Position numbers and translations under genes: made by a program. The notes under the pieces were generated by a model. That model ran no database searches. It was not told the DNA's origin and worked only from the letters and a program-made list of their open reading frames with translations. From Candidatus Nomurabacteria bacterium RIFCSPHIGHO2_02_40_30 (lineage in GTDB: Bacteria; Patescibacteriota; Minisyncoccia; Phycocordibacterales; UBA9973): 33,168 nucleotides of DNA. The stretch spans positions 1-33,168 of the forward strand of contig MFTV01000014.1 in the NCBI GenBank assembly GCA_001785445.1, written 5' to 3'. Below, in pieces: positions 1 through 33,168 of this stretch; the first letter of the stretch is position 1, and every line of letters begins with the position of its first letter.

Positions 1-320
1 GGGGGTCAGGCTCTCACCTCCCCTAGACGTCATAGCCTTGGTAGTCCATTACACTACCAACTAGCTGATATCGCACAGGCCTTTCCCGAAGCGTTAAAAC
101 TTTACTCTTGCGAGACTATCGTGTATTAGTCTACCTTTCGATAGATTATTCACGACTTCGGGGGAAGTTCCTGCGTATTACTACCTCGTTCGCCACTAAA
201 ATTTTGATATCATTGACCTTGATATAATCTCAATCTTTGACGATAAAATTTCCGTTCGACTTGCATGCCTTATCCACGCCGCCAGCGTTCATCCTGAGCT
301 AGGATCAAACTCTAACTAAA
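1..320 (-). rRNA. rrs: 16S ribosomal RNA, 5' part (cut by window edge)
   Basis: The reverse strand reads the universal 16S start AGAGTTTGATCCTAGCTCAG at 313-294, followed by the conserved GATGAACGCTGGCGGCG and the GCATGCAAGTCGAACGG segment. The first nucleotide of the mature RNA should lie near 320, by analogy with E. coli, where this motif starts at base 8. About 320 nt are present and the gene continues beyond position 1. The length to the edge is close to that of E. coli, so no intron is visible in this part. The 3' end with the anti-Shine-Dalgarno is outside the window. Confidence 0.97.
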
Positions 321-541
321 AGTTAAGAACGAAACAAAACAAAAAACAGCAATGTATTTTTGTTTACCCTGTCACTCGCGAGCGACGGGGTTTATATTAT
401 CTCCGTTTAACCCTAGCTCTAAAAATTATTTATTACTACTCAAAAAAACAAACAAGCTTGCACTTGTTCTCGAAAACTATTTGTTTGTCAAAGAGTCTAT
501 AAATTAAAACGTCATTCCCATACAGGGAAAGACGTGGAGAA
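321..541 (-). other. 16S rRNA leader
   Basis: This gene-free stretch is the transcribed leader between the rRNA promoter and the mature 16S 5' end, about 215 nt. It holds a boxA antitermination site, a small inverted repeat (AACAAG/CTTGTT, 451-468) and a GC-rich hairpin at 367-390 (CCCTGTC/GACGGGG arms, one G-T pair). The hairpin may be part of precursor folding; the partner sequence beyond the 16S 3' end is not visible. No coding signal is seen. Confidence 0.7.
485..497 (-). promoter_or_regulatory. boxA antitermination site in the rRNA leader
   Basis: The minus strand reads GACTCTTTGACAA. Its CTCTTTGACA core differs from the E. coli rRNA boxA core CTCTTTAACA at one position. It lies about 40 nt after the predicted transcription start and before the 16S gene, where NusB/S10-dependent boxA elements sit. 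The TTGACA inside it is better read as boxA than as a -35 box, because no -10 box follows at a usable distance. Confidence 0.65.
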
Positions 542-570
542 AGTATATGCCAAGTCATGCTACAAGTCAA
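542..570 (-). promoter_or_regulatory. rRNA operon promoter
   Basis: On the minus strand a -35 box TTGACT (570-565) is separated by exactly 17 bp from a -10 box TATACT (547-542). Each matches five of six consensus bases. Transcription would start near 535, upstream of boxA and the 16S gene. The -35 box abuts the terminator stem of the preceding gene. Confidence 0.75.
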
Positions 571-608
571 GCATTTAAAAGCCCCTATTCAGGGGCTTTT
601 AAATGCTT
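569..608 (-). terminator. Intrinsic terminator, 18-bp stem
   Basis: Perfect inverted repeat: arms 569-586 and 591-608 with the 4-nt loop ATTC. The core is GC-rich (AGCCCC/GGGGCT) with A/T-rich flanks. It lies just after the stop of the minus-strand gene ending at 624 and separates it from the rRNA promoter. The A/T flanks could let it work in both directions. Confidence 0.85.
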
Positions 609-623
609 ATAAACAATATGATT

Positions 624-971
624 TTATTTCTCTGGAGCTTCTTTTTTATACATATCTTCAAGCTCATTTGTTTCTTTGTGACGCTTTAATGCTTCTTCAA
701 TCTTCTCTCGAAGACTTACTATTTTGCCAGCATTTTCCGACTCTTGAGTGGGTATTTCATAACGAGGAGGTGGGGGCGAACTTTTTTCGCGCGTATCTCT
801 TTGTACAGCTGTAATTTTTTCTGCTCTCTCAAGAGCTGCCTTTCGAGCTTCTGGTCCGCCTTTATTTTCAATCTCTTGAAGTTCTTCTTCGGTAAAAGAA
901 AATTTGCCAGCTACTAAAGGTCCCTTGCCTGGCACTTGCTCCGGTTCATTTATGTGTTCTATGCGTGGCAT
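624..971 (-). CDS. Hypothetical charged protein, 115 aa
   Basis: No family recognised. The protein is hydrophilic, without signal peptide or membrane segment. Residues 23-55 are strongly charged and probably helical (FTEEELQEIENKGG and on), a Pro-rich linker follows (SSPPPPRYEIP), and a second charged helix ends the protein (KIVSLREKIEEALKRHKE). This looks like a small partly disordered cytoplasmic protein, perhaps a binding adaptor, but the function is unknown. The start is fixed by a TGATATAAT -10 box ending 6 nt before the ATG, so the mRNA should be leaderless. An 18-bp-stem terminator follows the stop, so it is probably a single-gene transcript. Confidence 0.75.
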   Translation of the reverse strand: MPRIEHINEPEQVPGKGPLVAGKFSFTEEELQEIENKGGPEARKAALERAEKITAVQRDTREKSSPPPPRYEIPTQESENAGKIVSLREKIEEALKRHKETNELEDMYKKEAPEK

Positions 972-977
972 GACTTT

Positions 978-986
978 ATTATATCA
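978..986 (-). promoter_or_regulatory. Extended -10 promoter TGATATAAT, leaderless
   Basis: TGATATAAT on the minus strand (986-978), 6 nt before the ATG at 971. No good -35 box is seen, as expected for an extended -10 promoter. Confidence 0.65.
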
Positions 987-996
987 TCACTTTTAA

Positions 997-1185
997 TTAC
1001 ATCATTGTCTTCGCATCTGCCTCGGACATAAACTTGAACATATTTCCTCCGCAAACAGCGCACGTACCCTTGGCAGAATACCTGCCCTTGTCATTCTTGG
1101 TAACCACTGGATTCGTCATCGTCTGCATGGTCGGCTTCTTATTTGCATCTCTGCACTTCATACACAAAGCTTTTAATTCTGCCAT
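997..1185 (-). CDS. DUF5679-like zinc-ribbon protein, 62 aa
   Basis: A small protein with two CxxC knuckles: CMKC near the N-terminus (residues 8-11) and CAVCGGNMFKF near residue 42, with the intervening KGRYSAKGTCAVCGG segment. The pattern matches the DUF5679 zinc-ribbon family, found mostly in archaea and candidate-phyla bacteria. Four cysteines are placed to bind one zinc. A nucleic-acid or protein binding role is likely by analogy with other zinc ribbons, but no function is established. It has its own extended -10 promoter (1240-1248) and a roughly 47-nt leader that contains a small hairpin, so unlike most neighbours it is not leaderless. Confidence 0.85.
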   Translation of the reverse strand: MAELKALCMKCRDANKKPTMQTMTNPVVTKNDKGRYSAKGTCAVCGGNMFKFMSEADAKTMM

Positions 1186-1239
1186 AAATTTCTTCGATTA
1201 ACCCACGCCTTTGGCGGGGCAAGTTATTAATAGGCAAAC

Positions 1240-1248
1240 ATTATAGCA
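1240..1248 (-). promoter_or_regulatory. Extended -10 promoter TGCTATAAT
   Basis: TGCTATAAT on the minus strand (1248-1240), just after the metK stop. The start should be near 1233. The leader includes a CGCC/GGCG stem with flanking CCC/GGG pairs (1202-1219). Confidence 0.65.
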
Positions 1249-1253
1249 CTTTT

Positions 1254-2189
1254 TTATTGCCAAGGGAAACCTCTACCAAAATGCCCCCATATACAAGTAT
1301 CGGCAAATCTTACTTTGTCCAGCTTTAAATACTCCCGAATGCCCTTTGGACTTAAGTCATAACCTTCAACTTGTTCTTCACTGCCATCAACGATAGCCAC
1401 TGCCATCACAGGCTCGGCCTTGCCTATAGCATATGCAAGCTTGGTAAATACTTCTTTGGCATTTCTTTTTTCTAAAAGCTCCACAGCAATCTTGCGTGCC
1501 ATGTAGGCTCCACTTCTGTCTACCTTTGTATAATCCTTGCCGGAGAAAGAGCCTCCACCTATCGACACCTCTGGCCCATAATTGTCTATGACTAATTTTC
1601 TACCTGATAAACCAGTATCAGAATCAAAGCCACCTTGAATCCACTCGCCTGCCGGATTTATTAAATACTCCTTGGCAGAAATAATTCCTTTTACCAATTT
1701 TAAAAGTTCGTCATTTTTTGTATTTTGAAAACTTGCCACTACTGTAAGAATATCTTTCCCGTCTATTGTTACCTGTACTTTGCCATCATATGGATACACA
1801 TCAAAAATCTTTTTACACAAGTCTCGCGCCAATACATATTCGAGTGGCAGAAATTCTTTCGTTTCACTTGTGGCGTAACCTTTCATTATACCTTGGTCAC
1901 CGGCGCCACCTGTATCTACGCCTCTTGCAATCTCCGGACTCTGCGCTTGAATGTTTGAAATTATTTTATATTCTATTCCAACAATATTTTTTACTAGTTC
2001 TTCAATATTTACTGAAGTGTGCGAAGTCACCTCTCCATTTATAGTTATCAACTTATGTCCACCCATTACTTCCACTGCTACTCGACTTTCTTTGTCCCCC
2101 GCCAAGTACGCGTCGAGAATACTGTCTGCGATAAAGTCGCAGATTTTGTCCGGATGTCTTGATGTAACGAACTCACACGTTTTAATCAT
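1254..2189 (-). CDS. metK: S-adenosylmethionine synthetase, short form
   Basis: Makes S-adenosylmethionine from methionine and ATP in the cytoplasm. Visible family motifs are HPDKICDFIAD at residues 12-22 (ATP site; the usual preceding Gly is Arg), the GGAGDQGIMKGYA signature (canonical GAGDQGLMFGYA), GGGSFSGKDYTKVDRS (phosphate-binding loop) and the C-terminal GHFGR..FPW. At 311 residues it is well below the usual 380-400, with loops trimmed but every motif region present, so it should be active. Expression is controlled by a SAM-I riboswitch directly upstream, which independently supports the identity. The start ATG lies 11 nt after a GAGGAA Shine-Dalgarno that is part of the riboswitch hairpin. 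Confidence 0.97.
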   Translation of the reverse strand: MIKTCEFVTSRHPDKICDFIADSILDAYLAGDKESRVAVEVMGGHKLITINGEVTSHTSVNIEELVKNIVGIEYKIISNIQAQSPEIARGVDTGGAGDQGIMKGYATSETKEFLPLEYVLARDLCKKIFDVYPYDGKVQVTIDGKDILTVVASFQNTKNDELLKLVKGIISAKEYLINPAGEWIQGGFDSDTGLSGRKLVIDNYGPEVSIGGGSFSGKDYTKVDRSGAYMARKIAVELLEKRNAKEVFTKLAYAIGKAEPVMAVAIVDGSEEQVEGYDLSPKGIREYLKLDKVRFADTCIWGHFGRGFPWQ

Positions 2190-2200
2190 ATAAATAAAAA

Positions 2201-2217
2201 TTCCTCATAAAGAGGAA
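2201..2217 (-). terminator. Riboswitch expression platform: terminator / SD-sequestering hairpin
   Basis: On the minus strand TTCCTC (2217-2212), loop TTTAT, GAGGAA (2206-2201), then TTTTTATTT. The right arm is also the only Shine-Dalgarno of metK. The left arm region (2220-2212, TCTTTCCTC) can alternatively pair with GGGGAAAGA (2243-2235) at the 3' side of the aptamer over 9 positions with one wobble. Aptamer folding and this hairpin are therefore mutually dependent. Confidence 0.7.
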
Positions 2218-2230
2218 AGAGTACGGGCTA

Positions 2231-2338
2231 AGTATCTTTCCCCAAATCAATTCAGGGCTGGACTTGGCACCTTCTGTTGTCAGGGTTGCCGGTGGGTCAT
2301 GGAGCCAGTGCTCTCGCCACACTCTCGATAAATATTAA
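2231..2338 (-). ncRNA. SAM-I (S-box) riboswitch aptamer
   Basis: The minus strand shows the S-box consensus in order: TTATCGAGAG at the P1/P2 start, GAGAGCACTGGCTCCATGACCC, CCGGCAACC, AGGTGCCAAGTCCAGCCC, then a small P4 stem (GCCC/GGG) and AAAGATA closing P1. The order and spacing fit SAM-I rather than SAM-II or SAM-III. It lies between an extended -10 promoter and metK, the standard target. SAM binding should reduce metK expression through the hairpin at 2201-2217. Confidence 0.93.
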
Positions 2339-2349
2339 GTTGTGGGGAC

Positions 2350-2358
2350 ATTATAGCA
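2350..2358 (-). promoter_or_regulatory. metK extended -10 promoter TGCTATAAT
   Basis: TGCTATAAT on the minus strand (2358-2350). The start near 2343 is only a few nt before the riboswitch P1 stem. The -35 region is weak. Confidence 0.7.
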
Positions 2359-2367
2359 TACTTCTGC

Positions 2368-2745
2368 TTAAAACCAAATCTCTATAGAGAAATTAAATTC
2401 GGAGCCGTCGTAGAGATTCTCCTCATAACGAATTTCCTTTTTGAGTGGAAGGATATATGTGGCAGAATGCCTGTCGGGAAAAATAGAAGTTACCCATTCG
2501 TTCTTCTTAACCTTGGCCTTCGCATACACGGCGCCCCAGCCGCGCCTTTTTCTCCCCTTCTGCATTTCTTTTATCTTAGCCGATATCCCCTCCGGCACCC
2601 GCGCAAACCGCCATGCGCCAGCATCGCTCCCCTTCGCATGAGTCCCTGCATTCCAAATTATAACTTTACTTTTGAATTTGAAAGTGGTTTTTGCGAAATC
2701 TTTACCAGTTAGTCGTTTTATTTTTATTTTAGAATTTTTTTTCAT
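2368..2745 (-). CDS. DUF1905 domain protein, 125 aa
   Basis: Matches the DUF1905 beta-barrel family: FKFKSKVIIWNAG (residues 23-35), WRFARVPEGISAKIKEM, GRKRRGWGAVYAKAKVKKNEWVTSIFP (the conserved RRGFG..W.TSLFP block), YILPLKKEIRYEENLYDGSEFNFSIEI. DUF1905 proteins are small cytoplasmic proteins of unknown function. The basic N-terminal 20 residues (MKKNSKIKIKRLTGK) are an addition. A 10-bp hairpin (2754-2777) precedes the gene, and no -10 box of the local leaderless type is seen before the ATG, so it may be read through from the gene ending at 2806. A remnant of a second copy lies on the other side of that gene. Confidence 0.88.
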   Translation of the reverse strand: MKKNSKIKIKRLTGKDFAKTTFKFKSKVIIWNAGTHAKGSDAGAWRFARVPEGISAKIKEMQKGRKRRGWGAVYAKAKVKKNEWVTSIFPDRHSATYILPLKKEIRYEENLYDGSEFNFSIEIWF

Positions 2746-2753
2746 AAAACTAC

Positions 2754-2777
2754 TCTGGTATTCTTGAGAATACCAGA
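2754..2777 (-). terminator. Inverted repeat, possible weak terminator
   Basis: Perfect arms TCTGGTATTC (2754-2763) and GAATACCAGA (2768-2777) around the loop TTGA. It lies between the M23-like gene and DUF1905. The minus-strand side is followed by only four T (GTAGTTTTATG), so termination would be partial; it could instead shape the DUF1905 5' region. Confidence 0.5.
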
Positions 2778-2805
2778 ATGTTAAATTAAAACTTGTTAAA
2801 GAATA

Positions 2806-3660
2806 TTAACCCTCTATGGGGTCAAGTTTGATACAGCCGGGAATGGACTCTATTTCATTATATAAGGATGTGTCACCGGCATAATCCTCCCACGCTGTAT
2901 ATAAAGCAATAATCTTCTTTTGCATTTCCTCCTTAATGCTCGGGTCAAAATAGGCAAATGGACAAACATGCTGTGGCACTTGACCCCCTTTTAAAATCCC
3001 CATCTCAACCATACCAAATCCGGCAGGCAATCCTTGAGAAAAATCGCTAACCTCTCCTATTATCTGACCAGCTATTACTTTGTCGCCAACTTTAACCTTT
3101 GGATTTATAATATGTTCCGTCTCATAAATCCATTTTTCCATTTTTCCATTCTCTGTAACCTGAACAGAATAATCTCCACTCCAAAGGACCGGTATGCTAA
3201 CCACTATGCCATCAACCAAAGAACGTGCCGGTGTTCCGAGAGGCAATATAAAAGTTGGTTGCGGGTTATATTTTGCCGGTGAAGCTTCGCTAAATGGTAT
3301 AAAAAAACCATAGCCCATAAATAGCCGGTCGAACTGTAATTTTTCTTTTGTAAAAACAAAGTCGCCAGCACGATTGGTTGCGGAATTATAATAGTCAAGA
3401 TTAACACCAATACTTTTAATAAGTAGCGGGGGTGTATCGGTATTTGTTTTCACGATCACCTTTGGTTGGCTTGTGTTATTCGTGGTAATTGAAGCCTGCT
3501 CTTTCTGTGTTTTTGATATATTTGTTGTAACGCTAGGTTCGGTTTTTTCTATAACTTCTGTAGTAAAGGGAACTTGGACATTTTTTTGTTTCACCAAAAA
3601 AACTCCTCCTATTACCACAACACCAACAACAGCTAATGCTGTATAAATGTTTTTATTCAT
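2806..3660 (-). CDS. Exported M23-like (LytM-fold) protein, probably non-catalytic
   Basis: The protein has 284 residues. Residues 5-25 are a membrane anchor or uncleaved signal (ALAVVGVVVIGGVFLV), followed by a Thr/Ser/Lys-rich linker to about residue 75. The C-terminal part resembles the LytM/M23 barrel: LPLGTPARSLVDGIVVSI (compare GTPV.A..dG.V), YETEHI, VKVGDKVIAGQIIGEVSDF (compare V..Gd.V..Gq.IG..G) and GFGMVEMGI in place of the zinc-binding HxH stretch. The usual first HxxxD and the HxH are not visible, so peptidoglycan hydrolysis is unlikely; it may bind the cell wall or regulate another hydrolase. A TAAAAT -10 box 6 nt before the ATG supports the start. Confidence 0.65.
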   Translation of the reverse strand: MNKNIYTALAVVGVVVIGGVFLVKQKNVQVPFTTEVIEKTEPSVTTNISKTQKEQASITTNNTSQPKVIVKTNTDTPPLLIKSIGVNLDYYNSATNRAGDFVFTKEKLQFDRLFMGYGFFIPFSEASPAKYNPQPTFILPLGTPARSLVDGIVVSIPVLWSGDYSVQVTENGKMEKWIYETEHIINPKVKVGDKVIAGQIIGEVSDFSQGLPAGFGMVEMGILKGGQVPQHVCPFAYFDPSIKEEMQKKIIALYTAWEDYAGDTSLYNEIESIPGCIKLDPIEG

Positions 3661-3666
3661 ATTTAT

Positions 3667-3672
3667 ATTTTA
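3667..3672 (-). promoter_or_regulatory. -10 box TAAAAT, leaderless
   Basis: TAAAAT (3672-3667) ends 6 nt before the ATG at 3660, the same spacing as at other starts in this window. Confidence 0.5.
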
Positions 3673-3685
3673 CCGCTCTTAGCAT

Positions 3686-3766
3686 TTAAATACTATAGAC
3701 ATAATTCCCCGCATTCCAGACAATTACTCTGCTTTTGAATTTGAATTTTGCCTTAGATTTTTTCAT
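3686..3766 (-). pseudogene. DUF1905 gene remnant (N-terminal 21 codons)
   Basis: A 26-codon reading frame encodes MKKSKAKFKFKSRVIVWNAG and then six unrelated residues and a stop. It matches residues 23-35 of the complete DUF1905 protein encoded at 2368-2745 (FKFKSKVIIWNAG), with several synonymous and conservative differences, so it descends from a diverged paralogue rather than a recent copy. The ATG is 3 nt after the stop of the GIY-YIG gene, so it once was the next gene in that operon. The rest of the domain is gone. Confidence 0.75.
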
Positions 3767-3769
3767 TTT

Positions 3770-4606
3770 CTATTTTCTTAAGTTTTCATCAAGAGTATTT
3801 CCTTTATCGTCTTTCCATGCTCCCCATCCATTTGTTGAACGTCCAGCTATGGTATCACTAGCAGCACTTGGGCTAGTAAAAATATGATCTTGAGTAAAGA
3901 TATACGATTTATCGTTAATTTTTTTCAAGATACCGTCCTCGATAAGTCTACTTCGTAAACGTGGTCCACTTCCACCAAAACTTTTCGTTTGTTCAATTCG
4001 AGCTAATGACCCTTTAAAAACCACAAACTCATTAGTGTCTGATATAGTACCTTTTCCAGACCCATCTTTATTTTTTACATCTTCAAAATGATAGGTAACG
4101 GAACTTTTTTTGTTTACTATTTCATCAAAAAGTTTATAACCAAAAAGACCAGTTATGGAACGAACACGATCAAAGTAATCAGAGACAGTTATTTTTTGAG
4201 CTTCAGAAAGTTTATTTTCTTTTGGTATAGTTGAATTAAAAACCTCGTAACGATTTGCACGTTTTGCTAAACTCAAAGAAACACTTTCCAGATATTTTAT
4301 AAGTGCAGCATCAAGTTTACCCACGAATACAAGAGCAGTATTCCACTCATCTATTTCACGATTTGCATCATGAGAAAAAAGTCTATCAACTACATTTTCT
4401 GATTGACCAATATAAGCCTTTGGATGTTCATCCCCCTCACCAAATAAAAAATAAAGCCCCGGCTGTTGAGCATCTTCACGTTGTCGAAAATCTTTTAACT
4501 TTGTCCTAGGAACCACAAAAGCCTTCCCAGACCAAGTATCCATTTCAATAAGTCTAAGACCTTCTGGGTTATCATCTAGTAAAATTACTGTTATTACTCG
4601 TGCCAT
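3770..4606 (-). CDS. GIY-YIG nuclease-fold protein with C-terminal DUF4357
   Basis: The protein has 278 residues. The N-terminal domain carries the GIY-YIG signature as GLYFLF (residues 50-55) and AYIGQSENVVDRLFSH, including the conserved Arg. A Glu in KYLESVSL fits the metal-binding acidic position. The C-terminal part (about 190-270) matches DUF4357: FVVFKGSLARIE, SRLIEDGILK, YIFTQDHIFTSPSAAS, GRSTNGWGAWK. This architecture occurs in bacterial proteins tentatively linked to DNA repair or restriction, without proven targets. It is probably co-transcribed with the DUF167 gene 34 nt upstream; no promoter is seen directly before it. Confidence 0.88.
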   Translation of the reverse strand: MARVITVILLDDNPEGLRLIEMDTWSGKAFVVPRTKLKDFRQREDAQQPGLYFLFGEGDEHPKAYIGQSENVVDRLFSHDANREIDEWNTALVFVGKLDAALIKYLESVSLSLAKRANRYEVFNSTIPKENKLSEAQKITVSDYFDRVRSITGLFGYKLFDEIVNKKSSVTYHFEDVKNKDGSGKGTISDTNEFVVFKGSLARIEQTKSFGGSGPRLRSRLIEDGILKKINDKSYIFTQDHIFTSPSAASDTIAGRSTNGWGAWKDDKGNTLDENLRK

Positions 4607-4640
4607 AACTTATCAATTCTACCCCAACCCACCCCCAAAC

Positions 4641-4862
4641 TCAATCCACCACAATGAGCTTGCTTGGGCTCCGATGCCCATTAACAATACGGACGCGATT
4701 AACCGGAACTTTGAAATACTCTGCCACGAGTTCAAGGACGCGAGTATTTGCCATATTGCGCTCGGCTTTTTCGCGGACGGAGATTTCAAAATGGTCGGGA
4801 GATTTAATTTTGAAAGATTCCTTCCCTACCCCGGTGGTAACCTTTACATGAATGTAGAGCAT
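4641..4862 (-). CDS. DUF167 (YggU-like) family protein
   Basis: A 73-residue protein covering the whole DUF167 fold: YIHVKVTTGVGKESF (first strand pair), FEISVREKAERNMANTRVLELVAEYFKVPVNRVRIVNGHRSPSKLIVV. The conserved A....AN..ll..la..f.v....v.i..G..sr.K pattern is clear. The family is widespread and has no assigned biochemical role. A TGTTAGAAT extended -10 box ending 7 nt before the ATG supports this start and a leaderless mRNA that continues into the GIY-YIG gene. Confidence 0.9.
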   Translation of the reverse strand: MLYIHVKVTTGVGKESFKIKSPDHFEISVREKAERNMANTRVLELVAEYFKVPVNRVRIVNGHRSPSKLIVVD

Positions 4863-4869
4863 GATCTTT

Positions 4870-4878
4870 ATTCTAACA
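4870..4878 (-). promoter_or_regulatory. Extended -10 promoter TGTTAGAAT, leaderless
   Basis: TGTTAGAAT (4878-4870) on the minus strand, 7 nt before the ATG at 4862. It is back to back with the plus-strand promoter at 4900-4928. Confidence 0.55.
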
Positions 4879-4899
4879 TTTAAATGAAATTCTCTAGGC

Positions 4900-4928
4900 T
4901 TGTATCAATACACCTTAAATGATATAAT
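4900..4928 (+). promoter_or_regulatory. Promoter of the Doc toxin-antitoxin pair, leaderless
   Basis: -35 TTGTAT (4900-4905), 17 bp, -10 TATAAT (4923-4928) preceded by TGA (extended -10). The ATG at 4936 follows 7 nt after the -10 box. Confidence 0.7.
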
Positions 4929-4935
4929 TGAGCCT

Positions 4936-5094
4936 ATGAAGAAATTACTTAGAAAAATCTTTAAAAAGAAAGAAAATCCAATCTCCAGACAAAAAGACAT
5001 CAAGCAAACAACTAATGCTGTTTTTGAAGAGTACAAGACAACTTTCAAAGACTTGGCTCGTTATGACAGAGGAGAAAAAATCTCAACCAATTAG
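4936..5094 (+). CDS. Probable antitoxin of the Doc-type toxin
   Basis: A 52-residue protein with a very basic N-terminus (MKKLLRKIFKKKENPISRQK) and a short helical tail (TNAVFEEYKTTFKDLARYDRG). No family is recognised with certainty. It is the first gene under a strong promoter and overlaps the downstream Doc-family gene by 32 nt. This size, order and overlap are typical of an antitoxin that neutralises the Doc toxin and represses the pair. The upstream ATG at 4900 lies in the -35 box and is rejected; the ATG at 4936 fits the leaderless rule seen elsewhere in the window. Confidence 0.6.
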   Translation: MKKLLRKIFKKKENPISRQKDIKQTTNAVFEEYKTTFKDLARYDRGEKISTN

Positions 5095-5506
5095 GCATCT
5101 ATCCAAAGAAGACGTAGCCACTATTTACGGAGTGCTTTTTGAGAGGTTTAAAGAAATTGGAGAACCTATTCCTCCTTTTGAGCATGTCAATAAAAAAGAA
5201 ATAGAAAATCTTGTAGTAATTCCACAAACCAAACACTTCGGTGAAGAGCAATACCCTACCATTGAAGCAAAGGCTGCGATTCTGTTTTATAAAATAAACA
5301 AAGGACACATTTTTCCAAACGGGAATAAGCGTATATCTTTGGCTTGTCTTTTTATCTTTCTTGAATCAAATAATTTTAAATTAAATATTACCCAAGACGA
5401 AGCAACTAAAAAGGCTCTTGAGGTAGCTCAGTCTGACCCGAATGACTTCCAGAGAGTAAAAGAAGAAATTGAATTTTGGATAAGTGGAAACTTAAAGGAA
5501 AAATAA
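5063..5506 (+). CDS. doc: Death-on-curing (Doc/Fic) family toxin
   Basis: The protein has 147 residues. It shows the Fic-fold core with the active-site loop HIFPNGNKR at residues 82-90, matching the Doc form HxFx(D/N)GNKR. The N-terminal IRHLSKEDVATIYGVLFE and the segment IEAKAAILFYKINKG are typical for Doc proteins. Phage P1 Doc phosphorylates EF-Tu; that activity is plausible here but not shown. The start is set at ATG 5063; the longer frame from 5015 would add residues encoded inside the antitoxin gene without family similarity. It forms a toxin-antitoxin pair with the small gene before it. Confidence 0.9.
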   Translation: MTEEKKSQPIRHLSKEDVATIYGVLFERFKEIGEPIPPFEHVNKKEIENLVVIPQTKHFGEEQYPTIEAKAAILFYKINKGHIFPNGNKRISLACLFIFLESNNFKLNITQDEATKKALEVAQSDPNDFQRVKEEIEFWISGNLKEK

Positions 5507-5530
5507 TTTTAGAAAGTGTATACTTACTTT

Positions 5531-5782
5531 ATGCAATACATTTTTTACTTGCCGGCGGTGTTGTTTGTAATTTCCGGTTTGCCCCAGATGATAAAGCTCT
5601 TGAAGACGAAAAGCTCTGGAGACATAAGTATTTCTATGTTCATTATTACTATAGTGGCAATAAGCATAGTCATAATAGATGCTTATATACAAGGTAACAC
5701 CAGCATCCTTGTATCCAACCTAGCCAGTCTTTCTATTGTATCTGTAAATACTTTTTTAATTATCAAATACAGGAAAAAGTGA
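5531..5782 (+). CDS. PQ-loop / SemiSWEET-like small membrane protein
   Basis: About 83 residues with three predicted membrane helices: FYLPAVLFVISG, ISISMFIITIVAISIVIIDAYI, ILVSNLASLSIVSVNTFLII. The first helix ends in GLPQMIKLLKTKSSGDIS, the PQ-loop motif found in SemiSWEET sugar carriers and related proteins, which work as dimers. The substrate cannot be told. An in-frame GTG at 5516 would add MYTYF; neither start has a clear ribosome site. Its TGA stop is also the TG of the next gene's extended -10 box. Confidence 0.82.
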   Translation: MQYIFYLPAVLFVISGLPQMIKLLKTKSSGDISISMFIITIVAISIVIIDAYIQGNTSILVSNLASLSIVSVNTFLIIKYRKK

Positions 5783-5788
5783 TATAAT
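5780..5788 (+). promoter_or_regulatory. Extended -10 promoter TGATATAAT
   Basis: TGATATAAT with a TTATCA -35 candidate 17 bp before TATAAT (5760-5765). Transcription would start near 5796, giving the DUF4382 gene a roughly 70-nt leader, an exception to the leaderless trend. The TGA is also the stop codon of the PQ-loop gene. Confidence 0.6.
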
Positions 5789-5863
5789 AAGCATTAAGCA
5801 TATTGTCTCTTGTCGAAGGAGATTTTATTACTAACTAAAAGTTAATTTAAGTAAACAAAAAAT

Positions 5864-6616
5864 ATGAGTAAGACAACAGCAATTATTGTAGCTCTAGTGG
5901 TTATCTTAGGAGGAGCGTACCTCCTCATGAATAGCGCACCAAAAAATGTTGATACCGGTTCCGAAACTGGGCAACAAGATAAAACTACCAATGCCGAGGG
6001 TCGTGTAGTTTTTTCAGTGACCGATGTGGCAACGGACATGAGTACTATCAGTGAAATAAATATGAAAGTAAGTAAAGTTGAAATGCACAGCGAAGCAAGT
6101 AGCTGGGTAACAGTTTCTTCTACGCCGAAAACTTACAATCTTCTTTCGCTCAATGCGAGAAGTGAATTTGAGCTTCTAGCTGACGTGAAAGCTAAGGCTG
6201 GTACTTATAATCAAGTTCGCCTAACGGTTGATTCAATTTCCGTCACTACAAAAGGCGGAGCTACAAAGACAGCTAAGCTGCCTTCTGGAGAGCTAAAGAT
6301 AAATACCAATTTAATGGTTGTCGCCGACCAGACTTCAAGTGTAAGCTTCGACTTTCTTGCTAGTAAGTCACTACATATGACAGGTAGTGGAGAATATGTA
6401 TTCGCTCCGGTTGTAAAAACAGAGTCCAGGAGCAATGCAGATGTAACTGTCGGTACAAATAGTGTAGTCACTATAGGTGGCGGCAAGGTAGATGATGAAA
6501 ATACATCCGGCATGGACATAGATGGGAGTGTCAAAATAAATTTCGAAATCAAGGCTAACCAAAAACTTAATATCGAAAGCACTGATAAGATCAAACTAGA
6601 AGGTCTGATTTACTAA
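5864..6616 (+). CDS. Exported DUF4382 domain protein
   Basis: The protein has 250 residues. The N-terminal hydrophobic segment (residues 5-22, AIIVALVVILGGAYLLM) lacks a lipobox cysteine, so it is likely a membrane anchor. Residues about 45-185 match DUF4382: GRVVFSVTDVATDMSTISEINMKVSKVEMH, SWVTVSSTPKTYNLLSLN, LADVKAKAGTYNQVRLTVDSISV. These are beta-rich surface domains of unknown function. The C-terminal 60 residues are a Gly/Asp-rich extension with alternating hydrophobics. A strong bidirectional terminator follows the stop. Confidence 0.87.
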   Translation: MSKTTAIIVALVVILGGAYLLMNSAPKNVDTGSETGQQDKTTNAEGRVVFSVTDVATDMSTISEINMKVSKVEMHSEASSWVTVSSTPKTYNLLSLNARSEFELLADVKAKAGTYNQVRLTVDSISVTTKGGATKTAKLPSGELKINTNLMVVADQTSSVSFDFLASKSLHMTGSGEYVFAPVVKTESRSNADVTVGTNSVVTIGGGKVDDENTSGMDIDGSVKINFEIKANQKLNIESTDKIKLEGLIY

Positions 6617-6623
6617 CTTCCAG

Positions 6624-6668
6624 TAAAAATAAAAAATTCTCCACTTGTTGGAGGATTTTTTATTTTTA
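6624..6668 (+). terminator. Bidirectional intrinsic terminator
   Basis: A long near-perfect palindrome. The core CTCCA/TGGAG has the loop CTTGT and sits between TAAAAATAAAAAA on the left and TTTTTTATTTTTA on the right. It lies between two convergent genes (stops at 6616 plus and 6666 minus) and overlaps the minus-strand stop codon. Confidence 0.85.
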
Positions 6669-7652
6669 CTTATCTCCGCATTTTGTCTTCAGCGCATCGA
6701 GGTCGGCTTGGGTCAGAGTTTCATTGTTGCCTTGGTTGAGCTCGTACATTATGGCTTTTGGGTCTTTGACATGATCAAGGCCGAGAGCATGGCCAAGCTC
6801 GTGGGCGAGCACGCGCACTAGCTTCCTCCTGTCGCTGAATTCATAAATATCTATTTCTCTACTTAAGCCGTCACTTACATATACTCCTTCTTCGAAGCTC
6901 TCTCCGCGGGCTTGATTAGTAGTATTATACTTTTCCACAGAGAGGTTTAACGAAGTTACCAAACGATTCAAAACGACAACCAACGCGTTAATTTCGTCAG
7001 CCATGTCGTTTATATTTTTTTGCATCGTCTGTAATTCTTTTGACTCACTCTGTAGCGTAAGGCGGGTGGTTTCTAATTGTTCGTATTCTTTTTTCGGCGC
7101 TCCGCCTTTTTCGTTCCAAGAATCCACCTCCACTTCATATGCTTTTTGTTTCAAGTTGAAGGCCGCCAGCCGTATATCAAAAGTATTCTTTTCTGCATCG
7201 TACTGTGCCTTTAGAGTAGTAAATTTAACCTTGAGCATGTCATACGAAGCTTTGGTATCTTTGACTACAATACCAAGACTCGCAAGTTTACTGGTAGCTT
7301 GTTGTCTGTAATCATATATAAGATTAACTTTTAAAACATCCGTCGAAGCAAGAGCTGGCATGTATGCGAAAAGTTCGCGACTCATAGATTCTCCTTTGGG
7401 TTTTTCCCAAATTATTTCCGCATCCTTTAGGGCGCTCAAAAAATAATCTTTGGAAATCCCAAACTTGGTGTCAAAAGTACCGAGAGTGTAGGGTATAGGC
7501 TCGGTGCATGGAGCTTTGACAAAAAGCGTATTGAAATCATCTTTTAGGTTTTGCCATTGCGGCAGGAACTGTTCAAGAAGTGGGGAGCCAAATTGATAGG
7601 CTATGGCTCCGAATACCAGAATTGATATCAAAAGTTTTGGAATTTTTTTCAC
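6666..7652 (-). CDS. Membrane-anchored matrixin-like (M10) zinc metalloprotease with coiled coil
   Basis: The protein has 328 residues. One N-terminal membrane helix (about 7-25, LLISILVFGAIAYQF) places the rest outside. Residues about 115-250 are charged and rich in Leu/Glu/Lys with heptad-like spacing, so probably a coiled coil. The C-terminal domain has the metzincin zinc motif HELGHALGLDH (284-294; three His ligands and catalytic Glu285) and a Met-turn AIMY with Met302. The long helical insert between the N-terminal strand region and the zinc motif is unusual for a matrixin. The start is GTG, supported by a TGCTATACT -10 box 6 nt upstream. Substrate unknown; perhaps surface proteins. Confidence 0.85.
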   Translation of the reverse strand: MKKIPKLLISILVFGAIAYQFGSPLLEQFLPQWQNLKDDFNTLFVKAPCTEPIPYTLGTFDTKFGISKDYFLSALKDAEIIWEKPKGESMSRELFAYMPALASTDVLKVNLIYDYRQQATSKLASLGIVVKDTKASYDMLKVKFTTLKAQYDAEKNTFDIRLAAFNLKQKAYEVEVDSWNEKGGAPKKEYEQLETTRLTLQSESKELQTMQKNINDMADEINALVVVLNRLVTSLNLSVEKYNTTNQARGESFEEGVYVSDGLSREIDIYEFSDRRKLVRVLAHELGHALGLDHVKDPKAIMYELNQGNNETLTQADLDALKTKCGDK

Positions 7653-7658
7653 TCTATT

Positions 7659-7667
7659 AGTATAGCA
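7659..7667 (-). promoter_or_regulatory. Extended -10 promoter TGCTATACT, leaderless GTG start
   Basis: TGCTATACT (7667-7659) on the minus strand, 6 nt before the GTG at 7652. It is divergent from the secG promoter 14 bp away. Confidence 0.65.
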
Positions 7668-7680
7668 AAAAAAACGTTGT

Positions 7681-7709
7681 TTGCCTTTTTAGCCCTAATA
7701 TGCAATAAT
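7681..7709 (+). promoter_or_regulatory. secG operon promoter, leaderless
   Basis: -35 TTGCCT (7681-7686), 17 bp, -10 AATAAT (7704-7709) with TGC before it (extended -10). The ATG at 7716 follows 6 nt after the -10 box. Confidence 0.6.
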
Positions 7710-7715
7710 CTCCCA

Positions 7716-7955
7716 ATGAGTTTAGTCGCCAAAGTTCTGCCCTATGCAGAAATTATTGTTTCGGTAATATTAGTTCTCGCAATTATGCTCCAACAGTCCG
7801 GCGCAAGCGTCGGAGGCGCTTTGGGTGGAGATGACAGTGGAACATTTGCGCATACACGCCGAGGTTTTGAAAGGTTTCTTTTTTATTTGTCTCTTGTTTG
7901 CGCAATTCTTTTTGCTTTATTTGCATTTCTCAGTATAATAATTAAAGCCGACTAG
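7716..7955 (+). CDS. secG: Preprotein translocase subunit SecG
   Basis: The protein has 79 residues and two membrane helices (VLPYAEIIVSVILVLAIMLQ and FLFYLSLVCAILFALFAFLSIII) separated by the conserved loop QQSGASVGGALGGDDSGTFAHTRRGFERFLF. The loop and helix pattern are diagnostic for SecG, which assists SecYE in protein export. A TTG start at 7677 would add 13 residues but places the start inside the promoter; the ATG at 7716 gives the normal length. First gene of an operon with a solute-binding protein (13 nt later), RNase J and an MFS protein. Confidence 0.93.
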   Translation: MSLVAKVLPYAEIIVSVILVLAIMLQQSGASVGGALGGDDSGTFAHTRRGFERFLFYLSLVCAILFALFAFLSIIIKAD

Positions 7956-7968
7956 CTTCCTTTAATGT

Positions 7969-9720
7969 ATGGAAAAATTTTATATCCGGATACGCAACTT
8001 TAAGTTGCCTTCAAAAAAACAAATAAATCTGGTTTTTGCTTCTTTCTCTAAAAAAGAATGGATTGTTTTCGTGGGATTTGTAGTGGTATTACTGCTTAGC
8101 ACACTGTCAATCCTAGAGAGCATTAACAAACATTTCATGGTAAATGTGCCGATGCCTGGAGGATCTATTTCTGAAGGCATTATCGGCACTCCTCGATTTA
8201 TAAACCCAGTATTGGCCAATTCTCCGGCTGATCAAGACTTGGTCTCGCTTATTTATTCCGGCCTGTACAGAAAAAGTGCCGACGGAAGTTTAGTCCCTGA
8301 CTTGGCGGCCAAGTATGATATGTCAAAAAATGGCTTAATCTACACCTTTACCTTGAAAGATAAGATATATTTCCACAACGGCAAACCTGTTACCGCTGAC
8401 GACGTACTTTTTACCATCAACAAAGTAAAGGACAGCATCATTAAAAGCCCAAGCAAGGTAAACTGGGACGGCGTAACTGTTGAAAAACTAGACGATAAAA
8501 CTATTAGATTTACTTTGAAGCAGCCTTATGCGTCATTCTTGGAAAATACGTCATTTGGCATTATGCCGAAAGATATCTGGAACAACTCTCCCCTTGAACT
8601 CAACGAAGCTAATACCAACCCAATTGGCTCCGGACCTTATTTAATAAAAACTGTAAACAAGAAGTCGTCAGGAATCATAGATTCTTACGAGCTCACCGCA
8701 TTTAATAAATTTAGTCTCGGTGAGCCTTATATTAAAAATATAACCTTATATTTCTACGCAAACGAAGACGAACTAATAAAAATGCTTGAGAATGGCACAG
8801 TAGACCAGATAAGCTCCATTACGCCCTTAAATGCGGAGAATTTAAAAGAAAGAAACTACCAAGTGGAATCCGCGGTACTGCCTAGGGTCTTCGGGCTTTT
8901 TTTCAACCAAAATCAGAACCAGCTTTTTACCAGTAAAGTCATAACGCGCGCTATAAACCAAGTGATAGACAAAGATAAAATCGTATACAATGTACTGCTC
9001 GGTTACGGCGTAGCTATCGACGATGCCATACCGCCCAACATGCTCGCTTATCAAAAACTAAGCAACAAGAGCAACCTTTCACGCGAAGAAATATTACAGA
9101 ATGCAAAAAATAGTTTAGCAAAAGACGGCTGGAAAATCGGGGCGGACGGATTTTTACAAAAAACTTTCACGGAGAAAAAGAAAAAAGTGACAAAAACATT
9201 GGAATTCTCCATATCAACAGGCAATGCCCCAGAGCTCGCAAAAACCGCCGAACTAATCAAGGAAGATTTGGCGCTGGTGGGCATAAAGGTTGATATCAAA
9301 ACTTTTGAAGTCGGCAACTTGAACCAAGGAGTTATCCGTCCAAGAAAATACGAAGCGCTTTTGTTCGGGCAGATTATAAACCATGAAGCAGACCTTTTTG
9401 CCTTTTGGCATTCTTCGCAAAGAAAAGACCCCGGACTCAATGTTTCCCTGTATACTAATGCCAAAGTAGACAAAATTCTGGAAGATGCCTTTATCACTGT
9501 GGACGAAGCCTCTAGAATAAAAAAATACGCTCAATTTGAAGAGGAAATTAGAAAAGACATGCCGGCAGTTTTTCTATACAGTCCCGACTTTGTCTATGTA
9601 GTGCCAAATAACCTTTATGGTCTATCTATAAAGAACATTATTGTGCCGAGAGATCGTTTCTTGAATGTGTATTCTTGGTATGTAGAGACTGAAAATGTTT
9701 GGGGTGTATTTGCCAGATAA
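7969..9720 (+). CDS. Family 5 extracellular solute-binding protein (peptide-type)
   Basis: The protein has 583 residues. It has a basic N-terminus, a membrane helix at about 31-48 (WIVFVGFVVVLLLSTLSIL) and no lipobox, so it is anchored by the helix. The mature part follows the SBP_bac_5 pattern: GTPRFINPVLANSPADQDLVSLIYSGLYR, VPDLAAKYDMSKNGLIYTFTLKDKIYFHNGKPVTADDVLFTI, NPIGSGPYLI, AINQVIDKDKI, and the C-terminal lobe to FARstop. Such proteins feed oligopeptides or other solutes to an ABC importer. No permease or ATPase gene is near, so its partner must be elsewhere or it acts without one. Confidence 0.92.
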   Translation: MEKFYIRIRNFKLPSKKQINLVFASFSKKEWIVFVGFVVVLLLSTLSILESINKHFMVNVPMPGGSISEGIIGTPRFINPVLANSPADQDLVSLIYSGLYRKSADGSLVPDLAAKYDMSKNGLIYTFTLKDKIYFHNGKPVTADDVLFTINKVKDSIIKSPSKVNWDGVTVEKLDDKTIRFTLKQPYASFLENTSFGIMPKDIWNNSPLELNEANTNPIGSGPYLIKTVNKKSSGIIDSYELTAFNKFSLGEPYIKNITLYFYANEDELIKMLENGTVDQISSITPLNAENLKERNYQVESAVLPRVFGLFFNQNQNQLFTSKVITRAINQVIDKDKIVYNVLLGYGVAIDDAIPPNMLAYQKLSNKSNLSREEILQNAKNSLAKDGWKIGADGFLQKTFTEKKKKVTKTLEFSISTGNAPELAKTAELIKEDLALVGIKVDIKTFEVGNLNQGVIRPRKYEALLFGQIINHEADLFAFWHSSQRKDPGLNVSLYTNAKVDKILEDAFITVDEASRIKKYAQFEEEIRKDMPAVFLYSPDFVYVVPNNLYGLSIKNIIVPRDRFLNVYSWYVETENVWGVFAR

Positions 9721-9741
9721 ATTATTAATAAGAAAATAAAA

Positions 9742-11709
9742 ATGATTAAAAAAACAAGACTATCCTTTAGCTCTATCAGCATTGAACCTGCCCGAAATGC
9801 AACGCAGCGCGAAGCGGGCAAGGATAAAAAGCCTACTCATAATCCTACACAAGGTGATTTTGGCACGGAAAACAGATTGCACACTAAGCCGGCTCACAGA
9901 CCTGCTGACAAAAAAAGAACATCGAAAAGTTCTACCTATCAGTATGCTAAAAAAGGGCACGGCCAAGGGAGAGGCTCGAATTCATATGGCAACCAAGCCA
10001 AAGCTCCTGTTGCGGATAAAATTCCAGTAATAGAAAAAGGGGTAATTCGTATTATCCCATTGGGAGGAGTGGAAGAAGTAGGAAGAAACATGATCCTGAT
10101 AGAATCCGAGAACGATATAGTTGTTCTCGATATCGGATTTCATTTCATTGACGAAGAAGAAGCCATGGGCGCAGACTTTACACTGCCGAATTTCAAATAT
10201 CTGGAAGAAAGAAAGGAGAAAATTCGTGCCGTGGCCATTACCCATGGACATTTGGACCATATTGGAGGCATACCATTTATTATGGAACGTATAGGCAACC
10301 CGCCGATCTACGCGCAATTCCTAACTACCCTAATGATAAAAAAAAGGCAAGAGGAGTTCATGGGCAATAAGCCTCTGGACTTGCGAGTAGTGGATGAAGA
10401 CACTAAGGTAAGATTTAAAGAGCTCTCCCTCGGCTTCTTCCCTGTCTTTCACTCTATCCCCGACTCTATGGGAGTTATCGTCGGCACACCGTATGGCAAT
10501 ATCATCGTATCAGGTGACATGAAGCTGGAGCATGAAAAAGGTAAACCGACAGCTAAAGAAGAAAAAAAATGGGGAGCTCTTGGAAAAGAGAAAAATTTGC
10601 TTTTGATTGCCGACTCTACAAATGCTGAAGTCCCTGGCTTCTCCATAGAGGAAAAAGAAGTACAAAAAAATATAGAGGAAATAATCAGAGTTACGAAAGG
10701 CAGGCTAATCATCGGAACATTCGCATCGCAGTTTGACCGGATGATTAAAATTGTGGAAATTTGCGAACGTTATAATAAAAAAATCGTGATCGAAGGGCGA
10801 AGCATGAAGAATAATATAGAAATAGCTAAATTGGCGGGCATACTTAAACCGAAAGACGACACTTTCATCAACGCGCAAGACATAGACAACTACCCGCCGG
10901 ATAGAATAGTAGTAATAGCCACCGGCGCCCAAGGCGAGGAATACGCCGCCTTAATGCGCATGGCTACCAATAAGCATAAATACATCCGGCTGAATTCTAG
11001 GGACACTATTATGTTTTCCTCTTCCGTTATTCCGGGGAACGAAGTATCTATCCAAAAATTGAAAGACAACCTATACAGACATGACTTAAAACTTATCCAC
11101 TACGGCATAGCAGAAATCCATTCCGGCGGCCACGCCAGACAAGAGGACTTAGTCTGGATTAACAAAACTGTTGCTCCAAAATTTTTCATCCCCGGATATG
11201 GCAACCACTCAATGCTCCGCATTCATGCCCAAATCATAAACGAGAGAAATAATTTCCCCAAAGAAAATATTGTGGTTCCGGACAACGGAATGATTATAGA
11301 AATTATAGACAAGGGAAATAAAATAACAGTCCGCAAAGAAAAGGCTCCCTCGACCATGATGGTGGTGGATGGGCTGGCTATTGGCGACGTACAGAGCATC
11401 GTCATCCGAGACCGAGTAATGCTGGCGCAGGATGGAATGTTTGTCATCATCGCCTTGGTAGACCAAAACGGAAAATTAAAAAAATCTCCGGACTTAATAT
11501 CACGCGGGTTCGTATACTTGAAAGAAAATCAGGAGCTCCTACGCCAAGTCAGAATTATTATAAAAAAATCGGTGGAAGAGGCGACCGCAAAAATGAACCC
11601 GATAGACTTCGACTTTATCAAGAGCACTTTGGGAGAAAGCGTTTCTAAATTCCTATATCAAAAAACAGCCAAAAGGCCGTTGGTCATACCTGTAGTCTTA
11701 AGCGTCTAA
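9742..11709 (+). CDS. rnj: Ribonuclease J with basic N-terminal extension
   Basis: The protein has 655 residues. A metallo-beta-lactamase/beta-CASP nuclease for mRNA decay and rRNA maturation. The core starts near residue 95 with VIRIIPLGGVEEVGRNMILIE. The zinc motif HGHLDHIGG is at 168-176. Further family signatures are ADSTNAEVPGFS, IIGTFASQFDRM (beta-CASP), ATGAQGEEYAAL, SSSVIPGNE and SGHA-type SGGHARQEDL. The C-terminal domain ends in the usual dimerisation region. The first about 93 residues are Lys/Arg/Thr/Gly-rich and probably disordered (for example KKGHGQGRGSNSYGNQAK), likely an RNA-contacting tail. It may act with 5'-phosphate sensing on the many leaderless mRNAs predicted here. Confidence 0.96.
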   Translation: MIKKTRLSFSSISIEPARNATQREAGKDKKPTHNPTQGDFGTENRLHTKPAHRPADKKRTSKSSTYQYAKKGHGQGRGSNSYGNQAKAPVADKIPVIEKGVIRIIPLGGVEEVGRNMILIESENDIVVLDIGFHFIDEEEAMGADFTLPNFKYLEERKEKIRAVAITHGHLDHIGGIPFIMERIGNPPIYAQFLTTLMIKKRQEEFMGNKPLDLRVVDEDTKVRFKELSLGFFPVFHSIPDSMGVIVGTPYGNIIVSGDMKLEHEKGKPTAKEEKKWGALGKEKNLLLIADSTNAEVPGFSIEEKEVQKNIEEIIRVTKGRLIIGTFASQFDRMIKIVEICERYNKKIVIEGRSMKNNIEIAKLAGILKPKDDTFINAQDIDNYPPDRIVVIATGAQGEEYAALMRMATNKHKYIRLNSRDTIMFSSSVIPGNEVSIQKLKDNLYRHDLKLIHYGIAEIHSGGHARQEDLVWINKTVAPKFFIPGYGNHSMLRIHAQIINERNNFPKENIVVPDNGMIIEIIDKGNKITVRKEKAPSTMMVVDGLAIGDVQSIVIRDRVMLAQDGMFVIIALVDQNGKLKKSPDLISRGFVYLKENQELLRQVRIIIKKSVEEATAKMNPIDFDFIKSTLGESVSKFLYQKTAKRPLVIPVVLSV

Positions 11710-11717
11710 AGTCATAA

Positions 11718-12878
11718 ATGTTCAATAATAACCCAAAGTTAAAAAGTTTATTCTTGATAAATTTTTTACTGTCACTCCATCTTGCGCTTACGGCATACAC
11801 AAGCTCTAGTTTCCTTTCTTTTTTCATCAACGAAAAATTTGTGGGGCTGGTATACGTCTTAGGTTCAGTGCTCTCGATAACAGCGCTTCTTGTCGCTCCA
11901 AAAATATTCTCGAAGGTAGGCGGACAAAAATTCCTGATTTACGTTGGCCTGCTTAGCGCCGTCACTCTCTTTTTGATTTCGATAACACACAGCGCTGTGG
12001 TTGCCATCCCCGCATTTATTGTTTATTTTGCCCTGAATATCCTTATAGTATTTTCGCTGGACGAACTTTTGAAAATACTTTCCGACAACTCCATTATAGG
12101 TAAAGTTCGCGGACTTTATTTTGCCGTCGGCAGCTCCGCCTGGATACTGGCGCAGCTTATGTTCGTCGGAGTTTTCGGAGATTCGCCTTTCAGAATTGTT
12201 TATCTCTTGGCGTGCGGGCTGATGATTGCATTCCTTTTTGTCTCCCGAGTCGGATTGGGCAATATCAAGGACCCGAAATATGACAAAACAAAAACGTTTA
12301 AATATATAAGGGAATTTTTTAGAATTAAAAATCTGCGCCGTTCATACAAGATAAGTTTATTGCTTCAATTCTTTTACTGTTGGATGGTGGTATATACACC
12401 AATATATTTATACATTCATTTGGGATTTTCTTGGAAAGAAATAGGTTTGATGTTCGCTATAATGCTTTTGCCATTTGCTATTCTTCCTTTTCATCTCGGA
12501 AGATATTCCGATAAAATTGGCGAGAGGAAAATGCTGATGATTGGATTTTTTATTGCCTCTTTCGCCACGCTCTCACTCTTTTTTATTGAAAGACACGAAG
12601 TCTGGATATGGGCTTTGGCGCTTCTATGTACCCGTATCGGCGCAGCCACGATTGAAATAATGAGCGACGTTTACTTTTTCAAACACATAAAACCCGAAAA
12701 TGAAGAATATATAGGAGTATACCGTAGCACCGCTCCTGTGGCCTTCATTATAGGTCCGCTCGTAGCTTCTCTTGCCTTTATATTTATACCTTCTTTTAAC
12801 TTTATCTACGTCCTACTAGGAGCAGTAATGCTTTGCGGGGTATATCTGTCCTCAACTATCAGAAAAAGCGACAGTTAA
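11718..12878 (+). CDS. Major facilitator superfamily transporter
   Basis: The protein has 386 residues and about 11-12 hydrophobic helices. The MFS loop motif appears as GRYSDKIGERKM between the eighth and ninth helices. Motif-A-like sequence in the first half is weak (PKIFSKVGGQKFL). A cytoplasmic loop with KYDKTKTFKYIREFFRIKNLRRSYK divides the halves. Substrate not predictable. Last gene of the secG operon, 8 nt after the RNase J stop; it ends 16 nt before the convergent polyprenyl synthase gene with no clear terminator between. Confidence 0.88.
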   Translation: MFNNNPKLKSLFLINFLLSLHLALTAYTSSSFLSFFINEKFVGLVYVLGSVLSITALLVAPKIFSKVGGQKFLIYVGLLSAVTLFLISITHSAVVAIPAFIVYFALNILIVFSLDELLKILSDNSIIGKVRGLYFAVGSSAWILAQLMFVGVFGDSPFRIVYLLACGLMIAFLFVSRVGLGNIKDPKYDKTKTFKYIREFFRIKNLRRSYKISLLLQFFYCWMVVYTPIYLYIHLGFSWKEIGLMFAIMLLPFAILPFHLGRYSDKIGERKMLMIGFFIASFATLSLFFIERHEVWIWALALLCTRIGAATIEIMSDVYFFKHIKPENEEYIGVYRSTAPVAFIIGPLVASLAFIFIPSFNFIYVLLGAVMLCGVYLSSTIRKSDS

Positions 12879-12894
12879 AATAATTTGGCTTGTT

Positions 12895-14112
12895 TTAACT
12901 AACTTGCTTATCTAAATCATCCATCCAGGGTAATCCAATATTTAAAAGATGTCGTAAATTTGAGACATCGAATCCAGATTGCGCTATTATGTCCAAGCCG
13001 GATTCTGCTTTTTGAACTTCAAGTTTTATCATTTCCTTAATCTTTTGTATTGCTCCAGTTCTTTTAAAAATTTCTTTTAATTTTAGGATATTTTCTTCAG
13101 TGAGTTCACTCGGTTTTCCCCAAACATTATCAATAAATGTTTTTTCTTCTTCACTACCCAACTGTCTTGCCAATATTGTAATAGGAATTTTAGTCCCGTT
13201 AAATGCATCCAGAGTAGTATCTTTCCCGATTTCTTCGGTTGTTTTAGTAATAAGCAAGTCATCGTGTAATTGAAATGCAATGCCAAATCCCCTAGAAAAA
13301 GACTCTATTCCCTCTAAAATTCTATCATTTACAGGAGTTCCAGAAGCATATAAGGCGGAAAGTAAAGGCAGTCGCATAGAGTAAGAAGAAGTTTTTAAAT
13401 AAAATTGTTCCAATACATCCTCTATGGGAGGCCATTCACTAGTATGAGCAGACATATTATCGTCGTCTTCTCCATGTTTCATATCAGCCACAGCTTGCCA
13501 GAAAACTTTACCAGCTTCCGGTCTAAATTTCTCATCAACTGTATCAACCATCAGATGCCTTGCCCATGAAAAACACAGTTTCCCAAAATCAACAGCAATT
13601 CCTTTTGAATCTTCAAAAGAAGGAATTAGTTTAAATATTTCATTTTTTACCCAAAGAGAAGGACCTCCTCTACGCATAGTTGAATTATCTATGACATCAT
13701 CAAGAATGAGAGCAGTTTCGTGCACTAATTCCTCACCGACTGCCATATTAACTACTTCTTGATTTGGCTCTTTCCCATGAGTAAACATTCTGTAGCTATT
13801 TAGAAGCAGGAGAGACCTAAATTTTTTACCACCTCTTTCATGCAGATATTTGAAAAAAAGTTTTGGCGTAACATACCAAAATGGAAAACTGTCATAACTC
13901 TTTTTTAAGCCGGACAATCCAGAAAAATTAGACTCACTGATACCCTCCAACGCCCCAACATTTGGCTCTCCGGAAATGTCTTCTTGCAACATTCTTATAG
14001 ATATTTCTTTAAGTCGTGCTTCAATAACTGCGCAATCTTTTGCAACTAGAGCTTCAAAGTTTGCGTTTCTTTCCGTGGTATTTGGCTGTGGAGATTTATT
14101 AAATTGGTCCAT
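12895..14112 (-). CDS. Polyprenyl synthetase family protein with altered second Asp motif
   Basis: The protein has 405 residues, longer than usual (about 300-350), with about 75 extra residues at the N-terminus. It belongs to the trans-isoprenyl diphosphate synthases that build chains from IPP and an allylic primer. The first Asp-rich motif is intact (LILDDVIDNSTMRRGGPSLW: DDVID, then RR). In the second, FQLHDDLLITKTTEEIGKDT, the final Asp of DDxxD is Ile. The Lys pair after it (GKDTT..NGTKIPITIL) is retained. Activity is possible but product length or direction may differ. A TAAAAT box 6 nt before the ATG supports the start. Confidence 0.88.
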   Translation of the reverse strand: MDQFNKSPQPNTTERNANFEALVAKDCAVIEARLKEISIRMLQEDISGEPNVGALEGISESNFSGLSGLKKSYDSFPFWYVTPKLFFKYLHERGGKKFRSLLLLNSYRMFTHGKEPNQEVVNMAVGEELVHETALILDDVIDNSTMRRGGPSLWVKNEIFKLIPSFEDSKGIAVDFGKLCFSWARHLMVDTVDEKFRPEAGKVFWQAVADMKHGEDDDNMSAHTSEWPPIEDVLEQFYLKTSSYSMRLPLLSALYASGTPVNDRILEGIESFSRGFGIAFQLHDDLLITKTTEEIGKDTTLDAFNGTKIPITILARQLGSEEEKTFIDNVWGKPSELTEENILKLKEIFKRTGAIQKIKEMIKLEVQKAESGLDIIAQSGFDVSNLRHLLNIGLPWMDDLDKQVS

Positions 14113-14118
14113 GATGAT

Positions 14119-14124
14119 ATTTTA
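14119..14124 (-). promoter_or_regulatory. -10 box TAAAAT, leaderless
   Basis: TAAAAT (14124-14119) ends 6 nt before the ATG at 14112. It lies within the stop region of the RelE gene. Confidence 0.5.
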
Positions 14125-14355
14125 ATATGTATTATCATTCCGATGGGTAACTTCAGCAACTTGGTTAAAAGTCGCGTGTTTTGTAAATTTTATTCTATAT
14201 TTACCAACCCTTACCCTAAATTGATTGTCGGAACCTTTCAGTTTTTTAATATCTAAAAATCTAATATCACCTATAAGAATACAGTCAATGGCTTGTAAAA
14301 TTTTTATTTTATCAAGAAGAGGGATTTTATTTAGAAATTTTTCTTTTTTGTCCAT
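14122..14355 (-). CDS. RelE/ParE-type toxin
   Basis: The protein has 77 residues. The pattern FLDIKKLKGSDNQFRVRVGKYRIKFTK matches RelE/ParE toxins (i.kL.g....yRlRvGdyRi.f), with a final strand VAEVTHRNDNTY in which His-Arg replaces the common GHR.d.Y end. RelE proteins cut mRNA on the ribosome; ParE proteins block gyrase. Which activity applies is not clear. It overlaps the upstream Phd-type antitoxin gene by 29 nt. Confidence 0.83.
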   Translation of the reverse strand: MDKKEKFLNKIPLLDKIKILQAIDCILIGDIRFLDIKKLKGSDNQFRVRVGKYRIKFTKHATFNQVAEVTHRNDNTY

Positions 14356-14602
14356 TGATGGATTTTCTTAGCATTTTGGCAAAATCTTCCATGTGAATAC
14401 CTCCTTTCCCATCTTGGCGTCTAAAGTCAACGACTGTCTCCCATGTTCCTTCATCTCCCCATTCATCAACTGGCATCATTTTGAATATGGGCTTAGAGCG
14501 ACGAACAACTGTAAATGTTCTGCCTTTTTCTACAGCAGAAATATATTTATCCGCATTCTCCCTGAGTTCCTTGAAGCCTATAATGCTTGTTTTATTAGAC
14601 AT
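14327..14602 (-). CDS. Phd/YefM-type antitoxin
   Basis: The protein has 91 residues. The N-terminal 45 residues fit the Phd/YefM DNA-binding dimer fold: TSIIGFKELRENADKYISAVEKGRTFTVVRRSKPIFKMMPVD. The C-terminal half (FRRQDGKGGIHMEDFAKMLRKSINGQKRK) should wrap the toxin. It is encoded before the RelE-type toxin and overlaps it. An imperfect palindrome directly upstream of the start is a candidate operator for self-repression. Confidence 0.88.
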   Translation of the reverse strand: MSNKTSIIGFKELRENADKYISAVEKGRTFTVVRRSKPIFKMMPVDEWGDEGTWETVVDFRRQDGKGGIHMEDFAKMLRKSINGQKRKISK

Positions 14603-14603
14603 G

Positions 14604-14621
14604 CTTAAAGTTTAACTTAAG
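14604..14621 (-). promoter_or_regulatory. Candidate operator/promoter of the Phd/RelE pair
   Basis: CTTAAAGTTTAACTTAAG on the plus strand, arms CTTAA and TTAAG around GTTTAAC with one extra A. It begins 2 nt before the antitoxin ATG. A weak -10 candidate TAAACT (minus) sits inside it, 6 nt before the ATG. Binding by the antitoxin is inferred from the family. Confidence 0.4.
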
Positions 14622-14659
14622 ATAACCTTTATTGCAAGTTTAATATGTGGAAAACTCAT

Positions 14660-15970
14660 TTAATTATCTTTGGCGGCTTCGAGAGTGACTGAAACTTTTT
14701 TCTCAACTCCTTTAGATAGAACACGAAGAATTATTACTTGTCCGATTTTTTTCCCTCGAATAATAGAAGCTAAGCTGGTCTTATCATCTAATTTAACACC
14801 GTCAACTTCCAGAACTATGTCATTCTCGACAATGCCGGCTTTGTCGGCAGGGCTACCGGGAATAACTGCAAGCTCGTTATTAGCCCCAGCTTTGACAAGC
14901 ACGCCGTAGTCAACAGTCAGATTATTTTTTTCTTTCATTTGCGCATTAATAGCTACATAACGCAACCCCAGATACGGGCGGACAATTTTGCCGGTAGATT
15001 TGACTGACTCAATCGCACTTTTGACACTATTTATAGGCAATGCGAAACCGATGTTCTGGGAACCTTGCACGATAGCAACATTTACTCCAACCACACGCCC
15101 AGAAAGATCAAGCAATGGTCCGCCAGAGTTCCCCGGGTTTATGGCCGCATCCGTTTGAATAACATGGTCAAGAACTTCCGCCCCTCCAGAACCATTCCCA
15201 GCAGTTACTGAGCGCGCAAGACCAGAGATTACTCCCACGGAAACGGTATTTCTGAATTCCGCCAAAGCATTGCCTATAGCTATAACACTTTGTCCTATTT
15301 CCAGTCTATCCGAATTACCAAGCTCGAGATATGAAAAACTTTCACCGATTGATGGAGTAACCTTGATTAGCGCGATATCGAGCACCGGATCACGAGCAAC
15401 CACTGTGGCCCGATGCTTTTTACCATCATTGGTAAAAACGGTATATTCCACGTCAATTTGGTTTACTACATGTTTATTGGTAACAGCTAGGCCGTCACTT
15501 GATACAAAAAATCCCGATCCCCCGCCAATATTTTTTTTCTCTGTGCCATTCTGTCGGTATTGCGGAATATTAAAATTAAAACCCGGAAACAAGTCCCCGA
15601 ACGGATTATTCTGCTGATTTGGGTCAGTATAGGCCTCGTACTTTGGAACTTCTTTGGTTATGACAATAGAAACGACAGCAGGATTCGTTTTTTTCACGGC
15701 ATCAACGACAAAGGACTCCTGTGAAAAGATTGTTTGTTTTTCCAAAATTCTTTCAGTGGTAACTTGGGTATCTTTATTGTTGGCATTTTGCATTTCCTGA
15801 AAATATTCTTTGGCAAAATAACCGAAAACTCTGGCCCGATAATGCCAGACTAAACTAAGCCCCAATACTATAATAAGTAAAAATGAAAGTAGGCTAGTCA
15901 AAAAAACAGAGGCGAAATTTTTATCTGTAAAACTTTTTTTGATAAGTTTTATTATATTATTTTCCGGCAT
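14660..15970 (-). CDS. HtrA/DegP-family serine protease
   Basis: The protein has 436 residues. A membrane helix at about 21-43 (SVFLTSLLSFLLIIVLGLSL) anchors it, with the protease outside. Catalytic triad: His167 in VTNKHVV, Asp198 in DIALIKV, Ser282 in GNSGGPLL. One PDZ domain spans about 340-430 (VRPYLGLRYV, AVIPGSPADKAGIVENDIVLEVDGVKL, IGQVIILRVL). HtrA enzymes degrade misfolded exported proteins. The start has only a weak -10 candidate (TTTTAT, 6 nt upstream). It stands alone between two differently organised gene groups. Confidence 0.95.
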   Translation of the reverse strand: MPENNIIKLIKKSFTDKNFASVFLTSLLSFLLIIVLGLSLVWHYRARVFGYFAKEYFQEMQNANNKDTQVTTERILEKQTIFSQESFVVDAVKKTNPAVVSIVITKEVPKYEAYTDPNQQNNPFGDLFPGFNFNIPQYRQNGTEKKNIGGGSGFFVSSDGLAVTNKHVVNQIDVEYTVFTNDGKKHRATVVARDPVLDIALIKVTPSIGESFSYLELGNSDRLEIGQSVIAIGNALAEFRNTVSVGVISGLARSVTAGNGSGGAEVLDHVIQTDAAINPGNSGGPLLDLSGRVVGVNVAIVQGSQNIGFALPINSVKSAIESVKSTGKIVRPYLGLRYVAINAQMKEKNNLTVDYGVLVKAGANNELAVIPGSPADKAGIVENDIVLEVDGVKLDDKTSLASIIRGKKIGQVIILRVLSKGVEKKVSVTLEAAKDN

Positions 15971-16008
15971 ATTGTTATAAAATAAATTAAAAACTTATAA
16001 TAAATAGA

Positions 16009-16428
16009 TTATATTCGTCCTTGGATTTTTCGCAAGTGGTTTTTATAAACTTTTTCTTTATAAGGTTTGAGGCGCACGATTTTAACCAAAAGACCTTTAT
16101 TTTTCAAGTCTTTTTTAAGATTTTTGATGTAGTCTTTTTGATCGTAACCTAAAGCAATAATATTTGGACTTTCTTTGAGTATATGAGGAATATGATTTTT
16201 AATACCGGATAAGATTACTTTATTGGCGCATTTGCATTTCTTTACTAAGGCAAGCCTTTTTTTTTCGTTAAGATAAGGTAATCTGCCTTTTATCTTTTTT
16301 ACATTTTTGTCCCGAGCAACAGAAACAATAAGATATGAATTTTTAGATAAATTTCTAGCCTGCTTGAAAAAATTTAAATGCCCTTGATGCAAACCGTCAA
16401 AAGTTCCGAAAACCATCACTCTTACCAT
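16009..16428 (-). CDS. Cytidylyltransferase-like nucleotidyltransferase
   Basis: The protein has 139 residues. The HIGH-type motif is present as FGTFDGLHQGHLNFFKQAR (HQGH), followed by YLIVSVARDKNVKKIKGR and the C-terminal GYDQKDYIKNLKKDL. It resembles TagD-like glycerol-3-phosphate cytidylyltransferases and archaeal FAD synthetases, which transfer a nucleotide onto a phosphorylated substrate. The exact substrate is not predictable. The start is placed at the ATG overlapping the DoxX stop by 7 nt (ATGGTAA); an earlier start at 16443 would add GSLS and deeper overlap. Translational coupling with the DoxX gene is likely. Confidence 0.85.
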   Translation of the reverse strand: MVRVMVFGTFDGLHQGHLNFFKQARNLSKNSYLIVSVARDKNVKKIKGRLPYLNEKKRLALVKKCKCANKVILSGIKNHIPHILKESPNIIALGYDQKDYIKNLKKDLKNKGLLVKIVRLKPYKEKVYKNHLRKIQGRI

Positions 16429-16808
16429 AGAGAGAGAACCCACGGAGTCGGAATTGCTAAGAGCATAAGCACCGCACCGAGAAGACCAAGATTTTTCTTA
16501 AAGTTAACCATCTCTCCCATTTTCGCCATTGGATCGCTGATTTCCCAGTACCTATGCATTACAAAAGTTACAGCTACCAAGAAAATAGAAAGAAGAAGCA
16601 CCGAAAATTCTATATATATCCCTAAAAGTACGCCGAGGCCACCCAAGGTCATCATCAAACCAGTTAAAAGCACCATTTCTCGTGGCATTGAAACACCCTT
16701 AGATTGCGCATAGCCGGTAAGCATACCAAGGTTTAAAAAGTGGTTCATGCCACTCATTATAAAATAACCTCCTAATAATACCCTACCTAAAAGAAATAAA
16801 TACATCAT
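16422..16808 (-). CDS. DoxX-family membrane protein
   Basis: The protein has 128 residues and four membrane helices. Helix 1 (LFLLGRVLLGGYFIMSGMNHF) has the DoxX start pattern R.llg..fi..G..hf, followed by GYAQSKGVSMP and helices 2-4. DoxX proteins are quinone-related or unknown-function membrane proteins. Two ATG codons stand in tandem at the start; the first is used here. No promoter with the local spacing is seen. Confidence 0.87.
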   Translation of the reverse strand: MMYLFLLGRVLLGGYFIMSGMNHFLNLGMLTGYAQSKGVSMPREMVLLTGLMMTLGGLGVLLGIYIEFSVLLLSIFLVAVTFVMHRYWEISDPMAKMGEMVNFKKNLGLLGAVLMLLAIPTPWVLSLW

Positions 16809-16894
16809 ATGTTAAAAAATTAAATTACTAATAACTACACTATATATATTTACTGTCACTTGTAAAGGCGACAAGAGCAAGTACTAAAAAATCG

Positions 16895-17290
16895 CTAATC
16901 CTTACTGGCAAGATGTATACCGCGAAGACTTTTGGTGGAAAGATATGCCGCAAAGAAAAAAATTAGCGCAAGTACTTGATTAACCCAGAAAAATGCCACG
17001 TGTATGCTCTCGGTGGATGATAAATTATTATAAGCATAAACTGCGTAATATTCAAATACAAGAAATGCCACAAGGGGAATAACAGTATTTAAAAAGATAA
17101 CCCATTTTTGTTCTGGGTTCATTAGTCCGCCAAAAACAGCCAACGCTAAGCACGCAAGAATAGCAATTGGCATTGGCGCATTGATTAATGAGCTAAAGAA
17201 AGGATAAGAAGCAAGCATTATTAGTCCACCAATAATAAATAATGTTCTAACTTTGTCTCCATAATAATGTTCAACTGTTTTTTCTTCCAT
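16895..17290 (-). CDS. Four-helix membrane protein of unknown function
   Basis: The protein has 131 residues. Four hydrophobic helices: TLFIIGGLIMLASYPFF, PIAILACLALAVFGGLM, WVIFLNTVIPLVAFLVFEYYAVYAY, AFFWVNQVLALIFFFAAYL. The N-terminus (MEEKTVEHYYGDKVR) is cytoplasmic by charge. No family recognised. Start ATG 17290 is chosen over an upstream TTG because a TATACT box ends exactly 6 nt before it. Confidence 0.75.
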   Translation of the reverse strand: MEEKTVEHYYGDKVRTLFIIGGLIMLASYPFFSSLINAPMPIAILACLALAVFGGLMNPEQKWVIFLNTVIPLVAFLVFEYYAVYAYNNLSSTESIHVAFFWVNQVLALIFFFAAYLSTKSLRGIHLASKD

Positions 17291-17296
17291 ATGTAA

Positions 17297-17302
17297 AGTA
17301 TA
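17297..17302 (-). promoter_or_regulatory. -10 box TATACT, leaderless
   Basis: TATACT (17302-17297) on the minus strand, 6 nt before the ATG at 17290. Confidence 0.55.
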
Positions 17303-17324
17303 CAACTATCTGAAAAAAATACCA

Positions 17325-17945
17325 TCATTTTTTATATTCTACTACTTTTCCAGCTATTATTTCCACTTTGTCGACTTTGCGCAAATTTTTTAGAGCCTTT
17401 TTAGGTATGATATCGTAATGCTTTATTTTGTCTAGCTCTTCGTCTATACCCCATAGGTCTTGCCTATGGGTCTCCCAGCCTTTTTCAAAAGTATTTAAAT
17501 TAACTAGCTTAGAATATTGCCTTAAAGTCTTCCGCCCGTTATCTAAAAAATATTCATGAAAATAAGACATCACCAGCTCCCTAGCATTCTTATAAATTGG
17601 CTCACGGTATCGTAGCACTGCGTGATTCGTCTTCGATAATGCTCCCCAAAGCCCGTCTATTTTAAATGGAGTTACAACATGGTCGTAATCATCTTTTGTA
17701 GTCTTTAAATGAAGTAAAAGTGGCGGAAAACCATGCAAGGAAAGTATGTATGCCCCAAGCATAGCCCCCTCTAAACAATGCGCCTTCCCTGCCCTCAAAG
17801 TAAAAAGTGGTGACCGACAAGTATGAATATTTCTCTTGCCATCTTTCTCAAAATTGAACTTTAAACTATTCAAAAAATCCTGCGCCTTGGCGGGTGTGTT
17901 TAATTTTTTGAGTAATATCTTTTCTTTTTTGGTAAAAGAAGTCAT
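17325..17945 (-). CDS. Transglutaminase-like protein of unknown function
   Basis: The protein has 206 residues, cytoplasmic, without signal. The stretch GKAHCLEGAMLGAYILSLHGFPPLLLHLKT with Cys57 at the start of a helix, then DDYDHVV with His89 and IDGLWGALSKTNHAVLRYREP, fits the transglutaminase/papain-like arrangement of Cys and His, with the third residue unclear (Asn107 or Asp97). The second half (NARELVMSYFHEYF, KTLRQYSKLVNL) has the look of a conserved bacterial family without known function. The substrate is unknown. TATAAT 6 nt before the ATG supports the start. Confidence 0.68.
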   Translation of the reverse strand: MTSFTKKEKILLKKLNTPAKAQDFLNSLKFNFEKDGKRNIHTCRSPLFTLRAGKAHCLEGAMLGAYILSLHGFPPLLLHLKTTKDDYDHVVTPFKIDGLWGALSKTNHAVLRYREPIYKNARELVMSYFHEYFLDNGRKTLRQYSKLVNLNTFEKGWETHRQDLWGIDEELDKIKHYDIIPKKALKNLRKVDKVEIIAGKVVEYKK

Positions 17946-17951
17946 TATTCA

Positions 17952-17957
17952 ATTATA
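17952..17957 (-). promoter_or_regulatory. -10 box TATAAT, leaderless
   Basis: Perfect TATAAT (17957-17952), 6 nt before the ATG at 17945. Confidence 0.6.
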
Positions 17958-17967
17958 CTTCCTATCT

Positions 17968-18222
17968 TTAGTTATGTAATTTATGCCAAAGAACGGCAAA
18001 AACATAGCCAACAATGTAGCCCATGACAAAAGCTATCACGACAAGTCCCAAAATGCGCATCAGATCAAAAGGCATTACAGTAAAAGGATTGTTCAAGAAA
18101 TGCATTTTATAAACAAAATCCATCCACGGCTGGGCAAAGCCCAAAGCGATAAAGACCCCCCACACAAGATGCATTAAGGCTGCAAAAGACCCAACAACCA
18201 AACCAACTTTTTTCTTATTCAT
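17968..18222 (-). CDS. Small two-helix membrane protein
   Basis: The protein has 84 residues. Two or three hydrophobic segments: VGLVVGSFAALMHLVWGVFIALGFA, then a loop QPWMDFVYKMHFLNNPFTVMPFD, and MRILGLVVIAFVMGYIVGYVFAVLW. The Pro/His-containing loop and GY.vG.vFA.lWh end look like a conserved family of small membrane proteins, but I cannot name one. No leaderless-type -10 box is visible before the ATG. Confidence 0.72.
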   Translation of the reverse strand: MNKKKVGLVVGSFAALMHLVWGVFIALGFAQPWMDFVYKMHFLNNPFTVMPFDLMRILGLVVIAFVMGYIVGYVFAVLWHKLHN

Positions 18223-18274
18223 AAGAATTTATTTATTGTTAAATTTATAAAAAGCGACCTATATATTCTAGCAT

Positions 18275-18763
18275 TTATTTTAAATAACTATCAAAATATA
18301 TTGCGTGACAGGTGTAACCACTGGGATTCTTTTGCAGATAGTCCTGATGATATTCTTCGGCAGGATAGAATATCCGCAACGGTTCCAAGCTCGTAACCAC
18401 GGGATTTTTCCAGCGCCCTGATTTATTTACAATATCTATAAAATTTTCCGCTTCTTTTTTCTCTTCTTCGTTACTATAAAATATTGCCGAGCAGTATGAC
18501 GTGCCCCGGTCATTGCCCTGTTGATTCAACGTCGTCGGATTGTGAATCTGAAAGAAAAAATCGAGCAGTTTTTTATAAGAAGTTTTTTCTGTGTCATATT
18601 CTATTTCCACCGCTTCTGCATGTCCTTCGTGATTCTCATATGTCGGATTCTCCACACCACCGCCCGTATAACCGACGATAGTATTAATTACTCCCGGCTG
18701 TTTTCTGATCAGCTCTTCGAGTCCCCAGAAACATCCTCCCGCAAAGATTGCTTTTTTAATCAT
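18275..18763 (-). CDS. msrA: Peptide methionine sulfoxide reductase A
   Basis: The protein has 162 residues. Reduces the S form of methionine sulfoxide in proteins. The active site GGCFWG has the nucleophile Cys11, and the family blocks [51 protein letters not shown] and [16 protein letters not shown] are all present. There is no signal peptide, so it works in the cytoplasm. The ATG lies 1 nt after the msrB stop, so the two are co-translated as an operon. Confidence 0.97.
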
Positions 18764-18764
18764 C

Positions 18765-19133
18765 TTAATTTGATTTCCCCGGAATAAATTTCATCGATAT
18801 TGAATTCACGCAGTGACGGATGTTTTTGTCAGTCAAACCTTCGCCGGTAAATATATGGCCGAGATGTCCGCCACACTTCGCGCAAGTTATTTCGGTACGC
18901 ATGCCGTCTTTATCCAAACTCTTATGTATAGCACCGGATATTTCATCATCGAAGCTTGGCCAGCCGCAGGTGGACTCAAATTTACTTTTTGAATCATAGA
19001 GCGGAGCCTCACACTGCCGGCAAACATATACTCCAGTTTCTTTATTATTCACATACTCCCCCATAAATGGCATTTCGGTGCCTTTTTCGATAATAACTCT
19101 CTTTTCTTCTGATGTTAGTTCATTGAGTTTCAT
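18765..19133 (-). CDS. msrB: Peptide methionine sulfoxide reductase B
   Basis: The protein has 122 residues. Reduces the R form of methionine sulfoxide. Zinc is bound by Cys38/Cys41 (CRQC) and Cys84/Cys87 (CAKC). The catalytic Cys108 is in [11 protein letters not shown], and [10 protein letters not shown] holds the resolving Cys56. Together with msrA it forms a complete repair pair. The start region follows a 30-bp perfect palindrome that overlaps the likely promoter, suggesting repression or activation by a dimeric regulator. Confidence 0.96.
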
Positions 19134-19143
19134 TTTATTTTGT

Positions 19144-19173
19144 TACGTAATCTATTACGTAATAGATTACGTA
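19144..19173. promoter_or_regulatory. 30-bp perfect palindrome before msrBA
   Basis: The sequence equals its own reverse complement over 30 bp and contains TACGTA three times at 12-bp spacing. It fills the gap between the guaA stop (19179) and the msrB start (19133). The leaderless-spacing -10 candidate for msrB (TAACAA, 19145-19140) touches its edge. No T-run follows on the minus strand, so it is a poor terminator for guaA, and an operator is more likely. On the plus strand a T6 run follows, but no plus-strand gene leads into it. Confidence 0.55.
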
Positions 19174-19178
19174 CTTTT

Positions 19179-20705
19179 TTATTCCCACTCGATAGTCCCC
19201 GGAGGTTTAGAGGTGATGTCATACACTACCCGGTTGATTCCTTTAACTTCATTAGTAATACGACTTGAAATTTTGGCTAAAAGTTTATGAGACAAAAATG
19301 CCCATTGAACTGTCAAAAAATCATCGGTTGTGAACGATCTTATAATTATGGGATAAGCATAGCTTCTTCCGTCTCCTTGAACGCCCACAGAACGTATGAT
19401 AGGTAAAACTGCAAAATGTTGGGTGCTATTTTCTCCGCTTTGTTCAATTTCACTGCATACTATAGCATCAGCTTGTTTTAAGATTTTTAATCTTTCTCTA
19501 GTGACTTCACCAATAATTCTAATTCCTAATCCCGGACCTGGAAATGGAGTACGATACACTATTTTCTTAGGTAGACCCAGTTTGCCTCCTATCTTTCGAA
19601 CTTCGTATTTATATAAATCACGCAAAGGTTCAATTAATTTAAAACCCATTTTTTCTGGCAAACCACCAACGTTGTGGTGCGACTTTATAACTGCAGTATG
19701 TTTACCTCCAGAGCTTACGCCGGAACTTACACCATCAGTATATAAGGTTCCTTGGACAAGCCATTTCGTCCTTGGCAGTTTCTTGGCTTCTCTCTCAAAA
19801 ATTCGTATAAACAACTCTCCAATTGCTTTTCGCTTTTTTTCTGGATCCGTAACACCTTTTAATTTCTTTAAAAATTCTTTCTCTGCATAGATTATTCGCA
19901 GATTCATTTTCATATAGGTCTTAAAAACCTTTTTTAATTCTGTAGTTTCACCTTCTCGCATAAGACCCGTATCTACGTAAATACAAGTAAGGTTCTTACC
20001 TATAGCTCTATGAACAATAGTAGCAGCAACAGCAGAGTCAACTCCGCCGGAGAGCCCACAGACCGCACGGTCACTGCCAATCTGCTTTTTAATCTTTTTT
20101 ATTGATTCATTGATAAAATTTTCTTCTCTCCAAGATTTTTTAGCTCCAGTTATTTTAATAAAATTAGTCAGGATCTTGTTACCATTAGTGGTATGTAATA
20201 CTTCTGGGTGGAATTGCACACCGTAAATTTTACGTTTTTCATCCGCCATTCCTGCAATAGGGCAATTGTTAGAGCTTGCAATCTTTGAAAACCCTTTAGG
20301 TAACTTTGTAACAGAATCCCCGTGAGACATCCAAGTATCTTGGGTCTTTTTTAGTCCAGCAAAAATTTTACTAAATTTACTGATTGTAACCAACGCTCCC
20401 CCATATTCACGATACTTCCCAGCTCTGACTTTGCCTCCGAGCATAAATGCCGTTAGCTGCATACCGTAACAAATTCCCAAAACTGGAATTCCTAGTTCAA
20501 ACACTTTTTTATCTACACGTAAAGCAGTTTTTTCTGAAAGATTTTGTGGTCCTCCGGAGAGAATAACCCCTTTACTTTGCGCCAGTTTTGCTGTTGGAAA
20601 ATCCGAACTTACCAATTCCGCATAAACACCCGCCTCACGGATTCGCTTTGTAATCAAATGAGAATATTGGGAGCCAAAGTCTAGAACGTATATTATGTCT
20701 TTCAT
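19179..20705 (-). CDS. guaA: GMP synthase (glutamine-hydrolysing)
   Basis: The protein has 508 residues. Converts XMP to GMP with ATP and glutamine. The N-terminal class I amidotransferase has the nucleophile Cys79 in GICYGMQ, the oxyanion region LSGGPQN and the catalytic His/Glu in VQFHPEV. The ATP-pyrophosphatase loop is GLSGGVDSA. The C-terminal dimerisation domain ends with the diagnostic KPPGTIEWE. Full length. A TGCTACAAT -10 box 8 nt before the ATG suggests a nearly leaderless mRNA; its -35 region overlaps the terminator of the preceding operon. Confidence 0.98.
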   Translation of the reverse strand: MKDIIYVLDFGSQYSHLITKRIREAGVYAELVSSDFPTAKLAQSKGVILSGGPQNLSEKTALRVDKKVFELGIPVLGICYGMQLTAFMLGGKVRAGKYREYGGALVTISKFSKIFAGLKKTQDTWMSHGDSVTKLPKGFSKIASSNNCPIAGMADEKRKIYGVQFHPEVLHTTNGNKILTNFIKITGAKKSWREENFINESIKKIKKQIGSDRAVCGLSGGVDSAVAATIVHRAIGKNLTCIYVDTGLMREGETTELKKVFKTYMKMNLRIIYAEKEFLKKLKGVTDPEKKRKAIGELFIRIFEREAKKLPRTKWLVQGTLYTDGVSSGVSSGGKHTAVIKSHHNVGGLPEKMGFKLIEPLRDLYKYEVRKIGGKLGLPKKIVYRTPFPGPGLGIRIIGEVTRERLKILKQADAIVCSEIEQSGENSTQHFAVLPIIRSVGVQGDGRSYAYPIIIRSFTTDDFLTVQWAFLSHKLLAKISSRITNEVKGINRVVYDITSKPPGTIEWE

Positions 20706-20713
20706 TTATAGTG

Positions 20714-20722
20714 ATTGTAGCA
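20714..20722 (-). promoter_or_regulatory. guaA extended -10 promoter TGCTACAAT
   Basis: TGCTACAAT (20722-20714) ends 8 nt before the ATG. A TTGTTT -35 candidate 16 bp upstream lies in the tail of the terminator at 20737-20767. Confidence 0.55.
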
Positions 20723-20736
20723 TAACTCTATTGTTA

Positions 20737-20767
20737 AACAAAAATCCCCTTTTAGGGGATTTTTGTT
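20737..20767 (-). terminator. Intrinsic terminator of the redox/folding operon
   Basis: Perfect 13-bp arms AACAAAAATCCCC (20737-20749) and GGGGATTTTTGTT (20755-20767), 5-nt loop. The minus-strand right arm supplies TTTTTGTTT. It overlaps the stop codon of the 21-residue peptide gene. Confidence 0.85.
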
Positions 20768-20831
20768 ACTTCTTTTTGACCTTTTTTGGCTTCTTTACAT
20801 CTTTCCTATAAGCGTTGTTGCCTTTCCCCAT
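20766..20831 (-). CDS. 21-residue very basic peptide (micro-ORF)
   Basis: Encodes MGKGNNAYRKDVKKPKKVKKK, with 10 Lys/Arg in 21 residues. It starts 4 nt after the cyclophilin stop and ends in the operon terminator, so it fills the transcript's 3' end exactly. The MGKGNN start followed by KKPKK looks like a class of tiny lysine-rich bacterial proteins I have seen without assigned function, but I cannot verify a family here. A nucleic-acid or membrane-surface binding role is a guess from charge only. Confidence 0.6.
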   Translation of the reverse strand: MGKGNNAYRKDVKKPKKVKKK

Positions 20832-20835
20832 AAAA

Positions 20836-21471
20836 TTATTTAAGTGTAATGCTATTTATAATGACAGGGTCAACCGGCCTGTCTGCTGTGGTAGTTTTCA
20901 CGTTTTCAATTTTCCTGACCACCTCCATGCCAGTAGTGACTTTACCAAAAACAGTATGTTTGCTATCTAGGAAATTATTGTTAGCGGTGTTGATGAAAAA
21001 TTGAGAACCGTTAGTATTGGCTCCGGCATTCGCCATGGCTATAGTGCCCACATCATTCTTGTTCTCTTTGCTTATTTCGTCTGCGAAAGAATATCCCGGA
21101 CCTCCCATGCCCCACGAGTCTACCTTTGTGTCGTCTTTAGAAAGTGGGTCTCCGCCTTGGATCATAAATCCTTTTATCACACGGTGAAATTTAACTCCGC
21201 TATAAAATCCGTCTTTGGCTAATTTTATGAAATTTGCTACTGTTTTCGGAGCTTGGGTATCAAAAAATTCAATCGTAATGTTACCCATATTCGTATTTAA
21301 TGTTGCATTTGTCATTTTTTTTATATTTTCTGTTGTTTTTACAGTCTTATTTTCAGATTCTAATTTTAGACCTAGATTAGTAACATTTGTTTCACTGCTC
21401 CTTGTAGAAAAAAACCAAGTGCCAAAAATAATTATAATAATAAAAACAATGATTGTAAAATATTTATTCAT
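20836..21471 (-). CDS. Membrane-anchored cyclophilin-type peptidyl-prolyl isomerase
   Basis: The protein has 211 residues. One N-terminal helix (about 4-19, YFTIIVFIIIIIFGTWFF) anchors it with the catalytic domain outside. The cyclophilin core is clear: MGNITIEFFDTQAPKTVANFIKLAKDGFYSGVKFHRVIKGFMIQGGDP (catalytic Arg in FHRV), GTIAMANAGANTNGSQFFINTANNNFLDSKHTVFGKV. The longer frame from 21624 is rejected because it runs through the DsbB gene in another frame. It helps fold exported proteins, together with the oxidoreductases in the same operon. Confidence 0.94.
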   Translation of the reverse strand: MNKYFTIIVFIIIIIFGTWFFSTRSSETNVTNLGLKLESENKTVKTTENIKKMTNATLNTNMGNITIEFFDTQAPKTVANFIKLAKDGFYSGVKFHRVIKGFMIQGGDPLSKDDTKVDSWGMGGPGYSFADEISKENKNDVGTIAMANAGANTNGSQFFINTANNNFLDSKHTVFGKVTTGMEVVRKIENVKTTTADRPVDPVIINSITLK

Positions 21472-21479
21472 AAATTTTA

Positions 21480-22025
21480 TTAATCTTCTTTCTTGTAGAA
21501 GTGCGCGACCAATACAATAGTAAGAATACCAAAAAAAGAAGTTAATGCAAGCATTGGAATTGAAATGTACCCCCCAAACTCTGAGACCAACTGCTGATAA
21601 CAAGAAATACCGGAAGCATCGCATGGCAGAGAGCCCGTTTCAGCGAAATAATACCCGAAATTCTGATAAACAGATATGAGAAAACCAGCAGAGAGTAACG
21701 GCAAAACATATTTCACAATCTTCCTGTCTTTATACCAAATGGCAGAACCAAAAATGAAAACTAATGGGAATAAGAATATCCTTTGGTACCAGCATAAATA
21801 ACATGGCAGAAAATTAATAATTTCTGAATAAACCAGAGAAAAAAGGGATGCGCCCAAAGAGATCAGGAAGCCAAGTGTTAAATAATGCTTATCTATAAAA
21901 GCAAGATAGGAATTTTTCTTTGGACCAATAAAAAGTAAAAATAAAGCAACTACAGAAAAAACCTGCAAAATTATTGCGCCTGTACCTAAAAACATATTAA
22001 GGTAGTGCACATTCTCTATATTCAT
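21480..22025 (-). CDS. DsbB/BdbC-type disulfide oxidase
   Basis: The protein has 181 residues and four to five membrane helices. Two exposed cysteine pairs: CYLC (Cys75, Cys78) in LPCYLCWYQRI after helix 2, and Cys135/Cys142 in LPCDASGISCYQQL. This is the DsbB/BdbC pattern, which reoxidises a thioredoxin-like partner using quinone. The likely partner is the thioredoxin-fold protein encoded just upstream. The start MNIENVHY is chosen; the extended frame overlaps the upstream gene. Confidence 0.93.
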   Translation of the reverse strand: MNIENVHYLNMFLGTGAIILQVFSVVALFLLFIGPKKNSYLAFIDKHYLTLGFLISLGASLFSLVYSEIINFLPCYLCWYQRIFLFPLVFIFGSAIWYKDRKIVKYVLPLLSAGFLISVYQNFGYYFAETGSLPCDASGISCYQQLVSEFGGYISIPMLALTSFFGILTIVLVAHFYKKED

Positions 22026-22030
22026 AAATA

Positions 22031-22420
22031 CTATTGAGGTAAAACGCAAGATGTCTTTTCGGCTAACTGTGAAAGAGGGATTTCTCCATTTAAACGAGAC
22101 CCATCAGCAAATTCCCAAGTTGGGTATCCTTCAATATTTTTATCTCTACACACCTGCAACTGACCCTGTCCGTTGGCTGGAGAACATTCCACATAAGGTA
22201 AAAACTTAACAGAAGAGCCAAAAAGCTTTTTTGTAGCTTGGCAATGTGGACACCAAAAAGCACCGTAAAAAACCGCTCCTTTGTCCTTTAAACACTGCGT
22301 AAAACTGTCTAGTTTGCCAGGACCCGGCGGCGGAGTGTTTGAACGCACTAAAACTGTGGCAATTGTTCCTAGAATTAAAAGACAAATGACTGACAAGAAA
22401 ATTTTTACATTATTTTCCAT
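22031..22420 (-). CDS. Membrane-anchored thioredoxin-fold protein
   Basis: The protein has 129 residues. An N-terminal helix (6-25, KIFLSVICLLILGTIATVLV) is followed by a Pro-rich linker and a compact thioredoxin-like domain with the redox motif FWCPHCQ (Cys57, Cys60) and the cis-Pro loop GYPTWEF. Additional cysteines are Cys43, the CSPANGQGQLQVC pair and Cys126. This domain is the type often fused behind VKOR-family oxidases; here it is separate and paired with DsbB, 5 nt upstream of it. It likely oxidises exported proteins. Confidence 0.9.
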   Translation of the reverse strand: MENNVKIFLSVICLLILGTIATVLVRSNTPPPGPGKLDSFTQCLKDKGAVFYGAFWCPHCQATKKLFGSSVKFLPYVECSPANGQGQLQVCRDKNIEGYPTWEFADGSRLNGEIPLSQLAEKTSCVLPQ

Positions 22421-22425
22421 AGTAT

Positions 22426-22821
22426 TTACATATTAACATATAAAAGGATCTTTGGCGCAAAGATAAAAAGAGCCACAATAATAGACAAGATTACAGAAAT
22501 AAGCACTGCTCCTGCGGCGACATCTTTCGTATCTCGCGCGTACGGATGAAACTCTGGTGAAGTTAAATTTATATCTATCTCAATGGCTGTATTGAATGCT
22601 TCTGCAATAAATACAAGGCCGATGGTAAATATAAGAAAAAGCCATTCTGTGTTTGAAATATTTAAGATAAAACCAAGATAAACAGCCAAGACACCGATAA
22701 AAATAGCCCCCCACATATTGTGACCCGCCTTAACTAAAATGCCAATTCCCCGCCACGCATGATTCGCACTTTTAATTCTAGCTGATACAGAAAATTGTTT
22801 TTTTTCTTCTTTAGAATCCAT
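22426..22821 (-). CDS. dgkA: Diacylglycerol/undecaprenol kinase family protein
   Basis: The protein has 131 residues and three membrane helices. It carries the family block EAFNTAIEIDINLTSPEFHPYARDTKDVAAGAVLISV (conserved E, N, and KD.AAGAVL). Gram-positive homologues phosphorylate undecaprenol, those of proteobacteria diacylglycerol; the lipid here is uncertain. N-terminal residues SARIKSANHAWRGIG match the usual A..G...... start. Encoded between the cupredoxin (3 nt) and the thioredoxin gene (5 nt) in one operon. Confidence 0.93.
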   Translation of the reverse strand: MDSKEEKKQFSVSARIKSANHAWRGIGILVKAGHNMWGAIFIGVLAVYLGFILNISNTEWLFLIFTIGLVFIAEAFNTAIEIDINLTSPEFHPYARDTKDVAAGAVLISVILSIIVALFIFAPKILLYVNM

Positions 22822-22824
22822 TTT

Positions 22825-23274
22825 TTATTCAACTATCAGCATCCCTTTCATGCCCATAGCTCGATGCGTGCCGACAGAACAGTAGTATTCAAAAGTGCCC
22901 ATTTTGTCGGCGGTAAATTCCAGAACTTCAGTGGCTGGAGATTGGGTTTGCTTGGTTGCCACACTATACCCCTCCACAACAAAATCATGAAAGCCTGCGC
23001 TGTTTTGGAAAGTTATTTTAACTCTGGTGCCTTTTTCAACTTTTATCGTACTGGGAGCGAATGAAAAGTTCTTGCCACTTATGGTAAACTCTTTTACAAC
23101 CAACATTTCTTCCACGTTATTACCTTCGTCCCCCAACGCGGGCATTTCGTTACTTATTACGCCAGCATCATTGATGTTATTTTCTGAAGTTTCTATATCT
23201 TTATCTGGTCGTACTATTAAAAAACTCAATATTAATATGACTAAAACACTTATTACAATATATATCTTCTTCAT
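22825..23274 (-). CDS. Membrane-anchored cupredoxin (type 1 copper protein)
   Basis: The protein has 149 residues. N-terminal helix (4-20, IYIVISVLVILILSFLIV), acidic linker, then a plastocyanin/azurin-like domain: FTISGKNFSFAPSTIKVEKGTRVKITFQNSAGFHDFVVEGY and GTFEYYCSVGTHRAMGMKGMLIVE. The copper ligands are the His in GFHDF and Cys, His and Met in YYCSVGTHRAMGM. It is probably an electron carrier on the outer face of the membrane. First gene of the redox/folding operon; a TGATATTAT -10 box ends 6 nt before the ATG. Confidence 0.93.
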   Translation of the reverse strand: MKKIYIVISVLVILILSFLIVRPDKDIETSENNINDAGVISNEMPALGDEGNNVEEMLVVKEFTISGKNFSFAPSTIKVEKGTRVKITFQNSAGFHDFVVEGYSVATKQTQSPATEVLEFTADKMGTFEYYCSVGTHRAMGMKGMLIVE

Positions 23275-23280
23275 ATCTAT

Positions 23281-23289
23281 ATAATATCA
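23281..23289 (-). promoter_or_regulatory. Extended -10 promoter TGATATTAT, leaderless
   Basis: TGATATTAT (23289-23281), 6 nt before the cupredoxin ATG at 23274. Confidence 0.6.
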
Positions 23290-23293
23290 AATT

Positions 23294-24337
23294 CTATTGA
23301 TACTGTATATATATTGGCTGTGGACTAAGTTTTAGTAAGTCACTTGGTGTCATTAAAACAGTTCCGGGTTCAAGAATATCATTTTTATAGAACAATTTAA
23401 AACCGGTAAACTGTACTGGTTCTTTGTGAATAAACTGCTCATAAGTATTAATTTTCTTTGCCGCGCCACCCCAGCCGTCCATGTGCATTACTATCTGCAC
23501 TTCCGGCAAAGTTTTTATTTGCTTATAATTGGTAACCATCTTCTGTGTGTAACGATGAATTACTAAAATCTTTGGCGGGATATTGTTTTCTTTCGCTACT
23601 TCAGATAAATAATTTACGGCAAAATTTATATCTTCGGCATCCAGCGTTCCAACAATTTTCCCCGGTCTAATACCAGTCTTCATCGAAAATTCAGGGTCAA
23701 TACCTAAATGCACTTGTGGCATTTTTAAATATTTCAGTAGTAATGGCACTTCTGTCTGCACATTAGAAAACCCGACTTGAATATCCAGAAAAACAAGCGC
23801 ATTTATTTTTTCCGCTATGGCTAAAACTTTATCTATTTCTGTTCTAGGCATGCGAGCTCTGTACTTGCCATCTGCGCCTCTGCTACCTTGAGCTACAACT
23901 GCTATGTAGTGAAGCGCCGGTATGACAGCTGTGCTAGGATCTGCATCTTGCCATTTTTTTATTTCTGCATCTAATTTTGCAAGCATTTCCTCTTCTTTGT
24001 ACTCACCCAAGACTCCCATTTTGGTAGAATACAAATTACCATAGTAAGCTACAATGCGTTTAAATGGGAGTATGGCCCCAGCATTCGGGTAAAGTGTCTT
24101 CACGGGCCAAAGACTAGGCAGGGCCGGTTGAGACACGGGTGGATTATTGGCCAATTTATTTAGTTTCAAATCATAGGCAACTGTGTCAAGTAGAGGCAGA
24201 ATAAGCTTTTTTTCTGTAATTATTTTATGACCTTTTATATAAGAAACGCTACTGGTAAAAAATTGTGGGAATAGAAAAAGCAAAATTCCTGAGGAAATAA
24301 ATAGAGTCAAAAAAACTTGGATAAATTTTATTTTCAT
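23294..24337 (-). CDS. Exported TIM-barrel-like protein of unknown function
   Basis: The protein has 347 residues. N-terminal helix (about 6-25, IQVFLTLFISSGILLFLFPQFF). The rest has alternating strands and helices: KRIVAYYGNLYSTKMGVLGEYKEEEMLAKLDAEIKKW, TAVIPALHYIAVVA, ALVFLDIQVGFSNVQTEVPLLLKYLKMPQVHLGIDPEFSMK, PPKILVIHRYTQKMV, VQIVMHMDGWGG. Strand-end acidic residues (LDIQ, GIDPEF) resemble a glycosidase-like barrel, but no catalytic pair can be named. Similar exported proteins exist in other bacteria as hypotheticals, as far as I can recall. A TGATATAAT box lies 10 nt before the ATG. Confidence 0.72.
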   Translation of the reverse strand: MKIKFIQVFLTLFISSGILLFLFPQFFTSSVSYIKGHKIITEKKLILPLLDTVAYDLKLNKLANNPPVSQPALPSLWPVKTLYPNAGAILPFKRIVAYYGNLYSTKMGVLGEYKEEEMLAKLDAEIKKWQDADPSTAVIPALHYIAVVAQGSRGADGKYRARMPRTEIDKVLAIAEKINALVFLDIQVGFSNVQTEVPLLLKYLKMPQVHLGIDPEFSMKTGIRPGKIVGTLDAEDINFAVNYLSEVAKENNIPPKILVIHRYTQKMVTNYKQIKTLPEVQIVMHMDGWGGAAKKINTYEQFIHKEPVQFTGFKLFYKNDILEPGTVLMTPSDLLKLSPQPIYIQYQ

Positions 24338-24347
24338 TAACTTATAG

Positions 24348-24356
24348 ATTATATCA
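24348..24356 (-). promoter_or_regulatory. Extended -10 promoter TGATATAAT
   Basis: TGATATAAT (24356-24348) ends 10 nt before the ATG at 24337, predicting a leader of about 3 nt. Confidence 0.6.
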
Positions 24357-24358
24357 GA

Positions 24359-25153
24359 CTAAGACTTTTTTAATATGTCTTTTTTGAAATGCTTTAAATA
24401 AGCCACTATGATGAAGCTAATAATAACCATCAGAAACCACGAAGTTATTTTTTGGGTGGAGACTGCTGTCCACTCATGTATTTGGTTTGGATATTGCCAA
24501 GCTCCGAAATAAGTCGAAATATTTTCCGCAACCCATACAAAAAAAGCTATCAAAATAAACGACACAGGCAAAGGCATTGAATATTTTGCCTCGGTGACGG
24601 TAAAATATACTTTTGTTTGCCAAAATAATATAAAAACAGCAATGATAAGAAATACTCGGAAATCGTAAACAAAGTGATTGGTAAAAAAATTAAGATATAT
24701 AAGAAAACATAGAAGAACGGAGAGCACGTAGTGGCGATAGTTCACAAACTCGAGCTTGAAGACTTTCCAAGCTTGGCTGATGTAGCTACCGATAGCCGCA
24801 TACATAAAGCCACTATATAGCGGCACGGTGGCTATTTTGAAAAACCCAGCTTCAGGATAGCTCCAAGAGCCTATGGCAGGATTGGTCTTGTAGAGCTCAA
24901 GCACAAGCCCTATTATATGAAATAAGAAAATCACTTTTACTTCGTCTTTAGTTTCAAGCTTTGTTACATACAAAATTATTTGTATACCTATTGCAGCTAA
25001 AAATAAAAAATCATACCGAGCAAAACCAAACAAAGGAATATGATTAGAAAGAAAAAGAAGTACAAAAAATGACCCCGCAAAAATGGCTGCCCGAGCTTGC
25101 TTGATGCCAAAGATTAAAAATTCTTTGATTTGAAATGTGTACTTTTCCTTCAC
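24359..25153 (-). CDS. DUF817 family membrane protein
   Basis: The protein has 264 residues and seven to eight hydrophobic helices. Family features: FGIKQARAAIFAGSFFVLLFLS at the start, FLFHIIGLVLELYKTNPAIGSWSYPEAGFFKIATVPLYSGFMYAAIGSYISQ in the middle, and FWVAENISTYFGAWQYPNQIHEW near the end. DUF817 proteins (YoaT-like) have no known function. The start is GTG, with a TGATACAAT -10 box exactly 6 nt upstream, so a leaderless GTG start. Confidence 0.9.
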   Translation of the reverse strand: MKEKYTFQIKEFLIFGIKQARAAIFAGSFFVLLFLSNHIPLFGFARYDFLFLAAIGIQIILYVTKLETKDEVKVIFLFHIIGLVLELYKTNPAIGSWSYPEAGFFKIATVPLYSGFMYAAIGSYISQAWKVFKLEFVNYRHYVLSVLLCFLIYLNFFTNHFVYDFRVFLIIAVFILFWQTKVYFTVTEAKYSMPLPVSFILIAFFVWVAENISTYFGAWQYPNQIHEWTAVSTQKITSWFLMVIISFIIVAYLKHFKKDILKKS

Positions 25154-25159
25154 AAAATG

Positions 25160-25168
25160 ATTGTATCA
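25160..25168 (-). promoter_or_regulatory. Extended -10 promoter TGATACAAT, leaderless GTG start
   Basis: TGATACAAT (25168-25160), 6 nt before the GTG at 25153. Confidence 0.6.
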
Positions 25169-25227
25169 GAACTATGGTTGAATTTACAATTTGATAAAAA
25201 GCCTTATTTGTATTATTCTACTTAGAT

Positions 25228-25298
25228 TGCGGGTTCGTCTAATGGTAGGACACATCCCTCTGGAGGATGGTATTGGGGTTCGAGTCCCTGACCCGCAG
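25228..25298 (+). tRNA. tRNA-Gln (anticodon CTG)
   Basis: Full cloverleaf: acceptor TGCGGGT/ACCCGCA, D stem GTC/GAC, anticodon stem CATCC/GGATG with loop CTCTGGA (anticodon CTG after U33), T loop TTCGAGT with stem TGGGG/CCCTG (two wobbles), discriminator G. The T1-A72 first pair is typical of tRNA-Gln. CCA is not encoded. A TATTAT box at 25211-25216 is a plausible -10. Confidence 0.93.
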
Positions 25299-25307
25299 CT
25301 CGTATTT

Positions 25308-25316
25308 TGATATAAT
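25308..25316 (+). promoter_or_regulatory. Extended -10 promoter TGATATAAT, leaderless
   Basis: TGATATAAT ends 7 nt before the P-type ATPase ATG at 25324. A CTGACC -35 candidate 17 bp upstream lies in the 3' end of the tRNA-Gln gene. Confidence 0.65.
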
Positions 25317-25323
25317 AAGCTTG

Positions 25324-27918
25324 ATGGATAAAATAAAATTTATTAAAAATGCGTGGGCTCTCGAAACGACAAATATTTTCACGCTCCTAAAAACATCCAA
25401 AGATGGACTGTCGGAACAGGAAGCCGTACGCAGATTAGACACTTACGGCAAGAATATTTTCCATAAACAGGAAGAGCTTAATGCATTTACCATCTTCTTG
25501 AGACAGCTCGGAAGCCCCCTTATTTTTATACTGATTGCCGCGGCAATTATCACATCTGTGCTCCGAGAATGGACCGAGCTTTTAGTTATTACTTTTGCTA
25601 TCTTGGTTAACGCCAGTCTTGGTTTCTATCGGGAGTACCACGCTGAAAATACCCTTCAAAAACTTAGTACTTTTATCAAGGACCGCTCGCGGGTTATTCG
25701 AAACAATCACGAACAGGAAATAGATTCAGAAACTCTGGTGCCAGGAGATATGATAAAACTTACCTATGGCAACCGCATATCAGCCGATGCAAGAATTTTA
25801 ACTGCTAATAACTTTAGTGTTGACGAATCTATTTTAACTGGAGAATCAATACCGGTACAGAAATCTACAAGTATAAAACCAATTTCTGCTTCTGTTCCTG
25901 AACAGACAAATATGGTGCACGCGGGTACCCTCTCTGTCGATGGTTTTGCCACAGCTGTAGTTGTTGCTACCGGAGACAAAACAGAAATAGGAAAAATTGC
26001 AGGCCTCGTTTCCAGTATTCATCGGGCTAAAACGCCGATTCAAAAAGGCATTTCTAAGCTTGCGTGGGTTATTTTTGTAATTGTAATTATAATTGTTGTC
26101 GGTATTTTTTTACTTGGTGTCTCCCGTGGCGAATTAATTTCGGAAATGCTTGTACTTTCAGTTGCTGTCGCCGTAGGAGCAGTGCCTGAAGCCCTGCCGA
26201 TTGCTCTTACGGTAATTCTTGCAATCGGAGCAGAATATATAGCTAAAAAACGCGGAATTGTCCGTACTCTCATTGCTACAGAAACGCTTGGCTCAACTAG
26301 TTTGATTATGACCGACAAAACCGGAACACTAACCGAGGCAAATATGCGCTTAGTGGGAATCTATACGACAGATGAACTTAAAGATAACAATACCACGCCG
26401 AAACCTTATGGTGAGGGCGACCGCAAACTGCTAGAAATAGCGTTAGCAAATGTGGATGTATTGATTGAAAACCCAGACGAGAATATGTCGAATTGGATTT
26501 TCAAAGGAAAACCGTTTGAGATTAATATTGTCAAGACAGCGCGCGACAAAGGTCTCGATGTCTCTCGCTTCGGCTTAAGTAGTAACTCACAGATCTTGAT
26601 TCCATTCAACTCCACGCATAAGTTCTCTGTGTCTATCTCTGGTACATTTTATACAATTATGGGTGCTCCCGATATTTTGCTTTCCCGAGCAAAAATGGAT
26701 GCTCAAACTTACGCTAAAATTGAGTCTTGGATAAATAAAGCCAGCGATGAAGGTAAAAGATTGATTGCGCTTGGAAAAAAATTCTCATCTATTGCTAATA
26801 CATCTGAAGTAGAGAATATTGAATTTGTTGGTATTTTGGCTTTTCATGATCCAGTACGCCAAGAAATTCCTGAAGCGATTAAAAAAATTGAATCTCTGGG
26901 CACTCATATTGTGATGGTAACCGGAGACCTAAAGGGTACCGCTCTTGCTGTGGCGCGTGAAATTGGCTGGAATATTAGCGAGGAACAAATACTTACAGGG
27001 CACGATTTACAAACAATTTCAGACGAATCTTTACTTGCAGTCATTCCGTCAATTAAAATTTTTGCTCGGGTAACACCAGAAGACAAACTGCGCATAGGAC
27101 TCCTTTATCAGAAGCTTGGTGAAGTTGTAGCGATGACTGGTGACGGAGTGAATGATGCGCCGTCTCTTAAAGCTATGGACATCGGAGTGGCCCTTGGTTC
27201 TGGAAGTGACGTAGCGAAGAGCGCCGCCGACATCGTGCTTTTGGACGACAATTTCCAAACCATAAGCATGGCCATAGAGGAAGGACGTCGAATATTAGCG
27301 AACATTCGCAAAACATTTATCTATTTGATGTCAAATTCACTTGATGAAGTTTTTGTTATCGGTGGAAGTCTTTTAGTAGGCATTGCGTTGCCACTCTCCG
27401 CGCTCCAGATCATCTGGGTTAATCTTTTCACCGGCAGTCTACCAGCACTTGCATTTGCTTACGACGAAGACTTCGACCACGACATATCTAATAAATACAG
27501 CTTAAAATCAATATTTACTACTGAAGTCAATGTACTAACATTCGGTATTGGAGTATTCAGTTCTCTGCTTCTGTTTTTCATGTATTATGCTTTGATTCAC
27601 TTTGGTGTTGCGCTCCCTTTGGCGCGCTCGGTATTTTTTGTATGTTTTGCTTCATATATCCTTGTGATTGCTTTCTCATTTCGTAGTTTGCATAAACCAT
27701 TGTTTTCCTACCCCGTTTTCTCAAATAAAAAATTAAATCAAGCCATTTTAATCGCAATTGGCGTACTTGTTGCCACTATGACCATACCAGTACTTCGTGA
27801 CTTAATCGGACTTGTGCCGATCCCACTTGTGTGGTTGTGGTTTATAGCTCTATGGCTAGTACTAAATGTTCTTCTGGTTGAATTAGCCAAATTCTTATTT
27901 AGATTAAAGAAAAATTAG
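25324..27918 (+). CDS. Cation-transporting P-type ATPase (P2-like)
   Basis: The protein has 864 residues. Domain order: N-terminal cation ATPase domain (GLSEQEAVRRLDTYGKN), actuator TGES (172-175), membrane helix 4 with PEALP (288-292), phosphorylated Asp331 in DKTGTLT, nucleotide domain, GDGVNDAP (606-613), then the C-terminal helices. It resembles Ca/Mg-type P2 pumps. The helix 6 segment reads VNLFTGSLPALAFAYDE, where calcium pumps have NLVTDG: the metal-binding Asp is Gly. Calcium transport is therefore doubtful and the ion unknown. The start ATG 25324 is 7 nt after a perfect extended -10 box; the longer frame runs into the tRNA. Confidence 0.93.
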   Translation: MDKIKFIKNAWALETTNIFTLLKTSKDGLSEQEAVRRLDTYGKNIFHKQEELNAFTIFLRQLGSPLIFILIAAAIITSVLREWTELLVITFAILVNASLGFYREYHAENTLQKLSTFIKDRSRVIRNNHEQEIDSETLVPGDMIKLTYGNRISADARILTANNFSVDESILTGESIPVQKSTSIKPISASVPEQTNMVHAGTLSVDGFATAVVVATGDKTEIGKIAGLVSSIHRAKTPIQKGISKLAWVIFVIVIIIVVGIFLLGVSRGELISEMLVLSVAVAVGAVPEALPIALTVILAIGAEYIAKKRGIVRTLIATETLGSTSLIMTDKTGTLTEANMRLVGIYTTDELKDNNTTPKPYGEGDRKLLEIALANVDVLIENPDENMSNWIFKGKPFEINIVKTARDKGLDVSRFGLSSNSQILIPFNSTHKFSVSISGTFYTIMGAPDILLSRAKMDAQTYAKIESWINKASDEGKRLIALGKKFSSIANTSEVENIEFVGILAFHDPVRQEIPEAIKKIESLGTHIVMVTGDLKGTALAVAREIGWNISEEQILTGHDLQTISDESLLAVIPSIKIFARVTPEDKLRIGLLYQKLGEVVAMTGDGVNDAPSLKAMDIGVALGSGSDVAKSAADIVLLDDNFQTISMAIEEGRRILANIRKTFIYLMSNSLDEVFVIGGSLLVGIALPLSALQIIWVNLFTGSLPALAFAYDEDFDHDISNKYSLKSIFTTEVNVLTFGIGVFSSLLLFFMYYALIHFGVALPLARSVFFVCFASYILVIAFSFRSLHKPLFSYPVFSNKKLNQAILIAIGVLVATMTIPVLRDLIGLVPIPLVWLWFIALWLVLNVLLVELAKFLFRLKKN

Positions 27919-27967
27919 AAGAATTATAAGACAAAAAATTTTAGTGATATTTAAATAGTATTTGAAT

Positions 27968-29605
27968 TTATTTCTTTTTACTAATGCAAGCTTTGACGAA
28001 AGCATAGAAGAGCGGATGTGGCGTAAGTGGACGTGACTTAAACTCCGGATGGAATTGCGTACCAAGATAAAACGGATGTTCATTTTTTGATAACTCCGCT
28101 ATTTCCATCAAGCGGCCATCCGGAGAAGAGCCGGAAAAAACAAAACCGGCTTTCTCTAGGGGCTCTATGTATGCATTATTAACTTCGTAACGATGGCGAT
28201 GCCGTTCACTGATACTTTTCTTGCCATACGCTAACGCAGCGACACTGCCGTCCTTTAAGAGGCAGGGGTAAGCCCCGAGACGCATGGTAGCTCCATAATT
28301 TTTATTCTTTATTTTTTCCACTTGGTCGGCCATGGTGGCAATAACCGGATTTTTAGTATCTGAATCCATTTCTGTGGAGTTAGCATCACTTAAGCCTAAA
28401 ACATTTCGAGCATAAGAAATTGTCATAATCTGCATGCCTAAACAAAGACCAAAATACGGAATCTTATTTTCTCGGGCGTAATTAGCAGCCAAAATCATGC
28501 CTTCTGTGCCCCGTTTTCCAAAACCACCGGGAACAATGATGCCATCCAAGTCCTGGAGCTCCTTTAGTTTGGAGCGGTCTTTTTCATATTTTTCTGAATC
28601 AAGCCAGATGACATTTGGCTTGTGATTTAGACCCCAAGATGCATGGTTAATGGACTCAATAACGGAAATGTAGGTGTCTTTGCATGATTTAAAATTAAAA
28701 TATTTTCCCACGATGCCTATTTTAACTTCTTTGTTGATTGTTTTGATTTTAGCGGCAAGAGCCGTCCAGTCAGCCAAATCTTTTTTACGAGTTGGCAGAC
28801 CCATGGTTTTAAGCAAAATAGCCCCGAAGTTTTCTTTCTCAAAATTAACCGGTACATCGTAAATAGAATAAATATCAGGAGCAGAGATTATTCTCTCTAT
28901 TGGTAAACTGCATACATTGCTGATGGTGCGCTTTATGTCATCTGTCGCAGGCCTTTCTGACCGACAAATTACGAAATCCGGATTGAGTCCTACTGAATAG
29001 AGGTCGGTTACGGCATGTTGAGTCGGCTTGGATTTCTGTTCGCCGAGTAACGCTGGCGTAGGCAAATAACTTATCAAGACCACGAAAACATCAGCGTGTT
29101 TCTTAGACTTCATCATTCTCGCCGCTTCAAGAAATGGCAACAGCTGATATTCCCCGACTGTGCCGCCGTATTCTATTACCATAATCTCAGCTTCACTCTT
29201 TTTTTGACAAACTTCTATGCGTCTAATTATTTCCTTTGGTATATCTGGGTAAACTTCCACATCTTCACCTTCGTATTCCAGATTGCGTTCACGTCTTATA
29301 ACTTCGGCATATATTTGACCGGTAGTAACGTAATTCTCACGGGTGCTTATTTGATTCGTAAAGCGTTCATAGTTGCCGAGGTCTTGGTCAGCTTCCACTC
29401 CGTCCTCACCAACAAAGACTTCTCCGTGCTCGGCGGGGCGAATAGTGCCGGCGTCTAAATTCACATACATGTCAGCCTTCAAGTTGGCAATAGCGTAGCC
29501 ACGAGATTGCAAAATTTTACCGATAGAGGAGGCGGCAATACCTTTGCCCACAGAAGACATAACACCCCCCACTACGAAAATATATTTTGTTTCTTTTTTT
29601 GCCAT
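27968..29605 (-). CDS. pyrG: CTP synthase
   Basis: The protein has 545 residues, full length. Makes CTP from UTP, ATP and glutamine. N-terminal amidoligase: KYIFVVGGVMSSVGKGIAASSIGKILQSRG (P-loop), IEYGGTVGEYQLLPFLEAARM. C-terminal amidotransferase: GLCLGMQIM with the nucleophilic Cys, and the His/Glu in FHPEFKSRP. It follows ftsX by 6 nt and is the last gene of an ftsE-ftsX-pyrG transcript. It converges on the P-type ATPase with 49 nt between and no clear terminator. Confidence 0.98.
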   Translation of the reverse strand: MAKKETKYIFVVGGVMSSVGKGIAASSIGKILQSRGYAIANLKADMYVNLDAGTIRPAEHGEVFVGEDGVEADQDLGNYERFTNQISTRENYVTTGQIYAEVIRRERNLEYEGEDVEVYPDIPKEIIRRIEVCQKKSEAEIMVIEYGGTVGEYQLLPFLEAARMMKSKKHADVFVVLISYLPTPALLGEQKSKPTQHAVTDLYSVGLNPDFVICRSERPATDDIKRTISNVCSLPIERIISAPDIYSIYDVPVNFEKENFGAILLKTMGLPTRKKDLADWTALAAKIKTINKEVKIGIVGKYFNFKSCKDTYISVIESINHASWGLNHKPNVIWLDSEKYEKDRSKLKELQDLDGIIVPGGFGKRGTEGMILAANYARENKIPYFGLCLGMQIMTISYARNVLGLSDANSTEMDSDTKNPVIATMADQVEKIKNKNYGATMRLGAYPCLLKDGSVAALAYGKKSISERHRHRYEVNNAYIEPLEKAGFVFSGSSPDGRLMEIAELSKNEHPFYLGTQFHPEFKSRPLTPHPLFYAFVKACISKKK

Positions 29606-29611
29606 CTCTAT

Positions 29612-30532
29612 TTATTTATTCAAATATTTTCTAACAGCTAAGAAAGAAGAAATCGTCCCCAAGATTATACCTGATAATAACACAATTGCAAAAATTTTAA
29701 AGAAGTTGGAAAGGTAATAATCATAAATATTCAGGCCAAGAAAGTCAGTCATATTCCGTCCGAGCCAAGCTGTAGCTGGCCAGAAAAGGATTAAGGTTAC
29801 GATTGTAGCTATAATTCCATAGATGGCTCCTTCAATCATAAAGGGTCCACGGACACGCATTTTCGAAGCCCCCACCAAACGCATTACGCCGATTTCTTCT
29901 TTGGCAACAAAAATGGTCAAGCGGATGGTGTTGAAGGTAATAATTATAGAAATAATTATTAAAAGCAGGGTGATAAGAAAACCGAGTTTCTGGGCGCCGG
30001 ATATTATGGCATTTAGCCGGTCGATAACAAGCTTATTCTGGTGATAATTTACTTTGTCTATAATGGAAGAAGCTCCTAAGACGAGAGCATTGTCCGACTT
30101 CATGAAATTAGCAATACTTTCATATTGGCTCACTTCTTTGGCTTTAACATTGATATAAGCGCCGAGCGGATTACTCCCTATCTCATCTAATGCAGCGATG
30201 GTCGGATAGTCGCTCTGATGCCGAGCGCGAAAAAGTCGGAGCGCTTCTTCACTGTCAGTATAGGAAACTTCCGCAACTTCCGGTAATTTCAGAAGAGAAG
30301 ATTTCAAAACCATAATTTGAGATTCGGGAGCCCCAACAGTAAAATAAATAGTAACGTCCACCTTGTCTTTAATGGCATTTAATGAAAAATAAAGTACTGC
30401 TTGCAAAAGGATCAGCGCGGTAATAACCGATAGAGTAATAGTAACCACCAGCACCGCCGCCGCAGATATCAGCCCGCCTCTTTTAAAGTTTACAAATCCT
30501 GCTTTTATAATTCTTTTAAATACAGTGGTCAT
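29612..30532 (-). CDS. ftsX: Cell division protein FtsX
   Basis: The protein has 306 residues. An N-terminal helix (about 20-45, ISAAAVLVVTITLSVITALILLQ), an external domain (VDVTIYFTVGAPESQIMVLKSSLLKLPEVAEVSYTDSEEALRLF) and three C-terminal helices with ARxxxxxMRLVGAS-like FVAKEEIGVMRLVGASKMRVRGPFMIEGAIYG. These match FtsX, which with FtsE controls peptidoglycan hydrolases at the division site. It starts 15 nt after the ftsE stop. Confidence 0.96.
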   Translation of the reverse strand: MTTVFKRIIKAGFVNFKRGGLISAAAVLVVTITLSVITALILLQAVLYFSLNAIKDKVDVTIYFTVGAPESQIMVLKSSLLKLPEVAEVSYTDSEEALRLFRARHQSDYPTIAALDEIGSNPLGAYINVKAKEVSQYESIANFMKSDNALVLGASSIIDKVNYHQNKLVIDRLNAIISGAQKLGFLITLLLIIISIIITFNTIRLTIFVAKEEIGVMRLVGASKMRVRGPFMIEGAIYGIIATIVTLILFWPATAWLGRNMTDFLGLNIYDYYLSNFFKIFAIVLLSGIILGTISSFLAVRKYLNK

Positions 30533-30547
30533 GATGTAATCAACTAA

Positions 30548-31225
30548 CTATATAACATACTTTCCGTCTTTGCTATCTCGGACAATTTTGCCATGTTCCA
30601 TGGTAATTACTCTTTTGCCGACTGAATCAATAACCCCGCGGTTATGAGTGGTCAAAATAACGGTAGTGCCAAGGTCATTTATCTTCTTTAGAATCTGGAC
30701 AATTTCATGCGTATTGATGGGGTCCAAATTCCCTGTCGGCTCGTCAGCAATGATGAGCTCCGGCTGGTTGATGATGGCCCTAGCGATAGCTAGACGCTGT
30801 TGTTCACCGCCAGACATTTGATTCGGAAAATGAAAAATGCGGTTGCTTAAATCAACCAGCTCTAAAACGTGCGGAACATCGGAAGCTATTTCTTCGTCGG
30901 TCTTGCCGACTGCTTCCATGGCAAAAGCGATGTTTTCGTATGCAGTTTTATTCGACAGTAATTTGAAATCTTGAAATACTACTCCGATGCGCTGGCGGAG
31001 TTTAGTTAATTCCTTGTTTTTTAATTTATGCACATTAATAGACTCAAAAAACACCGTACCAGCTGAAGGATTTTCATCCGCCAAAATCATTTTGGTAAAA
31101 GTCGTTTTGCCGGCTCCGGAGTGCCCGACAATAGAAACAAACTCCCCCGAGGCAACCGTAAGGGTAACGTCATCAAGCGCTACTGAATCTTTGTAAATCT
31201 TTGAAACATTGTTAAAATAAATCAC
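30548..31225 (-). CDS. ftsE: Cell division ATP-binding protein FtsE
   Basis: The protein has 225 residues. ABC ATPase with Walker A GHSGAGKTT (34-42), Q-loop VVFQDFKLL, signature MSGGEQQR, Walker B LIIADEPTG and the switch His in TTHNRGV. The start MIYFNNVSKIYKDSVALDDVTL is typical of FtsE. The start codon is GTG, with a TGTTAAAAT extended -10 box 6 nt upstream, so the ftsEX-pyrG mRNA should be leaderless. Confidence 0.97.
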   Translation of the reverse strand: MIYFNNVSKIYKDSVALDDVTLTVASGEFVSIVGHSGAGKTTFTKMILADENPSAGTVFFESINVHKLKNKELTKLRQRIGVVFQDFKLLSNKTAYENIAFAMEAVGKTDEEIASDVPHVLELVDLSNRIFHFPNQMSGGEQQRLAIARAIINQPELIIADEPTGNLDPINTHEIVQILKKINDLGTTVILTTHNRGVIDSVGKRVITMEHGKIVRDSKDGKYVI

Positions 31226-31231
31226 CTATCT

Positions 31232-31240
31232 ATTTTAACA
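31232..31240 (-). promoter_or_regulatory. Extended -10 promoter TGTTAAAAT, leaderless GTG start
   Basis: TGTTAAAAT (31240-31232), 6 nt before the ftsE GTG at 31225. Confidence 0.55.
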
Positions 31241-31248
31241 CAAAAATT

Positions 31249-31878
31249 TTATGGCGCCCATATTGCAGAATAATCAAACTCTGTCCCCCAATCCCTGCAG
31301 ACACCAGAAATACCGCCATCAGGACAGCCCCCGGGTGGAAAAGTTCCACAAGTCGCCCGAGAGGTAGTCGGCGTTATGCCACCTTCTAGTTGTCGAACCG
31401 CAATTACCGCAAAACTTCCACTAAATGAACAGCCGTAAGCAGAGGCGTCGGGATAGTTGTAATAAGCATAAAAATAAGAACCAGCCTTAGCTCCAAAAAA
31501 AGAAAACCCGCTTTCTAGCTGATTAATCGGGTCCTTGGGATTGGCACCCATAAAATCAGGGACCAGAGCCTGCAGAAACCCTGGATTATAACTAACGTTC
31601 CACCCACCCACGCCTGCTGATTCAGCATTAATCGGCGGATAAGAGCCGTTTGCGCTGTAGTATAAGGACAAGGCATTAGTAATTTCGTGCATATCAGAAA
31701 CTCTCCTAGCGTCTCGTCCTTTTGCTCGCGAAGTATTCAAAGAAGCTAGAACAATACTGGCTAAAACTCCGATAATAGCCACTACTACAAGCAACTCCAT
31801 TAGAGTAAACCCGCCCCCCTTCGGGATCACACTAAATTTTAGTCTGTGGGTAAACCCTTTAGTGCAAGTAAATCTCAT
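31249..31878 (-). CDS. Type IV pilin-like protein (prepilin)
   Basis: The protein has 209 residues. Class III signal: basic leader ending GGG, then FTLMELLVVVAIIGVLASIVLASL. Cleavage falls after Gly23, with the +5 Glu28 present. The leader is 23 residues, longer than the common 6-10. The C-terminal domain is Gly/Ser/Tyr-rich with four Cys (CSFSGSF, CGTFPPGGCPDGGISGVC), so disulfides are likely, consistent with the DsbB pathway in this window. The start is set at ATG 31878, not 31884, because TATAAT ends directly before 31884 and 6 nt before 31878. Confidence 0.9.
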   Translation of the reverse strand: MRFTCTKGFTHRLKFSVIPKGGGFTLMELLVVVAIIGVLASIVLASLNTSRAKGRDARRVSDMHEITNALSLYYSANGSYPPINAESAGVGGWNVSYNPGFLQALVPDFMGANPKDPINQLESGFSFFGAKAGSYFYAYYNYPDASAYGCSFSGSFAVIAVRQLEGGITPTTSRATCGTFPPGGCPDGGISGVCRDWGTEFDYSAIWAP

Positions 31879-31884
31879 TTTCAT

Positions 31885-31890
31885 ATTATA
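31885..31890 (-). promoter_or_regulatory. -10 box TATAAT of the pilin gene, leaderless
   Basis: Perfect TATAAT (31890-31885). The first ATG touches it; the second ATG (31878) is 6 nt downstream and is the likely start. The box overlaps the prfB stop region. Confidence 0.6.
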
Positions 31891-32772
31891 CTATAAATTT
31901 TTCTCTGCCTCCACGAAAATATCAATCTCTCCATTTAGGACAGCTTCAGCATTTGAAGTTTCCACACCTGTCCTATGGTCTTTAACCATTTTATAAGGAT
32001 GGAGTACATACGAGCGAATTTGACTCCCCCATTCTATCTCGGTGTTTTTCAACTTCATGCTCTCTTCTATACTTTTTTTGTTTTCTTCCGCTTTTTTGAA
32101 AATTTTGGCGCGCAAAATAGCAAGTGCAAACTGTCGATTTTGTTCTTGGCTACGCTCACCAGAAGCATGGACAGAAATACCGGTCGGCATATGCACAATT
32201 CGCACTGCTGTTTCTCTTTTGTTGACATTCTGCCCTCCGGGCCCGCTGGAACGGGAAAATTCTATTTTCAAGTCCTCTGGCAAGAGAACAATATCTTTCT
32301 CTTCCAGCAAGGAAAATTTCGGCAAAACTTCAACCAAAGAAAAAGAAGTGTGCCGTAACTTTTTTGCATTAAAAGGAGAAATACGCACCAAGCGATGCAC
32401 TCCGGACTCACTTTTAAGCAGGCCATAGACTCCTTTGCCCACAAGCTCAAAAGAAACATTTTTATATCCACCATGTTCATTTTTATGCTCATGGATGAAA
32501 CTAATTTTCCAGCCTTTTTTATTTGCATATTTCATATACATGGACAAAAGCATGGCTCCGAAATCTTCCGCATCGTCCCCGCCAGCGCCGGAAATTATTG
32601 TTATGATTGCACTACCTTTGTCGTATTTGTTGGCGCCTGCCTTCTTGTTTTTGAGCTCCGCGAGCTCTTTCAAAATACTTTGTGCTTTATTTTTATCACC
32701 CCAAAAATCAGAAGCCTGTATCTCCTTTTCCAATTTATCTATTTGTTTTTGAATATCATTTTCTTTCTCCAT
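31891..32772 (-). CDS. prfB: Peptide chain release factor 2, short form without frameshift leader
   Basis: The protein has 293 residues. Recognises UGA and UAA stops. The RF2 anticodon-like SPF is at 132-134 (VRISPFNAKK) and the catalytic GGQ at 179-181 (SGPGGQNVNK), followed by HASGERSQEQNRQFALAIL and WGSQIRSYVLHPYKMVKDHRTGVET. Usual length is about 365. Here the segment before the frameshift site of other bacteria is missing and domain 1 is cut by about 60 residues (DKLEKEIQASDFWGDKNKAQSILKEL is what remains). The ATG is 2 nt from the last base of tRNA-Thr, and no upstream start exists in frame before a stop in the tRNA. Confidence 0.95.
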   Translation of the reverse strand: MEKENDIQKQIDKLEKEIQASDFWGDKNKAQSILKELAELKNKKAGANKYDKGSAIITIISGAGGDDAEDFGAMLLSMYMKYANKKGWKISFIHEHKNEHGGYKNVSFELVGKGVYGLLKSESGVHRLVRISPFNAKKLRHTSFSLVEVLPKFSLLEEKDIVLLPEDLKIEFSRSSGPGGQNVNKRETAVRIVHMPTGISVHASGERSQEQNRQFALAILRAKIFKKAEENKKSIEESMKLKNTEIEWGSQIRSYVLHPYKMVKDHRTGVETSNAEAVLNGEIDIFVEAEKNL

Positions 32773-32773
32773 G

Positions 32774-32844
32774 AGCCGAAAGTGGGAATCGAACCCACGT
32801 TCCTACTTTACGAAAGTAGTGTTCTGCCACTGAACTATATCGGC
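32774..32844 (-). tRNA. tRNA-Thr (anticodon CGT)
   Basis: The minus strand folds as acceptor GCCGATA/TTTCGGC (one T-T mismatch at pair 6), D stem GTTC/GAAC, anticodon stem CTACT/AGTAG with loop TTCGTAA (anticodon CGT), T stem GTGGG/CCCAC with loop TTCGATT. CCA is not encoded. Only one base separates its 3' end from the prfB ATG. A TATAAC -10 candidate lies at 32862-32857. Confidence 0.93.
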
Positions 32845-32908
32845 AAGCTTTGAGTGGTTATATGATTCCGCTCGAACTTACTTTATCAAAAATTCATAAG
32901 GAACTCCA

Positions 32909-32979
32909 GCGTGCCTCGCGCGTGCTACGCACGCCTGTGTATACACACAGTTTCTCCAAAGGAGAAAAGCGAGGCACGC
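32909..32979. repeat. Four-way cloverleaf inverted-repeat element
   Basis: An 11-bp perfect closing stem (32909-32919 with 32969-32979, GCGTGCCTCGC/GCGAGGCACGC) encloses three perfect hairpins. Hairpin 1: GCGTGC/GCACGC, loop TAC (32920-32934). Hairpin 2: CTGTGT/ACACAG, loop ATAC (32935-32950). Hairpin 3: TTTCTCC/GGAGAAA, loop AAA (32951-32967). The stems follow each other with no unpaired base except one A at 32968. It can fold as RNA or as extruded DNA on either strand. Confidence 0.85.
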
Positions 32980-32985
32980 AATGCA

Positions 32986-33021
32986 CCGAACGGCTCAAAT
33001 GGCAGGAAATGAGCCGTTCGG
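32986..33021. repeat. 12-bp inverted repeat
   Basis: Arms CCGAACGGCTCA (32986-32997) and TGAGCCGTTCGG (33010-33021), perfect, 12-nt loop. It starts 7 nt after the cloverleaf. Confidence 0.85.
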
Positions 33022-33030
33022 AAAAATGGA

Positions 33031-33080
33031 CGAGGTTTTGCAAAAACTATTTTCTGGGGAAAGGATTTTGCAAAACTTCG
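33031..33080. repeat. 15-bp inverted repeat
   Basis: Arms 33031-33045 and 33066-33080; the inner 11 bp (GTTTTGCAAAA/TTTTGCAAAAC) are perfect and the outer four include one G-T pair. Each arm itself contains the palindrome TTTTGCAAAA. The 20-nt loop can form TTTC/GAAA. Confidence 0.75.
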
Positions 33081-33113
33081 GCTAATGTTTTTGAAATTCG
33101 GCGGGGGCTGAAT

Positions 33114-33152
33114 CCCGCGCGGAGGAGGGGTCTGGGGAGGAATCCGCGCGGG
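33114..33152. repeat. 10-bp GC-rich inverted repeat, terminator-like on plus strand
   Basis: Arms CCCGCGCGGA (33114-33123) and TCCGCGCGGG (33143-33152), perfect, 19-nt purine-rich loop. CATTTTT follows on the plus strand, so a plus-strand RNA could end here. Confidence 0.75.
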
Positions 33153-33168
33153 CATTTTTGGAGAGGGA

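Follow-up and report, generated by a model that had tools for sequence, protein, structure and literature searches.

The window analysed here is a stretch of 33,168 nucleotides from Candidatus Nomurabacteria bacterium RIFCSPHIGHO2_02_40_30. Towards its end, the gene prfB (31891-32772, minus strand) is located after tRNA-Thr(CGT) (32773..32844, minus strand), which was identified by ARAGORN, by Rfam (RF00005) and by synteny in relatives. Judged by the relatives of this prfB, the window belongs to Candidatus Nomurabacteria. Next to this tRNA gene we found a terminal inverted repeat (32852..33168, plus strand), which we call the A arm, or cargo-side arm, on the basis of the arm anatomy in 15 complete loci. 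The A arm begins near 32852, with 8 bp between it and the tRNA-Thr(CGT) 5' end. It is more than 300 bp long and is truncated at 33168, where the contig stops because the arm is a repeat. The tRNA-Thr(CGT) gene represents the chromosomal flank past the cargo end of an integrated element, and the cargo and the second arm of this element lie outside the window's contig. At the opposite contig end, we found the 5' part of a 16S rRNA gene (1-320, minus strand), so both contig ends fall in hard-to-assemble sequence. A SAM riboswitch was also observed at 2229-2334 (minus strand), upstream of a metK-like gene.

Within the A arm, a cloverleaf is located at 32909-32979 (plus strand), and it was characterised by folding, a covariance model and covariation. 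Its 11-bp closing stem (32909-32919/32969-32979) encloses hairpin 1 (32920-32934; 6 bp, TAC loop), hairpin 2 (32935-32950; 6 bp, ATAC loop) and hairpin 3 (32951-32967; 7 bp, AAA loop), and the sole unpaired base outside the loops is the A at 32968. The preliminary description of this DNA had reported a 71-bp four-way cloverleaf in a gene-free region, and we recovered the same stems and hairpins, all 30 of 30 pairs Watson-Crick, in an intergenic position. It had also held that these are not chance hairpins, and none of 200 dinucleotide shuffles matched the folding energy of the cloverleaf. This energy was -45.3 kcal/mol as RNA of the plus strand, -46.3 as RNA of the minus strand and -31.4 as DNA (z -8.8, -8.7 and -9.4, respectively, against the 200 shuffles). 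We also searched 1.04 Mb of fetched related loci for the same topology, defined as three hairpins inside an outer stem with 8 or more base pairs and no mismatch. Besides the cloverleaf family, this returned tRNA genes and a small number of weak folds. Outside the cloverleaf family, only one tRNA (-36.4) reached -36 kcal/mol in this search.

The cloverleaf is neither a tRNA, as the preliminary description had recognised, nor a known RNA. ARAGORN and Rfam called only 25228-25299 and 32773-32844 as tRNAs in the window, where a tRNA gene would show an anticodon, a T-loop and a 7-bp acceptor stem. Against Rfam it gave no match at the gathering score, and at E values up to 1 only microRNA noise.

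The cloverleaf is one module of a longer folded arm, which begins near 32852 and continues as far as the contig does (309 nt; z -12.9 when folded as DNA). The recombination core GAG (32852..32854; CTC on the minus strand) was located by comparing the window with contig C11 of the same genome and with filled and empty relatives. It matches the target, tRNA-Thr(GGT), at its 3' end (...GGCTC(CA)), and its length in the window is probably 3 bp. The attachment half-site of the A arm, of the Thr type (32852..32907, plus strand), was defined by comparing arm termini and the regions upstream of cloverleaf copies. Its conserved stretch CCGCTCGAACTTACTTTATCAAAAATT (32868-32894) is common to the arms of other Thr-targeting elements. 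The cloverleaf is located 50-60 nt from the core of this serine-recombinase element, and three further hairpins, all on the plus strand, come after it. A 12-bp perfect hairpin, CCGAACGGCTCA/TGAGCCGTTCGG, has a 12-nt loop (32986..33021); the sister copy on contig C5 carries a hairpin of other sequence at the same place. The long hairpin CGAGGTTTTGCAAAA/TTTTGCAAAACTTCG (33031..33080) has a loop that includes TCTGGGGA, and hairpins like it were found in most A arms. Finally, the 10-bp hairpin CCCGCGCGGA/TCCGCGCGGG (33114..33152) carries the purine loop GGAGGGGTCTGGGGAGGAAT (33124-33143), which is conserved and nearly mirror-symmetric. This loop is kept on about 27 different stems, a count that depends on the chosen register. 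In a pattern search across the phylum, the loop read backwards had no match in 380 genomes. The purine-loop hairpin is a phylum-wide signature of A arms.

We then examined copies of these structures in the genome, the genus and the order. A second cloverleaf copy (93% over 87 bp) was found at the end of contig C5 of the same genome, and arms related to that of the window are located on contigs C2 and C3. Matches to the arm occur in 52/80 genomes of the genus, many of them as inverted pairs 2-6 kb apart. Self-comparison showed that paired arms are 82-100% identical within a locus and flank unrelated genes. Since MAFFT left divergent cloverleafs out of register, we used a covariance model of the cloverleaf built from five copies. 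It gave 44 matches in 21 of the 80 genus genomes (a few are both-strand duplicates), never more than 5 in one genome. Applied to a sample of the order, the model identified the cloverleaf in 22/397 genomes from 14 genera. The cloverleaf copies adjoin attachment half-sites. An assembly artefact at a contig end, which the preliminary description had named as counting against the structure, was rejected, because complete contiguous copies exist in relatives.

About half of the inspected A arms contain no cloverleaf. Thus, the cloverleaf is not essential to every element, and the purine-loop hairpin is the more general feature of A arms. Cloverleaf types and half-site types are freely combined, so the cloverleaf module appears to have been exchanged between elements. 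Another kind of hairpin, the GGCTCAAAT...ATGAGCC type, forms inverted pairs 0.6-1.1 kb apart at other sites. One such pair is located in G000:C2 (249-283 and 853-897), and similar pairs were observed in G070:C28, G069:C27, G055:C16 and G072:C85. One of the C2 hairpins of the GGCTCAAAT type lies inside a gene, whose product has a low-complexity N-terminus and relatives that recur as cargo.

The 15 complete loci follow one plan. The first half runs from the tRNA 3' end through a core to the B arm, a large serine recombinase and the inverted B arm; the second half consists of an inverted core, the A arm, the cargo, the inverted A arm and a direct core. The second inverted repeat, around the serine recombinase, abuts the cargo-side repeat in the larger regions, and A and B arms overlap by 3-6 bp at the junction in 11/15 composites. 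The core consists of the last bases of the target tRNA, and in six loci the sequence itself shows the inverted core in the middle. The tRNA 3' end is repeated at the far end of the element as GGCAC, CGCAC, TCAC, GCAC or CCGC, and at tRNA-Thr the core is CTC/CTCC. The 15 composites measure 3.7-9.5 kb; the recombinase has its 3' end toward the tRNA in all 15, and the tRNA lies within 25 bp in 14 of them. Four of the 15 loci were reached by the purine-loop sequence alone, three of these in distant families of the phylum. Recombinase domains, a short direct core and an empty target site were all found, which places the element among the integrative elements of large serine recombinases. We also observed cargo-only versions beside a tRNA without a recombinase, L307 (G325:C3) and L186 (G057:C13), the latter with a duplicated tRNA-Ser(GCT).

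The recombinases of three complete loci contain Resolvase, Recombinase and zinc-ribbon domains (PF00239, PF07508, PF13408), and the recombinase on contig C11 of the window's own genome was found by its similarity to those of complete loci. A tRNA is located at the recombinase 3' end in 43/51 cases, covering at least 11 isotypes. The target isotype clusters on the tree of the 51 recombinases (26 changes versus a shuffled mean of 35.2), with targets labelled by a nearest-tRNA rule that is wrong in a few cases. Specifically, it labelled C11 as Asp, where the true target is Thr(GGT), and L177 and L308 as Cys, where the true target is Leu.

The window's own element was traced to tRNA-Thr(GGT). Contig C11 carries tRNA-Thr(GGT), a B arm and a recombinase in this order, and the window carries an A arm, tRNA-Thr(CGT) and prfB. 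The C11 recombinase groups with two tRNA-Thr-targeting recombinases (100/100), and the A arms of those two elements share the half-site with the window. In many relatives, tRNA-Thr(GGT) and tRNA-Thr(CGT) are adjacent, with a spacing of at most 200 bp, and several of these pairs lie directly before prfB. In genome G033, the same insertion is filled on one contig, with a tRNA-Thr spacing of 2032 bp. From this layout, the shared half-site and G033, we read C11 and the window as the likely two ends of one element at tRNA-Thr(GGT). Contig C2 was considered as the cargo of this element and rejected, since its arms differ. In L051 (G002:C38, about 2245-5000), the start of prfB apparently flanks an element after tRNA-Thr(CGT) on either side, which looks like duplication or capture of the neighbouring host gene.

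The cargo analysed comprises 85 proteins. They include DNA methyltransferases, other restriction-modification parts, Shedu and a PemK-like toxin, and further families are peptidase S51, Nudix, aminotransferases and prephenate dehydratase. An SF1 helicase-nuclease was found in the L187 cargo. Between the A arms of G000:C2 (L176; 3356-6523), we observed genes for a class IV aminotransferase and a prephenate dehydratase-like protein, a cargo for amino-acid metabolism rather than defence. Replication, capsid and phage structural families were not found among the 25 commonest cargo families listed. A plain transposon was rejected, as there is no transposase among the commonest cargo families listed and the recombinase lies outside the cargo arms. 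A viral, plasmid or phage origin was rejected as well, since the element has no match in PLSDB, INPHARED or IMG/VR.

Taken together, the locus is almost certainly a structured arm of a tRNA-targeting serine-recombinase element. As the best explanation overall, the cloverleaf is probably one module of the A arm in a small patescibacterial integrative element. The anatomy of the element, its targeting of tRNA genes, the empty and filled sites and the covariation of the fold are direct observations. The function of the fold is most likely that of folded DNA in the mobility or replication of the element. This agrees in part with the preliminary description, which had offered three readings. Of the three, the best fit is folded single-stranded DNA that serves as a recombination or replication site, since the fold lies near the core and its stems covary. 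A structured RNA is less favoured, since the cloverleaf has no G.U preference and no Rfam match. A palindromic element as in Rickettsia is not supported as such, since the copies sit in terminal inverted repeats and not singly in genes.

Conservation of the fold was assessed in 33 distinct cloverleaf rows, in which 96.5% of the cells are paired and both-sided changes occur in 27/31 pairs. Compensatory changes in homologues, proposed earlier as a check, are present in all four stems across these 33 copies from the covariance model. Covariation was 0.479, compared with at most 0.109 for slid controls and 0/500 shuffles, the absolute values being inflated by an alignment fitted to the structure. 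Helix slides and shuffles were used as the control because covariance-model matches lean to structure, and the arms were found via tRNA-recombinase loci, independently of the structure-fitted alignment. The hairpin-2 loop is GAA in 17/31 copies, mostly within GCGAAGC, which also occurs in a copy with its whole stem replaced. As a DNA mini-hairpin, d(GCGAAGC) has extraordinary stability (PMC4686876).

Whether DNA or RNA is the selected form was judged from mispairs and loops. The rather unlikely RNA reading holds that the arms encode a structured RNA (antisense, guide or scaffold, read inwards from each end), with the cloverleaf and purine hairpins as RNA folds. Strong covariation speaks for it, as does a conserved loop on changing stems, which is typical of RNAs; the AGGAGG within the purine loop could base-pair with 16S rRNA, and the G.T excess in purine-loop hairpins (G.T 9 versus A.C 4) points weakly to RNA. 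However, cloverleaf mispairs are strand-symmetric and equally rare (G.T 12, A.C 13), a balance to be expected when selection acts on the RNA of neither strand, and wobble amounts to about 1-2%, compared with 6% in tRNAs folded likewise. The mostly short, DNA-like loops (GAA, AAA, TAC), the two inward-facing copies per element and the Rfam result also argue against RNA. We therefore lean to a cloverleaf fold that acts at the DNA level, although not strongly. Selection itself is denied by an improbable explanation, in which mutation keeps the hairpins perfect: template switching in palindromes copies one arm from the other and can create and maintain compensated stems during replication, that is, covariation without function (PMC8794818). 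The two arms of the G076 element differ by replacement of a whole hairpin and are still perfectly paired, which speaks for this explanation. Nevertheless, the purine loop is conserved phylum-wide while stems change, and the three-hairpin layout and its distance to the core are kept between elements, with the module present in 14 genera. Mutation alone would not conserve loops and layout, which speaks for selection besides template switching.

The inverted cores flank both the recombinase half and the cargo half, and the arms are near-identical within an element, which would suit an inversion switch, in which the recombinase turns genes on or off by inverting either the cargo or its own gene between the cores. 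Both orientations would be expected of such a segment, but the recombinase has one orientation to the tRNA in 15/15, and empty and filled sites indicate insertion and not only inversion; an element that is mainly such a switch is accordingly improbable too. A dispersed palindromic repeat of the REP/BIME or Rickettsia type, unrelated to the recombinase, is hardly credible. There are many small hairpins in these genomes, and IS200-like (Y1) proteins apparently lie near some loci (by eye only). Instead of the high copy numbers of REP/BIME, we found no more matches per genome than given above, all adjoining half-sites, and no in-frame insertions in protein genes of the Rickettsia kind.

For the integrative element, we propose the following mechanism. 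The recombinase would insert the element at the 3' end of a tRNA gene, and could excise it as a circle via its two direct cores. This predicted circle would carry two inverted copies of 'A arm-core-B arm', which are attP-like and would separate the recombinase half from the cargo half. The arms may fold as DNA, single-stranded or cruciform, during replication, exchange or transfer, and the conserved loops may be displayed for a protein. The folded ends could, for example, serve as a structural origin or as a packaging or exchange signal while the element is single-stranded. That the fold specifically helps to replicate or amplify the excised form, and not to recombine or transfer it, is a tentative suggestion. 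Similarly tentative is a broader proposal, that phylum-wide mobile elements keep inverted ends and use them as multi-branched folded DNA (cloverleaf and purine-loop hairpins). Each such element would have two attP sites in inverted orientation and a serine recombinase specialised for tRNA 3' ends. If true, bacterial chromosomes would offer few precedents for a structure this complex being selected as DNA.

The folded single-stranded attC sites of integrons, which mobilise gene cassettes, are likewise conserved in structure rather than sequence. The attC site is a single imperfect hairpin used by a tyrosine integrase, whereas here the enzyme belongs to the serine recombinases and some 50 nt separate the fold from the core. 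Genomic islands and integrative and mobilizable elements that insert at tRNA 3' ends share the target, direct cores, accessory cargo and a recombinase by the attachment site, but according to a review of them their enzymes are tyrosine integrases, and it is dispensable genes that are disrupted by serine-recombinase elements (PMC5704250). The elements described here combine a serine recombinase that targets tRNA 3' ends with folded arms in two nested inverted repeats, and we saw no relaxase in them. Serine-integrase prophages (mycobacteriophage Int-S) also have a large serine recombinase and a core of few bp, but mycobacteriophage serine integrases are stated not to integrate in tRNA genes (PMC9262239), and phage structural genes are absent from the commonest cargo families listed here. 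Tycheposons are likewise tRNA-bordered islands with accessory cargo in streamlined bacteria, but they use a tyrosine recombinase and span 4-200 kb, and folded inverted-repeat arms are not described in the accessible part of the source (PMC10872708). In the yeast 2-micron plasmid, as in the predicted circle, long inverted repeats that hold the recombination site split the two halves, and the recombinase gene lies next to the repeats (PMC3147054). That plasmid differs in that FLP is a tyrosine recombinase and it is not tRNA-integrated. The likeness would be one of layout, and a recombinase oriented alike at every locus speaks against frequent inversion. To our knowledge, serine integrases normally do not recombine attP with attP, so inversion of the 2-micron kind is unproven.

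No description of this element in Patescibacteria was found in the open literature. Within that literature, it is a previously undescribed kind of small tRNA-targeting integrative element. Given the serine recombinase at tRNA 3' ends and the other comparisons, we file it among integrative elements as a variant, which departs from the pattern of serine integrases avoiding tRNA genes (PMC5704250, PMC9262239). In Patescibacteria, whose genomes are small, few mobile elements have been characterised. The one described here is widespread, bringing restriction-modification, Shedu, toxin and metabolic genes within nested structured inverted repeats. Furthermore, it supplies recombinases already matched to their attachment sites for at least 11 tRNA isotypes, and a clean test case of whether evolution conserves complex DNA rather than RNA folds. 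Its location at tRNA genes also explains the frequent assembly breaks beside tRNA genes in this group.
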